Of a stretch of DNA of 64,000 nucleotides, positions 1-64,000 are shown piece after piece. Below the pieces are notes generated by a model that saw only the letters and a list, made by a program, of their open reading frames with translations, had not been told where the DNA came from and did no database searches. Each line of letters opens with the position of its first letter. Position 1 is the first letter of the stretch. The stretch spans positions 1-64,000 of the forward strand of contig NZ_JARRAE010000010.1 of NCBI RefSeq assembly GCF_030376605.1, given 5' to 3'. A program made the translations under genes and the position numbers. Source of the stretch: Pseudochrobactrum sp. sp1633. Its GTDB lineage: Bacteria > Pseudomonadota > Alphaproteobacteria > Rhizobiales > Rhizobiaceae.

Positions 1-892
1 CATCTCCGGTTACGTTCGTTACGACGCATCTTTCGGTGATGATCCATACAGCGGCGAAGAGCTGGGTACATGGTCGAAGAATACCCGTTTCACACTGCGT
101 ACACACACAGCGGCTGAAACTGAGCTGGGCACACTGAAGACCTACACAGAAAACCGTTTCAACTTCGGTGATGGCGTAGATGGTAAGCATACTCTGAAGC
201 ATGCAATCATTCAGCTCGGTGGCCTGACAATCGGTAAAACCGATTCAGCTTTCCACACATTTACCGGTTACCTCGGCGACATCATCAACGATGACGTTGT
301 AGATGCAGGCCTCTACAACACCAACCTGATCAGCTACACCTTCACTGGCGGTAACGGCTTCTCGGCTATTATCTCTGCTGAACAGGGCGAAGTTAAAGGC
401 TTCTCCCATAAAGGCGTTGGCTATGATGCTGTTATCGACGACTACATGCCACATGTTGTTGGTGGTCTGAAGTTCGAACAGGCTTGGGGTTCGATCGCTG
501 GTGTTGCAGCTTACGACTCTGAAATCGAAGAGTGGGCTGGTAAAGTTCGCCTCGATGTAAACGTAACAGACCAGTTCTCCGCATGGGTACAGGGCGGTTA
601 TTCTTCTTATGAAGGTAACTACGGCATGTACGGCCGTTGGGGTGGCGATTGGGCTGTTTGGGGTGGTCTGAAGTATAAGGCAACCGACAAAGCAACTTTC
701 AACCTGCAGGCTGCTTACGAAGATTTCGGCAAAACTGCTGTTGCTGCAAACGTAGCTTACCAGCTGGTTCCAGGCTTCACAATTACTCCTGAAATCAACT
801 ACACCACATGGAAAAAAGACCATCCAGCTCGTCTGGCTGGCGGCGAAAAAGACGCTTTCGGTGGTATCATCCGCTTCCAGCGTTCTTTCTAA
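1..892 (+). CDS. Outer-membrane porin, 3' portion (Omp2/Porin_2 family)
   Basis: This is a general diffusion porin of the outer membrane, of the Brucella Omp2a/Omp2b type (Porin_2). The frame is open from base 2 to the stop at 892, giving about 296 residues, so the signal peptide and first strands lie outside the window. The visible part shows alternating hydrophobic and polar residues typical of beta-strands, many Gly/Tyr/Trp residues (for example [10 protein letters not shown] near the left edge and [15 protein letters not shown]), and the C-terminal FQRSF ending in Phe, the signature recognised by the outer-membrane assembly machinery. A strong terminator follows. Codon use is very biased, as expected for an abundant envelope protein. 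Family is confident; which paralogue it is cannot be decided from a partial gene. Confidence 0.9.
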
Positions 893-917
893 GCCATTGG
901 TTTAGTTAAGGAATAAG

Positions 918-946
918 TACCAGCGGGGTGACCCGCTGGTATTTTC
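918..946 (+). terminator. Rho-independent terminator after the porin gene
   Basis: A perfect 10-bp stem, TACCAGCGGG pairing with CCCGCTGGTA, with a 4-nt GTGA loop, is followed by a short T-rich run. It sits 25 bp after the porin stop codon. Confidence 0.85.
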
Positions 947-1175
947 GTCTCAGATGAGGCGTTCAAGCGGGGACCATCTTTCACGAGATGCGCTTAGAAT
1001 ATTCAGTATGAACTTTTTGTGTGGAAAAGGCGGAATTAAGACTTTTCGAGGGGGCTCGACAGAAATCTAACCAGAGTGGTTATACAATGGTGCTCTATCA
1101 AAATTGTTCCCCGGACTTGTTTTATTCCTTGGTTGGCTCTAAAGCTCCTCACCATTCAAACGGCTGGGGGGCCCT

Positions 1176-2105
1176 ATGATGGAGCTAAATCGGGACATTT
1201 CGATCGAAAATGCTGATAACTTTGCGCCTGTTCTTGGCTATAATTTAAGTTTCACATCTTCGAACACAAAAACGCATCGTATTGTAAGTCAGTATTCTGT
1301 TACTGATTTATCCGAACGCTACCTCAATATTTTATGGGACGACGGTTCTCATAAATACAATGTGAGGTTGTTTCTCGGTGAGATAAATGAAATTCTGAAG
1401 GGGGAGCGTTTCAGTGGCTTTAGCCAGGAAATGCTCGACAGAATTATCGGTTCCCTGCGTGAGCGCAATAACAGCAATGCAACCATCAATAGAAAGATGG
1501 CTGCACTTAGCAAGTTACTGCGAAAGGCGTATAAGATGGGGGACATCTTTAGCCTGCCGGAGTTCATTCGTCAGAAAGAGCGGGCAGGGCGGATTCGTTT
1601 TCTGGAACTTGAAGAAGAAGCACGACTGTTTTCTGCAATTAAAGCGCGATGTGAGCATAGCTATCGTCTGGCTGTCTTTCTGGTCGACACAGGTTGCCGA
1701 CTCGGTGAGGCTATCGGTCTGACATGGAATGATCTTCATGATCCGCGCGTCACGTTCTGGCTCACCAAATCGAATCGCAGCCGCACAGTTCCATTGACAA
1801 AACGTGCAAGAAAAAGCTGCCAGATCGTTGTCGACCGGCATAAAGGGCCGTTCTCGATGCTCACTCAGGTTGAGTTTCGCGCGGTCTGGAATGATGCCAA
1901 ATATGAAGTTGGCCTTGGTACCGATACGCAGGTCGTGCCTCATATTCTTCGTCACACTTGTGCATCTCGTCTGGTTCGCTGCGGTATTGATATTCGTCGT
2001 GTTCAGATGTGGCTTGGTCACCAGACACTTCAGATGACTATGCGTTATGCCCATCTTGCGACGAATGACCTTGATAGTTGCGTAAAAGTGCTGGAAGTCC
2101 GCTGA
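1176..2105 (+). CDS. Tyrosine recombinase / phage-type integrase
   Basis: Site-specific recombinase of the tyrosine (XerC/lambda Int) family, 309 aa. All catalytic residues can be placed: Arg175 in DTGCRLGEAIGLTW, Lys198 in the beta-hairpin TKSNRSR, His256 and Arg259 in HILRHTCASRL, His282 in WLGHQ and the nucleophile Tyr291 in MRYAHL. The N-terminal 150 residues form the SAM-like core-binding domain (TINRKMAALSKLLRKAY). The start is the first ATG of an ATG-ATG pair; a GGGGGG stretch upstream may act as ribosome-binding site. It stands alone: no excisionase, phage structural gene or tRNA is adjacent, so it looks like the relic of an integrated element or a domesticated recombinase. Its codon use is more AT-rich than the porin before it. 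A long hairpin begins 6 bp after its stop. Confidence 0.93.
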   Translation: MMELNRDISIENADNFAPVLGYNLSFTSSNTKTHRIVSQYSVTDLSERYLNILWDDGSHKYNVRLFLGEINEILKGERFSGFSQEMLDRIIGSLRERNNSNATINRKMAALSKLLRKAYKMGDIFSLPEFIRQKERAGRIRFLELEEEARLFSAIKARCEHSYRLAVFLVDTGCRLGEAIGLTWNDLHDPRVTFWLTKSNRSRTVPLTKRARKSCQIVVDRHKGPFSMLTQVEFRAVWNDAKYEVGLGTDTQVVPHILRHTCASRLVRCGIDIRRVQMWLGHQTLQMTMRYAHLATNDLDSCVKVLEVR

Positions 2106-2110
2106 TTATA

Positions 2111-2162
2111 GTTGTTTTCACATTATTGCACATCGTTGATGTGCGATAATGTGTGAAGCAAC
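2111..2162. repeat. Long imperfect inverted repeat just after the integrase
   Basis: Arms 2111-2134 and 2138-2162 (GTTGTTTTCACATTATTG... and ...ATAATGTGTGAAGCAAC) pair almost completely around a 3-nt GTT loop. There is no T-run, so it is a poor intrinsic terminator. It could be a recombination site, a transcript-end structure or a binding site. Confidence 0.7.
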
Positions 2163-2577
2163 TCTGTCAGTGCGGGTGAAGCAGGGCAGGTATGTATTTG
2201 CCTGCTGAAAATAGCGACTCATATCTCGATGAAACACTTTTTATGCAGGCCATGATGCTTGTTCTCCGGTTCAGCCGGAAACACAGCAATCTATATGGGT
2301 TGGCCTGCTATAATCCTGTTCAAGCGTAATATTCTATCTGTAGTATGAATTTTGATCCGGTTGGCATTTCCTTGCTACCGGTATCAGAGCGTTTTAGTTG
2401 AATCTGAAACACTGAAAATGCTCTGTTTTTTGAGTTGGGCCACGCAGTTTGCCCGAAATCGCTTCACAGTTTTCGGATTGCACTTTAGATATAGCAACTC
2501 GAATTGAAGGAATTCGCACCGTCAGCAATCGCATTGCTGACGCGCTGTTTGGGATTCTATGTGACAAGGTTGAGACT
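2163..2577. other. Intergenic region with a REP-like palindrome
   Basis: No convincing gene in this stretch. An open frame extends the DUF423 gene upstream to a TTG at 2449, but it has no family match in that part and no good ribosome-binding site. The only clear structure is the AGAGC...GCTCT palindrome at 2386-2424. Confidence 0.6.
2386..2430. repeat. AGAGC...GCTCT palindrome, REP-like, followed by a T-run
   Basis: AGAGCGTTTTAGT and ACTGAAAATGCTCT form an imperfect stem with TTTTTT directly after it. The AGAGCATTT-type arm resembles short palindromic repeats common between genes in Brucella and Rhizobium relatives. Further partial copies are seen near 7590-7600 and 21630-21640. It could also end transcripts coming from the integrase side. 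Confidence 0.5.
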
Positions 2578-2937
2578 ATGGTTGCGGGTGGCGAACGTCT
2601 TTTTCTGTTTTTTGGTGGCATATCCGGTGCGGGGGCTATGGCAAGTTATGCAGCCTCAGCACACGGTGATCATGCGTTTTTGGGGGTAGTCGCACCGATT
2701 TTACTGGGGCATGCCGCAGCATTTTTAGGTTTTGCATTCTTAAGTGCAAGGAGCCGCGCAGTTTATTGGTCAGCCGTGCTGGTTTTGATCGGTCTAGTTC
2801 TGTTTTCCGGTGATTTGATTCTGCGGGATCTGACAGGGAACAGATTGTTTGCTATGGCTGCACCACTGGGCGGCACATTAATGATTGGCGGATGGCTGAT
2901 GACTGCGCTCTGCGCCTTTCTCCCATCAAAAAACTGA
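2578..2937 (+). CDS. DUF423 family small membrane protein
   Basis: A 119-aa integral membrane protein of the DUF423 family, whose function is unknown. Four hydrophobic segments are visible: LFLFFGGISGAGAMASY, the VVAPILLGHAAAFLGF region, YWSAVLVLIGLVLFSGDLI and GTLMIGGWLMTALCAFL. The pattern FSGDLILRDLTG followed by APLGGTLMIGGW matches the conserved second half of the family; the family's N-terminal GAFGAHG motif is degenerate here (ASYAASAHG). I chose the ATG at 2578 because it gives the usual family length and has AAGG about 8 nt upstream. The frame is open further upstream to a TTG at 2449, but that extension is not membrane-like. It stands alone, with a terminator about 140 bp downstream. 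Confidence 0.75.
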   Translation: MVAGGERLFLFFGGISGAGAMASYAASAHGDHAFLGVVAPILLGHAAAFLGFAFLSARSRAVYWSAVLVLIGLVLFSGDLILRDLTGNRLFAMAAPLGGTLMIGGWLMTALCAFLPSKN

Positions 2938-3071
2938 AGAAAACCATTTTAAAGTGCAACAATTACCCCGTGTAATCTGCACTAACCAAAGCGGACGCTG
3001 AAATTAGGGGCCTTCGCAGTTGGTATGTGTTCAGATCATCATCAGTCAGTGTCTGATATTGGTCATTTAAC

Positions 3072-3115
3072 AAAAAAGCCGTGCTGCAATTTTGCAGTGC
3101 GGCTTTTGGTTGTTT
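3072..3115 (+). terminator. Rho-independent terminator between convergent genes
   Basis: AAAAAAGCCGTGCTGCA pairs with TGCAGTGCGGCTTTT (one G-U type mismatch region) and is followed by a T-rich tract. A-rich on one side and T-rich on the other, it may serve both the DUF423 gene and the convergent transglycosylase gene. Confidence 0.75.
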
Positions 3116-3165
3116 TTATGCATGACCCTGAGGCGGTAGTGCAATTGCGATAGAACGAATACGCT

Positions 3166-5286
3166 CTAGCCGCGTCGACCGCTCACAAGATCCTGCTGAA
3201 TATTGGCGTTGCCATAGAGGCGTGATTTGTAAACGGCATAGTTTTCCATCACGCGCTGCACATAATTGCGGGTTTCGGTGTAGGGAATCCGCTCAATCCA
3301 GTCCACAACCTGATCAAGATTCTGTCCGCGCGGGTCACCGTATTTTGCAATCCACTCGCTGGCACGTCTTGGACCCGCATTATATCCGGCAAAAGTCAGA
3401 ATATAAGAACCGTTAAACCGTTCAATCTGCTCGCCGAGATAATGGGCGCCAAGTGTCGCATTATATGCAGCGTCCGTTGTCAGACGTTTATCGGAATAAG
3501 CAAGACCGGCACGTTGTGCAACGCCCTTGGCTGTGCCCGGTAAAAGCTGCAACAGTCCGCGCGCACCGGCGCTGGAAACCGCAGATATATTGAATTCACT
3601 TTCCTGACGGGCAATCGCATAGGCGAGGGCTGCACCGGAGCCTTTGATATTGGCATTGGCCGGAATTGCGCCGGTCGGATGGGAAAGTGCGCCGACGTCC
3701 AGCCCGCGACCAGCAGCAACTTTGCCGACACGCAGTGACAGATAGTGGTTGCTGTTGCGCTCAGCCATCACAGCGAGAAGAGCGAGTTCGCCGGTGCTGC
3801 TCAGTTCCTGCGCCATGTTGATATAAAGGCTTTGAGCGCGGTTGCCATAGCCGATCGCTTCAAGGCGACGGATTGCACGAACCGGTTCGCGGCTGTCAAA
3901 ACGCTCACGATCTGTGGCGCTTGGTTTAGGATAAGGCAATTGCAAAACATTGTTGCCAAGTTTTGCGGCAGCCAGCTGACCATAGAAAGATGTGCCGTAA
4001 TAGGATGCGCGCTGATACATTTGCTTTGCATTGCCGCCACCACCGGCTTCTGCGGCGCGTCCCATCCAATAATAGGCGCGGGAAGCAGACATCGGGCGGG
4101 ACGAAATTTCAGCGATACGTGTAAAATGCTTCTGCGCAGTCGACGCATCATTTAATGCGCGCAACGCATACCAACCGGCATGAAACTCTGCGTCTGCAGC
4201 CATCGTTGGTGTTTCTGCACTGTGGGCAGCCGCCAGACGATAGGCAATCTGCGGCTTGCCGATGTCCAGCAATTCGCGGGAAAGCACGCGACGCTCAGTC
4301 CACCATGCATCGGGATCAACCAGCGATTTGGCATCACGCGGAGCTTTCAGCATCAGATTGGCCGCTTCAGTATAACGCTCGGTGCGGCGTAAATGCTGAA
4401 TCTTTATATATAAATAGGCGGGGTTTGACTGCCATGAGGCATGCACGGCATTCAGCTTTTGTGCAGCATCCGGTGCGCGTTTGTTAACAGCAACAAAAGC
4501 CGCATAAAGTGATTCAGCATTTGCCGGTGCCGCTAACCGTGCTGCGGACTGCATACGGTTATCATAAAGCATACGCAGAAACCGCGCCTGATTATCCTCT
4601 TTGGTCAAAACACCGGAAAACTCGCGTAAAACCAGTGCTTCATCTTTATTGTCCAGCTTGGCTTTTGCCCACCACGGCGCAATCAACTGGCGCGCAGCAC
4701 TGCGATTTCCGCTGGCAAGATAAGCACGGCCTAACAGGATCATGCCTTCTGTCGTTTGCGGAGTGCGATTTCCGAGATAAGAGATAACAGTGCCGGCCGG
4801 TGCGTTTTCACGATAGAGCGCCCGTTCGGTGTTGCGCTGAACCGTCGTCATGCCCGGCCATCCGCGCAGTTCTGCGGCAGCAGAAGCGATATCACCGCTC
4901 GACAGGCCATCAGCACCCGACAAGGCTAATGCCCAGGTGAGAATATTACGGTCAAGATCTCCGGCAGGCATTCCGTTGCGAATGGCCAGAGCACGGCGGG
5001 CGTCTTTAGCAGAAAGAGCATCAAGGGCAGTTTTGAGGCTGCCATTCATCGCCGCCGGTGCCTGGGTCCGCGGAATAGTCGCTGTGGTTGTCGGATCAGG
5101 CCGCATCATCGGGGCGGGCATGTTGCGCATTATGGTTGGTGCAAAGGGGCGCAACAAAGGTGTTGGCACATTTTCGGCTTCCTGAGCATTAGCCGTCAGT
5201 ATATTCGTTGCCATACTTGCACATAGAAGTGTAAGGGCTAAAAAACGCTGATCTGGTTTCTGTCCGAAAAGTGCAAATTTACGCAT
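3166..5286 (-). CDS. Soluble lytic murein transglycosylase (Slt70-like)
   Basis: Periplasmic enzyme that cleaves the MurNAc-GlcNAc bond of peptidoglycan with formation of 1,6-anhydro-MurNAc. From the ATG at 5286 the product is 706 aa: a signal peptide (MRKFALFGQ..., hydrophobic core LALTLLCASMATNILTA, likely cleavage after NAQ or TANA), a long alpha-helical TPR-like superhelix from about residue 80 to 520, then a C-terminal SLT domain. The catalytic Glu is E562 in RQESEFN, followed by the family motifs GLLQLLPGTAKGVA and FAGYNAGPRRA. An upstream in-frame TTG at 5316 would add ten residues but spoils the signal peptide. It is monocistronic on the minus strand, with a 727-bp gap to dapA. Confidence 0.93.
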   Translation of the reverse strand: MRKFALFGQKPDQRFLALTLLCASMATNILTANAQEAENVPTPLLRPFAPTIMRNMPAPMMRPDPTTTATIPRTQAPAAMNGSLKTALDALSAKDARRALAIRNGMPAGDLDRNILTWALALSGADGLSSGDIASAAAELRGWPGMTTVQRNTERALYRENAPAGTVISYLGNRTPQTTEGMILLGRAYLASGNRSAARQLIAPWWAKAKLDNKDEALVLREFSGVLTKEDNQARFLRMLYDNRMQSAARLAAPANAESLYAAFVAVNKRAPDAAQKLNAVHASWQSNPAYLYIKIQHLRRTERYTEAANLMLKAPRDAKSLVDPDAWWTERRVLSRELLDIGKPQIAYRLAAAHSAETPTMAADAEFHAGWYALRALNDASTAQKHFTRIAEISSRPMSASRAYYWMGRAAEAGGGGNAKQMYQRASYYGTSFYGQLAAAKLGNNVLQLPYPKPSATDRERFDSREPVRAIRRLEAIGYGNRAQSLYINMAQELSSTGELALLAVMAERNSNHYLSLRVGKVAAGRGLDVGALSHPTGAIPANANIKGSGAALAYAIARQESEFNISAVSSAGARGLLQLLPGTAKGVAQRAGLAYSDKRLTTDAAYNATLGAHYLGEQIERFNGSYILTFAGYNAGPRRASEWIAKYGDPRGQNLDQVVDWIERIPYTETRNYVQRVMENYAVYKSRLYGNANIQQDLVSGRRG

Positions 5287-6013
5287 TACAAATCCGTTAT
5301 AACCCTGTTGAAGCAAATTTAAGGCAGATTTTAAAGATATTCGAGCAAAAACTGAGAGTTATAGAAATACCGTTCTATGGAATAAACGGGCTCTGAATAT
5401 GTTGATAACTGGCGCTGCCTGTGGTTCTGATTCAAGGACTATAAGCCAGATCTGTGAAGGCAGAGTTAATGAAGCCTTACCTTAAATAGGGCATAGCTTT
5501 GGTTGGCATATTCACAATGCGAAGCGCCAAAGTTTTGCCGGTATTAACTGGTCTTTATTCGGGAAAGAACACCCAAATCAGTGATTTGCTTGTTGAATGT
5601 TTTCGTCATTTCGCTCAATGACTTGCGTCGTTTAGACGAAAACAGGACCTATTTTCGGCATAGTGATGAATTGCTAACGGATATGTATAAAACCGCTTGA
5701 TCCGTCAGAATTGCAAGACTATGGTGCAGCACTTTTCATAAACAGATGGTGATACCATCATTCTGTATGCGGCTGTAAAGCCTGTATGGATGGTGCCGTC
5801 ACGACTGTTGTGATGAATAGAATGACATTATTATACGCTGTATGTTTGATACGATCATATATGCAGTTTACCATATTTAATATCTCGTAATCAGGCCTTG
5901 AGCGGGCAAAATTTCAGGACTGATTACGAACTTCAAAGACTGTGTGCTCAGCTCATCTTTTGCTGATACGCAATTCATTTTAAAACTCAGGCAAACTTTT
6001 TTGGGAGTACCCG
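5287..6013. other. Long intergenic region upstream of the transglycosylase and dapA
   Basis: About 0.7 kb between divergent genes, with no open frame that looks coding on either strand. It is AT-rich towards dapA. A GGGAG ribosome-binding site lies just before dapA. Otherwise only promoter-like AT-rich stretches and weak dyads (for example around 5745-5800) are visible. A small RNA is possible but unproven. Confidence 0.6.
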
Positions 6014-6898
6014 ATGCTTAAGGGCTCAATCACGGCTATCGTCACACCATTCACCGAGCAGGGTGGGTTTGACGAAAAAGCGTTCCGTGGCCTTATAAAC
6101 TGGCAGATAGAAGAGGGAACGCACGGTTTTGTGCCAGTTGGCACAACCGGCGAGACACCGACGCTATCGCATGATGAGCACAAACGGGTGATTGAGGTTT
6201 GCGTTGAGGAAGCAAAAGGTCGTGCGCAGATTGTTGCCGGAGCAGGTTCAAACAATACTGTTGAAGCGATTGAGCTGGCGCAGCATGCTGAGGGCGCCGG
6301 TGCCGATGCGGTTCTGGTCGTGACACCTTATTATAACAAGCCAAATCAGCGCGGGCTTTATGCGCATTTTTCCGCAGTTGCCAAAGCGATTTCCATTCCG
6401 CTGGTGATTTATAATATTCCGGGTCGTTCAATCATTGATATGACACCGGAAACAATGGGTGCATTGGTGCGCGACCATAAAAATATTGTCGGCGTTAAAG
6501 ATGCGACCGGTAAAATTGAGCGCGTATCCGAACAGCGCGCAACTTGCGGCGCGGATTTCATTCAACTCTCCGGTGAAGATGCAACAGCGCTTGGCTTTAA
6601 TGCTCATGGTGGCCGCGGCTGTATTTCGGTGACATCCAATATTGCTCCGCGTCTATGCGCGCAGTTTCAAGAGGCATGTCTCGCCGGTGATTATGCAACG
6701 GCGCTGACAATTCAGGATCGCCTGATGCCATTGCATAAAGCATTGTTTATGGAGCCGAACCCGTCAGGTGTTAAATATGCTTTGGCACGTACCGGACGTA
6801 TTGAAAATCGCCTGCGCTTGCCATTGATGCCGATAGAAGCAGAAACCGCAGAGAAAATCGATGCAGCGCTGCGTCATGCAGGCTTGCTGAATCAGTAA
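6014..6898 (+). CDS. dapA: 4-hydroxy-tetrahydrodipicolinate synthase
   Basis: Cytosolic enzyme that condenses pyruvate with aspartate semialdehyde, the first committed step of lysine and meso-diaminopimelate synthesis. The 294-aa length is typical. The Schiff-base lysine is K162 in GVKDATG and the catalytic tyrosine is Y133 in [16 protein letters not shown] (41-47) and VVTPYYNKP (102-110) are the family signatures. The ribosome-binding site TTGGGAG lies 7 nt before the ATG. It precedes smpB, the order I recall for Brucella and relatives, but a terminator separates the two. Confidence 0.97.
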
Positions 6899-6959
6899 TC
6901 CTGCGCAACCGGCATAACTGAACAGTTTACGCTGTTTATTTTGCTGCAAATCACTTATG

Positions 6960-6998
6960 CCTGCCGGTACATTCACTGTGAAATCGGCAGGTTTTTTT
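6960..6998 (+). terminator. Rho-independent terminator after dapA
   Basis: CCTGCCG pairs with CGGCAGG across an 18-nt loop and is followed by eight T residues. Confidence 0.8.
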
Positions 6999-7089
6999 AT
7001 GCTTGCGGCTGTTGGTTTTTTGTAGCTAACATGCGGAAAATTAATCAAAAGCTGCTGGTAAAGTTGCGGATCAGATATATATTGCTGCC

Positions 7090-7566
7090 ATGAATACGAA
7101 AAAGAATGCGCCTGCGCGCAAAATCATCGCTGACAACCGCAAGGCACGTTATAATTTTGAGATCCTCGAAGTTATTGAGGCCGGCTTGGTTCTGTCCGGG
7201 ACCGAGGTTAAATCCTTGCGTGCCAATCAGGCGAATATTGCTGAAAGCTATGCCAGTTATGAGAATGGCGCTTTCTGGCTGATCAATTCCTATATTCCTG
7301 AATATACGCAGGGCAATCGTTTCAATCATGATCCGCGCCGTTTGCGTAAATTACTGCTCAGTGGAAGGGAAACTGTGCGATTGGCAAATTCTATCGCGCG
7401 CGATGGGATGACGGTTGTACCGCTGAAGCTCTATTTTAATGAGCGTGGCATGGTGAAGCTTGAAATTGCGCTCTCTCGCGGTAAAAAACTGCATGATAAG
7501 CGCGAGACGGAAAAGAACCGTGACTGGAACCGCGAGAAATCACGCTTGTTGCGTGATCGCGGCTAA
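7090..7566 (+). CDS. smpB: SsrA-binding protein SmpB
   Basis: Binds tmRNA and delivers it to stalled ribosomes for trans-translation. The 158-aa product is the normal size: an OB-fold core with [20 protein letters not shown], the strongly conserved [19 protein letters not shown] (tmRNA-binding surface), and a basic C-terminal tail ([19 protein letters not shown]) that enters the ribosomal A site. A hairpin terminator follows directly. The tmRNA gene itself was not recognised in this window. Confidence 0.97.
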
Positions 7567-7612
7567 GGTATTTCCGAGTCAAAACCGGAAATGCTCCAAA
7601 TTGCTGAAAGTT

Positions 7613-7646
7613 CAAAGCCCTGTCTGCTTCAGATGGGGCTTTTTGT
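7613..7646 (+). terminator. Rho-independent terminator after smpB
   Basis: AAAGCCCTGTCTG and AGATGGGGCTTT pair around a CTTC-type loop, followed by a T-run. Confidence 0.75.
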
Positions 7647-7659
7647 ATTTGAGAAATAA

Positions 7660-8361
7660 TCAGTGTTGATTATCGTTGAGATAATCACGCACATTTTCGA
7701 AAACGCCATGAAACATGGCTTCCGTCAACACGCCTGTATTGGTGTTGTAGCGCGAGCAGTGATAGCTGGAAAAAATCCGCAAAGACCCGATATTGGTCTG
7801 GGCGGCATGGCCGAATTTATGTTTCGCAACGGGTTGGCCAAGGGCACGAATAGTGGACTGATGCGCTATTGTACCGAGTGTTACAATGGCCTGCAGATTT
7901 GGGAGGCCGGTAATAAACGGCGTCAGGAACTGCCGGCAGGTATTAATTTCGGCGCCGGTAGGTTTGTTTTCCGGCGGGACACAGCGAACAGCGTTGACGA
8001 TGGCGCAATCATTGAGCGTCAGCGTATCATCAGGACGTGCTTCGAAATTGCCCCGAGCGAAATTATATTTTTTTAAAGTGGAGTAGAGCAGGTCACCCGC
8101 ATAGTCGCCGGTAAATGGTCGCCCTGTGCGGTTCGCCCCGCGCAAACCCGGCGCAAGACCAATAATCAGCAAACGCACACGCTCAGGAAAAGCGGGCAGG
8201 GTGGTTGTCTGTACTGCTGTTGCGCTATTCTGCGGGGCGGTCGGCAGAAATGCCGGAACCGGCGCATTGTGCCATGAAGGCTCATTGCCCCGCCAGACTT
8301 GTATAAAGTCATGGAGGCGGGGACAAAATGCGCAATCGCGGGATGGTTCCGAATTTAACAA
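7660..8361 (-). CDS. Uracil-DNA glycosylase, family 5 (UDGb), Fe-S type
   Basis: Removes uracil and other deaminated bases from DNA in base-excision repair. The 233-aa product has the [4Fe-4S] ligand set C10-x2-C13 (CAFC), C127 (NAVRCVPPENKP) and C142 (NTCRQFL). Motif 1 is GLAPGLRGANRTGRPFTGD (68-86); in place of the catalytic Asp of family 1 or 4 it shows Ala/Pro, the mark of family 5. Motif 2 is SSYHCSRYNTNTG with His201. An in-frame TGA only three codons upstream leaves the TTG at 8361 as the only start that keeps the CxxC pair. The gene begins 16 bp after the NYN-domain gene, so the two are probably co-transcribed. The weak TTG start without a clear Shine-Dalgarno suggests low expression or coupling. 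Confidence 0.9.
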   Translation of the reverse strand: MLNSEPSRDCAFCPRLHDFIQVWRGNEPSWHNAPVPAFLPTAPQNSATAVQTTTLPAFPERVRLLIIGLAPGLRGANRTGRPFTGDYAGDLLYSTLKKYNFARGNFEARPDDTLTLNDCAIVNAVRCVPPENKPTGAEINTCRQFLTPFITGLPNLQAIVTLGTIAHQSTIRALGQPVAKHKFGHAAQTNIGSLRIFSSYHCSRYNTNTGVLTEAMFHGVFENVRDYLNDNQH

Positions 8362-8377
8362 GGCCGGTCAGAAGAGC

Positions 8378-8950
8378 TTAGTAAAGCTCTTCTTCCTCTT
8401 CAAAACGGCGAGCCGGACGCTCAGAGGCTTCGCGGCTGATTTCAGATTTCAGCGTTACCAGATCAAGGAAATGATCGGCCTGACGGCGCAGCTCATCCGA
8501 AATCATTGGTGGCTGCGTTGTGAGTGTTGAAACAACACTGACTTTTCGGCCACGGCGCTGCAGTGCTTCAACGAGGCAACGGAAATCACCGTCACCGGAG
8601 AAGATCACAAAATGATCCACAGTATCAGTCAGCTGCATGGCATCGACCGCAAGTTCGATATCCATATTGCCTTTGACTTTGCGGCGGCCGGTCGCATCAG
8701 TAAACTCTTTGGCGGCTTTGGTAATGACTTTATAGCCATTATAGTCAAGCCAGTCGATCAGGGGGCGAATGGATGAGTATTCCTGATCTTCGACGAGTGC
8801 AGTATAGTAGTAAGCACGCAGCAAATAACCGCGTTTCTGGAAAGCTTTCAACAATTTACGGTAATCAATATCAAAGCCAAGAGTCTTGGATGCAGCGTAA
8901 AGATTGGCGCCATCGATAAAAAGCGCGATTTTTTCGCGTGAATCAAACAT
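8378..8950 (-). CDS. NYN domain protein (LabA/DUF88 family, PIN-like fold)
   Basis: A 190-aa protein of the LabA/DUF88 NYN family, predicted ribonucleases with a PIN-like fold. The acidic metal-binding residues are visible in IALFIDGANLYAASK (about residues 9-23), MDIELAVDAM and FVIFSGDGDFRCLVEALQRRG. The C-terminus is acidic (EEEEELY). The frame is open upstream to 9073, but that part is unrelated to the family; the ATG at 8950 gives the usual N-terminus. The UDG gene follows 16 bp downstream. Target RNA is unknown; pairing with a DNA-repair glycosylase may be no more than operon convenience. Confidence 0.88.
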   Translation of the reverse strand: MFDSREKIALFIDGANLYAASKTLGFDIDYRKLLKAFQKRGYLLRAYYYTALVEDQEYSSIRPLIDWLDYNGYKVITKAAKEFTDATGRRKVKGNMDIELAVDAMQLTDTVDHFVIFSGDGDFRCLVEALQRRGRKVSVVSTLTTQPPMISDELRRQADHFLDLVTLKSEISREASERPARRFEEEEELY

Positions 8951-9511
8951 TTTGATAATTATCCATTCTTCAGCAAATAATAGTTCGCTGATTAATTGTC
9001 CGCACTTTTCAATTTTATTTTTGAAAAAAGCCTCTCCTACTCTGCGTTCTAAGGCGCATGCACAGAAAGGCAAGCAATCACAGGTTGTTTTTATTGCGCT
9101 GTTCGTAAAAGGCCGGAAAAATGTGTGATTAAGATATCACAAATATCATATAAATGATATCTGTTCCTTGATGCCCAAGAGTATAAACGATTTAACGGAT
9201 TTTATTTTACGCGGCTTCCGCGCTTGCCGGATGATGGATGGCAATAAATTGCGACCGATTCTGTCGGGCTTTTGCCTGAGAAAAGGTGATGCGGTTTAAA
9301 CGGCAGGGTTGTGATATGGCGCTCATGCAGAAAATTTCATGACTTCCATGATTACTTTGGCAGCTGCTTTATTGCTGCCGTTATTCCCTGTATTGTATAT
9401 TCTGGGTACTTTGATCGCGGCTTTGTGCGCTTTTGCTTGTTTTTTGTGTCAAGTGCCGTTATTGAAACCAAGAATTCCTGAATTAATTTTGAGATATGAA
9501 AGGGGCGATCT
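8951..9511. other. Divergent intergenic region between the NYN gene and rpoZ
   Basis: About 560 bp with no supported gene. A 70-codon hydrophobic frame (9339-9551) runs into rpoZ but lacks a ribosome-binding site. An 18-bp AT-rich palindrome lies at 9143-9160. A possible rpoZ promoter is TTGAAA near 9458-9463 with an AT-rich -10 area about 17 bp further on. Confidence 0.5.
9143..9160. promoter_or_regulatory. Perfect AT-rich palindrome ATATCAT-N4-ATGATAT
   Basis: ATATCAT at 9143-9149 and ATGATAT at 9154-9160 are exact inverted repeats around ATAA, with an additional GATATCA half-like copy just upstream (9133-9139). Position between divergent genes suits an operator; no regulator can be named. 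Confidence 0.4.
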
Positions 9512-9913
9512 ATGGCCCGCGTTACCGTTGAAGATTGCGTTGACAAGGTAGACAACCGCTTTGAGCTGGTTCTGCTTGCCAGCCATCGTGCACGACAGAT
9601 CTCACAGGGCGGTCAGATTACCATTGATCGCGACAACGATAAAAACCCGGTTGTTGCGCTGCGTGAAATCGCTGACGAAACCCTGTCGCCGGGTGATCTG
9701 AAAGAAGACCTGATCCATTCCCTGCAGAAGCATGTGGAAATTGATGAGCCGGAAGCACCGGCACCATTGCAGATCAGCGGTGCTCTGGATGACCTGACCG
9801 GTGAAGTTATTGTCGGCGCTGAAGACATTGCAACTTTCGACAGCATGAGCGAAGAAGATTTGCTGGCGGGTATTGAAGGTCTTGTTGCACCTGAGAAAAG
9901 TGACGATTACTGA
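9512..9913 (+). CDS. rpoZ: DNA-directed RNA polymerase omega subunit
   Basis: Small subunit that helps assemble RNA polymerase by binding beta-prime. The 133-aa product starts with the conserved [23 protein letters not shown] and continues with HRARQISQG and [16 protein letters not shown]; the acidic C-terminal extension (from about residue 75) is usual for alphaproteobacterial omega. AAGGGG lies 9 nt before the ATG. As in related genomes it precedes the (p)ppGpp synthetase gene, here with a terminator between them. Confidence 0.96.
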
Positions 9914-9996
9914 TTTTTGTTGAGGCGCTTTAAGCTGTTTCAACAGATTTCCGGCGGTATTTACAGGTTGCCGGTGTCAGTAAAGATCGGATTATT

Positions 9997-10032
9997 AAAG
10001 CGCTGCAGATCACTCTGCGGCGCTTTATTTTG
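9997..10032 (+). terminator. Rho-independent terminator after rpoZ
   Basis: AAAGCGCTGCAGA and TCTGCGGCGCTTT pair (one mismatch) around TCAC, followed by ATTTT. Confidence 0.75.
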
Positions 10033-10200
10033 TGTGCGTCAGGCTGTTTCTTGATCTGGTCGTTAAAATGCCGCATGCAAAACGCCGGAACTTGTTGAAT
10101 TATTGCGTGCTTTTAGTTTGGTACAGGTTTCTGCCTGATAAATAATACAGTAAATTTCGGTATGCTTTGCGATGGATGCGACTAAAGGGAGTGCAGGCTG

Positions 10201-12453
10201 ATGATGCGCCAATATGAGCTGGTTGAGCGGGTGCAGCACTATAAGCCTGATGTTAATGAGGCTCTGCTGAACAAGGCTTATGTTTATGCCATGCAAAAAC
10301 ATGGCAGTCAGAAGCGCGCATCCGGTGATCCGTATTTTTCGCACCCTCTGGAAGTCGCCGCAATCCTGACCGACATGCGTCTTGATGAGGCAACGATTGC
10401 CATCGCGCTGCTGCATGACACGATTGAAGATACAGATGCGACCCGCGCTGAGATTGACCAGCTTTTTGGCCCTGAAATTGGCAAGCTGGTTGAAGGTCTG
10501 ACCAAGCTTAAAAAACTCGATCTGGTTTCCAAGAAAGCTGTGCAGGCGGAAAACCTGCGCAAGCTTCTGCTGGCTATTTCCGATGATGTGCGCGTGCTGC
10601 TGGTGAAACTGGCAGATCGCCTGCACAATATGCGTACCCTCGGTGTGATGCGCGAAGACAAGCGCCTGCGCATTGCTGAAGAAACTATGGATATTTATGC
10701 GCCGCTTGCAGGCCGCATGGGTATGCAGGATATGCGTGAAGAGCTGGAAGAGCTGGCATTCCGCTATATCAATCCGGAAGCATGGCGTGCAGTCACAGAT
10801 CGTCTTGCTGAGCTGATGGAGAAAAACCGCGGCCTTCTCAGCAAGATTGAAGCCGATCTGGCAACGCTTTTTGCAGAAAAAGGCCTGCATGCCGATGTTT
10901 CCAGCAGACAGAAAAAACCTTGGTCTGTTTTCCGTAAGATGGAAACCAAGGGGCTGTCTTTCGAGCAGCTTTCCGATATTTTCGGCTTCCGTGTTATCCT
11001 TGATAATGTTGATGATTGTTACAAGGCGCTTGGCATTATTCACCGCACATGGTCGATGGTGCCGGGGCGCTTCAAAGATTATATTTCAACGCCGAAGCAG
11101 AATGATTATCGTTCTATCCACACCACGATTATTGGCCCGTCCCGTCAGCGCGTAGAGCTGCAAATCCGCACCGGCGCAATGGATGATGTGGCGGAATATG
11201 GTGTTGCCGCGCATTCGATCTATAAAGACGGGCGCAGCAATACTGTGCCAACGGCAATTTCTACGGAATCCAATGCCTATGCTTGGCTGCGGCGCACCAT
11301 TGAAGCGCTGTCAGAAGGGGATAATCCTGAGGAGTTTCTGGAGCATACCAAGCTGGAACTGTTTCAGGATCAGGTCTTCTGCTTTACGCCGAAAGGTCGC
11401 CTGATTGCCCTGCCACGCGGCGCTACACCGATTGATTTTGCCTATGCTGTGCATACAGATATCGGGGATTCAACGGTTGGCGTTAAGATCAACGGCCGCA
11501 TGATGCCGCTGATGACCGAGCTGAAAAACGGCGATGAAGTCGATATTATCCGCTCGAAATCGCAAGTGCCGCCGACGGCATGGGAGTCGCTTGTTGTTAC
11601 CGGAAAGGCGCGGTCTGCTATCCGCCGCGCAACGCGCGCTGCCGTGCGCAAGCAATATTCCGGCCTTGGCATGCGTATTCTTGAACGCGCATTTGAGCGT
11701 GGTAACAAGCCGTTCAGCAAAGAGCTGCTCAAACCAGCTTTGGCGCGACTGGCGCGCAAAGATATTGAGGATGTATTCGCGGCTGTAGGACGCGGGGAAC
11801 TTGTTTCCGGTGATGTGTTGAAAGCGGTTTATCCGGACTATCAGGACACACGTATTACTCAGAACAGCCCTGCAAAAACCGGTGAAAAAGGCTGGTTTAA
11901 CCTGCAAAATGCTGCCGGCATGATCTTTAAGGTGCCAGAGGGCAGTGCAGGTAGTGCAAGCGGCGACACGGATGCACAAACACAGGCTGCAGCGGTAAGC
12001 CGGCATGCATTGCCGATCCGCGGGGCAAACTCTGATCTTCCGGTTCGTTTTGCGCCGGAAGGTGCGGTGCCGGGCGATCGTATCGTCGGTATTCTGCAGC
12101 CGGGCGTTGGCATCACAATTTATCCGATCCAGTCATCTGCGCTGACCGCCTATGATGATCAGCCGGAACGCTGGATAGATGTGCGCTGGGATATTGACGG
12201 TGAAATGCACGAGCGTTTTCCGGCACGTATTTCCGTGTCAGCAATCAATTCACCGGGATCGCTGGCAGAGATTGCACAGGTCATTTCTGTGAATGATACG
12301 AATATTCACAATCTTTCTATGGTGCGCACCGCGCCGGACTTTACGGAAATGATTATGGATCTTGAGGTCTGGGACCTCAAACATCTCAATCGCATTATTG
12401 CGCAATTAAAAGAAAGCGCCTGCGTGAGTGATGCACAGCGCGTTAACGGATAA
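10201..12453 (+). CDS. rsh: Bifunctional (p)ppGpp synthetase/hydrolase (Rel/SpoT, RSH)
   Basis: Makes and degrades the alarmone (p)ppGpp in the stringent response; usually the only long RSH protein in alphaproteobacteria. Domain order in 750 aa: HD hydrolase (H48, H72-D73 and E76-D77 in LLHDTIEDT), synthetase (about 235-350) with R290-F-K-D293, the RxKD signature of bifunctional enzymes, and YRSIHTT, then TGS (about 385-450, [20 protein letters not shown]) and a C-terminal ACT domain (about 675-750). All domains look intact. The start is an ATG-ATG pair with GGGAG upstream. pyrE starts 10 bp after the stop, suggesting that the two are co-transcribed. Confidence 0.96.
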
Positions 12454-12463
12454 GAGGCTTTTT

Positions 12464-13042
12464 ATGAATACTGAAGATGTGCTGGGCGTATTTCATGAGG
12501 CAGGTGCCATTCTTGAGGGGCATTTTATCCTCACTTCCGGCCGCCGCAGTCCTGTTTTTCTGCAAAAAGCACGGGTGTTCATGCATGCCGACAAGACTGA
12601 AAAGCTCTGTAAAGCTCTGGCTGAGAAGATTAAAGCCGCTGGTCTGGGTGAGATTGACTATGTTGTCGGCCCTGCAATCGGCGGTCTGATCCCGTCTTAT
12701 GAGACATCACGCCATCTTGGTGTGCCTTCAATCTGGGTTGAGCGTGAAAATGGTGTGTTCAAGCTGCGCCGTTTCGAGCTGCCGGAAGGCTCCCGCGTTG
12801 TTATTGTGGAAGACATTGTGACAACCGGCCTGTCGATCCGTGAGACGATTGAAACACTGCGCGATCTGAAGGCTGAAGTTGTTGCAGCCGCCTGTATTGT
12901 TGACCGCTCGGCAGGTAAAGCCGATGTGGGCACAAAGCTGATCGCACTGGCAGAGTATGAAGTGCCGTCCTACGATAAGGATGACCTGCCACCGGAACTG
13001 GCCGCCATTCCGGCGATCAAACCCGGCAGCCGCAATATTTGA
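12464..13042 (+). CDS. pyrE: Orotate phosphoribosyltransferase
   Basis: Converts orotate and PRPP to orotidine 5'-monophosphate in de novo pyrimidine synthesis. The 192-aa protein has the N-terminal [17 protein letters not shown] and the PRPP-binding motif [14 protein letters not shown]. The start at 12464 has AGAGG about 8 nt upstream and gives the usual N-terminus; an upstream in-frame ATG at 12428 lies inside rsh. Ten bp separate it from rsh. The pathway partner pyrC is at 32825 in this window. A terminator follows. Confidence 0.96.
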
Positions 13043-13080
13043 CCAAACTTTAAAATTTCAGAGCGTTATTTGACGCAGGC

Positions 13081-13112
13081 AAGCTCGGGATATGGAAATC
13101 CCGGGCTTTTCG
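13081..13112 (+). terminator. Rho-independent terminator after pyrE
   Basis: AGCTCGGGAT and ATCCCGGGCT pair around ATGGAA, followed by TTTTC. Confidence 0.8.
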
Positions 13113-13228
13113 TGCCATGACGTAAACGTACATATTCTGCATAAAATTTGCAGCTATAGCATTAATTCTGCTTTGCATTGCGCAGGCTGTTACGCATAAA
13201 CCCCATTGGGTACTTTAAAGGCATCATC

Positions 13229-13978
13229 GTGGTTTCAGTTCTAACTGCTCAGACAATGCACAATCAGCGTCACCGTGATCCGTGTGGAGCATGTGTTGAT
13301 TGTGAAGTGCGTAAAATGGCTATTTGCGCCGCTTTGCAGGATGATGCGCTGCATTCTCTGGAAGCCATTATGGCTTCGCGCAAGCTGGAAACCGGTGAAA
13401 TGCTGGTGGAAGAGGGCGCGCCGAAGCTGAAAGTCTTCAGCCTGACTTCCGGTTTATTGCGTCTTTTTACTTTGCTGCCTGACGGGCGCCGTCAAATTTC
13501 CGGTTTTCTTTATCCCGGCGATTATCTTGGTCTGGCCGATGACGAAAGCTATTCGCAGACGGCTGAGGCTGTTGTGCCATCCACATTGTGCTGCTTTGCC
13601 GTGAATGAGATGGATGAGCTGATGGATCAGTATCCGGCTCTTAAAGACCGGCTTTATGTAATGACGCGGGAAGCTCTGCGTCAGTCGCGTGATAATCAGC
13701 TGGTGCTGGGGCGCCTTGCGCCGGTCGAAAAACTGGCTTCTTTTCTGCTGGTTCTGTCGGCACAGGCTGAGCGTGTCGGTCATCCGGCCAATCCGGTGCA
13801 TCTGTCGATGAACCGTACGGATATTGCGGATTATCTCGGCCTGACGATTGAAACGGTCAGCCGCTGTTTTACAAAATTGCGTACACAGGGTCTGATCCAT
13901 CTGCCGGATGCCAATACGGTGAACATTCTCTCGCACCGTTCGCTTTCAGCTGTCGCGGGTACCGAATTTAAAAACTGA
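13229..13978 (+). CDS. fnrN: FnrN-type oxygen-sensing Crp/Fnr regulator
   Basis: Fe-S oxygen sensor and transcription factor active under low oxygen. With the GTG start at 13229 (AAAGG spaced 7 nt upstream) the product is 249 aa. N-terminal cysteines C19-x2-C22-x2-C25-x7-C33 (CGACVDCEVRKMAIC), plus a Cys in the cyclic-nucleotide-binding fold (TLCCFAVNEMDEL), can bind a [4Fe-4S] cluster. The C-terminal Crp helix-turn-helix has DIADYLGLTIETVSRCFTKL, whose E-x2-SR matches the TTGAT-reading helix of FNR. An ATG at 13256 is a possible later start but has no clear ribosome-binding site. A perfect FNR box and hemN, a classical FnrN target, lie about 1.8 and 2.3 kb downstream. Target assignment is inferred. 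Confidence 0.9.
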   Translation: MVSVLTAQTMHNQRHRDPCGACVDCEVRKMAICAALQDDALHSLEAIMASRKLETGEMLVEEGAPKLKVFSLTSGLLRLFTLLPDGRRQISGFLYPGDYLGLADDESYSQTAEAVVPSTLCCFAVNEMDELMDQYPALKDRLYVMTREALRQSRDNQLVLGRLAPVEKLASFLLVLSAQAERVGHPANPVHLSMNRTDIADYLGLTIETVSRCFTKLRTQGLIHLPDANTVNILSHRSLSAVAGTEFKN

Positions 13979-14131
13979 TTTCTGACAGATATTTTAGCTT
14001 GTGCCTGTGCTTGTTGTTGAGACACGCATTAGTGATGCTTTGTGTTCTTTCTGTATTTATTGGGATTTTCGTGAACCCGCGCTCACGTAATATCGGCGCG
14101 GGAGTTTTTATTTATAAATTCAGGAGGGGCC

Positions 14132-15709
14132 ATGCGCCGTTCATTATTGATTTCAGGCTTAGTATTATCTGTGCTCACCGGTTCTGCGCATGCTGAAACT
14201 GTTTTAAACCGAGGCAATAGCGGTGATCCGTCATCGTTCAATCAGCAACTGACATCAACGGTTGATGAGGCGGCGCTTCTGGCGGATCTTTATCAGGGGC
14301 TGGTGATGGAAGATGCCAAGGGGGCGATCATCGCCGGTGTGGCAAAGTCATGGGATATGTCGCCGGACGGTCTGACTTATATTTTTCATCTGCGCGATAA
14401 TGCGAAATGGTCGAATGGTGATCCGGTAACAGCGCAGGATTTTGTCTATTCGCTCCGCCGTATTATGAATCCGGCAACGGCTGCTCCCTATGCCAGTGTG
14501 TTGTTTCCGATCAAAAATGCTGAAGCCGTCGCGACAGGTAAAATACCGTCTGAACAATTAGGCGTGGAAGCACCCGATGATTTCACAGTGAAATTCACGC
14601 TGAAAGCGCCGACACCGTATTTTCTGCAACTGATGGCACATCATACGGCACTGCCGCTGCACCGCAAAAGTGTTGAAAGATATGGCGATAAATTTACAGC
14701 GCCAGGCAATCTGGTGAGTAACGGTGCTTATCAGCTGGTCAGCTTCATACCGAATGACAAAATCACCATGAGGAAAAATCCGTATTACTATGATGCGGAT
14801 AAGGTCAAAATTGATGTGGTGAACTGGTTGCCCTTTGAAGACCGCTCCAGTTGCATGCGCCGGTTTGAGGCAAAAGAGATGCAAATTTGCTCGGATGTGG
14901 CCGCAGAGCAAATGGACTATGTCAAAAAGCGCTTTGGCACCCAGCTGCGTGTTGCCTCGCAATTGGGCAGTTATTTTCTTGATATTAAAGGCAAAGACGG
15001 CAGCCCTCTGAAAGATCCGCGTGTACGCCGCGCCATGTCGCTGGTGATTGATCGTGAGTTTATTGCATCTGAGATTTGGCGGGGCACGATGCTGCCGTCT
15101 TATTCCTTAGTGCCGCCGGGCATCGATAATTATATCAGCGGCGGGGTGCGTCAGGATTATGCAAATGAGGATATTCTCGACCGTGAAGACAAGGCAAAAG
15201 CACTTTTAAAAGAGGCCGGTGTCGCCCCGAACAGCCTGACGGTAGAGCTGCTTTATAATACGTCCGAGAACCATAAGAATGTTATGGCAGCCGTTGCGGA
15301 TATGTTGAAAAATATCGGCATCAAAGCAAAGTTGAATGAGATGGAAGGCACGACCTATTTCAATTATTTGCGCGAAGGCGGAGATTTCAATCTGGCGCGT
15401 GATGGCTGGATCGGAGACTACAGCGACCCGCAGAGTTTTCTGTTTCTCTACCAAAGCGCCAGCAGCTTCAATTATGCGAAATGGTCAAATAAAGCCTATG
15501 ATACTTTGCTGGATAAGGCTTCGGTAACCACTGACCTTAAAGCGCGCGCAGTCATATTGGCGGATGCGGAGCGGCTGTTGCTTCAGGAGCAGGTGATTAT
15601 ACCGCTGCTCACTTATGCCTCAAGGTCTCTGGTCTCTGACCGGATTGAGGGCTGGCATGATAATCTGAGAAATGTTCACGCCACACAATGGTTGGCGCTA
15701 AAGCAATAA
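14132..15709 (+). CDS. ABC transporter, oligopeptide-binding protein (OppA/DppA family, SBP_bac_5)
   Basis: Periplasmic solute-binding protein of 525 aa. A signal peptide is clear (MRRSLLISGLVLSVLTGSAHA, cleavage after AHA). The mature start ETVLNRGNSGDPSSFN and the segments GLTYIFHLRDNAKWSNGDPVTAQDFVYSLRRIM-type and WIGDYSDPQSFL match SBP_bac_5 family 5 peptide-binding proteins, close to OppA. GGAGG lies just before the ATG. It is an orphan: no permease or ATPase gene adjoins it and a strong terminator follows, so it must either share permeases encoded elsewhere or have another role such as murein-peptide or haem capture. Substrate cannot be read from sequence. Confidence 0.92.
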   Translation: MRRSLLISGLVLSVLTGSAHAETVLNRGNSGDPSSFNQQLTSTVDEAALLADLYQGLVMEDAKGAIIAGVAKSWDMSPDGLTYIFHLRDNAKWSNGDPVTAQDFVYSLRRIMNPATAAPYASVLFPIKNAEAVATGKIPSEQLGVEAPDDFTVKFTLKAPTPYFLQLMAHHTALPLHRKSVERYGDKFTAPGNLVSNGAYQLVSFIPNDKITMRKNPYYYDADKVKIDVVNWLPFEDRSSCMRRFEAKEMQICSDVAAEQMDYVKKRFGTQLRVASQLGSYFLDIKGKDGSPLKDPRVRRAMSLVIDREFIASEIWRGTMLPSYSLVPPGIDNYISGGVRQDYANEDILDREDKAKALLKEAGVAPNSLTVELLYNTSENHKNVMAAVADMLKNIGIKAKLNEMEGTTYFNYLREGGDFNLARDGWIGDYSDPQSFLFLYQSASSFNYAKWSNKAYDTLLDKASVTTDLKARAVILADAERLLLQEQVIIPLLTYASRSLVSDRIEGWHDNLRNVHATQWLALKQ

Positions 15710-15727
15710 GCTGCTTTTGAGTTTTGC

Positions 15728-15760
15728 AGACGGGCGGGGAAAATTCTCCGCCCGTTTTCT
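15728..15760 (+). terminator. Rho-independent terminator after oppA-like gene
   Basis: ACGGGCGGGGA and TCTCCGCCCGT form an 11-bp stem with an AAAT loop and a TTTT tail. Confidence 0.9.
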
Positions 15761-15772
15761 ATTTAATGCTCA

Positions 15773-15786
15773 TTGATCCAGATCAA
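15773..15786. promoter_or_regulatory. Perfect FNR/FixK box upstream of hemN
   Basis: TTGAT-CCAG-ATCAA is an exact match to the FNR/FixK consensus TTGAT-N4-ATCAA. It lies immediately after a terminator and about 520 bp before hemN (295 bp before the small ORF at 16081). The fnrN gene encodes a matching regulator 1.8 kb upstream. If the site works as a class II activator site, transcription would start near 15821. Confidence 0.8.
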
Positions 15787-16080
15787 TGCGGTTTTCTCCC
15801 ATGTTGCTACACCAGTTCTCAGGGGAGGACGGATTCTTTTGGTGCAACATATCCGGCAGGCTGTTTTTACAATTTTGCTCTGCTGGTAATTTGCATTTTG
15901 AATACAGAGTTTACGGGCACGCATCGCATTTATGACTATACCAACCGTATTCTGCCGCCCATCTTTATCAATAACAATCAGGCCTTTAGCGCTATGCGCG
16001 ACCCGATTGTCAAAGTCAGTATCGATAATACGCCTAATGCTTAATGACCGTTTGAAAAAGAGTGAGAAGGGGGCAGCTAA
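15787..16080. other. Leader between the FNR box and the hemN unit
   Basis: About 290 bp. A plus-strand frame ending at 16044 (last part ...DNTPNA) and a minus-strand frame are both open with plausible codons over 15900-16044, but neither has a good start or a family I know. Could be an untranslated leader, a decayed gene or an unrecognised small gene. Confidence 0.4.
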
Positions 16081-16308
16081 ATGTGGTGTTTCTCTTGGAT
16101 CTTTAGATTGGGACTGGCCTGCTCCTTCGCAGTTTTCAATGCCCTGCGGCTTGAACTGCGCAATGACATGCTGGTGCTCGCCCCGGCGTTTACGCCGAAA
16201 ATGAAAAATATGCCGACTACGCCGAAAATGAAAAACATGTCGGTTGTACCGGCAATGGAACTGAAACAGCAGGCAGCGCTGTCTGCCGGTAGAGGACAAA
16301 AAGTATGA
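16081..16308 (+). CDS. Small Met-rich protein, translationally coupled to hemN (putative)
   Basis: A 75-aa ORF that I do not recognise. It has a strong ribosome-binding site (AAGGGGG about 8 nt before the ATG) and its stop overlaps the hemN start in an ATGA junction, the usual sign of coupled translation. The N-terminus is hydrophobic (WIFRLGLACSFAVF) and could be a membrane anchor or poor signal peptide. Residues 38-57 contain a tandem repeat, TPKMKNMPT then TPKMKNMSV, encoded by two 27-bp DNA repeats. The repeat gives closely spaced methionines, as seen in some copper-binding segments. It lies between an FNR box and hemN. It may instead be a non-functional frame kept open by chance; conservation in relatives would decide. 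Confidence 0.45.
   Translation: MWCFSWIFRLGLACSFAVFNALRLELRNDMLVLAPAFTPKMKNMPTTPKMKNMSVVPAMELKQQAALSAGRGQKV
16190..16243 (+). repeat. Two tandem 27-bp direct repeats inside the Met-rich ORF
   Basis: Two adjacent 27-bp units each begin with ACGCCGAAAATGAAAAA and then ATATGCCGACT or CATGTCGGTT. The period is a multiple of three, so the reading frame is kept and the protein repeats TPKMKNM. Confidence 0.8.
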
Positions 16309-17642
16309 CGGAGATTGCGGCAAGACATTATGCTTCGCTTGCCGTGCCCCGCTATACATCTTATCCGACGGCAGCGGATTTCTCTGCGGCAGTCGGTCAA
16401 GATCAGTATGAGGCGTGGCTACGGCGTTTAAGGCAGAGTGAACCGGTTTCGCTCTATCTTCACGTGCCTTATTGCCGTGATCTTTGCCATTATTGCGGTT
16501 GTCACGCCAAAGTTGCGCGGCGGGATACGGTAATTGAGGCCTATGCTGATGTGTTGATCCGTGAGATTCGTCAGGCCGGACACTATTTGACCGAGCGCCC
16601 GAAAGCCGTGCATCTGCATTGGGGTGGCGGTACGCCGAGTATTCTGGGTGGCGAGGGCATTGCCCGTATCACGCAGGTTCTGCGTGAGCAGTTCGACTTT
16701 GCGGATGATATGGAGCACGCCATCGAGCTTGACCCGCGCAAAGTTGACAAGAAGCTTTGCCGTGATCTGGCGCAGGTCGGCGTCAATCGTGCCAGTCTGG
16801 GTGTTCAGGATCTTAATCCTGCGGTGCAGGAAGCCATTGGTCGTATTCAGCCGATTGAACAGATTGAATCTGCGGTCAACTCGCTCTGGCAGGTAGGTAT
16901 TACCAGCCTGAATTTTGACCTGATTTATGGTCTGCCGTTGCAGACGGTTGTAACTTTGCGGGAAACATGCGAGCGCGTGGCCGGGTTCCGCCCAAGCCGG
17001 ATTGCCTGCTATGGTTATGCGCATTTGCCCGCGCGTCGCGCCAATCAGCGACTGATTGATGTGAGTCTGTTGCCGGATGCTGATGCCCGTTATGAGCAGG
17101 CACAGGTTGTCGGGGATACATTAATGGCTATGGGCTACGAGCCTGTGGGTATTGACCATTATGCTCTGCCGGCTGATGCGCTGGCTGTCGCAACCAAGGC
17201 AGGGCATTTGCGACGCAATTTTCAGGGCTATACGGATGATGATTGCCCGACATTGCTGGGTTTTGGCGCATCGTCCATATCGCAATTCCGTGAGGGCTAC
17301 ACGCAGAACATTGCAGATATCGGGCAATATAAGGCTGCGGTCCTTGGAGAGCGTGCGCCGGTTGTGCGTGGTTATGCATTCAATGATTCCGACAAGTTAC
17401 GCGGGCGGATTATTGAAAAGCTGATGTGTGATTTCAGGATCGATCTCAATGAAATTGCATCAGGTGCTAATTTTTCTGATGAGCTGGCATTGCTGCGTCC
17501 GCTTGCGGCTGATGGCATTGTCACGGTGCATGATGGCGTGATCACCATGTCTCCTGAGCATCATACATTGGTGCGGCTGGTGGCGGCGGTGTTTGATGAG
17601 TTCCGCAAGGAATGTGCACATAGTTTCAGCATGGCAATTTGA
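16305..17642 (+). CDS. hemN: Oxygen-independent coproporphyrinogen III oxidase
   Basis: Radical-SAM enzyme that decarboxylates coproporphyrinogen III to protoporphyrinogen IX without oxygen, for haem synthesis at low oxygen. The 445-aa length fits true HemN. The radical-SAM cysteines are C57, C61 and C64 with C66 next to them in HVPYCRDLCHYCGC; GGGTPSIL is the SAM-binding Gly motif, and the ELDPRKVDKKLC and ISQFREGYTQN regions are typical. The start codon lies in an ATGA overlap with the small ORF before it. Expression under oxygen limitation by FnrN through the TTGAT-N4-ATCAA box is the natural reading of the context. Confidence 0.95.
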   Translation: MTEIAARHYASLAVPRYTSYPTAADFSAAVGQDQYEAWLRRLRQSEPVSLYLHVPYCRDLCHYCGCHAKVARRDTVIEAYADVLIREIRQAGHYLTERPKAVHLHWGGGTPSILGGEGIARITQVLREQFDFADDMEHAIELDPRKVDKKLCRDLAQVGVNRASLGVQDLNPAVQEAIGRIQPIEQIESAVNSLWQVGITSLNFDLIYGLPLQTVVTLRETCERVAGFRPSRIACYGYAHLPARRANQRLIDVSLLPDADARYEQAQVVGDTLMAMGYEPVGIDHYALPADALAVATKAGHLRRNFQGYTDDDCPTLLGFGASSISQFREGYTQNIADIGQYKAAVLGERAPVVRGYAFNDSDKLRGRIIEKLMCDFRIDLNEIASGANFSDELALLRPLAADGIVTVHDGVITMSPEHHTLVRLVAAVFDEFRKECAHSFSMAI

Positions 17643-18078
17643 TAATTGCCATGTGAGGGACTTCGCAGTGGTCGCGGGGGCGCGGGCCGCATGCGAAGAA
17701 GAAGGCAGTTTCTGCAGGCCGAAGGGGTAAGCTTCAGTCCGGAATTTGCCTGAAGAGGGCATCGCCTGATCAGCCACGGGGGCGCGGCGGATCAGTGCGA
17801 TGCTCTTTCATTTTGTTATCTTACTTTGCTGTGCTGTTGTTGCGCACTTGGCCGCTGAGATGGTTTGTTCCTCTGCGGCAAATATTCGACTGTTAAAAAA
17901 GCCTTAATATCGTATTATGAGAGTAGCTTCTTAAGGTGTTCCGGCCTATGAAGCCTCGTTTACGGCTGTTTGCAAGGTAGTGATACCTGTAAACCGGCTG
18001 CGGAATATCAGGTTAAAACCGGATAATCAGTAAAATCGGTAAAACCGGTTCATTAATCAGGATGGTGACAGAGAATAC
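17643..18078. other. Non-coding region between hemN and the DUF2062 gene
   Basis: About 435 bp with no supported ORF. It contains a long hairpin (17754-17808) that probably ends the hemN transcript, and a GC-rich stretch at 17670-17695. The last 100 bp contain repeated AAAACCGG-like motifs (18012, 18030, 18039). Confidence 0.5.
17754..17815 (+). terminator. Long hairpin terminator after hemN
   Basis: AGAGGGCATCGCCTGATC (17754-17771) pairs with GATCAGTGCGATGCTCTTT (17790-17808), with an 18-nt GC-rich loop; a T-rich tract CATTTTGTT follows. Confidence 0.65.
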
Positions 18079-18660
18079 ATGTTGTTCAGACGCAGAGAAC
18101 CCTTGAGCTACAAGGAGCGCCTTCGCACAATGATCTGGCCGCGCCGTTCTTTTTCACGCTCAATGCGGTATATGGGCAAGCGGATTACCCGTATTACGGC
18201 CAGCCCTCATGCGGTTGCTGCCGGACTTGCCGTTGGCGTTTTCGCGGCGTTTACTCCGTTCTTCGGCTTTCACCTTATCTTGGCGATTGTTCTTGCTTAT
18301 CTGATTGCCGGTAATATTGCCGCGGCAGCTCTAGGTACTGCACTGGCCAATCCGCTGACAATCCCGTTTATCTGGGGTGGCACTTACGAAGTCGGCCGGA
18401 TGATTGTGGATGAAAACGGTCAGTCTCAAGCACTGCCTTTAACCCGGATTCTGGAAAGCGAAATTTTCAAACAGATGAGTTTTGCTGAACTTTGGCAGCC
18501 GATTTTAAAGCCGATGCTGTTTGGCTCACTGGTGCTTGGTCTTGGTTGTGCGCTGGCCGTCTATGTTGCAACACGCTGGGCGACGATCAGCTATCGTCAT
18601 AAGCGCCTGCAGCGGATTTCCGTGAAAAAATCACTGGCAGAGCAGGGCGTGTCCCGATGA
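18079..18660 (+). CDS. DUF2062 domain membrane protein
   Basis: A 193-aa inner-membrane protein of the DUF2062 family, function unknown. A basic N-terminus ([25 protein letters not shown]) is followed by the family motif [20 protein letters not shown], two or three hydrophobic segments ([40 protein letters not shown]) and [14 protein letters not shown]. The stop overlaps the acpS start by 4 bp (ATGA), so it is co-translated with acpS, a neighbourhood shared by related genomes as far as I recall. A role in envelope or lipid-related processes is only suggested by that linkage. Confidence 0.88.
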
Positions 18661-19055
18661 TCATTGGTATCGGCAGCGATCTGATTGATATCCGCCGGAT
18701 TGAAAAAACACTTGAGCGCCACGGCAGCCGTTTCACTGAACGGGTTTTCACGGATGGTGAACGTGCCAAGGCCGAAAGCCGTAAGCTGAAAGCAGCTACC
18801 TATGCCAAGCGCTTCGCAGCCAAAGAAGCCTGTTCCAAGGCGCTCGGTACCGGCCTCTCTCACGGTGTTTTCTGGCGGGATATGGAAGTGATTAATCTGC
18901 CGTCCGGCAAGCCGACCATGCGCCTGACCAATGGCGCAGAGACGCGTCTTCTCTCGATGATGCCTGCGGGAATGAAAGCCGTGGTGCATCTGAGCATCAC
19001 GGATGAATATCCGCTGGCGCAGGCTTTCGTTGTTATTGAGGCAATTCCGGCCTGA
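18657..19055 (+). CDS. acpS: Holo-[acyl-carrier-protein] synthase
   Basis: Transfers 4'-phosphopantetheine from CoA to apo-ACP, activating fatty-acid synthesis. The 132-aa product begins with [21 protein letters not shown], where the Asp of GSDL binds Mg, and has the second motif [17 protein letters not shown] with its catalytic Glu. Overlap of 4 bp with the DUF2062 gene indicates translational coupling. lepB, rnc, era and recO follow after an inserted minus-strand GNAT gene. Its CoA substrate links it to the pantothenate genes at 28.5-30.2 kb. Confidence 0.96.
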
Positions 19056-19102
19056 AATGATATGACAGCGCCCGCATTGTGATGACGAGCGCTTTTCTTT
19101 TC

Positions 19103-19552
19103 TCAGAGCATTTTACGATACTGGATGAAACCGGATTTATCGGCCACGCGGTCATAAAGCACCATAGCATCTGTATTTGTCTCATGTGTCAGCCAGTACA
19201 CGCGTGAGCATCCGCTTTCTTCGGCGGTTTTATAAACATGCTCAATCAGCGCGCGGCCAAGCCCTTTGCCACGGATTTCCGGATTGACGTAAAGATCCTG
19301 TAAATAGCAATAATCGCCTTTTGCCCATGTGGAGCGATGGCGGATATAATGGACGAAACCGGCGGCCTCGCCGTCAACCCAGACGAAAGCGCCGCTCATC
19401 GGTTCATCAGCATTGAGCAGTCTTTCCCAGCTTGTATCGCTCACATCATCAGAAATCTGGGTCTTGTAAAAGTTTTGATAGCCCTTCCACAATGGCAGCC
19501 ATGCGGCTTTATCCTGTGATGTGAAGAGACGGATTTCCGCGGCCTGAGACAT
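19103..19552 (-). CDS. GNAT family N-acetyltransferase
   Basis: A 149-aa acetyl-CoA-dependent acetyltransferase. The acetyl-CoA-binding motif A is DLYVNPEIRGKGLGRALIEHVY (R/Q-x2-G-x-G/A around residue 95), followed by CSRVYWLTHETNTDAMVLYDRV, a pattern seen in GNATs acting on small amines or peptide N-termini. The target is unknown. It lies on the opposite strand inside the acpS-lepB-rnc-era-recO run, so it is probably a later insertion into that cluster. Confidence 0.9.
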   Translation of the reverse strand: MSQAAEIRLFTSQDKAAWLPLWKGYQNFYKTQISDDVSDTSWERLLNADEPMSGAFVWVDGEAAGFVHYIRHRSTWAKGDYCYLQDLYVNPEIRGKGLGRALIEHVYKTAEESGCSRVYWLTHETNTDAMVLYDRVADKSGFIQYRKML

Positions 19553-19925
19553 GATTGTTTGAACTCCCCTGTGTTTTTTTACCGTGTTTAGAAGTCTCCT
19601 GCGGAGGCTGTAAAAACACCGGTTATCAATATTGTGGAACAGAATACATCATGTCTTTTGAGCGATAACCAGAGCGAAAGACTGCGTAAATGCAATAATT
19701 TGAACAATTTTCAGGATCAAAGCTGTCAGCATTTCTGCCGTGAATCGCTAACGGAAATATCAAGAGCCGGTTTGTATTTTTTATCCGAAAACCGGCATAG
19801 ATGCGGGTTTTCTGCAACGCAGCCGGAATGCCTGACTTTGTTCTGTGAGTTCCTGATTGCTTCATGGCTTTGTAGAGGTTAAGAGTCGCACGATAAAACG
19901 CGCGCAGAAGCGGAGAAAAACCAGC
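19553..19925. other. Intergenic region upstream of the GNAT gene and lepB
   Basis: About 370 bp between divergent genes. GTGTTTTT at 19571 and AAAAACAC at 19612 form an 8-bp inverted repeat enclosing a smaller CTCC-TGC-GGAG hairpin. No supported gene; the open frame upstream of lepB from a TTG at 19857 is not signal-peptidase-like. Confidence 0.5.
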
Positions 19926-20711
19926 TTGTCTAACAAGAGTGAAGTGAAAAAAACCGGCGGTGCTGGTGAACTCGTCAGTATCATTGTGCAGGCATTGCTG
20001 CTTGCGCTTGTTATCCGTACCTTGCTGTTTCAGCCATTCAGCATTCCGTCCGGCTCGATGCGTCCGACGCTTCTGGAAGGCGATTATCTGTTCGTATCCA
20101 AATATGCCTATGGCTATTCGAAGTTCTCGCTGCCTTTCTCGCCGGATCTGTTCGAAGGCCGCATCTGGGGTGCCGAGCCAAAACGCGGTGATGTTGCAGT
20201 CTTCAAACTGCCGAGCGATACCAATATTGATTATATCAAGCGTGTGATCGGCCTGCCTGGTGATAAAATTCAGGTGCGCGACAGCATTCTTTACATCAAT
20301 GATGTTGCGGTTCCGCGGGAGAAGGTTGGCGAGATTGCCAATCCGGATGTGACTGATGAAAATCGTCCGATTGAGGTTTATCGCGAAACGCTGCCGAATG
20401 GTGTTTCCTATGAGACGCTGGACGTGAATCCGAATGCGATGGGCGACAATACGCGCGTCTTTGAAGTGCCGGCCGGCCATTATTTCATGATGGGCGACAA
20501 CCGCGACAACTCGCTGGATAGCCGTTATTCTGTGGGCTATGTGCCTTATGAAAATTTTGTTGGTCGTGCCAATGTGATTTTCTTCTCTATTTCCGGAAAA
20601 TACAGCCCGCTGGAACTGTGGCGCTGGCCGACCAATCTGCGATTTGATCGTTTGCTGAACTGGGTAGGGGCAACTGAAAATCCGAAATCCGTGGTAACGA
20701 CAAATAACTGA
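19926..20711 (+). CDS. lepB: Signal peptidase I
   Basis: Inner-membrane serine protease that removes signal peptides from exported proteins. Using the TTG at 19926 (GGAG about 10 nt upstream) the product is 261 aa. One N-terminal membrane segment (LVSIIVQALLLALVIRTLLF) is followed by the catalytic Ser44 in PSGSMRPTL and the general base Lys105 in DYIKRVIGLPGD; MMGDNRDNSLDSR is the third conserved box. An earlier in-frame TTG at 19857 would add a basic extension not typical of the family. It is the first gene of the lepB-rnc-era-recO run. Confidence 0.95.
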   Translation: MSNKSEVKKTGGAGELVSIIVQALLLALVIRTLLFQPFSIPSGSMRPTLLEGDYLFVSKYAYGYSKFSLPFSPDLFEGRIWGAEPKRGDVAVFKLPSDTNIDYIKRVIGLPGDKIQVRDSILYINDVAVPREKVGEIANPDVTDENRPIEVYRETLPNGVSYETLDVNPNAMGDNTRVFEVPAGHYFMMGDNRDNSLDSRYSVGYVPYENFVGRANVIFFSISGKYSPLELWRWPTNLRFDRLLNWVGATENPKSVVTTNN

Positions 20712-20765
20712 TGTGTGTTTTGACTGAATTAATCACTGACAATGTTGCGGATCAGGAGCCTGAAA

Positions 20766-21482
20766 ATGGTTTCTGACCGTCAACGTATAAAAATACTACA
20801 AGAGAAAACCGGCCATACTTTTATTGATCATGCACGTCTTGAGCGTGCATTGACGCATTCCAGTGCGCGGCCGCAATCCGGTTCGAATTATGAGCGGCTG
20901 GAGTTTCTGGGCGATCGCGTTCTCGGCCTGATTATAGCGGATATGCTGTTCGCGGCATTCCCTGATGCGCCGGAAGGCGAGCTGTCTGTGCGTTTGAATG
21001 CGCTGGTCAGTGCTGAAGGTTGTGCTTCTGTTGCTGATGAAATCGGGCTGGGTGATCTGATTGAAACCGGTTCCGATATTAAAAGTCTCAATGATAAGCG
21101 TCTTTTGAATGTGCGCGCTGATGTGATCGAGGCGCTGATTGCCACGATCTATCTCGACGGCGGGCTGGAAGCTGCCCGCGGTTTTGTGCTGAAATACTGG
21201 GAGCCGCGATCAAAAGTGAGTGATGCGGCGCGCCGTGATGCCAAGACCGAGTTGCAGGAATGGGCGCATCAGCAAGGCAAGCAGGGGAAGCTGCAACCGG
21301 TTTATAAGATTGTCAGCCGCACCGGCCCTGATCATGAACCTGTGTTTGTGGTTGAGGTCAAAGTTACCGGCTTTCAGGCTGCAACCGGTACCGGCCGCTC
21401 CAAGCGGATTGCCGAGCAGATTGCAGCGGAAAATATGCTATGCCGTGAAGGCGTGTGGCAGGCAGACAAGCCTGCTGAGTAA
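20766..21482 (+). CDS. rnc: Ribonuclease III
   Basis: Double-strand-specific endoribonuclease for rRNA and mRNA processing. The 238-aa protein has the catalytic domain signature NYERLEFLGDRVLGLIIAD (acidic Mg ligands) and a second acidic site in NVRADVIEALIATIYLDGG, then a C-terminal dsRNA-binding domain (about 165-230; KTELQEWAHQQGK and the SKRIAEQIAAENML helix). AGGAG precedes the ATG at 20766; an earlier in-frame start at 20742 lacks one. It sits 54 bp after lepB. A strong hairpin lies between rnc and era. Confidence 0.96.
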   Translation: MVSDRQRIKILQEKTGHTFIDHARLERALTHSSARPQSGSNYERLEFLGDRVLGLIIADMLFAAFPDAPEGELSVRLNALVSAEGCASVADEIGLGDLIETGSDIKSLNDKRLLNVRADVIEALIATIYLDGGLEAARGFVLKYWEPRSKVSDAARRDAKTELQEWAHQQGKQGKLQPVYKIVSRTGPDHEPVFVVEVKVTGFQAATGTGRSKRIAEQIAAENMLCREGVWQADKPAE

Positions 21483-21514
21483 ACCTGTATTTTCCTGAGG
21501 CATTTTGTATGCCG

Positions 21515-21551
21515 GACGAATTTATTGAGGGTGTTTACCCTCAAATTCGTC
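21515..21551 (+). repeat. Stem-loop between rnc and era
   Basis: GACGAATTT and AATTCGTC form an outer stem, and GAGGGT with ACCCTC an inner stem around GTTT. No T-run follows, so it is more likely an RNA processing or stability element than a terminator. Confidence 0.6.
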
Positions 21552-21673
21552 GTGAGTGGTTTATCCATTCAATTTAGACGTAAACTACGCTAAACTTAAA
21601 TTAAGCTCTTAAAACCTGTGCTGGTTTGTTCAGAGCATTTCCGAATAGCACTTGCTTTTAAAAGAGATAAAGA

Positions 21674-22618
21674 ATGACTGAAACAGACCGTCCGCTTGAG
21701 GGCAGCACCTTGGCAACGGAAACCCAGACCCGTTCCGGTTTCGTAACGCTGATTGGCGCACCAAATGCGGGTAAATCGACTTTGGTGAACCGTTTGGTTG
21801 GCACCAAGGTTTCGATTGTGACCCATAAGGTACAGACGACCCGTGCACTGGTGCGTGGTATTGTCACCGAAGGCCAGACACAGATCGTGCTGGTCGATAC
21901 TCCGGGTATTTTCAAGCCGAAGCGCCGCCTGGACCGCGCTATGGTAACGACTGCATGGGGCGGTGCCCGCGATGCAGATCAGGTGCTGATCTTGCTTGAT
22001 GCACAGGGTGGCATGAATGAAGCGGCAGAAGCTTTGCTGGAAAGCGTTGAGAAGAGCTATCAGAATAAAACTCTGATCCTGAATAAGGTCGATCGTATTG
22101 ATCCGCCGAAACTGCTGAAACTTGCACAGGCTGCGAATGAGAAAGTGAAATTTGAGAACACTTTCATGATCTCGGCACTGACCGGTTCCGGCTGTAAGGA
22201 TTTGTTAGATTATCTCGTGTCCAAAATGCCTTACGGCCCTTGGTATTATCCGGAAGATCAGATTTCCGACATGCCGATGCGTCAGCTGGCAGCAGAAGTG
22301 ACCCGTGAAAAGCTCTATTTGCGCCTGCATGAAGAACTGCCTTATTCCTCAACGGTGGAAACCGAAAAGTGGGAAGAACGTAAAGACGGTTCTGTGCGTA
22401 TCGAGCAGGTGGTTTATGTCGAGCGCGACAGCCAGAAGAAAATCGTTCTTGGCCACAAAGGCGAGACGATTAAGGCGATCGGCCAGTCCGCGCGTAAGGA
22501 AATTTCAGCAATTCTGGAGCAACCGGTTCATCTGTTCCTGTTCGTGAAAGTCCGCGATAACTGGGGCAATGACCCTGAGCGTTACCGCGAAATGGGGCTT
22601 GAATTCCCTAAGGCATAA
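21674..22618 (+). CDS. era: GTPase Era
   Basis: Ribosome-assembly GTPase that binds the 3' end of 16S rRNA. The 314-aa protein has G1 GAPNAGKST (about residues 28-36), G3 DTPGIFKP and G4 NKVD, then a C-terminal KH RNA-binding domain with KIVLGHKGETIKAIGQSARK. The short N-terminal extension (about 20 residues) is usual for alphaproteobacteria. recO starts 4 bp after its stop. The rnc-era-recO order supports the call. Confidence 0.97.
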   Translation: MTETDRPLEGSTLATETQTRSGFVTLIGAPNAGKSTLVNRLVGTKVSIVTHKVQTTRALVRGIVTEGQTQIVLVDTPGIFKPKRRLDRAMVTTAWGGARDADQVLILLDAQGGMNEAAEALLESVEKSYQNKTLILNKVDRIDPPKLLKLAQAANEKVKFENTFMISALTGSGCKDLLDYLVSKMPYGPWYYPEDQISDMPMRQLAAEVTREKLYLRLHEELPYSSTVETEKWEERKDGSVRIEQVVYVERDSQKKIVLGHKGETIKAIGQSARKEISAILEQPVHLFLFVKVRDNWGNDPERYREMGLEFPKA

Positions 22619-22622
22619 GCTG

Positions 22623-23348
22623 ATGGAGTGGCGTGACGAGGGCATCATTCTCGGTACAAGACGGCATGGCGAAAGCAGTGCCATTGTTGAGGTGATGACC
22701 CGTGCCCACGGGCGCCATATGGGCGTGGTGCGTGGTGGCCGCTCCAAGCGTATGCAGCCGATGTTACAGGTCGGCAATCATGTTTCCCTTCATTGGTGGG
22801 CACGGCTCGATGAGCATCTGGGCTCCTATCAGATCGAGCCGTTGAGCTTTTCCGCAGCGCGGCTGATTGATCTGCCTGTGGCGCTGTTTGGTATTCAGCT
22901 TGCAGCAGCGCATCTGCGGCTGTTGCCCGAGCGCGATCCGCATGAAAATCTCTATGAAACTTTGCAGCTTTTGCTGGAGCATTGTGAGACGCCGGTTGCC
23001 GCCGGTGAACTGGTGCTGCGTTTTGAGCTGATGTTGCTGGAAGAACTGGGCTTCGGCCTTGATCTCAAATCCTGTGCAGCAAGCGGCGGCACCACTGATC
23101 TGATTTATGTTTCGCCAAAGAGCGGCCGTGCCGTATCCCGCGATGCCGGTGCGCCTTGGGCTGACCGGCTGCTACCTATGCCGGCATTTGTCTGCAATTC
23201 GCGGATCAGGGCAGAGAATGTGGCTGACATCTGCACTGCCTTCCGGCTAACGGGCTTTTTCTTCACTCGCCATGTGTGGGAACCGCGCGGGCAGACGCAG
23301 CCGGAGTCGCGCTCCGGCTTTATCTCTGCCTTAACCCGCGCCGGATAA
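22623..23348 (+). CDS. recO: DNA repair protein RecO
   Basis: Loads RecA onto SSB-coated single-stranded DNA in the RecF pathway. From the ATG at 22623 (4 bp after era, AAGG upstream) the product is 241 aa. It has the N-terminal OB-fold segment MEWRDEGIILGTRRHGESSAIVEVMTRAHG and a helical C-terminal half with FELMLLEELGFGLDL. A longer in-frame start at 22569 would overlap era. Only one of the usual zinc-site cysteines is obvious (KSCAASG). The stop abuts the convergent MFS gene with no gap. Confidence 0.94.
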   Translation: MEWRDEGIILGTRRHGESSAIVEVMTRAHGRHMGVVRGGRSKRMQPMLQVGNHVSLHWWARLDEHLGSYQIEPLSFSAARLIDLPVALFGIQLAAAHLRLLPERDPHENLYETLQLLLEHCETPVAAGELVLRFELMLLEELGFGLDLKSCAASGGTTDLIYVSPKSGRAVSRDAGAPWADRLLPMPAFVCNSRIRAENVADICTAFRLTGFFFTRHVWEPRGQTQPESRSGFISALTRAG

Positions 23349-24581
23349 TCAGGCTGCTGCGAGAGCAGGGCGCTGTACTGCCGTTTCGCGGATTGGCAGA
23401 TGGATTAGCGCTGCAAACAATCCGAGAATAATGCTCAGCCACCATACGGCATCATAGCTGTTATAAAGCTGATACAGCGTGCCGCCCAGCCAGACACCGA
23501 TGAATGAACCGATCTGGTGCGAGAAAAACACCATGCCACCGAGCAGGCCGAGATGGCGTGTGCCGAACATGGTGGCCACAAGACCGTTTGTTGGCGGAAC
23601 GGTCGAGAGCCAGAGCAAACCCATCAGGCCGGAGAAGATCAGCACACTGGTACCCGATTGCGGCAGCAGGATAAAACCGGCAACCAAGATGGAGCGCAGC
23701 AGATAGATCAGCGACAACATTTTGGGCTTGGAATGGGTCTGGCCGAGAATGCCAGCACCGAGCGAGCCGATAATGTTGAAGAAACCGATCAGCGCCAGCC
23801 CCCAGACGGCATAGTGCTTATCCACGCCGATATCGGAAATATAGGCCGGAAAATGCGTGGTGATGAAGGCCACCTGAAAACCGCAGACAAAAAATCCGGC
23901 GGTCAGAAACAGATAGCTCTTATGGCTCAGGGCTTCTTTCAGGGCTTCTGCTGCTGTTTGTTTAGCGCTTGTATCCGGCATGCGGGCATTATTGGCATTG
24001 CCGCGCAAAGGAATAGCGAGCAGCGGCACCAGCAGCATGGCAACACCAAGCCAAACCAAGGCATCCGACCAGCCGAAGCGTTCAATCAGTCCCAGCGAAA
24101 TCGGTGCAAAAGCGAACATACCGGCAGAACCGGCAGCCGTGCCAAGACCAAAGACCAGACTGCGCTGTTGTGCGCTGACATGGCGGGCAAAGGCCGAGAG
24201 AATAATGCCGTAAGAACCGGCGGCAACACCAAGGCCAACCAACACACCGCCGCCGATATGCAGGGCAATCGGTGCATCGGCATTAGCCATCAGAACCAAA
24301 CCGGCGGCATAAAACAGACCCGACATTAACAGCACGCGCCATGAGCCGTATTTATCGGCAATCATGCCAAAGATCGGCTGTCCGGCACCCCAGAACAAGT
24401 TTTGCAAGGCCATTGCCAGACCATAGGTGCTGCGATCCCAGCCTTTGTCACCAATAATCGGCAGCTGGAAAAAGCCCATTGCCGAGCGCGGACCAAAGGT
24501 CAGAAACGTGATGAGACAACCGGCGATGATAATCAGCCAGGGCATGGAGGAGCTTTGATAGTTTTGCTGCGGTGTGGACAT
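23349..24581 (-). CDS. Major facilitator superfamily transporter
   Basis: A 410-aa inner-membrane secondary transporter with about twelve hydrophobic segments. The loop 2-3 signature is recognisable as GMIADKYGSWRVLL, and a cytoplasmic loop near residue 200 (NNARMPDTSAKQTAAEALKEAL) divides the two halves. The GPRSAMGFFQLPI segment near the N-terminus resembles MFS proteins related to oxalate/formate or monocarboxylate transporters, but the substrate cannot be assigned. It converges with recO with zero intergenic bases, and its start faces the nad operator region, so its promoter may lie within that 364-bp gap. Confidence 0.9.
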   Translation of the reverse strand: MSTPQQNYQSSSMPWLIIIAGCLITFLTFGPRSAMGFFQLPIIGDKGWDRSTYGLAMALQNLFWGAGQPIFGMIADKYGSWRVLLMSGLFYAAGLVLMANADAPIALHIGGGVLVGLGVAAGSYGIILSAFARHVSAQQRSLVFGLGTAAGSAGMFAFAPISLGLIERFGWSDALVWLGVAMLLVPLLAIPLRGNANNARMPDTSAKQTAAEALKEALSHKSYLFLTAGFFVCGFQVAFITTHFPAYISDIGVDKHYAVWGLALIGFFNIIGSLGAGILGQTHSKPKMLSLIYLLRSILVAGFILLPQSGTSVLIFSGLMGLLWLSTVPPTNGLVATMFGTRHLGLLGGMVFFSHQIGSFIGVWLGGTLYQLYNSYDAVWWLSIILGLFAALIHLPIRETAVQRPALAAA

Positions 24582-24764
24582 GCTGTGCGTTCTTTCAGCG
24601 GAGATGCCGGAAAAATATTGTGTAATAGTGATTACATTATTTTTTTTACGCTTGAAAGAGATTTGAGCGAAGATGCTTCGTTTGAATGCTTACGTGTTGA
24701 TTTTTATGCCTTATCAATAATTGTGAGGTTTTCGTTTTCGGATGCATTTTTGATCAGTTGATTA

Positions 24765-24787
24765 ATTTTGCTCGATTTGAGCAAAAT
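24765..24787. promoter_or_regulatory. Putative NadQ operator 1 (perfect palindrome)
   Basis: ATTTTGCTC-GATTT-GAGCAAAAT, a perfect 9-bp inverted repeat with a 5-bp spacer. It ends 6 bp before the putative -35 of the nad promoter and matches operator 2 in arm sequence and spacing. Confidence 0.75.
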
Positions 24788-24793
24788 AATTTC

Positions 24794-24822
24794 TTGTCAT
24801 GAAACTGTAATGGGAATAAAGA
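24794..24822 (+). promoter_or_regulatory. Putative promoter of nadABC-panCB
   Basis: TTGTCA (24794-24799) and TAAAGA (24817-24822) are separated by 17 bp. It lies between the two operator-like palindromes. Confidence 0.5.
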
Positions 24823-24859
24823 TTCGCGCTACGGTTTAGCCGTTTTTCTTTTGGATGAC

Positions 24860-24882
24860 ATTATGCTCTAAGTGAGCATAAT
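24860..24882. promoter_or_regulatory. Putative NadQ operator 2 (perfect palindrome)
   Basis: ATTATGCTC-TAAGT-GAGCATAAT, the same arms as operator 1 apart from one symmetric base pair, and the same 5-bp spacer. Centre-to-centre distance to operator 1 is 95 bp. It lies downstream of the putative promoter, in the leader 64 bp before nadA. Confidence 0.75.
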
Positions 24883-24945
24883 CAGAAAGAGCGGTTAAGG
24901 GGAAAACGGAGAAGGCAGCTTTATTGCTGCTTTATGAGGCAGAAC

Positions 24946-26022
24946 ATGACGACAGCCACCACCAAAGAGAACCTGAATAAAGGTGAAATCCGCAGCGCTG
25001 CAGAACGCTTTGGCGTGCTGGAAATGCCGTCTTTGGAGTTTACGCCGGAGATTGCTGCGGAAACCGAGCATCTCTATCAGCGTGTGGCGCATCATATTCC
25101 GCGCATTGAATGGCCTGCCTATGCGCCTTATGTGGCTGCGATCAACCGTATCAAAAAACAGCGCAATGCCGTTATCCTCGCCCATAATTACCAGACACCG
25201 GAAATCTTCCATTGTGTGGCGGATATTGTCGGCGACAGTTTGCAACTGGCGCGCGAAGCTGAGCGTGTGGATGCCGATATTATCGTGCAATGCGGTGTGC
25301 ATTTCATGGCGGAAACTTCAAAACTACTTAGCCCTGATAAGACTGTGCTGATACCGGATATGAAGGCAGGCTGCTCTCTGGCGGAATCCATCACCGGAGC
25401 CGATGTGCGCTTGTTGCGTGAGACCTATCCGGGTGTGCCGATTGTCACTTATGTCAACACCTCTGCCGATGTGAAGGCCGAGAGCGATATCTGCTGTACC
25501 TCTGCCAATGCCGTGCAGGTGGTGGAGAGTTTTGGTGTTGATCGTGTGCTTTGTATTCCGGATGAATTTCTGGCGCAGAATGTTGCGGCGCAAACTTCCG
25601 TTAAAGTGCTGACATGGAAAGGCCGCTGCGAGGTGCATGAGCGCTTTACGGCTGAGGAGTTGCTGGCTTACCGTGCCGCCGATCCGACTATTCAGATTGT
25701 TGCTCATCCGGAATGCCCGCCTTCAGTCGTCGCTGTGGCTGATTTCGCCGGTTCTACTAAAGGCATGATTGATTATGTGCGCAACAACCGTCCGGCAAAG
25801 GTGATGCTGGTGACAGAATGCTCGATGGCTTCCAATATTGCAGCGGAAGTACCGGATGTGGAATTCGTTAAACCGTGCAATCTCTGCCCGCATATGAAGC
25901 GTATTACTTTGCCGAAAATTCTCGACACGCTGGTGAATATGAGCGGTGAGGTTTTCGTCGATGCAACAATGGCTGCCAAAGCACGGCAGGCCGTTGAACG
26001 CATGATCAATCTGAAAAACTGA
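24946..26022 (+). CDS. nadA: Quinolinate synthase
   Basis: [4Fe-4S] enzyme that condenses iminoaspartate with dihydroxyacetone phosphate to quinolinate in de novo NAD synthesis. The ATG at 24946 has GAGG 6 nt upstream; it gives 358 aa. The three cluster cysteines fall in [19 protein letters not shown] and [24 protein letters not shown] and [12 protein letters not shown] are substrate-site motifs. An ATG four codons earlier lacks correct spacing. First gene of the nadABC-panCB run, downstream of two palindromes. Confidence 0.96.
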
Positions 26023-26029
26023 CGGCGTG

Positions 26030-27583
26030 ATGATGAGTGCAAATCACAATCAGATTATAATTGTTGGCGGGGGGCTGGCAGGGCTGTTTTGTGCGCTGCA
26101 ATTAAGCCCGCTGCCGGTGACAGTGATTGCCGCCGCACCTATCGGGCAGGGCGCATCTTCCGCATGGGCGCAGGCCGGTATTGCTGCGGCTGTTTCCTCT
26201 GATGATACGATTGAAAGTCATGTGGCCGATACGCTGGTCGCCGGTGATGGCATTGTGGATGAAGATGTCATTCGCATGATGGCCTCTTCAGCTTCAGACC
26301 GTGTGCATGATCTTCTCGAGCTCGGCGTGCCGTTCGACCGCGATCTGGCAGGGCATTTGCAGGTATCGCGCGAGGCGGCGCATAGCCATAGCCGTATCGT
26401 GCGCGTGCGTGGTGATATGGCAGGCCGTGCGATCATGCAGGCGCTGGTTGCCAAAGTGCGTGAAACACCTTCCGTCACGATCGTGGAAAATGCCACGGCC
26501 TATCAGCTGACGTCGGATCAGAAGGGTATCAGCGGTGTAACCATCCGCCGGACAGATGGTTCTGATCAAATTTTACCGGCACGACAGGTGGTGATTGCCA
26601 CCGGTGGCATCGGGCATCTCTATCAGGTGACCACCAACCCGGCAGAGGCCAGCGGTTCGGGTATCGGCATGGCTGCTGAGGCCGGTGCGCTTCTGGCGGA
26701 TATGGAATTTGTGCAGTTTCACCCGACTGCGCTGGATGTGAAGGCCGATCCGGCACCTTTGGCGACAGAGGCTCTGCGTGGTCATGGTGCGCATCTGGTC
26801 AATAAAGCCGGTGAGCGCTTCATGCTGCGTCACGATCCGGCTGCCGAAATGGCGCCGCGCGATGTGGTGGCGCGCGGTATTTATGAAGAGGTGATAAGCG
26901 GGCGCGGTGCTTATCTCGATTGCACGAAGGCAATCGGAGAGGCATTCGCGCAGGAGTTCCCGACAGTCTATGCTTATTGTCAGGCGGTTGGTATTGATCC
27001 TGCTCGCGAGCTTATTCCTGTGGTGCCAGCGGCGCATTATTTCATGGGAGGCATTCTCACGGATATGGATGGCCGCACGACGGTTGAAGGCCTGTGGGCT
27101 TGCGGGGAGGCAGCGTCAACCGGTGCGCATGGTGCCAATCGCTTAGCATCCAATTCTCTGCTGGAAGCAGTGGTGTTTGGCGCGCGTGTTGCCGAGGCGA
27201 TCAGGCAATTGCCGCAAGAAGATTACGTGCCGCAATCTGTTGTTGAGGTTCTGCCATCTGCTGACAAACCAGCTCCCGCTGAGGCCATGCAGCAATTGCG
27301 GGCGGTGATGAGCCGAAGTTTCGGCGTTATCCGCAGGCAGGATCAGATGTTGCAGGGGCTGCAACACATCCGGCAACTGGCGCGGAACAATCGCGATCCG
27401 GTTTTTGCCAATTGCTTGGCGACTGCTGAAGTGCTTGCGGTGTCCGCCTTAGCACGTAAGGAAAGCCGTGGCGGTCATTATCGCAGCGACTATCCCGAAA
27501 GCTCGGTCATCTGGCAGCATCGCTCAATGATGACTTTGCAAGACGCTCAGGAAACCTATCAAAAACTAGCGGAAACTGCCTGA
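26030..27583 (+). CDS. nadB: L-aspartate oxidase
   Basis: FAD enzyme that oxidises L-aspartate to iminoaspartate, the substrate of NadA. About 517 aa. The N-terminal Rossmann motif is IIIVGGGLAGLFCALQL; the flavoprotein-family motifs SSAWAQAGIAAA, EFVQFHPTAL and GLWACGEAASTGAHGANRLASNSL follow, with the active-site Arg in ATEALRGHG. Start: GTG-ATG-ATG in a row; I took the first ATG, eight bp after nadA. Its stop overlaps the nadC start (TGATG). NadA and NadB probably act together because iminoaspartate is unstable. Confidence 0.95.
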   Translation: MMSANHNQIIIVGGGLAGLFCALQLSPLPVTVIAAAPIGQGASSAWAQAGIAAAVSSDDTIESHVADTLVAGDGIVDEDVIRMMASSASDRVHDLLELGVPFDRDLAGHLQVSREAAHSHSRIVRVRGDMAGRAIMQALVAKVRETPSVTIVENATAYQLTSDQKGISGVTIRRTDGSDQILPARQVVIATGGIGHLYQVTTNPAEASGSGIGMAAEAGALLADMEFVQFHPTALDVKADPAPLATEALRGHGAHLVNKAGERFMLRHDPAAEMAPRDVVARGIYEEVISGRGAYLDCTKAIGEAFAQEFPTVYAYCQAVGIDPARELIPVVPAAHYFMGGILTDMDGRTTVEGLWACGEAASTGAHGANRLASNSLLEAVVFGARVAEAIRQLPQEDYVPQSVVEVLPSADKPAPAEAMQQLRAVMSRSFGVIRRQDQMLQGLQHIRQLARNNRDPVFANCLATAEVLAVSALARKESRGGHYRSDYPESSVIWQHRSMMTLQDAQETYQKLAETA

Positions 27584-28446
27584 TGAAAACTGCTTATCCT
27601 TCTGTTTTGCCGCGCCCGCTGGTTGAAGATGCCGTGCGCAATGCGCTGCTCGAAGATCTGGGACGTGCCGGAGATATTACCAGCCATGCGACGATTGCCC
27701 CTGATAAACAGGCGACTGCCTTGCTGACCAGCCGTGAAGACGGCGTGGTGGCCGGTGTTGATTTTATCCGCGCGGCCTTCACGCAGATTGACCCGACACT
27801 GCAAATTACAATCGCTGTGGAAGACAGCACGCGCATCAAAGCAGGGCAGGAGATCGCCCGTATCAGCGGCAATGCCCGTTCTATTTTGTCAGCTGAACGT
27901 GTGGCGCTTAATTATCTCATGGTGCTGTCCGGCATTGCGACTTACACCGCACGCTTTGCAGATAAGATTGCCCATACGCAGGCCAAAATCTGTGACACCC
28001 GCAAAACCATGCCCGGCATGCGGGCTTTGGCCAAATATGCGGTGCGTTGCGGCGGTGGTGCCAATCACCGTTTTGGCCTCGATGATGCGGTGTTGATTAA
28101 AGACAACCACATTGCCGTTGCAGGCGGGGTCAAACAGGCGATTGAAGCCGCACGCAGCTTTGTCGGACATCTGGTGAAGATCGAAGTTGAGGTCGATACG
28201 TTGGAACAGATGGCAGAAGCGCTGTCTGTGCAGGCGGATGTGATTCTTCTTGATAATATGTCGCCGGAAACCCTTGTTAAAGCTGTTGAAATTAATGCCG
28301 GACGCGCAAAGCTTGAGGCCTCAGGCAATATTAATTTCGACACGGTTAAGGCTGTGGCCGAGACGGGTGTCGACTATATCTCAACCTCGAAAATCACAAT
28401 GTCTGCACCGACACTTGATGTCGGGCTGGATATTATCATCACTTGA
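27583..28446 (+). CDS. nadC: Nicotinate-nucleotide pyrophosphorylase (quinolinate phosphoribosyltransferase)
   Basis: Converts quinolinate and PRPP to nicotinate mononucleotide, the third step of de novo NAD synthesis. The 287-aa product has the N-terminal DLGRAGDITSHATI, the central CDTRKTMPGMRALAKYAVRCGGG with substrate-binding Arg and Lys, and IEVEVDTLEQ and ASGNINFDTVKA in the barrel. Translation is coupled to nadB through a one-base overlap. It completes nadABC; panC starts 39 bp later. Confidence 0.96.
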   Translation: MKTAYPSVLPRPLVEDAVRNALLEDLGRAGDITSHATIAPDKQATALLTSREDGVVAGVDFIRAAFTQIDPTLQITIAVEDSTRIKAGQEIARISGNARSILSAERVALNYLMVLSGIATYTARFADKIAHTQAKICDTRKTMPGMRALAKYAVRCGGGANHRFGLDDAVLIKDNHIAVAGGVKQAIEAARSFVGHLVKIEVEVDTLEQMAEALSVQADVILLDNMSPETLVKAVEINAGRAKLEASGNINFDTVKAVAETGVDYISTSKITMSAPTLDVGLDIIIT

Positions 28447-28485
28447 TGAGATAGAGTGCGCACTGGTTTTTCAGGGGATGATGAT

Positions 28486-29343
28486 ATGCAACTGATCCGC
28501 ACAATTGCAGATTTACGCACGGCTTTGAGAGCTGAGCGAAGTGCAGGCAAGACTGTCGGCTTCGTGCCGACAATGGGTTATCTGCATATCGGTCATCTGA
28601 CACTGGCAAAGCATAGCCAGTTGAATTGTGATGTCACAGTTGTTTCGATTTTCGTCAATCCCACGCAGTTTTCACCCAATGAAGATCTGGCGCAATATCC
28701 GCGTAATCTGCCGCATGATCTGAAACTGCTCGAAGAGCAGGGCGTGGATTATGTTTTCGCACCTGAGGTGGATGAGATGTATCCGGATGGCAGCGGCAAA
28801 ACATCGACCTATGTTGATGTTGGTGATCTGTCTTCCATCCTGATGGGGGCATTGCGCCCCAATCATTTCCGTGGCGTGGCAACGGTGGTGAGCAAGCTGT
28901 TCAATATCGTGCAGCCGGACAAAGCTTTCTTCGGCGAGAAGGATTATCAGCAGCTTGCCGTCATCAAGCGTATGGTGACTGATCTCAATCAGCCGGTTGA
29001 AGTCTTCGGTGTGCCGACAGTGCGCGAACCGGATGGTCTTGCCTGCTCATCGCGTAACAGTCTTTTGAGTGCGGAAGACCGTGCCGCAGCCATTATCCTG
29101 CCGCAGGCAATGCAATTGGCACAAACACTGGTGGATCAGGGCGAACGCTCGGTTTCAGTATTGCACCAAGCGGTGCTTGATAAGTTACAGCAGGAAGCAC
29201 GGGGTGAGGTTGAGGCCGTGGATATCCGTGATGCGGAAACGCTGGCTGAAACCGCAGAGCTGCTCACCGCACCGGCGGTACTATTGCTGACAGTACGCTT
29301 TGGGAAAACCCGTTTGATCGACCAGCATGTGCTGCGGTTTTAA
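28486..29343 (+). CDS. panC: Pantothenate synthetase
   Basis: ATP-dependent ligation of pantoate and beta-alanine to pantothenate, the CoA precursor. From the ATG at 28486 (AGGGG upstream) it is 285 aa. The nucleotide-binding PTMGYLHIGHLTL has the HxGH-type motif; the VSIFVNPTQFSPNEDL, FFGEKDYQQLAVI and EPDGLACSSRNSLL motifs follow. An in-frame start at 28456 lacks conservation. It follows nadC closely and is followed by panB after 22 bp, so pantothenate and NAD synthesis appear to share a transcript. Confidence 0.96.
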   Translation: MQLIRTIADLRTALRAERSAGKTVGFVPTMGYLHIGHLTLAKHSQLNCDVTVVSIFVNPTQFSPNEDLAQYPRNLPHDLKLLEEQGVDYVFAPEVDEMYPDGSGKTSTYVDVGDLSSILMGALRPNHFRGVATVVSKLFNIVQPDKAFFGEKDYQQLAVIKRMVTDLNQPVEVFGVPTVREPDGLACSSRNSLLSAEDRAAAIILPQAMQLAQTLVDQGERSVSVLHQAVLDKLQQEARGEVEAVDIRDAETLAETAELLTAPAVLLLTVRFGKTRLIDQHVLRF

Positions 29344-29365
29344 CCTCTAATCAAAGGAAACGGCC

Positions 29366-30175
29366 ATGAGTGTTCAGAAACAGATCCGCCGCATTACCGT
29401 GCCGGAAATCCGTGCCCGCAAAGGCGGTGTGCCGCTGGTTTCACTCACAGCCTATCATGCGCACACGGCTGCCATTGTTGACCGCTATGCGGATTTTATG
29501 CTGGTGGGCGACAGTGTCGGCATGGTGATGCATGGCATGGAATCGACCATCGGCGTGTCTCTGGAAATGATGATTATGCACGGGCAGGCGGTGATGCGCG
29601 GTTCGTCCCGTGCGCTGGTTGTGGTGGATATGCCTTTCGGCTCCTATGAGGAAAGTCCGCAGGCCGCCTTCCGCAATGCAGCGCGGATCATGGCGGAAAC
29701 TGGCTGTGGTGCGGTCAAGCTTGAGGGCGGCGTGCAGATGGCCGAGACAATTAGCTTTCTGACCAAGCGCGGTATTCCGGTGCTGGCACATATTGGCCTC
29801 ACACCGCAGGCTGTGCATGTGATGGGCGGTTATAAAGTGCAGGGACGAGATCAGGCGTTGTGGGATTTGATTAAGCAGGATGCGCAGGCGGTTGCTGATG
29901 CCGGTGCTTTCGGCATTGTGCTGGAAGGCATTGTCGAGCCGCTGGCACGTGAAATTACAGCGCAGGTTGCGGTACCAACCATTGGTATCGGCGCATCAGC
30001 AGAGTGTGACGGGCAAATTCTGGTGCTGGAAGATATGCTCGGCCTGAATGACAAGCCTGCCAAATTCGTCCGCCAATATGGAGCCATTGGTGCGGTCATT
30101 GACGAGGCGGTGAAAGCCTATGCGGAAGATGTGAAAAGCCGCAGTTTTCCTGACGAACGGCACATCTATCGCTAA
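29366..30175 (+). CDS. panB: 3-methyl-2-oxobutanoate hydroxymethyltransferase
   Basis: Adds the hydroxymethyl group of 5,10-methylene-THF to ketoisovalerate, giving ketopantoate. The 269-aa protein has the TIM-barrel motifs [24 protein letters not shown] with its Mg-binding Asp, [20 protein letters not shown]-like [16 protein letters not shown] and the catalytic Glu in [19 protein letters not shown] precedes the ATG. Last gene of the nadABC-panCB run; it ends 5 bp from the convergent nadQ stop. Confidence 0.96.
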
Positions 30176-30180
30176 ATCAC

Positions 30181-31164
30181 CTATCGCTGAGACAGCGTTA
30201 CCCTTAAGCCCGGAGCAGGGCGCTCTTCCAGAACCGCACGGCGGAAACGGTAGAGCGCTGCCGGACGTCCGCGCAACTGGCTGAGGCTGGCACCGGTCGG
30301 CTCCACCAGCTCGGCATTTTCCACGAGACGGCGGAAATTCTGCTTGTGCAGATGACGGCCGGAGATTGCCTCAACGGTTTCTTGCAAGGCGGTGAGGGTA
30401 AAGCAATCCGGCATGATTTCAAAAATAACCGGACGATATTTCAGCTTGGCGCGCAGCCGCGCAATCGCGGTGGCGAGAATACGGCGATGGTCAAAAACCA
30501 TAGCACGACCCGTATGGCGCTGTAATTCTTCAAGCTGCGGTGTTGCGCTGACCGTGCCGTCAATCGTAGCCTCACGCACAAGTCCCGCTTCATAAAGCAG
30601 TTCATAGCGCTCCAGCACACGCTCTTCATCCCATTGAATCCCATCAGTACCGAAGGCAAGGCGCAATCTTGTGAGGCGCGGCAACAGATGCAAATCATAG
30701 GCCGGGCTGCTGCGTTTGTCGCCCTGCGCCCATTCGCGCAACGCAGGCAGAATAAGCGTGTCGATCAGCGCAGGCTTGCCATTACGCCAGTCTTCCCACG
30801 GCAAAAAATCATACCAATAGCGCCAGCCGTCATTGTTTTGCTCTGCATCAAACCTTGTCAGTGCCAGATAGCCGACTGAGATCACATGGGTATCGCCTGC
30901 GGGTGCTGTGGATTTGGCACGGCCACGATCGCCGAATGTGTAGAGCTGCTCCACATAGCCAAGCCGCAAGGCTGTCTGCGCTTCAACCCACAGACGCAAA
31001 CCGGCTTCCAGTGTGCGGTGCTTCAACGGGTCAAAGCGGCCATAAGGCAAGGAGAGGACATCAGATAGCTCATAATCCGCACATAGAATGACCGGATTGT
31101 TTTTGTGGATTGTAACAATAGCGGCACTGAGGCCAACCTCAACAGCAGAAGAAATATCAGCCAT
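30181..31164 (-). CDS. nadQ: NAD biosynthesis regulator NadQ (COG4111 type)
   Basis: A 327-aa protein that I recognise as the alphaproteobacterial NAD regulator NadQ. The N-terminal half (about 20-210) is a Nudix-like domain (AAIVTIHKNNPVILC and HRTLEAGLRLWVEAQTALRLGYVEQLYTFGD regions) lacking a full catalytic Nudix box. The C-terminal part (about 240-320) is a winged-helix-like DNA-binding domain (FTLTALQETVEAISGRHLHK, NFRRLVE, then RGRPAALYRFRR), a layout like that of NrtR. It overlaps the HD gene upstream by 8 bp. The likely targets are the two TGCTC-N5-GAGCA palindromes before nadA, 5.3 kb away; the ligand is unknown from sequence. Confidence 0.85.
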   Translation of the reverse strand: MADISSAVEVGLSAAIVTIHKNNPVILCADYELSDVLSLPYGRFDPLKHRTLEAGLRLWVEAQTALRLGYVEQLYTFGDRGRAKSTAPAGDTHVISVGYLALTRFDAEQNNDGWRYWYDFLPWEDWRNGKPALIDTLILPALREWAQGDKRSSPAYDLHLLPRLTRLRLAFGTDGIQWDEERVLERYELLYEAGLVREATIDGTVSATPQLEELQRHTGRAMVFDHRRILATAIARLRAKLKYRPVIFEIMPDCFTLTALQETVEAISGRHLHKQNFRRLVENAELVEPTGASLSQLRGRPAALYRFRRAVLEERPAPGLRVTLSQR

Positions 31165-31780
31165 GAATCTGCGCCTCCAGTTCCTGAAAGCGCTTCATGA
31201 AAGCCTGTTCTATCTCTGCGGTCGGCAGTGGTGACAAATCAAAATCTCCGGCATGAAAACCACGTGGTCGCCCGAAAAACTCTGCCGCTTCCGCTGTGCT
31301 GAAACCGGCAAGCTCCGTGGCTTCAAAATAGGCAGAAACAATGTCTGCTTTCTTAATGGCCTTTTTCAATGCGACTGGCATGGTGGCAGGCAGCGAAAAG
31401 CGCAGGTGAATGGCCGTTTCCAGCCGTGCTTCAATCTGTTTGTAAGCACCGCCCATCACGGCCTTGAAAGGCGAGATCATGTCACCGATCACATATTCCG
31501 GCGCATCATGCAGCAGTGCCAGCATTTGCTCTTTATGTGTGGCGGCCGTATTCTGCCTGCAAAAAATCTGTTCAACCAGCAGCGAATGCTGCGCTACGGA
31601 ATAGGCATGGTCACCGTGCGTCTGGCCATTCCAGCGGGCAACACGCGCAAGCCCGTGGGCAATGTCGCTGATCTCAATATCCAGCGGCGATGGGTCAAGC
31701 AAATCCAGCCTGCGGCCGGACAGCATACGCTGCCATGCACGAACCGGTTTTGTGGTCGCTCTGCCGCCGGATATCGCCAT
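31157..31780 (-). CDS. HD-domain hydrolase (YfbR-like)
   Basis: A 207-aa metal-dependent phosphohydrolase of the HD superfamily. Candidate ligands are H65 (SVAQHSLLV), H91-D92 (ALLHDAPEYVIGD) and D147 (KKADIVSAYFEA), spaced as in YfbR 5'-deoxynucleotidases; the HDAPEYVIGDMISPFK segment is characteristic. The nucleotide substrate is not proved. It overlaps ygfZ by one base (TAATG) and nadQ by 8 bp, so the three are a tight operon. A nucleotidase beside a NAD regulator fits nucleotide economy, but this is inference. Confidence 0.87.
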   Translation of the reverse strand: MAISGGRATTKPVRAWQRMLSGRRLDLLDPSPLDIEISDIAHGLARVARWNGQTHGDHAYSVAQHSLLVEQIFCRQNTAATHKEQMLALLHDAPEYVIGDMISPFKAVMGGAYKQIEARLETAIHLRFSLPATMPVALKKAIKKADIVSAYFEATELAGFSTAEAAEFFGRPRGFHAGDFDLSPLPTAEIEQAFMKRFQELEAQIHG

Positions 31781-32694
31781 TATTCAGCAGTCCCTTCAGG
31801 GAAGGTGAATTTGGCATAGGCGGGAATTGTGAGCGTGATTTCTGTCTCACCGGCCAGCAGCGGAATGTTTTTGTCCAGCGCATCCTTCACACGGTCAATG
31901 CGCACCAATGCCAGACCATGCGTGCCGTTGGTGCTACGCAATGTTCCGACTTCTTTGCCGCCTGCGGTGATCGGTGTGTCAGAGGCGGGCAAAGCAGCTT
32001 GCGCAGTCGCCTGCAAAATCCTGCGGCGTGCGGTTCCGCGATGCTGCATACGGGACACAACTTCCTGCCCGACGAAGCAGCCTTTCTTGAAAGACACGCC
32101 GCTGAACTGCTCGAAATTAATATCATGGGGAAAAACATCATTCATGATGAAATCCGCGCCACCTTCAGCAATGCCATAATGAATACGCAAAGCTGCCCAT
32201 GCATCACGCTCGAGTTGTGTGGCGGGGGAGGAGTCGTCAGTTTCAGCATAATAACGGCGCACATTTGCGGCATCAGGGAAGCGCTCATCACGCACTGCCT
32301 GATAACTATCAAGGCTAATTGAATCACTTTCTGAACGGCCTGAATCAGTTTTCCAGCCAATCCTGATAATTGATTCATTTAAAACGATAATTTCAGCTTT
32401 GGCACGCAGACGATAAAGCGTGAGGCGCTTGGCAAAGACCTCGGATCCTTCTTTCGCAAGATCAATCCGAAAGCCATTCTCAATGCGCGAAATCAGAAAA
32501 TCGAACTGGATTTTCCCCTGTGGGCTGAGCAGTGCCGAAGCGCGCAAAATGCCGCTTTCAAGCGTATTCAGATCAGCCGTGAAGATGGATTGCAGAAATG
32601 TTTCTGCATCTTCTCCGCGCACAAGGATTTGTGTGCGGTCATCAAAATTTCCGGTTAATCCGGTCAACAGAGTTAAAGGTTCTGCCGTTGTCAT
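31780..32694 (-). CDS. ygfZ: Folate-binding protein YgfZ/GcvT-like
   Basis: Tetrahydrofolate-binding protein that supports Fe-S cluster assembly or repair, not glycine cleavage itself. The ATG at 32694 (GGGAAG upstream) gives 304 aa. The hallmark KGCFVGQEVVSRM includes the conserved Cys; the N-terminal LVRGEDAETFLQSIFTADL and ALLSPQGKIQFDFL are also typical. A TTG seven codons upstream is in frame but not needed. First gene of the overlapping ygfZ-HD-nadQ operon, divergent from pyrC. NadA, HemN and FnrN, all Fe-S proteins, are in the same window, which may be chance. Confidence 0.92.
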   Translation of the reverse strand: MTTAEPLTLLTGLTGNFDDRTQILVRGEDAETFLQSIFTADLNTLESGILRASALLSPQGKIQFDFLISRIENGFRIDLAKEGSEVFAKRLTLYRLRAKAEIIVLNESIIRIGWKTDSGRSESDSISLDSYQAVRDERFPDAANVRRYYAETDDSSPATQLERDAWAALRIHYGIAEGGADFIMNDVFPHDINFEQFSGVSFKKGCFVGQEVVSRMQHRGTARRRILQATAQAALPASDTPITAGGKEVGTLRSTNGTHGLALVRIDRVKDALDKNIPLLAGETEITLTIPAYAKFTFPEGTAE

Positions 32695-32767
32695 ATCAAC
32701 TTCCCGGTTTTTCAAATAAGTGAGGATGCAATAGTCTTGCTATTCGTGTTTATGTTACGTAAGCCGC

Positions 32768-32812
32768 ATCGCAAGTTATCGCAAGACTGGAACAGCGCGT
32801 TATCGCAAAGAC
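32768..32812 (+). repeat. Three short ATCGCAA direct repeats in the pyrC leader
   Basis: ATCGCAAG (32768), TTATCGCAAGAC (32776) and TTATCGCAAAGAC (32800) lie in the 60 bp before the pyrC ribosome-binding site GGGAG. Confidence 0.6.
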
Positions 32813-32824
32813 GGGAGAAACCGG

Positions 32825-34159
32825 ATGACCACAACATTCGATACGATTTTCAAAGGCGCAACGGTTGTTAATCATGATGGCAGTGCCATTCGTGACATCG
32901 GTGTCAAAAACGGACGCATTACCGCGATCGGCTCCCTGTCTGACAAGTCTGCCGGTGAGGTCATTAACTGCGCTGGTTTGCATATTCTGCCGGGCGTTGT
33001 CGACAGTCAGGTACATTTCCGTGAACCGGGCATGGAACACAAAGAAGACCTGCAAACCGGATCGCTCGCAGCCGTACTTGGCGGTGTGACCTCCGTTTTC
33101 GAAATGCCAAACACCAAGCCGCTGACAACATCGCCGGAAGCGCTGGCCGACAAGGTGAAGCGCGGCACGCATCGTATGCATTGCGATTTCGCGTTCTGGG
33201 TTGGCGGTACACGCGACAATGCCAAAGACGTGGCCGAGCTTGAACGTCTGCCGGGTGCGGCCGGTATCAAGGTTTTCATGGGCTCTTCAACCGGTGATTT
33301 GCTGGTGGAAGACGATGAAGGCGTTGCATCTATTCTGCGCAATACACGCCGCCGCGCAGCATTCCATTCGGAAGATGAATTCCGCCTGCGTGAGCGCGAA
33401 GGTCTGCGTGTTGAAAATGATCCGTCGAGCCATCCTGTCTGGCGCGATGAGATTGCAGCGCTGACCTGCACACAGCGTCTGGTGCGCATTGCCCGCGAAA
33501 CACGCGCACGTATTCATGTGCTGCATATTTCGACTGCGGAAGAAATCGAGTTTCTGAAAGATTGCAAAGATGTGGCGACCTGCGAGGCGACACCGCATCA
33601 TCTGACGCTGTCTTCGGAGGATTACAAAACGCTCGGCAATCTCATCCAGATGAACCCGCCGGTGCGTGATGCACGTCACCGCGATGGCGTCTGGCATGGC
33701 ATCGGGCAGGGCGTTGTGGATGTTCTGGGCTCAGACCATGCACCACATACGCTGGAAGAAAAGCAGAAGCCTTATCCGGCCTCTCCATCCGGCATGACCG
33801 GTGTGCAGACGCTTGTGCCGATCATGCTTGATCATGTGAATGCAGGCCGTTTGTCGCTTGAGCGTTTTGTTGATCTGTCTTCGCACGGCCCGAACCGTAT
33901 TTTTGGTATGTCACGCAAGGGACGGATTGCCGTGGGCTATGATGCCGATCTGACGATTGTTGATATGAAACATCGTGAAACCATCACCCATGAACAGGCT
34001 GGCTCCAAGGCCGGTTGGACACCATATCATGGTAAGACAGTGACTGGCTGGCCGGTTGGCACAATCGTGCGTGGTCATAAGGTGATGTGGGAAGGCGAGA
34101 TCGTTAATCCTTCGCTTGGTGAGCCTGTGGAGTTTACTGAGGCTTTGCCGAGAAGCTAA
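32825..34159 (+). CDS. pyrC: Dihydroorotase, class I
   Basis: Zinc enzyme that cyclises carbamoyl-aspartate to dihydroorotate in pyrimidine synthesis. The 444-aa amidohydrolase has the carboxylated Lys149 (GIKVFMGSST), further ligand candidates H181 (FHSEDE) and H231/H234 (HVLHIS), and the catalytic Asp304 in LGSDHAPHT; SPSGMTGVQTLVP is the class I C-terminal motif. The usual DxHxH metal motif reads D60-S-Q62-V-H64, with Gln for the first His. I recall this in Rhizobiales homologues, so it may be a subfamily trait and the substrate should be treated with some care. It stands alone, divergent from ygfZ. Partial copies of its last 15 bp follow the stop. Confidence 0.88.
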   Translation: MTTTFDTIFKGATVVNHDGSAIRDIGVKNGRITAIGSLSDKSAGEVINCAGLHILPGVVDSQVHFREPGMEHKEDLQTGSLAAVLGGVTSVFEMPNTKPLTTSPEALADKVKRGTHRMHCDFAFWVGGTRDNAKDVAELERLPGAAGIKVFMGSSTGDLLVEDDEGVASILRNTRRRAAFHSEDEFRLREREGLRVENDPSSHPVWRDEIAALTCTQRLVRIARETRARIHVLHISTAEEIEFLKDCKDVATCEATPHHLTLSSEDYKTLGNLIQMNPPVRDARHRDGVWHGIGQGVVDVLGSDHAPHTLEEKQKPYPASPSGMTGVQTLVPIMLDHVNAGRLSLERFVDLSSHGPNRIFGMSRKGRIAVGYDADLTIVDMKHRETITHEQAGSKAGWTPYHGKTVTGWPVGTIVRGHKVMWEGEIVNPSLGEPVEFTEALPRS

Positions 34160-34235
34160 ATAAAGCTGGCTTTGCCGAGAAGACAAAAAAACTGGCTTTG
34201 CCGAGAAGGTAATACCCCGAGGCTTTGCCAGTAAG
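34141..34235 (+). repeat. Four tandem copies of the pyrC 3' end (26-27 bp period)
   Basis: GGCTTTGCCGAGAAG occurs at 34141 (last codons of pyrC), 34168 and 34194, and with two mismatches at 34221. Spacers are 11-12 bp and A-rich. Only the first copy is coding. Confidence 0.9.
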
Positions 34236-34378
34236 GCGGAAGCTGGAGTAGTTCGGTTTTGACCGAATGAAAAATGAAGGCTGCGATGGTGGAACTGTCG
34301 CAGTCTTTTTAGTTTTGTATCCCGCAAAACCCAGACTGATATTTACGACTGTTCAATTTGTTTATGGTTTGTAGTGCC

Positions 34379-35359
34379 ATGAAGAAAATACACGCAACAT
34401 CGTCTATTTATTTGCGACCGGCAGAGCTTACCATGCTCATGCTTGTGTCGTTTGTTTCTTTGACAGATATAATTTTGGTCGCGTCCTGGAAGTTGAGTGT
34501 TGCCTATGACGAGTATATTATCACCGTTGCTGCCAGCCTGTTGTTGATGTGTATAGGTTTGATTTATCGCGGATTAAACCGTAGCGAAACAATAGCTGTA
34601 GTAACAATATGCACCAGCTTAATGGTGGCCTTTACGTCCGCTATGGCGCTTTTAAACTATGTGTTTTTGCCTAATCACCGTATTGGTCTGGATCAGTGGT
34701 TGCTTCAATTTGATGCAGTCTTCGGTTATAACTGGGCAGATATGGTTCGCTGGAGTGTGCATAAGCCCATTTTAAATGAGCTTATGCGCTATGCTTACTT
34801 GTCGAGTTTGCCGCAAATGGTAGTTTTAATTCTTATGCTGGGTTTGGGTGCACAAATTCGGCGTTTGCATGTAATGCTCATGACATTAATGTTAAGCGCT
34901 TCGCTTGCAGTTGTTTTTTGGATATTATTCCCGACAGCGGGCCCAAGTGCATATCTCATGTTGGATCAAGAAACAGCTTCGATCTCTCATCAGGTTCTTG
35001 ATAAAGCGTACGGGAAAAAAATGCTTGATCTGTTAGTTTACGGTGAGGAACAGATTCGACCATCCCAGATGATTGGGCTTATTGCTTTCCCATCATATCA
35101 TACAGTGTTAGCGTTGGTTGGTATTTGGTTTTCGCGTTCATTGAAATGGATGTTTCCAGTTTTTCTGATCGTGAATTTACTCGTCTTTCCTGCAACATTA
35201 GCCCACGGTGGGCATTATCTTATCGACCTGGCTGGTGGATTGATTTTGTTTTTGATTTGTTTGTGGGGAGCAGAGCTTTTCCAACGTCGTTTTGACAGGC
35301 AGGAAAAACCGGAGATTAATCTCCGGCCACAAAGAACTTCCATGAGCCATCCGGCGTAA
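34379..35359 (+). CDS. PAP2-like membrane phosphatase / inositolphosphotransferase family
   Basis: A polytopic inner-membrane protein of about 326 aa with six or more hydrophobic segments. The C-terminal half has the PAP2 catalytic pattern: FPSYHTVLALVG (second motif with active-site His) and HGGHYLIDLAGG (third motif with the nucleophile-region His and Asp). The overall arrangement resembles the Aur1/Ipt1-type PAP2_3 group, so it could act on lipid phosphates or transfer phospho-head groups. The start is uncertain: ATG codons at 34364 and 34379 both lack a good ribosome-binding site. Its codon use is clearly more AT-rich than its neighbours, suggesting horizontal acquisition. Its 3' end overlaps the convergent gene by 44 bp. 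Confidence 0.8.
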   Translation: MKKIHATSSIYLRPAELTMLMLVSFVSLTDIILVASWKLSVAYDEYIITVAASLLLMCIGLIYRGLNRSETIAVVTICTSLMVAFTSAMALLNYVFLPNHRIGLDQWLLQFDAVFGYNWADMVRWSVHKPILNELMRYAYLSSLPQMVVLILMLGLGAQIRRLHVMLMTLMLSASLAVVFWILFPTAGPSAYLMLDQETASISHQVLDKAYGKKMLDLLVYGEEQIRPSQMIGLIAFPSYHTVLALVGIWFSRSLKWMFPVFLIVNLLVFPATLAHGGHYLIDLAGGLILFLICLWGAELFQRRFDRQEKPEINLRPQRTSMSHPA

Positions 35360-36101
35360 TGCCGAGGCGGTAGAAAATATAGGCACCAACGCCCTTCATT
35401 TCTTCAAAATCACCGGCGGTGACAATCTGATACAGCTCAACCATCTGCCGGTCATCCAGCTTTTCCAGCGGATAGGCGAAGAAATACGGCCAGACATAGA
35501 CCTCGCTCGGTGTGCCTGCATCCAGATGCACATAACCGGCTTCCAGCAGGTCTACCAGAATAGCCAGCAGTTCCTGACCATTGCTGTCGCCTGAAAGGCT
35601 TTTCAGAAACTCCAGCGGCGTGCCGTCATATTCGCCAAGCGAAAGCAGCGGGCTTGCTTCGCCGCCATCGCCGAGCAGTGGTTTGAGAGCGTCAATTTTT
35701 CCGGCCTTGGCAATGTCGAGAATTTTCTTGCGGGTGTCCTGCACAGCTTGCGGAAGCTTGGAATAGTCATAGGACACTTCCGGAATTTTGCCTTCTGACG
35801 AGACATGCGGGCGGGTAATATCACGCTCAGGATTGCCGTTTTCAGAAGCTGCTCCGGTTTCAGGCGCTCTGTAAGTTTCGGTCGGTACCTGACGCAGCGG
35901 ACCCGGCAACGGCACCTGCGCCGGATTAACATCCCCGTCATCAGCGGCTGGCGTTTCACTTAATGCCAGAATTTGAGGCTTTCCGCTCAATGTTCCGGCC
36001 GTGGCCGGAGCCGTCGCGGATACAGCGAGTATGACAAAGAGCAGGCCGGAGAGGGCAGACGAATTCAGCTTGCTTAACCCGCGGCGGAATGAAAGCGACA
36101 T
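35316..36101 (-). CDS. Conserved hypothetical secreted/periplasmic protein
   Basis: A 261-aa protein of unknown function. The ATG at 36101 has GGAG upstream and starts a signal peptide with a basic segment and hydrophobic core (SGLLFVILAVSATAPATAG). A Pro/Glu-rich low-complexity linker (about 35-100) precedes a folded C-terminal domain of about 150 residues containing GGEASPLLSLGEYDGTPLEF, EVYVWPYFFAYPLEKLDDRQ and PDGSWKFFVAGD. I recall similar proteins in Brucella relatives, unnamed. The frame extends upstream to 36173 but without secretion features. Its 3' end overlaps that of the PAP2 gene. Confidence 0.8.
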   Translation of the reverse strand: MSLSFRRGLSKLNSSALSGLLFVILAVSATAPATAGTLSGKPQILALSETPAADDGDVNPAQVPLPGPLRQVPTETYRAPETGAASENGNPERDITRPHVSSEGKIPEVSYDYSKLPQAVQDTRKKILDIAKAGKIDALKPLLGDGGEASPLLSLGEYDGTPLEFLKSLSGDSNGQELLAILVDLLEAGYVHLDAGTPSEVYVWPYFFAYPLEKLDDRQMVELYQIVTAGDFEEMKGVGAYIFYRLGITPDGSWKFFVAGD

Positions 36102-36252
36102 CGGAGACTCCAAACCAGAAATATAAATGTTTAAACCAGAGCAGTTCCGGCAAATGCGGCGCCGGTTTTGCACTGGATAATGCGTAAAGTAATTATCAGC
36201 CTACGGCACGCTCTGGCATAAATTATGACGAGCGCCGGTGATGTCAGATCGT

Positions 36253-36510
36253 TTATTGCAGAACGCGGTTTGGCAGAAATTCACCGGCAATGATCTGTTC
36301 ACGCAATTTATCGAGCAGACCGAGCGCAGCATCTTCACCTGTGCGGCGCACAAGTTCAGTCAGCGCATTGGCAAAAGCTGCTTCAGCGAGAATTTCCGGT
36401 TCGATGCCTTCAGAGATTCCGTCAGCCCATGCTTCATGCTGATATTCGATTGCCGCCTGTTTTTTCTCATAGGCAATCAGTTCATCGAGATCTGTCGGAG
36501 CATGATTCAT
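36253..36510 (-). CDS. Small conserved hypothetical protein
   Basis: An 85-aa acidic, soluble, probably helical protein (MNHAPTDLDELIAYEKKQ...). It contains no motif I recognise and no signal peptide or membrane segment. The composition and codon use are normal for this genome. It lies in a minus-strand series NUDIX - TIGR02301 - this gene - secreted hypothetical, with gaps of 150-230 bp, so it is probably independently transcribed. Confidence 0.7.
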   Translation of the reverse strand: MNHAPTDLDELIAYEKKQAAIEYQHEAWADGISEGIEPEILAEAAFANALTELVRRTGEDAALGLLDKLREQIIAGEFLPNRVLQ

Positions 36511-36741
36511 AAAATATCACCTTGGCTTTATGCCGTTGGACACTGCATCGCGGAAGACGGACAGGACTTAAGCTAATGGAAGTGCTGTCATAGAGCCATT
36601 CAGAGCAGAAACGGTTATCTGAAGTCCGTTTCTTACACTATCAGCCGAAGCACCACCATCAAAAATTTAATCTCTTGTTAACAGATTGCGACTGTTTGTG
36701 AATGCCTGTTTGCTGCTTTATTGCAATGAATGAAGTTTTGG

Positions 36742-37128
36742 TTAATTGCCGTAATGGGCGACCAGTCCTTCGGAGAGTTTTTCACCTTGAATTTTAAACC
36801 GGCCGATCGCTTTCAATGCCTGATCTGTGCATTGGCTGTAATTCTCAGCATAAGTGCGGTAGCTGTTATTGAAGGCTGAAACCAGAGTTTTACGTCGCCC
36901 CGCATCTGCTTTTTCAACGTTAAGCAACGCATCCATCTGATCGCGCCAGGGGCTGGTTTTATCCCCGCACAGATTGCTCAGATAATGCAGGGAGCCGAGT
37001 GTTTCAGCGAGCTGGATCATCTGGTTTTCATAGGGAGGGCCGCTGATTTCCTGCGTTTGTGCCTGTGCGGAAAGTGCGGAAACAGAAAATCCTGTGACCA
37101 ACAGTAAGCTAACAAGAAATCTGGTCAT
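36742..37128 (-). CDS. TIGR02301 family periplasmic protein
   Basis: A 128-aa exported protein from the ATG at 37128 (GGAG 7 nt upstream). The signal peptide is MTRFLVSLLLVTGFSVSALSAQA. The mature part, LAETLGSLHYLSNLCGD, WRDQMDALL, RRKTLVSAFNNSYRTY and a second Cys (SQCTDQA), fits the alphaproteobacterial family TIGR02301 of unknown function; the two Cys could form a disulphide. It begins 57 bp after the NUDIX gene on the same strand and may be co-transcribed with it. Confidence 0.82.
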   Translation of the reverse strand: MTRFLVSLLLVTGFSVSALSAQAQTQEISGPPYENQMIQLAETLGSLHYLSNLCGDKTSPWRDQMDALLNVEKADAGRRKTLVSAFNNSYRTYAENYSQCTDQALKAIGRFKIQGEKLSEGLVAHYGN

Positions 37129-37185
37129 ATACATACTCCGCGCCTTCACTATAAATTGTGCAGTAATCAGGCTGTTTCAAGGCGC

Positions 37186-37611
37186 TCAGCCTTCTTCCTG
37201 CAGAATGCGGCGCGCAAAAGCTAAAGTGCTGACAGTCACAATATTCTGTAGCATGTCCTCAACCGTCAGCCAGTGCAGGGAAACGGCATCATCTCCGGCC
37301 TGCTCCTGTCCGCTCAGATCAAACGCCCGGAAAATGCTGAGATTATAGACTTTGCCGTAAAGCCCTTCCTGAGAGAGGTCGATGGTATCCACCAGTCGTA
37401 GGCGGTTGCAGCTTAATCCGGTCTCTTCCATGAGTTCACGCTGTGCCGCTTGCTCGGCACTTTCGCCGGCCTCAACCCCGCCGCCCGGAAAAGCGAGTGA
37501 GCCTTTGAGGGGCTCCTTGCCGCGTTTCACCAGCAGAAAGCGGTTTTCATTGCGGCAGATGATTGAAGCGCCGTGAGCAATCACTGGGAGAGGGGAAACT
37601 ACTTGTGTCAT
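37186..37611 (-). CDS. NUDIX hydrolase
   Basis: A 141-aa Nudix pyrophosphohydrolase. The box GGVEAGESAEQAAQRELMEETGL matches G-x5-E-x7-REUxEExGU with all metal-binding Glu residues present. The flanking FLLVKRGKEPLKGSLAFPGG and VKEW-like LHWLTVEDML resemble ADP-ribose or nucleotide-sugar pyrophosphatases, but the substrate is not certain. Divergent from the YedK/HMCES gene, sharing about 90 bp of control region. Confidence 0.92.
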   Translation of the reverse strand: MTQVVSPLPVIAHGASIICRNENRFLLVKRGKEPLKGSLAFPGGGVEAGESAEQAAQRELMEETGLSCNRLRLVDTIDLSQEGLYGKVYNLSIFRAFDLSGQEQAGDDAVSLHWLTVEDMLQNIVTVSTLAFARRILQEEG

Positions 37612-37701
37612 AAATTAAGTGGTAAAACCTGCCCGCTGATTTGCAAGCTTTGTTTGTCTGGCACCTTGACCTTTGCGGTAAAACTCGCGACACCGGACAC
37701 T

Positions 37702-38499
37702 ATGTGTGGACGTTTTGCATTATTGGCGACGATTGATGAGGTGGAGGCGCAGTTCGGCGTGATTGTCGATGAAGCCTTTCCGCCGCGCTATAATATTTCA
37801 CCGACACAGCCGCTCATGATCGTGATGGCCGGAGAAACACCGGCACCTGGAAGTAACCGGCCGGATAGGATCGCGACATTGGTGCGCTGGGGGTTTATTC
37901 CGTCATGGACAAAAGACCCGCTGAATTTTCCGCTGATGATCAATGCCCGTTCCGAGATAGCGCATGAGAAACCGTCTTTCCGAGCGGCTATGGAACATCG
38001 TCGCTCGCTACTGCCGGTCACGGGTTTCTATGAATGGCGCAAGCTTGGGGATGGCAGAAAGCAGGCCTACTGGATACGCCCGCGTCAGGGCGGAACCATT
38101 GCTTTTGGGGCGCTGATGGAAACATGGGTGAGCGGCGACGGTTCGCAGATGGACACGGCCGCAATTCTGACCACAGCTTCCAATCATGCGCTGTCGCATA
38201 TTCACGAGCGTCTGCCGCTGGTGATACGCCCTGAGGATTATCAGGAGTGGCTGGATTGCAAACGCAACCGTGCCAAGGATGTGCAGCATTTGCTCAAGCC
38301 CGTGCAGGATGATTTTTTCGAGGCAATACCCGTATCGGATAAGATCAATAATGCCCGTTATTTCGGCACGGATGTGCATGAAAGAGCGGAGGAGATGGCT
38401 GTTTCTCAGGAGCCAATAGCTAAAAAAACAGCTAAACCTAAAAAGCCTGCGGTCAAAAAGAAAACAGATGACAATGACGACCAGTTCAGTATGTTTTAG
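37702..38499 (+). CDS. SOS response-associated peptidase (YedK/HMCES family)
   Basis: Protein that forms a stable covalent crosslink with abasic sites in single-stranded DNA, protecting them during replication. From the ATG at 37702 the product is 265 aa and begins MCGRF, where Cys2 becomes the N-terminal catalytic residue after Met removal; this decides the start. Also present are the RYNISPTQ, INARSE (Asn for the thiazolidine site), LLPVTGFYEWRK with the active Glu, and LTTASNHALSHIHERLPLVI with its conserved His. The Lys-rich tail (about 235-255) is a low-complexity extension. No LexA box was noticed upstream. Confidence 0.93.
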   Translation: MCGRFALLATIDEVEAQFGVIVDEAFPPRYNISPTQPLMIVMAGETPAPGSNRPDRIATLVRWGFIPSWTKDPLNFPLMINARSEIAHEKPSFRAAMEHRRSLLPVTGFYEWRKLGDGRKQAYWIRPRQGGTIAFGALMETWVSGDGSQMDTAAILTTASNHALSHIHERLPLVIRPEDYQEWLDCKRNRAKDVQHLLKPVQDDFFEAIPVSDKINNARYFGTDVHERAEEMAVSQEPIAKKTAKPKKPAVKKKTDDNDDQFSMF

Positions 38500-38536
38500 G
38501 TAGGAATTTCATAAGCATAATGAGCGTGGAACTATC

Positions 38537-39151
38537 GTGGGAACAGCAGCAGTTTCGGGCTTTTTGCTCGGATTATCACTTATCGTCGCCATCGGTGCAC
38601 AAAATGCCTATATTTTACGACAGGGACTGCTACGTCAGCATGTTTTTATACTCTGTCTGATTTGTGCATTATCGGATGCAATTCTGATTATTGCAGGTGT
38701 GGCAGGGCTCGGCACAATCATTGCGCAATCACCTGCTTTGATCACAGTGGTGACAATCGGCGGTGCAGCCTTTTTACTCTGGTATGGTTTTTCGGCTTTT
38801 CGCCGTGCGATGCATCCTGATGGTATGCGTGCCGCGAATGGTGGTGCAGTCAGCCTCAAGGCCGCAATCAGCACTTGTCTTGCGCTGACTTTTCTCAATC
38901 CGCATGTTTATCTCGACACGGTCGTGCTTGTCGGCAGTCTCTCTGCGCGTTTTGAAGGCGAGGCACGAATGGCCTATGCTGCGGGAGCAGTCATTGCGTC
39001 TTTCGTCTGGTTCTTCTCGCTCGGCTATGGTGCACGCTTGTTGCAGCCGTTTTTCGCCAAGCCTTCTGCATGGCGCATTCTCGACTGCATTATCGGTGTC
39101 GTTATGTGGGCAATTGCCTTCAGCCTACTTAGTCGTCTGCTGTGGGCGTGA
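38537..39151 (+). CDS. LysE/ArgO family amino-acid exporter
   Basis: A 204-aa inner-membrane exporter of the LysE family, probably exporting basic amino acids such as Arg or Lys. Six hydrophobic segments are visible; the N-terminal LLGLSLIVAIGAQNAYILRQGLLR and LTFLNPHVYLDTVVLVG are the signatures. The GTG start at 38537 is 37 bp after the YedK gene. No lysG/argP regulator adjoins. Its 3' end overlaps the convergent small gene by 27 bp. Confidence 0.92.
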   Translation: MGTAAVSGFLLGLSLIVAIGAQNAYILRQGLLRQHVFILCLICALSDAILIIAGVAGLGTIIAQSPALITVVTIGGAAFLLWYGFSAFRRAMHPDGMRAANGGAVSLKAAISTCLALTFLNPHVYLDTVVLVGSLSARFEGEARMAYAAGAVIASFVWFFSLGYGARLLQPFFAKPSAWRILDCIIGVVMWAIAFSLLSRLLWA

Positions 39152-39307
39152 TGCCTTGTTAGACGGCAGATAAGAGACATGCAGCCGCTTGTCATTTCGG
39201 CGGCTGCGTGGGGCAGCCATCAGCGCTGCGATGAGCGATGCAGGGCCGATTGCGCGATATTGCTCTGTCAGTTGATCTTTTTTGTGAGGGCTCAATACGC
39301 TTTTCAT
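39125..39307 (-). CDS. Small conserved YRAIG-type protein (hypothetical)
   Basis: A 60-aa basic protein. The ATG at 39307 has an excellent ribosome-binding site (GGGAAGGAAA). The segment LTEQYRAIGPASLIAAL resembles a short motif (YRAIGI.AVAAAL) that I recall from many unnamed small proteins in Rhizobiales; the rest is a basic, Ser/Arg-rich tail. The frame runs on upstream to 39394, but that part looks random. No membrane segment. The function is unknown. Confidence 0.7.
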   Translation of the reverse strand: MKSVLSPHKKDQLTEQYRAIGPASLIAALMAAPRSRRNDKRLHVSYLPSNKASRPQQTTK

Positions 39308-39666
39308 AATTGTTTCCTTCCCGTTATTTACAGTTCCAGTGTCCCCGGAAATTGGGACTGAAGCATGGCTGGAAATGTGCAAATCCGGGCGCAAATATGG
39401 GTATTGTCATGGCGGTTCCTGAGTATGCGATGATTATTCCCCGCAACAAAAATCTCTGACGGCTCTCTTGACGCGACGCAGGATCAGAGAGATAAGTGCT
39501 GTCATGAAAACACCACTCGCAAACACCACTTGTATTATTGCGGTTATTATTCGCTAGCAGATTGCTGGCTCGGATGTTTTCGTCTTTCTTTTCCTTTTGA
39601 AGCAGACAAATGCACCGGCCAGCAGGCTGCGCAAATGTTGTTTTGCGTTCTTATGAGGGAAACCCG
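39308..39666. other. Intergenic region upstream of the small gene and cysS
   Basis: About 360 bp. A promoter-like TTGACG (39468-39473), 17 bp, GATAAG (39491-39496) points towards cysS. No T-box, riboswitch or ORF was recognised. Confidence 0.45.
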
Positions 39667-41181
39667 ATGTCTGCCACAGAATTGCGTTTATATAATACGC
39701 TGACCCGCAGGAAAGAGGACTTTGTTCCGATCAATCCTGACCATGTGCGCATGTATGTCTGCGGTCCCACCGTTTATGATTTTGCCCATATCGGCAATGC
39801 GCGTCCGGTGATCGTGTTTGACGTGCTGTTCCGTCTGCTACGCCATGTTTATGGCGAAGCTCAAGTCACCTATGCACGCAACCTCACCGATGTGGATGAT
39901 AAGATCAATGCGCGTGCCGTACGCGATTATCCTGATCTACCGCTCAATGAGGCGATCCGCAAAGTCACTGAAAGCACCAATGCGCAGTTCCAGAGCGATG
40001 TAACGGCGCTCGGCAATCTCGAACCATCCAGCCAGCCCCGTGCAACCGAACATCTGGAAGAGATGCGCCAGCTGATCGAGCGTCTGATTGAACGCGGTCA
40101 TGCCTATGTGGCGGATGACCATGTGCTGTTTGCGGTTAAAACCATGAGTGGCGAACATGGCCCCCGCTATGGCGCACTTGCCCGCCGCTCACTGGATGAG
40201 ATGATCGCCGGTGCGCGTGTGGATGTGGCTTCCTACAAGCGCGATGAGATGGATTTCGTGCTGTGGAAACCGTCTAAAGAGGGTGAGCCGGGCTGGCCGT
40301 CTCCGGCAGGTATTGCAGTGAGTGGCCGTCCGGGCTGGCATATTGAGTGCTCGGCCATGTCGATGGCCAAATTGCTGGAGCCGTTTGGTGGTGGTCTGAA
40401 ATGCGATGATCCGCTGAAAAATACCTTCGACATTCATGCCGGAGGTATTGATCTGGTGTTTCCGCATCATGAGAACGAGATTGCCCAGTCATGCTGCGCT
40501 TTTGGTTCAGAGCGCATGGCTAATATCTGGATGCATAATGGTTTTCTGCAGGTCGAAGGTCAGAAAATGTCCAAATCGCTGGGCAATTTCATCACCATTG
40601 ACGATGTGCTGAAATCAGAGCTGCCGCAATTGTCGGGCACAGATGCGCCGGAGGGTTTCCGCCGTCGCTGGATTGGCATGGCTGCCCGTCTTTCCATGTT
40701 ACAGACCCATTACCGTGAGCCGATCAACTGGACGCAGCAGCGTCTGATTGAATCCGGTGAAGAACTGGCAAAGTGGTATCAGGCGATTTCTGATCAGCCG
40801 GTGCCTGCTTCTGCGGATAAGGCTGTAGTTTTTGCCAGTGCTATTGGTGACGATCTGAATACATGGGCAGCACTCACTGAACTGCGGAAAGCCTATAAGC
40901 AGGGCGATGTGCAGGCACTGGTTTCCGGCCTCACTCTGCTTGGTCTTCACGATGCGCAATTATTGGCGGAAGCTGCACAATACTTGTTCAGCACTGCTGC
41001 AGATGTCGACACGGCGGATGTTGAAAGACAGATTACTGATCGTCTGGCATTCATTAATGCGAAAAACTGGGCGGATGCTGACCGTATTCGTGACGCATTA
41101 CTGACGCAGAATATCCAGCTTAAGGATGGTAAAGATCCGGTTTCTGGAGAACGGGTGACAACATGGGAAGTGAAACGCTGA
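39667..41181 (+). CDS. cysS: Cysteinyl-tRNA synthetase
   Basis: Class I aminoacyl-tRNA synthetase charging tRNA-Cys. The ATG at 39667 has GAGGG upstream and gives 504 aa. The zinc and ATP site [19 protein letters not shown] contains the HIGH-like [13 protein letters not shown] and [11 protein letters not shown] bear further zinc ligands; KMSKSLGNF is the KMSKS loop. The C-terminal helical anticodon-binding part is complete. The GFA gene starts inside its last 19 bp, indicating coupling. Confidence 0.96.
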
Positions 41182-41666
41182 ACTCAGAAGCCGTATGGAG
41201 CGGCGGTTGTCAGTGCGGTGCCGTGCGTTTTCGTGTGAAAGGGCAGCTGGGTAGTGCATCTATCTGTCATTGCCGCATGTGCCAGAAGGCTTTCGGCAAT
41301 TATTATGCACCGCTGGTCTCCGTTAAAGAGGGGACATTGGAGTGGACGCGCGGAATACGAAAACTGTTCCGCTCATCCAACCATGTTGAACGTGGATTTT
41401 GCGCGGATTGCGGCACACCACTGACTTATGAAGCGCCGGATGGTCTGGCGCTTTCGATTGCCGCTTTTGATCATCCGGAGAAGATTGTGCCGGTGGTGCA
41501 GTGGGGCATGGAGGGCAAGCTGCCTTATCTGGATGAGCTGAGCGCTTTGCCTGCCTATACGACAGATCGTGACCCTGAAAGTGCGGAATTTGTGCGCACG
41601 ATGATATCTTATCAGCATCCTGACCATGACACTGAGACATGGCCGCAAGACCAATCTCACGCATAA
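41163..41666 (+). CDS. GFA family (glutathione-dependent formaldehyde-activating enzyme-like) protein
   Basis: A 167-aa CENP-V/GFA domain protein. It has the zinc-binding cysteine sets [21 protein letters not shown] and [10 protein letters not shown]. The S-(hydroxymethyl)glutathione synthase activity of the founding member is disputed, and most paralogues have no proved function. It overlaps cysS by 19 bp and is followed 26 bp later by citramalate synthase, so the three may be one operon. Confidence 0.9.
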
Positions 41667-41692
41667 ATACGGATATGGAGGAAGGAACAACA

Positions 41693-43306
41693 ATGAAAAA
41701 AGAGCGTATCTATATCTACGACACCACCCTGCGCGATGGTCAGCAGACACCGGGCATTGATTTCTCGGTTGCAGACAAGAAAGCCATTGCCGCTATGCTG
41801 GACGATTTCGGCATGGACTATGTTGAGGGTGGTTATCCGGGGGCAAACCCGACAGATACGAGCTTTTTTCAGCGCAAACATACCGCAAAAGCGAAATTCG
41901 CCGCTTTTGGTATGACCAAGCGTCCGGGCGTTTCCACCTCAAATGATCCGGGCATGTCTGTGTTGTTGCAGGCTTCCAGTGATGCGATTACCTATGTTGC
42001 CAAAAGCTGGGACTATCATGTGCATCTGGCGCTCGGTTGCACATTGGAAGACAATCTGGAATCCATCACCTCATCTGTCACTGCCGCGCGCATGGCTGGT
42101 AAGGAATGCATCGTTGATTGCGAGCATTTCTTCGACGGTTTTAAGGCCAATCCTGATTATGCGCTGGCCTGTGCCAAAGCGGCCTATGGTGCCGGTGCAC
42201 GCTGGGTCGTGCTGTGCGATACCAATGGTGGCACGCAGCCGAGCGAAATCGGCGATATTGTCCGCGCGGTCAAAGCGGTGGTTCCGGGCGAGTGTTTAGG
42301 CATTCATGCCCATAATGATACCGAACAGGCCGTTGCCGTGTCGCTGGCCGCAATTGATGCTGGTGTGCGGCAGGTACAGGGCACGCTCAATGGTATCGGC
42401 GAGCGTTGCGGCAATGCCAATCTGGTCACGCTGATCCCGACATTGATGCTCAAGCCTTACTGGGCAGAGCGTTTTGAGGTTGGTATCAGTGACGAAGCGC
42501 TTGCCGGCATCACCAAGCTGTCGCGCACATTTGACGATATTCTCAACCGCGCACCGAACGATCAGGCCGCTTTCACAGGTAGTTCAGCCTTTGCCACTAA
42601 AGCGGGCATTCATGCCTCAGCGCTTTTGAAAGAGCCAAAGACCTATGAGCATGTGCCGCCGGAAATGGTGGGCAATCATCGCCGTGTGATGGTATCCGAT
42701 CAGGGCGGTAAGTCTAATTTCATCGCGGAACTCAACAAACGCGGCATCAAAGTCGCTAAAGATGACCATCATCTTGATACGCTGATCGCGCTGGTCAAAG
42801 AGCGTGAAGCTGAAGGCTATGCCTATGAAAGCGCCGATGCGAGTTTTGAGCTGCTCGCGCGTCAGCAATTGGGCGCCGTGCCGCAGTTTTTCCGTGTTGA
42901 GGCCTTCCGCTGTATGGTTGAGCGCCGTTATGACAGCAACGGCTGCCTGAAAACCGTGTCGGAGGCGATTGTTAAAATCATCATCGACGGTGAGGAGCAC
43001 TTGTCTGTGGCCGAAGGTCATGGTCCGGTTAACGCACTCGACCTTGCGCTGCGCAAAGATCTCGGTCGCTATCAGGAAGAACTGGCCGATCTGGAACTGG
43101 TGGATTTTAAAGTACGTATCCTCAATGGTGGTACGGGGGCGATCACCCGCGTTCTGATCGAGTCGCATGATGCCAGTGGCCAGCGCTGGCGCACCGTTGG
43201 CGTGTCGGATAATATTATCGACGCATCCTTTCAGGCGCTGATGGATTCTGTGGTCTATAAGCTGATGAAAAACCGCGAACTTGCGGGACATATTGCAGCA
43301 GAATAA
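41693..43306 (+). CDS. cimA: (R)-citramalate synthase
   Basis: Condenses acetyl-CoA and pyruvate to citramalate, a threonine-independent route to 2-oxobutyrate and isoleucine. From the ATG at 41693 (GGAGGAAGG upstream) it is 537 aa: an HMGL/IPMS TIM barrel starting YDTTLRDGQQTPGIDFS, with GIHAHNDTEQAVAVS and QGTLNGIGERCGNANL, then the linker and a C-terminal LeuA dimerisation/allosteric domain (about 400-530). The length and GGYPGANPTD motif fit the CimA/LeuA-like TIGR00977 group rather than leuA. Substrate specificity is by family, not proved. Confidence 0.9.
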   Translation: MKKERIYIYDTTLRDGQQTPGIDFSVADKKAIAAMLDDFGMDYVEGGYPGANPTDTSFFQRKHTAKAKFAAFGMTKRPGVSTSNDPGMSVLLQASSDAITYVAKSWDYHVHLALGCTLEDNLESITSSVTAARMAGKECIVDCEHFFDGFKANPDYALACAKAAYGAGARWVVLCDTNGGTQPSEIGDIVRAVKAVVPGECLGIHAHNDTEQAVAVSLAAIDAGVRQVQGTLNGIGERCGNANLVTLIPTLMLKPYWAERFEVGISDEALAGITKLSRTFDDILNRAPNDQAAFTGSSAFATKAGIHASALLKEPKTYEHVPPEMVGNHRRVMVSDQGGKSNFIAELNKRGIKVAKDDHHLDTLIALVKEREAEGYAYESADASFELLARQQLGAVPQFFRVEAFRCMVERRYDSNGCLKTVSEAIVKIIIDGEEHLSVAEGHGPVNALDLALRKDLGRYQEELADLELVDFKVRILNGGTGAITRVLIESHDASGQRWRTVGVSDNIIDASFQALMDSVVYKLMKNRELAGHIAAE

Positions 43307-43396
43307 AATTTGCCGTTTGCGGAGCAAGTAAAACGGGAGTACCGGTTGTTACTGATGCGATTGTAATGAACGGCTCCCGCTGTATGAATAAAGCCC

Positions 43397-43440
43397 GAGA
43401 CCGGAAATCTGAGGATGAGTAATCATGACTGACCGGTCTC
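43397..43440 (+). promoter_or_regulatory. Inverted repeat enclosing the rarD ribosome-binding site and start
   Basis: GAGACCGG (43397-43404) and CCGGTCTC (43433-43440) are perfect 8-bp complements. The loop between them contains the GAGGATGAG ribosome-binding region and the ATG at 43425, so the structure could hide the start. Confidence 0.45.
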
Positions 43441-44345
43441 AAACTGCGATGCCGGAAGCAACGCGCGGTTTTATCTTTGCGATGCTGGCCTATGTGTTTT
43501 GGGGCTTGTTCCCGTTTTACATGAAGGCCGTCGCCCATATTCCGGTGGTGGAGGTGCTGGCGCATCGCGTGATCTGGTCACTGCCGGTTGCTGCTGTTAT
43601 CTTGATGTTTATGGGGCGCACCAAGGATGTAGGCGCTGCACTGCGTAATCCGCGCACCTTGGCTATGGCCTGCCTGACAGCTTCGCTGATCACCCTGAAT
43701 TGGGGTGTTTATGTCTGGGCGATTTTCAACGATCACGCACTGGATGCGGCGCTCGGCTATTATATCAATCCGCTGGTCAATGTGATTCTTGGTGCGGTGT
43801 TCCTGAAAGAACGCCTGACAAGAATACAGCTGATCGCCGTGTTCCTTGCCGCTGCTGCTGTGGTGCTGTTGACCGTCGAGCAGGGTGGTCTGCCTTGGGT
43901 TTCAATCATCCTGCCATTGTCTTTCGGCTTCTATGGCTTTTTCCGCAAGTCCTTGCCGATCGGCCCGTCTCAGGGCTTCATGCTGGAAGTCATCATTCTG
44001 TTTGTTCCTGCCAGTGCCTATGCCATCTGGCTCTACAGTCAGGGGCAGGATCATTTCGTAACCGGTTCATCTGCTGATATTTCTCTGCTGATGCTTGCCG
44101 GTGTGGTGACTGCGGTGCCGCTGATTATGTATGCAACAGGTGCGAAACTGCTGCGCTACACCACTTTGGGGCTGATGCAGTATATCACGCCGACCATGCT
44201 GTTCCTGATTGCTGTTTTCGCGTTCAAAGAGCCGTTTAATATGACGCAGCTCTATGCTTTCGCGCTGATCTGGGCAGGGCTGATCCTCTATACATGGTCA
44301 ATTCTGAAAGAGGCGCGGGCAGATAAGATTGCCGCCAAAGCTTAA
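43425..44345 (+). CDS. rarD: EamA family transporter RarD
   Basis: A 306-aa inner-membrane protein with about ten hydrophobic segments and two EamA repeats. The N-terminal GFIFAMLAYVFWGLFPFYMKAV, HRVIWSLP and LNWGVYVWAIFNDHALDAALGYYINPL are distinctive of RarD (TIGR00688). The substrate is unknown; early links to chloramphenicol resistance are not a firm function. It is 119 bp downstream of cimA and ends at a terminator shared with the convergent LOG gene. Confidence 0.92.
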   Translation: MTDRSQTAMPEATRGFIFAMLAYVFWGLFPFYMKAVAHIPVVEVLAHRVIWSLPVAAVILMFMGRTKDVGAALRNPRTLAMACLTASLITLNWGVYVWAIFNDHALDAALGYYINPLVNVILGAVFLKERLTRIQLIAVFLAAAAVVLLTVEQGGLPWVSIILPLSFGFYGFFRKSLPIGPSQGFMLEVIILFVPASAYAIWLYSQGQDHFVTGSSADISLLMLAGVVTAVPLIMYATGAKLLRYTTLGLMQYITPTMLFLIAVFAFKEPFNMTQLYAFALIWAGLILYTWSILKEARADKIAAKA

Positions 44346-44355
44346 GAAGATAAAG

Positions 44356-44384
44356 AAAAAGCCCCTCGCAAGAGGGGCTTTTTT
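44356..44384. terminator. Bidirectional rho-independent terminator (rarD / LOG gene)
   Basis: AAAAAGCCCCTC-GCAA-GAGGGGCTTTTTT, a perfect stem with A-tract and T-tract, sits between convergent genes. Confidence 0.92.
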
Positions 44385-44401
44385 AATGGCAGTAAACTCG
44401 C

Positions 44402-45007
44402 TTACATACGAGCGATAATGTCTTCATCGCCGGATGCATCACCTTTAGCGGCAGCATCAAAGATGTAAGGAATAATTTCTTCTACAGTCTCAAGCATCTT
44501 GGGCTGCACGCGATGGCCGGTATGGATAAAGCCCTCGGTGCGCATATGATCGAGCATGGCGATCATCGGCTCCCAGAAATGATTGATATTGGCAAAAACC
44601 ATCGGCTTTTTATGATGGCCGAGCTGTGCCCAGGTCATCATTTCTACGATTTCCTCAACAGAACCGATGCCGCCCGGCAGAGTGACAAATGCATCCGAGC
44701 GTTCAAACATCAACTGTTTGCGCTGGTGCATATTCTCGGTGATGATTTGCTCGTCGAGCATTTCATTCTGCTTGCCGTCAGCTTCTTTGTTGAGAAGAAA
44801 TGTCGGAATAATACCGGTCACTTTGCCGCCGGCCTTGTAGGCACCTTCAGCAACTGCGCCCATAATTCCTTTTGTGCCGCCGCCATAGATCAGGCGAAGG
44901 TTGTTTTCTGCAATGGAGCGGCCAAGAGCCAGTCCTGCTTCCCGGTAAACCGGATTATTGCCGGTTGAAGAACCGCAATAGACACATATTGATCGAATCT
45001 TGCTCAT
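44402..45007 (-). CDS. LOG family protein (putative cytokinin riboside 5'-monophosphate phosphoribohydrolase)
   Basis: A 201-aa Rossmann-like protein of the TIGR00730/LOG family. It has ICVYCGSSTGNNP at the N-terminus, RLIYGGGTKGIMGAVAEGA and the catalytic region LPGGIGSVEEIVEMMTWAQLG, where the usual PGGxGTxxE reads PGGIGSVEE; R in MHQRKQLMF is the second active-site element. Members release free base from nucleoside 5'-monophosphates. The in-frame extension to 45082 is not conserved-looking, so the ATG at 45007 is chosen. Bacterial physiological substrates are mostly unknown. Confidence 0.9.
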   Translation of the reverse strand: MSKIRSICVYCGSSTGNNPVYREAGLALGRSIAENNLRLIYGGGTKGIMGAVAEGAYKAGGKVTGIIPTFLLNKEADGKQNEMLDEQIITENMHQRKQLMFERSDAFVTLPGGIGSVEEIVEMMTWAQLGHHKKPMVFANINHFWEPMIAMLDHMRTEGFIHTGHRVQPKMLETVEEIIPYIFDAAAKGDASGDEDIIARM

Positions 45008-45334
45008 GTCATCTTTTTGGCGCGCATGGTGTTTGACGTCAAGTTTTCTGCAAATATTCAGGCTGTAAAAACTGGCAGGCAAGAACGGGAGCGCATGCTG
45101 GTGAAAAGCGCTTAAATCTGTAAATTCAAGAGCTTGTTGTCAATGTATCCGTTTTTGGATGTGTCATCCGGTAATATATGGCAAGAATTTTAGTATCCGT
45201 ACGTGATATTCTTGCTGAGACAATGAAAAAGCGCTAGTTCTTGATGAATGTGCTGATTATACAAATGGAATTATAAGCAGACACAGCATGTTATGATATT
45301 TTTTTAAGCTCGGTGTTAAAAGGGTCAGCCCCGT
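45008..45334. other. Intergenic region between the LOG and LysM genes
   Basis: About 325 bp between divergent genes, AT-rich, without a supported ORF. No clear operator or RNA structure was recognised. Confidence 0.5.
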
Positions 45335-46630
45335 ATGCAGAATAGTCGTTATGCGCTTGCCGGTTTTGCTGCTGTTGTTATAGCAGGTGGTCTTGTGGCT
45401 TATTTCAGCATGGCTCCGCAGAAGACGGATCAGCCGCAGCAGGTGCCCGCATCAAATGATGCGCCGGTGGTTGCAAAGCAGGATAATAAGCCTGCGGATA
45501 GCGGGCAGGCCGCACCTGCACTTAAAGCAGACGCACCACAGCAGGCTCCCGCTGATAATAAGCCGGTTGAGCCGCTGGATGCCACGCCTGTGCAAACGGT
45601 TACAGTTCCTGTTTTTGATGTGTTACGGCTGGAAGGTGATGGTTCGCTTGTCATCGCCGGTAAGGCGGCACCGAATTCTGTTGTGGATGTGATTTCTAAA
45701 ACCCGTGTTCTCGGCTCGGCCAAGGCTGGCGAGAACGGCGACTTTGCAATCATTCTGGATGAAGCGCTGAAAAGCGGCGATTACCAGCTGGTTCTGCGTG
45801 CGACTTCTGAAGATAAATCGGTAGCCACCTCACAGCAAACCGCAATCCTGTCTGTTCCGGCAACACCGGACGGGCAGGTGCTGGCACTGGTTGAGGAGCC
45901 GGGTCAGGCAAGCAGGATGATTACGACCCCGCAGGCGGGAGGCGTCGCCAAGCCTGAAAATTCAGACACGCCTGCTTCCGCACAGACAGATAGTGCACCG
46001 GTTGTTACATTGCCGTCGCAGGTCGCACAGGGTGGCTCTGTTTCCGGCAGCTCGAAAGATGAAATCAGCATTGCTGTTGAGGCAGTAGAAATCGAAGGGC
46101 GCTCCGTTTTTGTGGCTGGTCATGCACGCGGCGGTCAGTCCGTTAATGTTTCAGCAAATGAAACCTTGCTGGGCACAGCTGTTATTACGCCGGAGGGGCG
46201 TTATCTGGTGCAGACCCAGCAGCCGCTTGCTGTTGGGGATTATATTATCCGCGCAGATCTGATGGATAAGGGCGGCAAAATTCTGGCGACAGCGCGCGTA
46301 CCTTTCCGCCGTGAAGCCGGTGAGAACGTTGCCGCTGTCGCACCGAATGTTGCAGCGCAGCCCGCACCGAATGTAACGCAGCCTGAGCAAAATACCCCGA
46401 ACGGAGAGGCGCAGCCTTTGGAAAAAGCGGAAGGTTCCGTGATTATCCGCAAGGGTGATAATCTCTGGACAATTTCAAAGCGCACTTACGGCAGCGGCAT
46501 GCGCTATACAACGATCTATCTGGCTAACACCGATCAGATTAAAAATCCTGATCTGATCTGGCCTGGTCAGGTGTTCGTTATGCCGAAAGAGCCGCTGAAG
46601 GATCAGGACGTGCAACAGAAGCTGCCGTAA
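45335..46630 (+). CDS. LysM-domain envelope protein
   Basis: A 431-aa membrane-anchored or exported protein. An N-terminal hydrophobic segment (YALAGFAAVVIAGGLVAYFSM) is followed by a low-complexity Pro/Ala/Gln/Asp-rich region (about 30-90), two Ig-like or bacterial-carbohydrate-binding-like repeats (about 90-175, LEGDGSLVIAGKAAPNSVVDV, and about 235-320, VEIEGRSVFVAGHARGGQSVNV), a second linker and a C-terminal LysM domain (about 369-420, VIIRKGDNLWTISKRTYGSG, YLANTDQI, NPDLIWPGQVFVMP). The LysM domain should bind peptidoglycan. The two repeats align with each other (GxGSLVIAGKA/GRSVFVAGHA). Known relatives in alphaproteobacteria are unnamed. Confidence 0.88.
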   Translation: MQNSRYALAGFAAVVIAGGLVAYFSMAPQKTDQPQQVPASNDAPVVAKQDNKPADSGQAAPALKADAPQQAPADNKPVEPLDATPVQTVTVPVFDVLRLEGDGSLVIAGKAAPNSVVDVISKTRVLGSAKAGENGDFAIILDEALKSGDYQLVLRATSEDKSVATSQQTAILSVPATPDGQVLALVEEPGQASRMITTPQAGGVAKPENSDTPASAQTDSAPVVTLPSQVAQGGSVSGSSKDEISIAVEAVEIEGRSVFVAGHARGGQSVNVSANETLLGTAVITPEGRYLVQTQQPLAVGDYIIRADLMDKGGKILATARVPFRREAGENVAAVAPNVAAQPAPNVTQPEQNTPNGEAQPLEKAEGSVIIRKGDNLWTISKRTYGSGMRYTTIYLANTDQIKNPDLIWPGQVFVMPKEPLKDQDVQQKLP

Positions 46631-46657
46631 TAGCGGCTTTAGGGTTGGTTTTATGAG

Positions 46658-46726
46658 TTTGTGAGAGGTGCTTGTTGGCCTCACAAGCCAGCGCCGTTTT
46701 GCGCCTCACAAACCAATACCTCACAA
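46658..46726. repeat. Cluster of TTGTGAG / CTCACAA repeats
   Basis: One TTGTGAG (46659) faces three CTCACAA copies (46680, 46705, 46720), two of them within GCCTCACAA-A/G-CC. Alternative hairpins are possible between the LysM and ABC transporter genes. Confidence 0.5.
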
Positions 46727-46866
46727 GATTGTGCGGGAGTTTTATTCGTATCATGTGCGCAGGCATGATAAGACGTTCTGGCAGCCTGCGGGCAGTTCTG
46801 CGGTGGTATGAATATATTACAGAATGAAGGTGGCGACAGCGGGTCGCCTGTGGCGTTAAAAAAATT

Positions 46867-48753
46867 ATGAAAAAACAAAAGACAGTCTCGGCAGAATCCG
46901 GTCAGACCTTGAAAACATTGGCGAAACTCTGGCCCTATATGTGGCCGAGTGAGCGTCATGATCTGAAAATGCGGGTCGTCTGGGCAACCTTCTATCTGGT
47001 CATCGCAAAATTCGTGCTGATGCTGGTGCCTTATTTTTTCAAGTGGGCCACAAATGCGCTGGACGGTTCTTTTGTTCCTGAAAGCTGGATACCGCAAATT
47101 TTTGTCGGCACATTGATGCTGGTCGTTGCCTATAATATGGCGCGTATCATTCAGGCCGGATTTAATCAGCTGCGCGATGCGCTGTTTGCCCGTGTCGGCC
47201 AATATGCGGTGCGCCAGCTGGCCTATCGTACATTCGTACATATGCATAAGCTGTCGTTGCGTTTTCATCTTGAGCGGCGCACCGGCGGTCTGTCTCGCGT
47301 GATTGAGCGTGGTGTCAAAGGCATTGAAACCATTGTCCGTTTTACCATTCTGAGCTCGGTGCCAACCTTGCTGGAATTTGCGCTGACCGCAGCTATTTTC
47401 GGTTTTGCCTATGGTGTCAGCTATCTCATTGTCGTGGCGGCAACGGTCTGGCTGTATATGTGGTTCACGGTCAAAGCGAGTGACTGGCGTATCAGCATCC
47501 GCCGCGAAATGAATGAATCCGACACGGATGCCAATACCAAAGCAATTGACTCATTACTGAATTTTGAAACGGTCAAATATTTCGGCAATGAAGCGATGGA
47601 AGCCGAGCGTTATGATCGCTCTATGGCGCGTTATGAAAAAGCGGCAACCCAGACATGGACATCACTCGGCTGGCTGAACTTCGGTCAGGCAGTGATTTTC
47701 GGCGTTGGTATGATGATCCTGATGGTGATGTCCGCGCGCGAAGTGCAGGCCGGAACGCAGACGCTTGGCGACTTTGTTTTCATCAATGCCCTGCTGATGC
47801 AATTGTCACTGCCACTGAATATGATCGGCTTTATCTATCGTGAAATCCGGCAGGGTCTGACCGATATCGAGCAGATGTTTGATCTTCTTGAGGTTGAAGA
47901 AGAAGTTCAGGACAAGCCGGATGCGCAGGCGTTGGCAGTTTCGCAGGGAGCAATCCGCTTCAACAATGTCAGTTTTGCCTATGATCCGTCCCGCCCGATC
48001 CTGCGCAATATCAGCTTTGAAGTGCCGTCCGGCAAAACTATTGCTATTGTCGGGCCTTCCGGTGCCGGTAAATCCACAATCTCCCGTCTGCTCTATCGCT
48101 TCTATGACGTGCAGCAGGGCTCGGTGACGATTGACGGGCAGGATATCCGCGATGTTTCACAGGTCAGCCTGCGCCATGCTATTGGCATGGTGCCGCAGGA
48201 TACCGTGCTGTTTAACGATACAATTGCCTATAATATCCGCTATGGCCGCCCGAGCGCGACGGAAGAAGAAGTCGCGCAGGCAGCTAAACTCGCGCAGATC
48301 GACCGTTTCATTCAGCTGTTGCCGGAAGGCTACCAGTCGATGGTTGGTGAGCGCGGGCTGAAGCTCTCCGGTGGTGAAAAGCAGCGCGTGGCAATTGCGC
48401 GTACCATTTTGAAAGCCCCGCCGATCCTGATCCTCGATGAGGCAACTTCGGCGCTGGATACGGCAACCGAGCAGGATATTCAGCAGTCGCTGGATCTGGT
48501 CAGCCGTTATCGTACAACACTGGTGATTGCGCACCGTCTGTCGACCGTTATCAGTGCTGATGAAATTATCGTGCTGAAAGACGGGCAGATTGCCGAGCGT
48601 GGCACCCATCGTGATCTGCTGGCTGAGGGCGGGCTTTATGCGTCGATGTGGGATCGTCAGCGTGAAGCTGATGAGGCCGAAGCACGGCTGCGTCAGGTTC
48701 GTGAAAATGATGAACTTGGCATTGTTATCCGTGGTGCTCCTGCCGGAGAATGA
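46867..48753 (+). CDS. Atm1-type ABC exporter (ABCB7/HMT1 family)
   Basis: A 628-aa half-transporter with fused permease and ATPase, working as a homodimer in the inner membrane. The first 340 residues contain six membrane segments and the NESDTDANTKAIDSLLNFETVKYFGNE region diagnostic of Atm1/HMT1 exporters, which carry glutathione-linked compounds or persulphides and connect to heavy-metal tolerance and Fe-S homeostasis. The ATPase has Walker A GPSGAGKST, the signature LSGGEKQRVAIART, Walker B ILILDEATSALD and the H-loop IAHRLST, all intact. It stands alone; an inverted repeat follows. Confidence 0.93.
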   Translation: MKKQKTVSAESGQTLKTLAKLWPYMWPSERHDLKMRVVWATFYLVIAKFVLMLVPYFFKWATNALDGSFVPESWIPQIFVGTLMLVVAYNMARIIQAGFNQLRDALFARVGQYAVRQLAYRTFVHMHKLSLRFHLERRTGGLSRVIERGVKGIETIVRFTILSSVPTLLEFALTAAIFGFAYGVSYLIVVAATVWLYMWFTVKASDWRISIRREMNESDTDANTKAIDSLLNFETVKYFGNEAMEAERYDRSMARYEKAATQTWTSLGWLNFGQAVIFGVGMMILMVMSAREVQAGTQTLGDFVFINALLMQLSLPLNMIGFIYREIRQGLTDIEQMFDLLEVEEEVQDKPDAQALAVSQGAIRFNNVSFAYDPSRPILRNISFEVPSGKTIAIVGPSGAGKSTISRLLYRFYDVQQGSVTIDGQDIRDVSQVSLRHAIGMVPQDTVLFNDTIAYNIRYGRPSATEEEVAQAAKLAQIDRFIQLLPEGYQSMVGERGLKLSGGEKQRVAIARTILKAPPILILDEATSALDTATEQDIQQSLDLVSRYRTTLVIAHRLSTVISADEIIVLKDGQIAERGTHRDLLAEGGLYASMWDRQREADEAEARLRQVRENDELGIVIRGAPAGE

Positions 48754-48779
48754 CAGGAGCAGTTCTATCCTTTATGATA

Positions 48780-48813
48780 GCAGCCGGTATTGATGCGCAA
48801 TAATTCCGGCTGC
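48780..48813 (+). terminator. Hairpin after the Atm1-type exporter gene
   Basis: GCAGCCGG pairs with CCGGCTGC around an 18-nt loop. No T-run follows, so termination efficiency is doubtful. Confidence 0.45.
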
Positions 48814-48975
48814 ACTCAGACTTGAAAAATCACGGAGGGGGGCTTCCGGTAATATTCTGTCTGCATTCTGTCGGGGTAAAGCATGAATATTATGAATTTT
48901 AACGTACTGATTGCGCTTAATCATTTTAAACGCGGTTATTTTGCGTTATTGAAGCGGGAAATCTGAGGAAAACCG

Positions 48976-49674
48976 ATGAGCCTATCCGATACCATTCGCA
49001 ATACTTTTGTTCCTATCCACCGCGAAGGCTACTTGTTTATTGCGGCATTCTTTGTTGTCTCCCTGCTGCTTGGCTGGTTGTGGGAACCTTTGTTCTGGGT
49101 AGGGATGGTGCTGACCATCTGGTGCATTTATTTCTATCGTGACCCGCTTCGCATAACTCCGCTGGATGATAATCTTGTTATCAGCTCTGCAGACGGCAAA
49201 GTGTCATCGGTAGGCATGAGCGTGCCGCCGGCAGAACTGGATCTCGGTTCAGAGCCGATGCTGCGTATCTGCGTGTTTATGAATGTGTTTTCGGTTCATA
49301 TTAACCGTGCGCCGGTGCGTGGTAAAATCACTGCCGTGATGCACCGTCCGGGCAAGTTCCTGAATGCCGAGCTTGATAAAGCCAGCAGCGAGAACGAGCG
49401 CAACTCCGTATTGATCGACAGTGTTCATGGCGCGGTTGCCGTTGTGCAGATTGCCGGCCTTGTGGCACGCCGCATTGTCTGCTGGTCAAAAGCAGGTGAC
49501 GAGCTTTCAACCGGTGAGCGCTTCGGTCTGATCCGTTTTGGTTCGCGCGTTGATATTTATCTGCCGAAGGGTTCCGTTGCCCGTGTGGCTGTCGGCCAGA
49601 CGGCTGTGGCGGGTGAAACTGTTCTGGCAGAGTTTGATGAAGCGCGTACTGCGCCAACCGTGCGGATTGCCTGA
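48976..49674 (+). CDS. psd: Phosphatidylserine decarboxylase proenzyme
   Basis: Converts phosphatidylserine to phosphatidylethanolamine at the inner membrane. The 232-aa proenzyme is of the short bacterial type. Hydrophobic segments lie at about 20-52 ([33 protein letters not shown]); DGKVSS and [13 protein letters not shown] are family motifs. Self-cleavage at G189-S190 ([12 protein letters not shown]) creates the pyruvoyl group, in place of the LGST seen in E. coli. Its stop overlaps the pssA start by one base. Confidence 0.95.
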
Positions 49675-50498
49675 TGCTGGAAGCACCTTTTCCGCCGCTT
49701 GATCCAAATGGCAATACAGAAGGGCGCGGTCCGCGCCTTTCTGAAATCCCGATGCGGATTGTCATACCCAATCTGATTACCGTGCTTGCTATTTGTGCGG
49801 GTCTGAGCGGTATCCGTCTTGCTATCGAGCATCGTTTTGAGCAGGCTGTGGCTATGGTGCTGCTGGCGGCTTTTCTTGACGGCATTGACGGACGGATTGC
49901 GCGGCTCCTGAAAGGGTCTTCCAAATTCGGCGCGCAGATGGATTCGCTGGCTGACATCGTTAATTTCGGTGTGGCTCCGGCACTGGTGCTTTATCTGTTC
50001 ATGCTGGATCAGGCCGGTTCTTTCGGCTGGATTGCAGCTTTGATTTACACAATCGCCTGCTGCCTGCGCTTGGCGCGCTTTAATGTCATGCTGGAAGATC
50101 CGAACCAGCCTGCATGGCAGGGCAATTATTTTATCGGTGTTCCGGCACCGGCTGGCGCAATGCTGGTTCTGTTGCCTGTTTATGCGGGCTTTCTAGGCAT
50201 ATTGCCAAATAAGGCTCTGGCCTATGGTACCGCAGGTTTCACGATTGTGATTGCCTTTTTGCTGGTCAGCCGTTTGCCGGTTTATAACGGAAAAACAGCG
50301 GGCAGCTTTATCCGCCGTGATTTTGTTATGCCGCTGATCCTCGGTGTGGTGATCTATGCTGGTTTCCTGATGAGCTTCACATGGCAGACGCTCACGCTAA
50401 CAGCATTGGCCTATCTGGTGTTTTTGCCTTTCAGCGCATTGGCATGGAAGCGCCGCGTGATTGCGGAAGAAAAGAAAGCATCAGCGGAGAAAAGCTGA
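49674..50498 (+). CDS. pssA: CDP-diacylglycerol-serine O-phosphatidyltransferase
   Basis: Makes phosphatidylserine from CDP-diacylglycerol and serine, feeding the decarboxylase gene just upstream. The 274-aa integral membrane protein has the CDP-alcohol phosphotransferase motif D-G-x2-A-R-x8-G-x3-D-x3-D in DGRIARLLKGSSKFGAQMD, and several hydrophobic segments after it. It is the type II (membrane) PssA. Translational coupling to psd (TGATG) keeps the two enzymes in step. Together they supply the PE that is later substrate for cyclopropane formation by the cfa product at 60.9-62.2 kb. Confidence 0.95.
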   Translation: MLEAPFPPLDPNGNTEGRGPRLSEIPMRIVIPNLITVLAICAGLSGIRLAIEHRFEQAVAMVLLAAFLDGIDGRIARLLKGSSKFGAQMDSLADIVNFGVAPALVLYLFMLDQAGSFGWIAALIYTIACCLRLARFNVMLEDPNQPAWQGNYFIGVPAPAGAMLVLLPVYAGFLGILPNKALAYGTAGFTIVIAFLLVSRLPVYNGKTAGSFIRRDFVMPLILGVVIYAGFLMSFTWQTLTLTALAYLVFLPFSALAWKRRVIAEEKKASAEKS

Positions 50499-50518
50499 CG
50501 CAGCTTATCCGGATGATA

Positions 50519-50555
50519 CAAAAAAAGCGCCCCTCAACTGAGGGGCGCTTTTTTA
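50519..50555. terminator. Bidirectional terminator after pssA
   Basis: AAAAAAGCGCCCCTC-AACT-GAGGGGCGCTTTTTT, a near-perfect stem with A- and T-tracts, lies between convergent genes and slightly overlaps the 3' end of the ATPase gene. Confidence 0.93.
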
Positions 50556-51104
50556 TGTGTGTGAAGGGCTTATGTGGTTCAGCACAAATTCTACGCGTGC
50601 TTTGACATCAGTTTTGGGCAGATGCAGCAGTGTGAACTCATAAGCCTGATAGGTCTGCACCATGACCGCAAATGTGCGCTCGGCCTCCTGTGGCGTTTGT
50701 TTGCGCTCTGCATCTGCCTGATAAATCTCCGGCCAATGCGGGGCGATAAAGACTGTTGTGTTATAGGTGTAATGTTGCGCAGCCTGACGCACATGATCCG
50801 GCACAGACAGGCCTGAGAGCGTGAGATAACCGGCAATATCCGCCATGCCACGATCAAAAAAATACGGCCTGTCAGATCTCTCTTGCGTAGCTAGCAGATA
50901 CGACCGCATTTCCCATGACAACATCAGTTCAGCGAAAAATGCAGGATCAAGCCACGGCAGAGCTTTGCCGCCGATTTTAAGCTGATCCTGAATAATATGG
51001 CGACCAGCTTCCTGACTATGCTGAAAGTCCTGTTGTTTGAGAGCATTGAGCAATGTCGTTTTTCCGGAGCCCGGGCCGCCGGTTATAATGTAGAAATGAT
51101 CCAT
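50553..51104 (-). CDS. P-loop ATPase/kinase of the AAA_28 type
   Basis: A 183-aa cytosolic nucleoside-triphosphatase or small kinase. Walker A is GGPGSGKTTLLNAL at residue 9; a DRGMADIAGYL segment (about 85-95, FFDRG as Walker B-like) and a C-terminal RVEFVLNHI follow, as in the NadR/Ttd14-like AAA_28 group. The substrate is unknown. It stands alone on the minus strand with the shared terminator at its 3' end. Confidence 0.85.
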   Translation of the reverse strand: MDHFYIITGGPGSGKTTLLNALKQQDFQHSQEAGRHIIQDQLKIGGKALPWLDPAFFAELMLSWEMRSYLLATQERSDRPYFFDRGMADIAGYLTLSGLSVPDHVRQAAQHYTYNTTVFIAPHWPEIYQADAERKQTPQEAERTFAVMVQTYQAYEFTLLHLPKTDVKARVEFVLNHISPSHT

Positions 51105-51310
51105 CTCAGATCCTTCTATGTTTGAGATGTTGAAAGATCAGATAATTCAGGAGAGGGCGGCGGGATAAAATGGGAGCGTGCTTTGGTGCAGGTAAAAATA
51201 AAGAGCCGTGAGATGAAAAGTGATAATTTAAAAAGGTTTTGAAAAATCAGAAAGTGGTAACGGTCTGGCCAGATATTTGCAGTCCGGCCAGACGATTTTA
51301 GGCCGGATGT

Positions 51311-52051
51311 TTAAGAGGGCATATGATATTTCAGGAACTTATCCTGACGCACATCGTAGAGCTCACCGGTAATGGTCAGAGCAGGATCGGCCAGTTTCAC
51401 AATTTTAGCAGCCACATCTGCCGGATGCGGCAGTGTTTCCGGATCTTCACCCGGCATAGCCTTGGCGCGCATAGCGGTACGGGTCGCACCCGGATTAACG
51501 GAATTGACCCGCAGCGGCATTTGCTTGGTTTCTTCCGCCCATGAGCGCCCCATTACTTCTACAGCGGCCTTGGAGGCGGCATAGGGTGCCCAGAATGCGC
51601 GTGCAGTATGGGCAACGCCGGAAGACATGAGAATGGCGCGCCCTGCATCAGAGCGGCGCAGCAGCGGATCAACCGAGCGGATCAGACGCCAGATTGAAGT
51701 GAGATTGGTGCTGATAACATTTTCGAAGACTTTAGCCTCGACATGACCGACCGGAGAGATCGTGCCAAGCACACCAGCATTGGCCACCAGAATATCCAGC
51801 TTGCCCCAGCGATCATTGATGGAAGAGCCGAGCATATCGAGCGCAGGCATGTCTTTCAGATCAAGGGGAACGAGCGTGGCTGTGTTGCCCAATGCCTGAA
51901 TTTCATCATCCAGCTCTTCCAGACCACCGACAGTACGGGCAACCGCAATCACATGGGCGCCGCGTTTTGCCAGTTCCAGTGCCAGAAAATAACCGATGCC
52001 GCGGGATGCGCCGGTCACCAGTGCTGTGCGTCCGCTCAGATCAAAGCTCAT
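51311..52051 (-). CDS. SDR family NAD(P)-dependent oxidoreductase
   Basis: A 246-aa short-chain dehydrogenase/reductase. The cofactor motif is TGASRGIGYFLALEL (about 12-26), NAG at VANAGVLG, catalytic Ser in MSSGVAHTA and Y-x3-K in YAASKAAVEV; NPGATRTAM follows. The second ATG at 52051 has GGGGTGGA correctly spaced, so it is preferred over 52066. It lies 61 bp after purF on the same strand, with a hairpin between, a pairing I recall in Brucella. The substrate is unknown. Confidence 0.92.
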   Translation of the reverse strand: MSFDLSGRTALVTGASRGIGYFLALELAKRGAHVIAVARTVGGLEELDDEIQALGNTATLVPLDLKDMPALDMLGSSINDRWGKLDILVANAGVLGTISPVGHVEAKVFENVISTNLTSIWRLIRSVDPLLRRSDAGRAILMSSGVAHTARAFWAPYAASKAAVEVMGRSWAEETKQMPLRVNSVNPGATRTAMRAKAMPGEDPETLPHPADVAAKIVKLADPALTITGELYDVRQDKFLKYHMPS

Positions 52052-52080
52052 AAAAATCCACCCCATTCAGTCTGTATAAT

Positions 52081-52108
52081 TTAAAGGCGGCTTAAAGCCG
52101 CCTTTTTG
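52081..52108. terminator. Hairpin between purF and the SDR gene
   Basis: AAAGGCGGCTT-A-AAGCCGCCTTT forms a perfect stem. The T-run is stronger in plus orientation (TTTTT) than on the minus strand (TTTAAATT), so it may only attenuate purF readthrough. Confidence 0.55.
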
Positions 52109-52112
52109 GATT

Positions 52113-53687
52113 TTAGCCGTTACTGGAAAGCAATGCGAAATTATGAATATTCGACAGTTCTTCCTGATCAACCAGACGGGTCGGATAATCGCCTGTGAAA
52201 TAATGATCGGTGAATTGCGGGGCTTTCGGATTGCGCTTCTCACCGCCGACAGCTTCATAAAGACCGTCAATGGAGAGGAATTCCAGCGAATCTGCACCGA
52301 TATAATCACACATCGCTTGCAGGTCAGGATATTGATTGGCGAGCAGCTTATCTGCATCCGGTGTATCAATACCGTAGAAATCCGGATGATGGATCATCGG
52401 GGATGCTACGCGAATATGCACTTCCTTGGCACCGGCATCACGGATCATACGCACGATTTTCATCGAGGTTGTGCCGCGCACGATGGAGTCATCCACCAGC
52501 ACAACGCGTTTGCCTTCGATAATGGCACGGTTGGCTGAGTGTTTCAGTTTCACGCCGAGGGCACGAATCTGCTGGGTCGGTTCGATAAAGGTACGGCCGA
52601 CATAGTGATTGCGGATGATACCGAGTTCAAACGGAATGCCGCTGGCCTGCGCATAGCCGATTGCTGCCGGTGTGCCGCCATCCGGCACAGGCACAACAAC
52701 ATCAGCTTCAATCGGGGCTTCTTTGGCCAGATTGATACCGGCATTTTTGCGTGCCGTGTAAACATTGCGGCCGCCGACAACGGAATCAGGGCGGGCAAAA
52801 TAAACATATTCAAACAGGCAGAGACGTTCCGGCTTGCGGTTCGGCGCTTTGATTGATGTGGTGGTGATAGTACCGTCCGCCTGTGTTTCACAGACAATGA
52901 CCTCACCATTTTCCACGTCGCGGATATATTTCGCGCCGATAATATCAAGAGCACAGGTCTCGGAACAGAAAATCGGCTTGCCGTCGAGTTCACCCATAAC
53001 CAATGGGCGGATACCAACCGGATCACGCGCTGCAATCAGCTTGGTGCGGGTCATAGCGAGAATGGCATAGCCGCCTTCAAGCTGACGGACAGCATCAACG
53101 AAGCGGTCGCTGGAAGAGGCCAGACGCGAACGGGCGATAAGATGCAGCACAACTTCAGAATCCGAAGTGGACTGGCAGATCGCACCGGAAGCAATCAGAT
53201 GACGGCGCAGGCTCAGGCCATTGGTGAAGTTGCCGTTATGGGCGATCGCAATGCCACCGACTTCCAGTTCGGCAAACAGCGGCTGCACATTGCGCAGCGC
53301 GGTTTCACCCGTCGTGGAGTAGCGTACATGACCAATCGAAAGATTGCCCGGAAGCTGTTTCAGGGTTGCCGGATTGGTGAAATGGTCGCCGACCAGTCCC
53401 ATATGGCGTTCTGAATAAAAGCGTCCTTCATGAAAGGAAACAATACCGGCTGCTTCCTGTCCGCGGTGCTGCAAGGCATGAAGACCAAGCGCTGTCAGTG
53501 TTGCAGCATCCTCATGGCCGAGAATACCAAAGACGCCGCATTCTTCATGCAAGGCGTCTTCATCAATGGAGAAACGGGACGAGTTATGAAGCGGTTCTGC
53601 GCCGCTGTTCTCTACGCTCTGAGCGGAGCGGATCATCTGAGAATGATCTGACGAAGACAGGACGGTTTCACCGGAGTGACTGATCAT
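52113..53687 (-). CDS. purF: Amidophosphoribosyltransferase
   Basis: First enzyme of purine synthesis: transfers the glutamine amide to PRPP giving phosphoribosylamine. The 524-aa proenzyme has a roughly 49-residue propeptide before the catalytic N-terminal Cys50 (EECGVFGILGHEDA), the NTN glutaminase domain (HRGQEAAGIV, RYSTTGE) and a PRTase domain with VVLVDDSIVRGTTSMKIV. The long propeptide is usual in Rhizobiales. cvpA, radA and dnaB lie further upstream on the same strand, but the TetR-DUF418 pair intervenes. Confidence 0.96.
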   Translation of the reverse strand: MISHSGETVLSSSDHSQMIRSAQSVENSGAEPLHNSSRFSIDEDALHEECGVFGILGHEDAATLTALGLHALQHRGQEAAGIVSFHEGRFYSERHMGLVGDHFTNPATLKQLPGNLSIGHVRYSTTGETALRNVQPLFAELEVGGIAIAHNGNFTNGLSLRRHLIASGAICQSTSDSEVVLHLIARSRLASSSDRFVDAVRQLEGGYAILAMTRTKLIAARDPVGIRPLVMGELDGKPIFCSETCALDIIGAKYIRDVENGEVIVCETQADGTITTTSIKAPNRKPERLCLFEYVYFARPDSVVGGRNVYTARKNAGINLAKEAPIEADVVVPVPDGGTPAAIGYAQASGIPFELGIIRNHYVGRTFIEPTQQIRALGVKLKHSANRAIIEGKRVVLVDDSIVRGTTSMKIVRMIRDAGAKEVHIRVASPMIHHPDFYGIDTPDADKLLANQYPDLQAMCDYIGADSLEFLSIDGLYEAVGGEKRNPKAPQFTDHYFTGDYPTRLVDQEELSNIHNFALLSSNG

Positions 53688-54160
53688 AGCCGCTGGGCCT
53701 TTCGATTGCAGAGCAATAAAAAATGCTCTCTATCATAAGAGTGCTTTTGCTGCATAGTCCCAAAAACTGAAAGGTTTTTGGATGCTGTCTCATGCAGCAG
53801 TAACAATTCAGAGCTGTAAGCAGGGTTTTAAACATATGCTGTTCAAAAATGCAGGCTCTGATGAAAAGTCAAAGTGAGACGTCAGGTGCTGAGCAGATTT
53901 CAAATCTGCGGCTTGGCTTTGTGCAGCTATAGACGAGAAAACAAACTTCGTCCCGCAGACACTATAATCCCTGTCTGTCTTCAGTTTTGTCTCTGATTTT
54001 CAGCCTCATATATGGCGGATAGCATTGAGACACAACACTTTCCCTTAAGTTTTGAACAATAGCACATATTGGTCGCAGTCTATGCGGTTATTTTTTTGCT
54101 TACAAAAATTGACGACTCATATTAATAAACCGAGTATTCAGTCTATTTTAGAGGTGCGCT
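53688..54160. other. Divergent intergenic region between purF and the TetR gene
   Basis: About 470 bp without a supported gene. The TetR side has TTGACG near 54108 followed by AT-rich sequence that may be its promoter, and AATA...TATT dyads that could be an autoregulatory site. No purine riboswitch was recognised. Confidence 0.45.
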
Positions 54161-54778
54161 ATGCGCGTTACAGATCCTGACAAGCATCAGGCAAAGAAAC
54201 AGATGATTTTAGAGGCGGCAAAAACCTGCTTTGCAGAGCAGGGGTTTCACCAGACCAGTACCGCACAAATATGCACGGCTGCGGGCATTAGTGCCGGTAA
54301 TCTGTTTCATTATTTTGCCAGCAAGAAAGCAATCATTACAGCGATTGTTGAGGATGACAGACGGCAAACTCAGGATTTTGTTGCGGTTCTGTGTGAAGGG
54401 GATGATCTTTTTGCAGCATTGAATGCGTTTCTTGACGGGGTTCTGGATATGGCTGCTGACAGAGCACAGGCCTCGCTTGCTCTGGAAATTGCAGCTGAAG
54501 CCGGTCGCGATGCAGAAATCAACAGCTTATACCGTCTGAGTGAAAAGGCGATGTGTGCGGAGCTGGAAGGCCTGATCAGTCTTGGCATGGAGCGCGGGCA
54601 GATCAGCAAGCAGTTTTCAGCAAGCTCGGTGGTTCACTGTATTATGGTGGTTGTCGACGGTGTTTTCAGCCGTGTCTCGGTCGATCCGCAATTTAAGCCG
54701 CAGGAAGAAAAAGCCGCACTGAAAGCAATGATGACGGGTGTGCTTGGGCTTTCAAACGGCGGGGAAGCACAAAAATGA
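54161..54778 (+). CDS. TetR/AcrR family transcriptional regulator
   Basis: A 205-aa repressor. The N-terminal helix-turn-helix lies at about 15-60: MILEAAKTCFAEQGFHQTST, AQICTAAGISAGNLFHYFASKKAI. The C-terminal ligand domain is helical with no clear specificity. GAGG precedes the ATG at 54161. Its stop overlaps the DUF418 gene by 4 bp (ATGA), so it most likely controls its own operon with that membrane protein. The ligand is unknown. Confidence 0.92.
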   Translation: MRVTDPDKHQAKKQMILEAAKTCFAEQGFHQTSTAQICTAAGISAGNLFHYFASKKAIITAIVEDDRRQTQDFVAVLCEGDDLFAALNAFLDGVLDMAADRAQASLALEIAAEAGRDAEINSLYRLSEKAMCAELEGLISLGMERGQISKQFSASSVVHCIMVVVDGVFSRVSVDPQFKPQEEKAALKAMMTGVLGLSNGGEAQK

Positions 54779-55989
54779 AATCAGATTTCCCGTCTCAGGT
54801 TGCAAGGCCGGTATCCCGTATTGCGGATGTGGACGCATTGCGTGGTTTTGCGCTGTTTGGCATTTTGCAGGTCAATATTATGGCCTTTTCTTCGGTAATG
54901 TATGGCCTGCCAACTGGCACAACAGGGCTGACATTTGGTTTGAATGAGCTGGTCCATCTGTTCATCTCGACCATATTCGAGATGAAGTTTTATCTGCTGT
55001 TTTCTTTCCTGTTCGGCTATAGCGTCACATTGCAAATGCAGTCCGCAGTGCGTGTAGGAGAGGCCTTTGTCCCGCGCTTTTTACGGCGCCAGGCCGGTTT
55101 GTGGATTGTCGGTCTTCTCCATGCAATTTTGTTGTTTCATGGTGATATTCTCACGACCTATGCTGTGCTCGGCGTGGTTTTATTGTTTTGGCGAAACAAA
55201 CCGGATCACACACTGATTAAAAGCGCGGTTTGGCTGATTGGCCTAACAGCTCTGCTCTGGTTATTGGTGGGTGCTTTGTTCTGGAGCTCACCGGAGCAGA
55301 CAGTGACTGCGGAACTCTTATATGAAGCGCGGCTGGCCTATACTGCCTATAATGGTAGTTTTAGTGCTGTAATCATGCAGCATATAACAGAACTGCAAAC
55401 CATGTGGATTTTGTTGTTATTGATACAGGCGCCCTGTGCGCTGGTCATGTTTTTGCTTGGTTTTTTGGCAGGCAGGCACCAGTTTCTGGCGCAGCCGGAT
55501 CAATATAGACCCTATCTGAAACCAGCGATTAAAGCCGGTGTATTCATCGGTATGCCGGCATCTGTTGTAACTGCTCTGACTACGTTTTGGGCGGCAGGGA
55601 CCCATTGGGAAGTGTTTGGTCTGGCCTTGAGTATTGCAACCGCACCTTTGCTGACCTTTGGCATCATCGCGCTGATGCTCCGGCTTTTTGGCACAAAGCA
55701 CGGTCAGTTCTGGCGTGATGCACTGGCACCGGCGGGGCGTATGGCGCTGTCCAACTATTTACTGCAATCGCTGATTTGCAGTTTCATTTTCTATGGTTTC
55801 GGCCTTGGTCTGATTGATAAAACAACGGCCTTAGAGAATGTGCTGATAGGATTGGCGATCTTTGTCTTTCAGCTTTTCCTGAGCCGGTGGTGGATGCGGC
55901 ATTATCATTATGGCCCGCTGGAATGGCTATTGCGGGCGATCACAATAGGCCGCTGGCCGGACTGGCAAAAGCCAAATGCCAAACTCTGA
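54775..55989 (+). CDS. DUF418 domain membrane protein
   Basis: A 404-aa polytopic membrane protein of the DUF418 (YeiB-like) family. The N-terminal RIADVDALRGFALFGILQVNI is the family signature, then FLFGYSVTLQ, and a C-terminal DUF418 part with PAGRMALSNYLLQSLICSFIFYGFGLGL and GPLEWLLRAIT. Ten or so hydrophobic segments are visible. The family is distantly like membrane acyltransferases, but its function is not established. It is translationally coupled to the TetR gene. Confidence 0.9.
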   Translation: MKSDFPSQVARPVSRIADVDALRGFALFGILQVNIMAFSSVMYGLPTGTTGLTFGLNELVHLFISTIFEMKFYLLFSFLFGYSVTLQMQSAVRVGEAFVPRFLRRQAGLWIVGLLHAILLFHGDILTTYAVLGVVLLFWRNKPDHTLIKSAVWLIGLTALLWLLVGALFWSSPEQTVTAELLYEARLAYTAYNGSFSAVIMQHITELQTMWILLLLIQAPCALVMFLLGFLAGRHQFLAQPDQYRPYLKPAIKAGVFIGMPASVVTALTTFWAAGTHWEVFGLALSIATAPLLTFGIIALMLRLFGTKHGQFWRDALAPAGRMALSNYLLQSLICSFIFYGFGLGLIDKTTALENVLIGLAIFVFQLFLSRWWMRHYHYGPLEWLLRAITIGRWPDWQKPNAKL

Positions 55990-55993
55990 AAAT

Positions 55994-56033
55994 AAAAAAC
56001 CGCTGACAGAGAGTTCTGTCAGCGGTTTTAAAA
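55994..56033. terminator. Bidirectional terminator after the DUF418 gene
   Basis: AAAACCGCTGACAGA-GAGT-TCTGTCAGCGGTTTT, a perfect 15-bp stem, lies between the convergent DUF418 and cvpA genes. Confidence 0.93.
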
Positions 56034-56056
56034 TTATAATTGGAACAGCTGCTTAA

Positions 56057-56635
56057 TCAATTAGCAGGCGGTGTTACCGGAGCTTCATTTTCAGGCACAT
56101 CCTGCGCTGAAGGTTGAGCATTATTCTGTGGCTTCAGACGTTCGATGATTGCGGTTTCAGGATCTTCCGGCAGCATATCCACCAGCTGCTGCCCAAGTGA
56201 ATCCAGCATTGGCTTGGATTTGGCATTGGTGACCCAGCTTGGCTGATCTGTTGCCACGAGCCAGTTGAAGAACAGCATTGCAACCACAACCAGCAAGACG
56301 CCGCGTGCTGCGCCAAAGATAAAGCCCAGTGTGCGGTCAAGCGCGCCGATACGGCTGTCGATGATGAAATCAGCAATTTTCATGGTGATGATTGAAACAA
56401 CAATCAATGTGACCAGAAACACCGAACCGGCAGCCGCAATATTCAGAATGGTTTCATTGCTGATATATGGCTGGAGATAAGGCACGACCGGCTTGTAGAA
56501 GAAATAGGCTGCCAGCGCTGCCGCTGCCCAGGACGCAACCGAAAGCACTTCACGCGAAAATCCGCGTACCATGGCGAGAATTGCCGATACGAGTGTTACC
56601 CCGATAAGAATTCCGTCAAGTAATGTAATCGGCAT
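56057..56635 (-). CDS. cvpA: CvpA family protein
   Basis: A 192-aa inner-membrane protein of the CvpA family, named from colicin V production and linked to envelope homeostasis. The ATG at 56635 gives the family start MPITLLDGILIGVTLVSAILAMVRGFSREVLS; four hydrophobic segments follow, and a Pro/Asn/Gln-rich C-terminal tail (about 160-192). Three short ribosome-binding-like purine runs precede it. It lies 300 bp downstream of radA, consistent with the radA-cvpA-purF order in relatives. Confidence 0.92.
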   Translation of the reverse strand: MPITLLDGILIGVTLVSAILAMVRGFSREVLSVASWAAAALAAYFFYKPVVPYLQPYISNETILNIAAAGSVFLVTLIVVSIITMKIADFIIDSRIGALDRTLGFIFGAARGVLLVVVAMLFFNWLVATDQPSWVTNAKSKPMLDSLGQQLVDMLPEDPETAIIERLKPQNNAQPSAQDVPENEAPVTPPAN

Positions 56636-56935
56636 CCTGCCTTGTTCCTCTGTGTCCGGTATGTCCGTGCGGACATATAATCTTGTGCGGCAATGATGCC
56701 GCAACTCAAATATCTACAGTGTCTTGTGTCAGTCCGATAGAGTTGTGACACTTCTGTCGTGGGAAATTAACCTGAATTTCTTTCACAAATCACTAATTCG
56801 GGAGCTGTTTGCGGTTTTAACCTGTCGTAACCTGCAAAAATTGTGGGGTAAGTCCGGCTGCTCATGCTGTGCCTGCATCATTTTAAGATGCAAAACACAT
56901 ATGATTCCCGATTTTTCAGCACTTTCACACCCGCA
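56636..56935. other. Intergenic region between radA and cvpA
   Basis: About 300 bp, no supported gene or strong hairpin. Long enough for cvpA to have its own promoter. Confidence 0.4.
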
Positions 56936-58339
56936 TTAATCGCGGTTCTGCGCATTTTTACCCGGACCTGAAGCAGCGATCTGCGCCACAAGATCAGGCA
57001 GCGAGTCGGTTTCAGTTAGCGTGAAATTGCGTGGTTTTGACAGGTCGACACCACCGGCAGGCAGAACTGCTTGTTTGAATCCCAGTTTTTCCGCCTCTTT
57101 GATGCGTTGTGCGGCATGCGCCACAGCACGCACTGCACCGGACAGGCTGACTTCGCCAAAATAAACGCTGTTGGCGGGCAAGGGAATACCGGCAAGTGAA
57201 GAGACGAGTGCCGCCGCTACAGCCATATCGGCCGCTGGTTCAGAAATACGATAGCCACCGGCTACGTTGAGATAAACATCGTGCTGGCCGAAACGCACAC
57301 CGCAATGGGCTTCCAGCACGGCAAGCGTCATGGAGAGGCGGCTATTATCCCAGCCAACAACGGCGCGGCGCGGTGTGCCGAGCGTTGAGGGGGCAACGAG
57401 TGCCTGAATTTCCACCAGAACGGGGCGCGTGCCTTCCATACCGGCAAAAACCGCAGCCCCCGGTGCTTTTTCATTTCGTTCACCGAGAAACAGTTCTGAC
57501 GGATTGGAGACTTCTCTCAAACCCTTGTCGGACATTTCAAACACGCCGATTTCATCGGTGGGGCCAAAACGGTTCTTCACGGTGCGCAAGATGCGGTAAT
57601 GATGACCGCCTTCACCTTCAAAATACAGAACCGCATCGACCATATGTTCGACCACGCGAGGGCCAGCAATCTGGCCTTCTTTGGTCACATGGCCAACCAG
57701 TACCACTGCGGCACCGGTCGATTTCGCATAGCGGATCATCGCCTGCGCACCGGCGCGAACCTGCGTGACTGAGCCCGGTGCGCTGTCTGCTGAATCTGTC
57801 CACAGCGTCTGAATGGAATCGATAATCACCAGATCAGGGCGCGGTTTGGTATCAATGGTCGCGAGAATATCTTCGACATTGGTTTCCGCCGCCAGTTCGA
57901 CAGATGTGTCGGCTGCGTGCAGCCGCTGTGCGCGCAAGCGGATCTGCGCCACCGCTTCTTCACCGGAAACATAGATAATCCGGTTGCCGCGGCGTGCCAG
58001 TGCTGCGGCGGCCTGTGTGAGCAAAGTCGACTTACCAATGCCCGGATCACCACCGACAAGCAAAGCAGAGCCACGGACAAAGCCGCCGCCGGTCACGCGA
58101 TCCAGTTCGCTGATGCCGGATTGGATGCGCGGTGCCTCTTCAATCTCGCCGGACAGGGTGGTGAGCGCCACAGCACGGCCTTTGCGCATCGCCATTTTGC
58201 CGGGCCCTGAACCAATGCCACCGGATGTGCCTTCTTCAACGAGTGTATTCCACTCGCCGCAGCCATCACATTTGCCCGCCCAGCGCGAATGCGTGGAACC
58301 GCAGTTCTGGCAGATGAATTGAATCCGGTTTTTAGCCAA
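56936..58339 (-). CDS. radA: DNA repair protein RadA
   Basis: RecA-related helicase that promotes branch migration in recombination. The 467-aa protein has an N-terminal C4 zinc finger (FICQNCGSTHSRWAGKCDGC), Walker A GGDPGIGKSTLL, the RadA-specific KNRFG motif (VKNRFGPTDEIGVFEM) and a C-terminal Lon-protease-like domain (from about 280; GGYRISEPAADMAVAAALVSS). All key motifs are intact. It begins 11 bp after dnaB, so dnaB-radA is probably one transcript. Confidence 0.97.
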   Translation of the reverse strand: MAKNRIQFICQNCGSTHSRWAGKCDGCGEWNTLVEEGTSGGIGSGPGKMAMRKGRAVALTTLSGEIEEAPRIQSGISELDRVTGGGFVRGSALLVGGDPGIGKSTLLTQAAAALARRGNRIIYVSGEEAVAQIRLRAQRLHAADTSVELAAETNVEDILATIDTKPRPDLVIIDSIQTLWTDSADSAPGSVTQVRAGAQAMIRYAKSTGAAVVLVGHVTKEGQIAGPRVVEHMVDAVLYFEGEGGHHYRILRTVKNRFGPTDEIGVFEMSDKGLREVSNPSELFLGERNEKAPGAAVFAGMEGTRPVLVEIQALVAPSTLGTPRRAVVGWDNSRLSMTLAVLEAHCGVRFGQHDVYLNVAGGYRISEPAADMAVAAALVSSLAGIPLPANSVYFGEVSLSGAVRAVAHAAQRIKEAEKLGFKQAVLPAGGVDLSKPRNFTLTETDSLPDLVAQIAASGPGKNAQNRD

Positions 58340-58350
58340 GTTATGCTCTT

Positions 58351-59862
58351 TCAGTGATCGTCATATTGTTCTGGCAGATAAGTACCTTCGGCCAGATCAG
58401 TAAAGCGGGTGAATTCCGACTGGAAAGCGAGCTTTACAGTACCGGTAGGCCCGTGACGCTGCTTGGCAATAATCACGTCAGCTGTGCCTTTGACCTTTTC
58501 AAAGAGCATTTTCCATTCGTCATATTTCGGATCGAATTCATCCCGCGGTTCAAGGTTCTTGACGTAATATTCCTCACGGAACACGAAGATAACAACGTCG
58601 GCGTCCTGCTCGATGGAACCCGATTCACGAAGATCGGAGAGCTGCGGGCGTTTGTCTTCACGGCTTTCCACCTGACGGGAGAGCTGTGACAGCGCAATGA
58701 TCGGCACGTTCAGCTCTTTACCAAGGGCTTTCAGCCCTGTGGTGATTTCCGTGATTTCCTGCACACGGTTTTGTGCCGATGCTTTGGAAGAACCGGTCAT
58801 CAGCTGAATATAGTCGATCACCAGACAATCGAGGCCGCGCTGACGCTTGAGGCGGCGGGCACGGGCAGAAAGCTGCGCAATGGAGATACCACCGGTCTGA
58901 TCGATATAGAGCGGAATGCGCTGCATGGTCTGCGTACAGGCAATCAGCTTTTCAAAATCGGTTTCAGAAATATCACCACGGCGGATTTTCGAGGACGACA
59001 CTTCAGTCTGTTCGGAAATAATACGCGTAGCCAGCTGTTCGGCCGACATTTCGAGCGAGAAGAAGCCGACAACGCCACCATTCAGGGCTTTCATAGAACC
59101 ATCGGCCTGCTGCTCGCCCTGATAGGCGGCTGCAATATTAAAGGCGATATTGGTGGCAAGCGAGGTTTTACCCATACCCGGACGACCGGCCAGAACGATC
59201 AAGTCGGAAGACTGCAGGCCACCCATTTTACCATCTAGCGAGTGGATGCCGGTGGAAACGCCGGAGAGATGCCCGTCACGCTGGAAGGCAACCCCTGCCA
59301 GATCAATCGCAGTTTTCACCGCTTCATTAAACGGCTGGAAGCCGCCGTCATAACGACCGGTTTCTGCCAGTTCGAACAGGCGGCGCTCGGCATCTTCGAT
59401 TTGGCTTCGTGGAGCCATATCCACCGGCGCATCATAGGCAACATTGACCATTTCCTCGCCGATACCGATCAGCGAGCGGCGTGTGGCCAGATCATAAATC
59501 GCGCGGCCGTAATCTTCAGCATTGATAACGGTCACGGCTTCGGCCGCAAGACGGACCACATATTGAAACACCGTCATGTCACCGACTTTATCATCGGCCG
59601 GCAGGAAGGTTTTCATGGTCACCGGATTGGCCATCTTGCCAACGCGGATCAACTCAGACGCCAGTTCATAAATACGGCGATGCAGCGGATCATAGAAATG
59701 CGGCGGTTTCAGAAAATCTGAAACACGGTAAAAAGCATCATTGTTGATCAGGATCGCGCCGAGAAGAGCCTGTTCCGCTTCGATGTTATTCGGGGCTTCG
59801 CGGTAAAGCGAATTTTGCATGTCCCGTGTATCTTCAAGTTTGTGAACGGTCGCGTCAGCCAT
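58351..59862 (-). CDS. dnaB: Replicative DNA helicase DnaB
   Basis: Hexameric 5'-3' helicase of the replication fork. The ATG at 59862 (AGGA upstream) gives 503 aa. The N-terminal primase-binding domain has NIEAEQALLGAILINNDAFYRV; the RecA-like motor has Walker A LAGRPGMGKTSLATN, Walker B CLVIDYIQLM, ALSQLSRQVE and QDADVVIFVFRE. No intein is present. An upstream in-frame ATG at 59886 is possible. Followed directly by radA; rplI lies 2.7 kb upstream with two unrelated genes inserted. Confidence 0.97.
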   Translation of the reverse strand: MADATVHKLEDTRDMQNSLYREAPNNIEAEQALLGAILINNDAFYRVSDFLKPPHFYDPLHRRIYELASELIRVGKMANPVTMKTFLPADDKVGDMTVFQYVVRLAAEAVTVINAEDYGRAIYDLATRRSLIGIGEEMVNVAYDAPVDMAPRSQIEDAERRLFELAETGRYDGGFQPFNEAVKTAIDLAGVAFQRDGHLSGVSTGIHSLDGKMGGLQSSDLIVLAGRPGMGKTSLATNIAFNIAAAYQGEQQADGSMKALNGGVVGFFSLEMSAEQLATRIISEQTEVSSSKIRRGDISETDFEKLIACTQTMQRIPLYIDQTGGISIAQLSARARRLKRQRGLDCLVIDYIQLMTGSSKASAQNRVQEITEITTGLKALGKELNVPIIALSQLSRQVESREDKRPQLSDLRESGSIEQDADVVIFVFREEYYVKNLEPRDEFDPKYDEWKMLFEKVKGTADVIIAKQRHGPTGTVKLAFQSEFTRFTDLAEGTYLPEQYDDH

Positions 59863-60057
59863 AAAGTCCTGAATCCTTTGCCGCAATCAGCGGGAATTGT
59901 CTGGCAATAAGCCAGACATCAGAGTCTGTTAAAATATGAGTGTAAACAATCTGCCGGTGCAGTTGAAGCGGCTATACCATGATTCACAGCGATTCACAGG
60001 CGGGAGCTGTGCGAACTGCCTGTGATGTGAAATCCGTGTGCTGTTTTGACCGCACTA

Positions 60058-60726
60058 TCAAAGGGTGGTTGATAAAACGGACTGATGGTGACGGATGCGG
60101 AATTGGCCGGTCAGCAGGAAAATATAGGCCGCAAGTTCACTCAGTTCTTCCAGATTCTGCGCTGCCGCACCAGTAAGCCCTGTGGTGAGGCCGAGATGCT
60201 CTTCCGCGGCGGTAGAAATCATCATGCAGAGAGTGGCCAGCAAAAACTCTGTCCACGGCAGTCCGCCGGAGCGCTGCAAGGGGTTGAGCAGCTTATGTGA
60301 GCCGTTCCGCAGTATCAGCATAGCAAAAAGCAGAGTGGATGCGATCAGAGCAGGCATGACAGCCGGTTTATACCAGAGCTGACGGGACGAGAAAAATGGC
60401 CCGCTATCAGACATGCTGAGGGGCTCAAGAAAGACCGCACCCCAGCTGAGCTCACGCACCGCGCAGATAAACCAGATCAGTGCCGCACCGCGCCACAGCC
60501 ATTTCCAGTCCGGTGTGCCAGTCTTTTGAAAGAATATGGCCTGTATCATGCCCAGAAACAGCACAACGACCTGAAGATTTTCAACAGGGCCGTTTTCCCA
60601 TGATGTCCATGAAGGCAGAACCAAAGACAGCGGATAGGATGCAATAAGAACCAGCAAGCCTGCAAACATAACAAGGAGGGTTGCTTTATTCAGGCGGGGG
60701 TGCAGCTTGTTTTGCACGCTGGGCAT
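60058..60726 (-). CDS. Unrecognised polytopic membrane protein
   Basis: A 222-aa inner-membrane protein with about five to six hydrophobic segments (LVMFAGLLVLIASYPLSLVL, NLQVVVLFLGMIQAIFF, WRGAALIWFICAV, VMPALIASTLLFAMLIL, FLLATLCMMISTAAEEHLG). Acidic residues next to membrane segments (WENGPVENLQ, CAVRELSWGAVFL, AAEEHLG, NLEELSELAAY) are reminiscent of a conserved membrane family with E...E and SWG motifs that I cannot name. It lies between dnaB and cfa on the same strand. No function is proposed. Confidence 0.75.
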   Translation of the reverse strand: MPSVQNKLHPRLNKATLLVMFAGLLVLIASYPLSLVLPSWTSWENGPVENLQVVVLFLGMIQAIFFQKTGTPDWKWLWRGAALIWFICAVRELSWGAVFLEPLSMSDSGPFFSSRQLWYKPAVMPALIASTLLFAMLILRNGSHKLLNPLQRSGGLPWTEFLLATLCMMISTAAEEHLGLTTGLTGAAAQNLEELSELAAYIFLLTGQFRIRHHQSVLSTTL

Positions 60727-60883
60727 CGGCTTGATTATTCCTTCAGACTAAATGTGAGGAATAAATGTCCTAAGCCGCAATGGCGTGCAATCGGTAAAGT
60801 TTCACAATCTCTTGATATAACCTTCATGAAGCGCGCTGTGTTCTTAATTTATCACAAACACATCAGCTGGTGAGTGTGAAGTC

Positions 60884-62173
60884 TTAATAAACCAGATGCT
60901 TAGAGGGCGTTTGCGTTTTCATACTGTCATTGCTGACTTTGAATTTACGCGTTTCCAGCCGTTTCAGACGTTTCTCTTCCTGCTCAATATAGCTGCGGGT
61001 CAAAGGCACGGCATCTTGCCTGTGCGCCAGCTGGATTTGAAAAACCATCATATTTTGCCAGCGAAAAGCGGATTCTGAACCGGCAAGATAGAACTCCCAC
61101 ATCCGGCAAAAACGCTCGTCATAGAGTGCTTTTGCTTTGTCACGGTTCGCCATAAAGGCTTCGCGCCATGCTTTCAGTGTTTCCGCATAATGCAAACGCA
61201 GAATCTCAATATCGGTAATGATCAGGCCTGAGTTTTCAATATGCGGCAGAACCTCTGAAAGAGAAGGAATATAGCCACCGGGGAAAATATACTTACGGAT
61301 AAACGGGTTGGTAGCGGATGGTTCGTCGCTGCGTCCAATGGCATGCAAAAGCATGGACCCGTCCGGTTTCAACAGCCGCGCAACCTGTTCAAAAAACTCA
61401 GAATAATGCGTTACACCCACATGTTCGAACATACCGACAGAACTGATCCTGTCAAACTGCTGGTCGAGCTTGCGGTAGTCCTGCAACAAAAAGCGTGCCT
61501 GATGTGCAAGGCCGCGCTCGTGCGCCCGTTGATTGGCAATCTGGAACTGCTCCTGAGACAGGGTGACACCTGTTACATCCGCCTCAAGAAGATCCGCAAA
61601 GTAGAGACCAAGGCCGCCCCAGCCGCAGCCGATGTCCAGCAATGTGTGCTCTGGGCGGATTTGCAGCTTGGCTGCTATATGGCGCTTTTTTGCCAGCTGT
61701 GCTTCAGCGAGGCTGGTCTGCGGTGTTTCAAAATAGGCGCAGGAATATTGCTTGTCGGGATCAAGAAACAGATCATAAAGATCGCCGCTTAAATCATAGT
61801 GGTGCTGCACATTTCGGGAAGAGCGCGCCAGCGTGTTCATTTGCTGTAGCGGCCTGAATAATCTGCGTAATTTGCTCAAGACCCGCATCCACGGTTCTTT
61901 GGCGGCAGTCGCACCGGTATTTTCAAAAACAAGCCGGAGAAAACCGAAAAGATCGCCTTGCGGGAAGTCTATCTCACCGCTCATAAAGCATTCGCCAAGC
62001 TTCAGCTCCGGATCGAGGGCGATTGCTCTCTCCGCAGATTTTTTGTGAAAAACAAGAGTGATATGGGGTGGGGAACCGTCGCCGTAAGTCTGTGTCTGCC
62101 CGTCAGCATATTGGACGCTGAGATCACCATTGGTGATCAGCTTGTTCAGGACTGAATGCAGCATGCCACTCAT
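60884..62173 (-). CDS. cfa: Cyclopropane-fatty-acyl-phospholipid synthase
   Basis: SAM-dependent enzyme that adds a methylene bridge to unsaturated acyl chains of membrane phospholipids, usually on entry to stationary phase or under acid stress. The 429-aa length is usual. The N-terminal lipid-binding part (about 1-120) is followed by HHYDLSGDLYDLFLD, QYSCAYFE, the SAM-binding LDIGCGWGGLGLYFA, and SVGMFEHVG with the active-site Glu; FPGGYIPSL is also conserved. AGGAGGAT precedes the ATG. Neighbours do not form an operon with it. The psd-pssA products supply its PE substrate. Confidence 0.94.
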   Translation of the reverse strand: MSGMLHSVLNKLITNGDLSVQYADGQTQTYGDGSPPHITLVFHKKSAERAIALDPELKLGECFMSGEIDFPQGDLFGFLRLVFENTGATAAKEPWMRVLSKLRRLFRPLQQMNTLARSSRNVQHHYDLSGDLYDLFLDPDKQYSCAYFETPQTSLAEAQLAKKRHIAAKLQIRPEHTLLDIGCGWGGLGLYFADLLEADVTGVTLSQEQFQIANQRAHERGLAHQARFLLQDYRKLDQQFDRISSVGMFEHVGVTHYSEFFEQVARLLKPDGSMLLHAIGRSDEPSATNPFIRKYIFPGGYIPSLSEVLPHIENSGLIITDIEILRLHYAETLKAWREAFMANRDKAKALYDERFCRMWEFYLAGSESAFRWQNMMVFQIQLAHRQDAVPLTRSYIEQEEKRLKRLETRKFKVSNDSMKTQTPSKHLVY

Positions 62174-62253
62174 TGCTCATCCTCCTCAGCCTAGCATTTC
62201 ACAGTCAAGTCGGATCGACTTGACGATCGTGATAATGCGACCCAACAAAGAAT

Positions 62254-62297
62254 CTAGAGCAAGCGCTATGATGCAATCCGGACGTACACTGCTCTAG
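62254..62297. repeat. CTAGAGCA...TGCTCTAG palindrome
   Basis: Perfect 8-bp inverted repeats 28 bp apart, flanked by sequence like the AGAGC/GCTCT intergenic palindromes of Brucella and Rhizobium relatives. Confidence 0.5.
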
Positions 62298-62464
62298 CGA
62301 AACCAGTGGAAAAGCGGATGAAGCGGCAAAATCTTCGTGCCTGTATCCGCTTAAATCACGGTACGACAGCATAAGAATAGCGTGTTTTCTGTTTCTGGAA
62401 AGGCTGAGAAGGAAAATTAGCGCTTCAGCGCAATCATTTTCTTGTGATGGGCGAAAGGTTTTAA

Positions 62465-62500
62465 TGAAAAAAGCCGCACCGGAATTCCGGTGCGGCTCAT
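62465..62500 (-). terminator. Rho-independent terminator after rplI
   Basis: On the minus strand GAGCCGCACCGG-AATT-CCGGTGCGGCT is followed by TTTTTT; the stem is perfect. Confidence 0.93.
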
Positions 62501-62528
62501 CAGACAATAAGTCCGAAGTAAACGCTGA

Positions 62529-63098
62529 TTATGCGTTTTCTTCTTCGTCAAAATCTTCGTCTTCTGGTTCGTCAGCCAGAGGCTGTTCTTCAATGCCGTA
62601 GATCGCAGCAGCGGTCGACAGATCTTCACCTTTTTCCTGACGAAGAGCTTCTTCAGCAGTACGAGCGATGTTGATTGTGATTGTAACCGATACTTCCGGA
62701 TGCAGAACGATCGAGATTGTGTGGATGCCGATTGCCTTGATGGCGTGGTTCAGGTCAACCTGGTTACGGTTTACCGAGAAGCCTTCTGCAGTCACAACAT
62801 CAGCGATATCGCGTGTGGAAACTGAACCGTACAGCTGACCGGTTTCACCAGCCGAGCGAACAACGATGAAGCTTTTGCCGTCCAGCTTGTCAGCAATGGA
62901 CTGTGCTTCAGTTTTGCGTTCCAGATCGCGTGCTTCGTACTGAGCGCGCTTGGCTTCAAAACGAGCCATGTTGGCTTCGTTGGCGCGCAGTGCTTTGCCC
63001 TGCGGAAGCAGGAAGTTGCGGCCGAAGCCGTCTTTAACAGTAACAGTTTCACCCATCTGGCCGAGGCGGGCGATGCGTTCAAGCAGGATAACTTTCAT
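62529..63098 (-). CDS. rplI: 50S ribosomal protein L9
   Basis: Large-subunit protein that binds 23S rRNA near the L1 stalk. The 189-aa product begins [36 protein letters not shown], the L9 signature, then a long connecting helix (about 45-80, [21 protein letters not shown]) and the C-terminal rRNA-binding domain (about 80-150). A strongly acidic tail ([11 protein letters not shown], about 175-189) is usual for this group. It follows the DUF2232 gene 41 bp upstream, matching the rpsF-rpsR-DUF2232-rplI order of relatives. Confidence 0.97.
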
Positions 63099-63139
63099 TG
63101 GACTATTCCTTTAGTTTTAGTTCTGAATGTTTGGTTATG

Positions 63140-64000
63140 TTATGAATTCTGAGTTGGATCTTTGGAAAGCGGAGCGCCGCGCGATGTATCGAGCAGACCG
63201 AATACCAGAAAGATCACCGCAGAAAATGCGAAGATGATGAGCAGAAAATAGGCGAGCCACAGTGCAAACGGGCGCCATGTGGCTCCGCGTGTGCGCCAGT
63301 GGATGATGGCAAGACCAGCCATGATGAAACCTGCGGCCATTGCACCGGCAAAAGTGGTGGCAATCATGCTGGCAGGGCCGGACAGGAACATAGAGCCGGC
63401 AAAAGCCAGAGCGAACACCGGCAGTGCAGGGCGCGGCATACGCAGAGTTGCAGGCCAGTTGTCGCGCGGACGGCGCAGTACGCCGGAGCGTTCTGTGATG
63501 CGCAGTGCGAGATAGAAATTAGCAGTCAGGAACATCAGGCTGGTTGCAGCCTGAATGGCAGGCAGACCAAACAGCAGAAACTGTTGCAGCATTGCACGGA
63601 AATCATCGCTGGCGCTGAATTCCGGATCAGATGCCTGAAGGCTCGCGATCATTGCACCGGTGATTTCGCGAATCATATCTTCGCCATAGCCGATAATCGA
63701 TCCGACAATGACAAAGCTGACGGCAATCAGAAGGGCAAGGCGGAACATAATATCCGGCAGCGGATACCAGACCAGTGCATCTTTTGGCCCGCCCAGTTCC
63801 TGAGCAGGACGCGCAAGACCGGCAAGATAAGCGCCGGTTGCAGCAGGGATGAGGCTGGTGAGGGCGATGAGTACAGCAACCATCGGGGCTGCGAAGAATG
63901 CTACAATAAAAGTGGCAATTCCGGCAGCGATAAGACCGGCGGCAGTGCCCCAGCCAAGAGCGGCAATGAAAATAGGAAGAGGGGTGAGGACATAGAGAAG
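63140..64000 (-). CDS. DUF2232 domain membrane protein, 5' end cut by the window edge
   Basis: A polytopic membrane protein of the DUF2232 family. The frame is open without a stop to the right edge (at least 286 codons), where LPIFIAALGWGTAAGLIAAG is visible, so the true start lies outside the window and the ATG at 63883 is internal. Five to six further hydrophobic segments follow, with the conserved amphipathic region SDDFRAMLQQFLLFGLPAIQAATSLMF. In related genomes it lies between rpsR and rplI; its function is unknown. Confidence 0.88.
   Translation of the reverse strand, partial: LLYVLTPLPIFIAALGWGTAAGLIAAGIATFIVAFFAAPMVAVLIALTSLIPAATGAYLAGLARPAQELGGPKDALVWYPLPDIMFRLALLIAVSFVIVGSIIGYGEDMIREITGAMIASLQASDPEFSASDDFRAMLQQFLLFGLPAIQAATSLMFLTANFYLALRITERSGVLRRPRDNWPATLRMPRPALPVFALAFAGSMFLSGPASMIATTFAGAMAAGFIMAGLAIIHWRTRGATWRPFALWLAYFLLIIFAFSAVIFLVFGLLDTSRGAPLSKDPTQNS

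Follow-up and report, generated by a model that had tools for sequence, protein, structure and literature searches.

Repression from two operators by looping is known from the Lac and lambda repressors, and in other roadblock systems polymerase is stalled at a distance of about 14 bp. Intrinsic terminators consist of a short GC stem and then a T-run, with a usual release point 7–9 nt past the stem, and early terminators are common in leaders. NadQ is reportedly the subject of a paper by Minazzato et al. 2022 (J Struct Biol 214:107917), which belongs to the literature on the alpha- and betaproteobacterial regulon.

The closest described system is the NadQ (COG4111) regulon of alpha- and betaproteobacteria, with which the locus studied here shares the operator consensus (published as ttATRCTCannntGAGYATaa), the regulator family, the nadABC target and the clustering of nadQ with nad genes (PMC5343134). 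The second, bracketing operator and the hairpin with T-run ahead of the operator, both present at our locus, are not described in the parts of that source drawn on here (PMC5343134).

Roadblock repression offers the other close comparison, as represented by LacI constructs (PMC4132739) and by C.Kpn2I (PMC6237814), in which an operator past the transcription start is able to stop elongation, as is predicted for the leader operator here; CcpA and CodY are also named as roadblock repressors (PMC4132739). In E. coli, as far as the consulted sections of that work go, a LacI roadblock placed 30 bp from the start of weaker promoters let more polymerase through than a distant roadblock, a close roadblock inhibited more when the promoter was very strong, and most of the stalled polymerase was removed by Mfd. 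Retained sigma blocking Mfd was raised as an option, with modelling favouring easier dislodgement of the roadblock, and reduced termination was judged, again by modelling, not to explain the 30-bp result, which counts against the coupling considered below; the sequence upstream of a roadblock could affect termination (PMC4132739). For C.Kpn2I, the roadblock is given as 20 bp past the start with a stalled RNA of ∼20 nt, and a template truncated at +43 is described as being without the site, so that the exact stall distance is uncertain in the sections used (PMC6237814). In these systems, as there described, release is mainly by Mfd, or passage is aided by GreA, whereas here a terminator-like hairpin adjoins the operator.

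The window (the whole stretch of DNA analysed, 64,000 nucleotides) contains the following nad and pan genes together with a regulator gene:

24934–26022, + strand: nadA, quinolinate synthase (Pfam PF02445, E=5.6e-112)
26027–27583, + strand: nadB, L-aspartate oxidase-type flavoprotein (Pfam FAD_binding_2 and Succ_DH_flav_C; named from family and position)
27583–28446, + strand: nadC, quinolinate phosphoribosyltransferase (Pfam QRPTase_N and QRPTase_C)
28456–29343, + strand: panC, pantoate ligase (Pfam), close behind nadC and possibly co-transcribed
29366–30175, + strand: panB, ketopantoate hydroxymethyltransferase (Pfam), possibly co-transcribed
30181–31164, − strand: nadQ-type regulator (NrtR_WHD, E=1.2e-19; PDB 7q91, E=3.2e-74)

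The regulator has a C-terminal NrtR-like winged helix (NrtR_WHD, residues 248–307), and where the family has a Nudix-like N-terminal domain it gave no Pfam match at 0.001, yet the alignment with the 'NADQ transcription factor' of PDB 7q91 spans residues 34–326. An earlier reading of this DNA, made from the sequence only, had placed the nadQ-type gene 5.3 kb away and convergent with the operon; it lies 5.3 kb from the leader operator (site 2, below), on the minus strand, and converges on panB. The start of nadQ is overlapped by a YfbR-like HD-domain gene (31157–31780, − strand), a homologue of which lies near nadQ in most of the loci where nadQ is seen, and the two genes may be functionally linked. 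With panC and panB directly behind nadC (28446–29366), NadQ control may reach pantothenate synthesis, and among the long loci the nadC-panC-panB order is found only in L005, L006 and L007.

Ahead of nadA the following elements were located:

24765–24787, no strand assigned: site 1, upstream NadQ-like operator, ATTTTGCTC-GATTT-GAGCAAAAT, 14/16 consensus positions
24794–24822, + strand: predicted nadA promoter, TTGTCA (24794–24799)-N17-TAAAGA (24817–24822), from the sequence and the layout in relatives
24831–24843, + strand: terminator-like hairpin, ACGGT-TTA-GCCGT, weak (−4.5 kcal/mol), at the same place in most relatives
24844–24852, + strand: T-run, TTTTCTTTT, behind the hairpin, its end 8 nt short of the 21-bp operator core
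24860–24882, no strand assigned: site 2, predicted leader NadQ operator, ATTATGCTC-TAAGT-GAGCATAAT, 16/16 scored consensus positions

Sites 1 and 2 are exact palindromes, 95 bp apart, with the predicted TTGTCA-17-TAAAGA promoter between them and site 1 lying 6 bp upstream of the −35 box. On the palindromes, their spacing and the promoter the sequence-only reading was right; the hairpin and T-run (24831–24852) that stand between promoter and site 2 were absent from it. The joint palindrome pattern, allowing up to three mismatches, gave two matches in the window; 100 shuffles averaged 0.14 matches, and none of them reached two. Across the genome (3.89 Mb) the same pattern found sites 1 and 2 without mismatch and nine other places with three mismatches each, about the chance number for 3.9 Mb when the shuffle rate of the window is extrapolated, and this genome-wide scan returned no further NadQ targets beyond chance. 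A separate palindrome, TGTAATAGTGATTACA at 24621–24636, stands just ahead of the divergent MFS gene (start 24581, − strand) and is kept in L005 and L086 with one central base changed; it may serve a different regulator as operator.

Sites 1 and 2 are probably bound by NadQ. Compared with the published consensus, site 2 agrees throughout and site 1 at all but two positions, a NadQ homologue is encoded nearby, and the presence of operator and regulator coincides across genomes. We sought nadQ in 49 hand-picked (non-random) genomes and examined the region upstream of nadA in 42 (those of G022, G064, G047, G008, G115, G140 and G106 were left out). An operator precedes nadA in 34/34 nadQ-positive genomes, divided evenly (17 each) between the common nadA type and a second type, and in 0/8 nadQ-negative ones (G146, G109, G058, G099, G048, G141 and the genomes of L008 and L015). 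The sequence-only reading had attributed the palindromes to NadQ, an attribution against which their loss before nadA in nadQ-bearing relatives would have counted; the attribution is now likely, with one contrary genome, G164. Its locus (L193) has an operator pair and a hairpin before nadA, matching a hairpin-plus-operator model at E=1.7e-12, and nadQ was not found in the assembly (430 contigs, 96% complete) at E≤0.001. The gene may be missing from this incomplete assembly, or another binder may act there; nadQ was also not found in G325 and G352, which are marginal matches to the model (E about 0.006). Control of nadABC by NadQ is, on these comparisons, well supported and known in kind, and the locus would be a new member of the NadQ regulon.

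To compare the leader among relatives we used 88 representative loci with less than 85% mutual identity over the last 60 bp plus the operator. They come from 110 nadA loci, of which seven without an operator (L008, L015, L081 and L091–L094) left 103 operator-bearing loci, and two duplicates and 13 near-duplicates were then dropped. At the place of the promoter the relatives have CTTGnn-N17-(C)TAnnT, a promoter being recognised in only 40 of the 88 loci, and the distance from promoter end to operator is 37–39 nt in 30 of these 40 matches. Judging from the position of the −10 box, transcription is expected to start near 24829, ∼31 nt before the operator, which would put site 2 at about +32 to +54 in the RNA. 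A promoter embedded in the operator (ATGACA-16-CATAAT, 24855–24882) was rejected as a general feature because the composition ahead of the operator in the 88 loci is not −35-like. The search for known RNA families in 24300–25300 yielded a single microRNA match below threshold (E=0.67), which we attribute to chance.

From the two sites the sequence-only reading had proposed two-site repression by NadQ, with a same-face spacing suited to looping. The bracketed promoter and the likely role of NadQ stand, and the pair is present in 6/6 genomes of the genus, Pseudochrobactrum, having upstream sequence (a seventh, G731, has none and was left out), but the spacing is not conserved. It is 95 bp in G000 (the window genome) and G096, 153 bp in G727, G728 and G730, and 197 bp in G729; taking 10.5 bp per turn, the three spacings correspond to 9.05, 14.6 and 18.8 turns. 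The helical register is thus not kept, three congeners being about half a turn out. Second sites occur within 300 bp in 43/88 representative loci, at 32–259 bp, and far above chance (41/88 within 160 bp as against 0.1 in base-shuffled sequence). Over the 43 paired loci no helical phase was found (Rayleigh p 0.07–0.21 for periods of 10.0–11.0 bp). We looked at another 28 loci of the family that share this nadA type (L087–L114): a second site matching at least 13/16 positions occurs only in L111, and four of the 28 have no operator.

These results do not favour phased looping. A loop closed by contact between NadQ dimers on the two sites, with the promoter inside it, would suit the two good sites at 9.05 turns in the window genome and G096, and operators on either side of the promoter are shared with the Lac and lambda repressors; with neither spacing nor phase kept, with 14.6 and 18.8 turns in four congeners and a second site in only one of the 28 further loci, we consider such a loop very improbable. 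Just as improbable, in our estimate, is that site 1 serves the divergent MFS gene and not nadA. The start of that gene is 184 bp from site 1 on its other side, as this explanation would have it, but only 6 bp separate site 1 from the −35 box of nadA, the MFS gene comes with its own palindrome (24621–24636, also in L005 and L086), and relatives with a divergent MFS gene (L006, L007, L089 and L090) are without site 1.

The hairpin and T-run ahead of the leader operator are, in our opinion, the part of the arrangement worth following, as a unit with that operator. In the 60 nt that lead up to the operator, a strict scan (stem of 4 bp or more, at least three GC pairs, and at least five T in the next 10) found a GC hairpin with T-run in 63/88 loci, its stem ending 14–18 nt ahead of the operator in 62 of the 63. 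The controls gave 11/88 in the next 60 bp upstream, 2/88 downstream and 19/88 on the other strand, and shuffles gave a mean of 10.05, or 1.85 when a gap of 14–19 was demanded. Under a relaxed scan (gap of 10–22 nt, at least three T) the hairpin is found in 77/88, the 11 misses being L005, L033, L035, L047, L050, L052, L054, L071, L074, L076 and L079. A GC-rich hairpin followed immediately by a T-run on the transcribed strand, the mark of an intrinsic terminator, is thus present in 63/88 loci by the strict and 77/88 by the relaxed scan. The resemblance to intrinsic terminators and leader attenuators lies in the short GC stem and T-run; the difference is that here the transcript is predicted to begin with this structure, which lies beside an operator.

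The position of the hairpin does not depend on the T criterion, as the best GC hairpin regardless of T ends 13–19 nt before the operator in 73/84 loci compared with 15/75 in the control stretch; T-runs are poor (four T or fewer) in 20 of the 73 loci with a hairpin at that gap. Furthermore, T makes up 49–89% at each position from −16 to −9 before the operator in the 88 loci, and folding energy peaks at the place of the hairpin (mean −8.4 kcal/mol; windows elsewhere gave −1.5 to −3.4 kcal/mol). When only hairpins no more than 150 nt from a start codon are counted, nadA has one in 62/88 loci, compared with 5/82 at nadB, 9/60 at nadC, 10/49 at MFS genes and 7/38 at nadQ. At loci whose upstream MFS gene is divergent, the hairpin cannot be the terminator of a preceding gene, and 19/22 such loci carry it (relaxed scan).

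Stem sequence varies among the loci and pairing tends to persist. In an alignment (A1) of 60 of the 88 representatives, chosen mostly for a visible hairpin, the covariation score was 0.240 as against 0.106 (sd 0.017) when shuffled, 0/500 shuffles being as high, and there were 26 cells with both-sided change compared with 7.3 in shuffles. The number of pairs with both-sided change, 5 against 3.6, was not above shuffles (81/500 as high). Sliding the register by −1 gave 27 both-sided cells, but with pairing of 51% instead of 82% and a score of 0.120. RNAalifold on A1 did not call the hairpin stem and returned only the operator palindrome.

Outside the order, 13/26 operator-bearing nadA loci have a hairpin at a gap of 13–19, near-duplicates included; these loci were among 30 class-level loci drawn from 62 matching genomes of 289, four of which are without nadA (L117, L132, L135 and L142). 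The hairpin-plus-operator model matched 127/249 genomes of the order at E≤0.01, a figure that is not a hairpin count, as the weaker matches include reverse-strand matches to the palindrome; the best 30 matches all lie before nadA. We found no earlier report of a hairpin at a NadQ operator among the openly licensed papers searched, which does not establish its absence from print.

In the window itself the hairpin is weak, with a z of −1.2 and 32/200 shuffles as good. Moreover, in 4/6 congeners it is split by an insertion, and the strict scan finds it in 0/4 of these. The extra 58 or 102 bp of the congeners is a palindromic element that interrupts the leader hairpin at its loop region (L145–L148, L148 being the same record as L005); when the insertion-bearing L145 was folded, the old arms were not re-paired at minimum energy. 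Five congener genomes each carry one to three copies of the exact core pattern of the element, and G000 carries none. Because the window hairpin is weak and that of four congeners is split, the case for the hairpin unit rests on the order and not on this strain. One may speculate that the extra site 1 beside the −35 box lessens the need for a leader unit in this genus.

We suggest tentatively, with a probability of about 0.4, that the leader operator is a roadblock paired with a promoter-proximal terminator and coupled to NadQ. Site 1, abutting the −35 box, should hinder binding of RNA polymerase, and site 2, in the transcribed leader at ∼+32, should block polymerase soon after initiation. The leader operator, the short GC hairpin and the T-run would then act as one unit in most of the order, with the stem end ∼16 nt ahead of the operator. 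The RNA would begin with the hairpin, followed by a U-tract at about +16 to +23 and the operator at ∼+32. Once stopped by bound NadQ, polymerase would be positioned at or close to the U-tract, the hairpin would stand at its exit, and the short transcript would be released, preventing either leaky passage or a blocked promoter. With NadQ off the DNA, polymerase would pass the weak terminator and nadABC would be expressed.

The 3′ end of the NadQ-stalled RNA is expected at 0 to ∼16 nt upstream of the operator, with an uncertainty of some 15 nt, a range taken from the C.Kpn2I RNA of ∼20 nt and the ∼14 bp distance of other roadblocks. It would contain both the T-run and the usual release point 7–9 nt after the stem. 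A conditional terminator formed jointly by NadQ and the hairpin would thus agree with the observed gap.

Whether hairpin and operator are coupled bears on two other explanations of the hairpin. In one, it would be a weak terminator or attenuator, active at all times, that fixes basal nadABC expression independently of NadQ, which would repress separately. The hairpin and T-run look terminator-like on their own and leaders often carry early terminators, and this explanation is nonetheless unlikely, as it does not predict an operator gap that stays near-constant while the distance to site 1 varies: in the 25 paired loci with a strict hairpin, the hairpin-to-operator gap has an sd of 1.6 nt, and site 1 lies anywhere from 3 to 50 nt from the hairpin (sd 14.1). 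Nor does it predict the joint absence of hairpin and operator without the regulator. In six nadQ-less genomes of the common nadA type neither an operator nor a hairpin with at least five T was found, one of the six passing the hairpin scan at four T with a doubtful start codon.

The other explanation, that the hairpin stabilises the 5′ end of the nadA mRNA and owes its place to the layout of promoter and operator, we also rate as quite unlikely. It draws on evidence against coupling, namely that the stem starts 5–10 nt after the −10 box in 33/36 loci with a hairpin and a recognised promoter, which would make the hairpin 5′-terminal and its promoter distance as constant as its operator distance; with the −10 distance near-fixed, a constant gap to the operator could follow from the promoter layout. 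Against this, the stabiliser leaves the T-run unexplained, and the hairpin stays with the leader operator both in paired loci of varied site-1 distance and in three loci whose promoter is farther away. The gap has an sd of 0.83 compared with 5.45 for the distance from −10 box to operator, a contrast that rests on those three loci. In view of the near-constant promoter distance (33/36) and of the modelling in PMC4132739, we lowered our confidence in the coupled mechanism and in the broader proposition below, and raised that in the stabiliser.

A second, diverged nadA lineage of the same family (L150–L169; L165, with no nadA in its stretch, was dropped) has two operators 26–35 bp apart and is hairpin-less in 17/17 loci. 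nadQ lies directly upstream in 16 of these 17 operator-bearing loci. By eye, site 1 stands between TTGACA and the −10 box in most of them, and in such a position occlusion of the promoter should suffice.

A broader proposition, that NadQ control of nadA in the Hyphomicrobiales and some other Alphaproteobacteria works as a repressor-gated intrinsic terminator, in which the operator holds polymerase and the stalled complex is released, appears to us doubtful and somewhat unlikely. If true, ligand-controlled DNA binding would become conditional termination, and the unit would be a widely conserved natural pairing of roadblock and terminator. A repressor bound past the start must stop polymerase and then dispose of it, and a hairpin and U-tract beside the operator could free the stalled polymerase in cis, a design that could be reused. 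Point mutations in a short leader would then allow tests of how a large bacterial order controls its de novo NAD synthesis.

The leader RNA may also fold in another way. The 3′ arm of the hairpin and the T-run can pair downstream of site 2 (24831–24900), enclosing the operator in a longer RNA stem, and the L086 and L005 leaders fold similarly to this alternative stem of the window (single folds).
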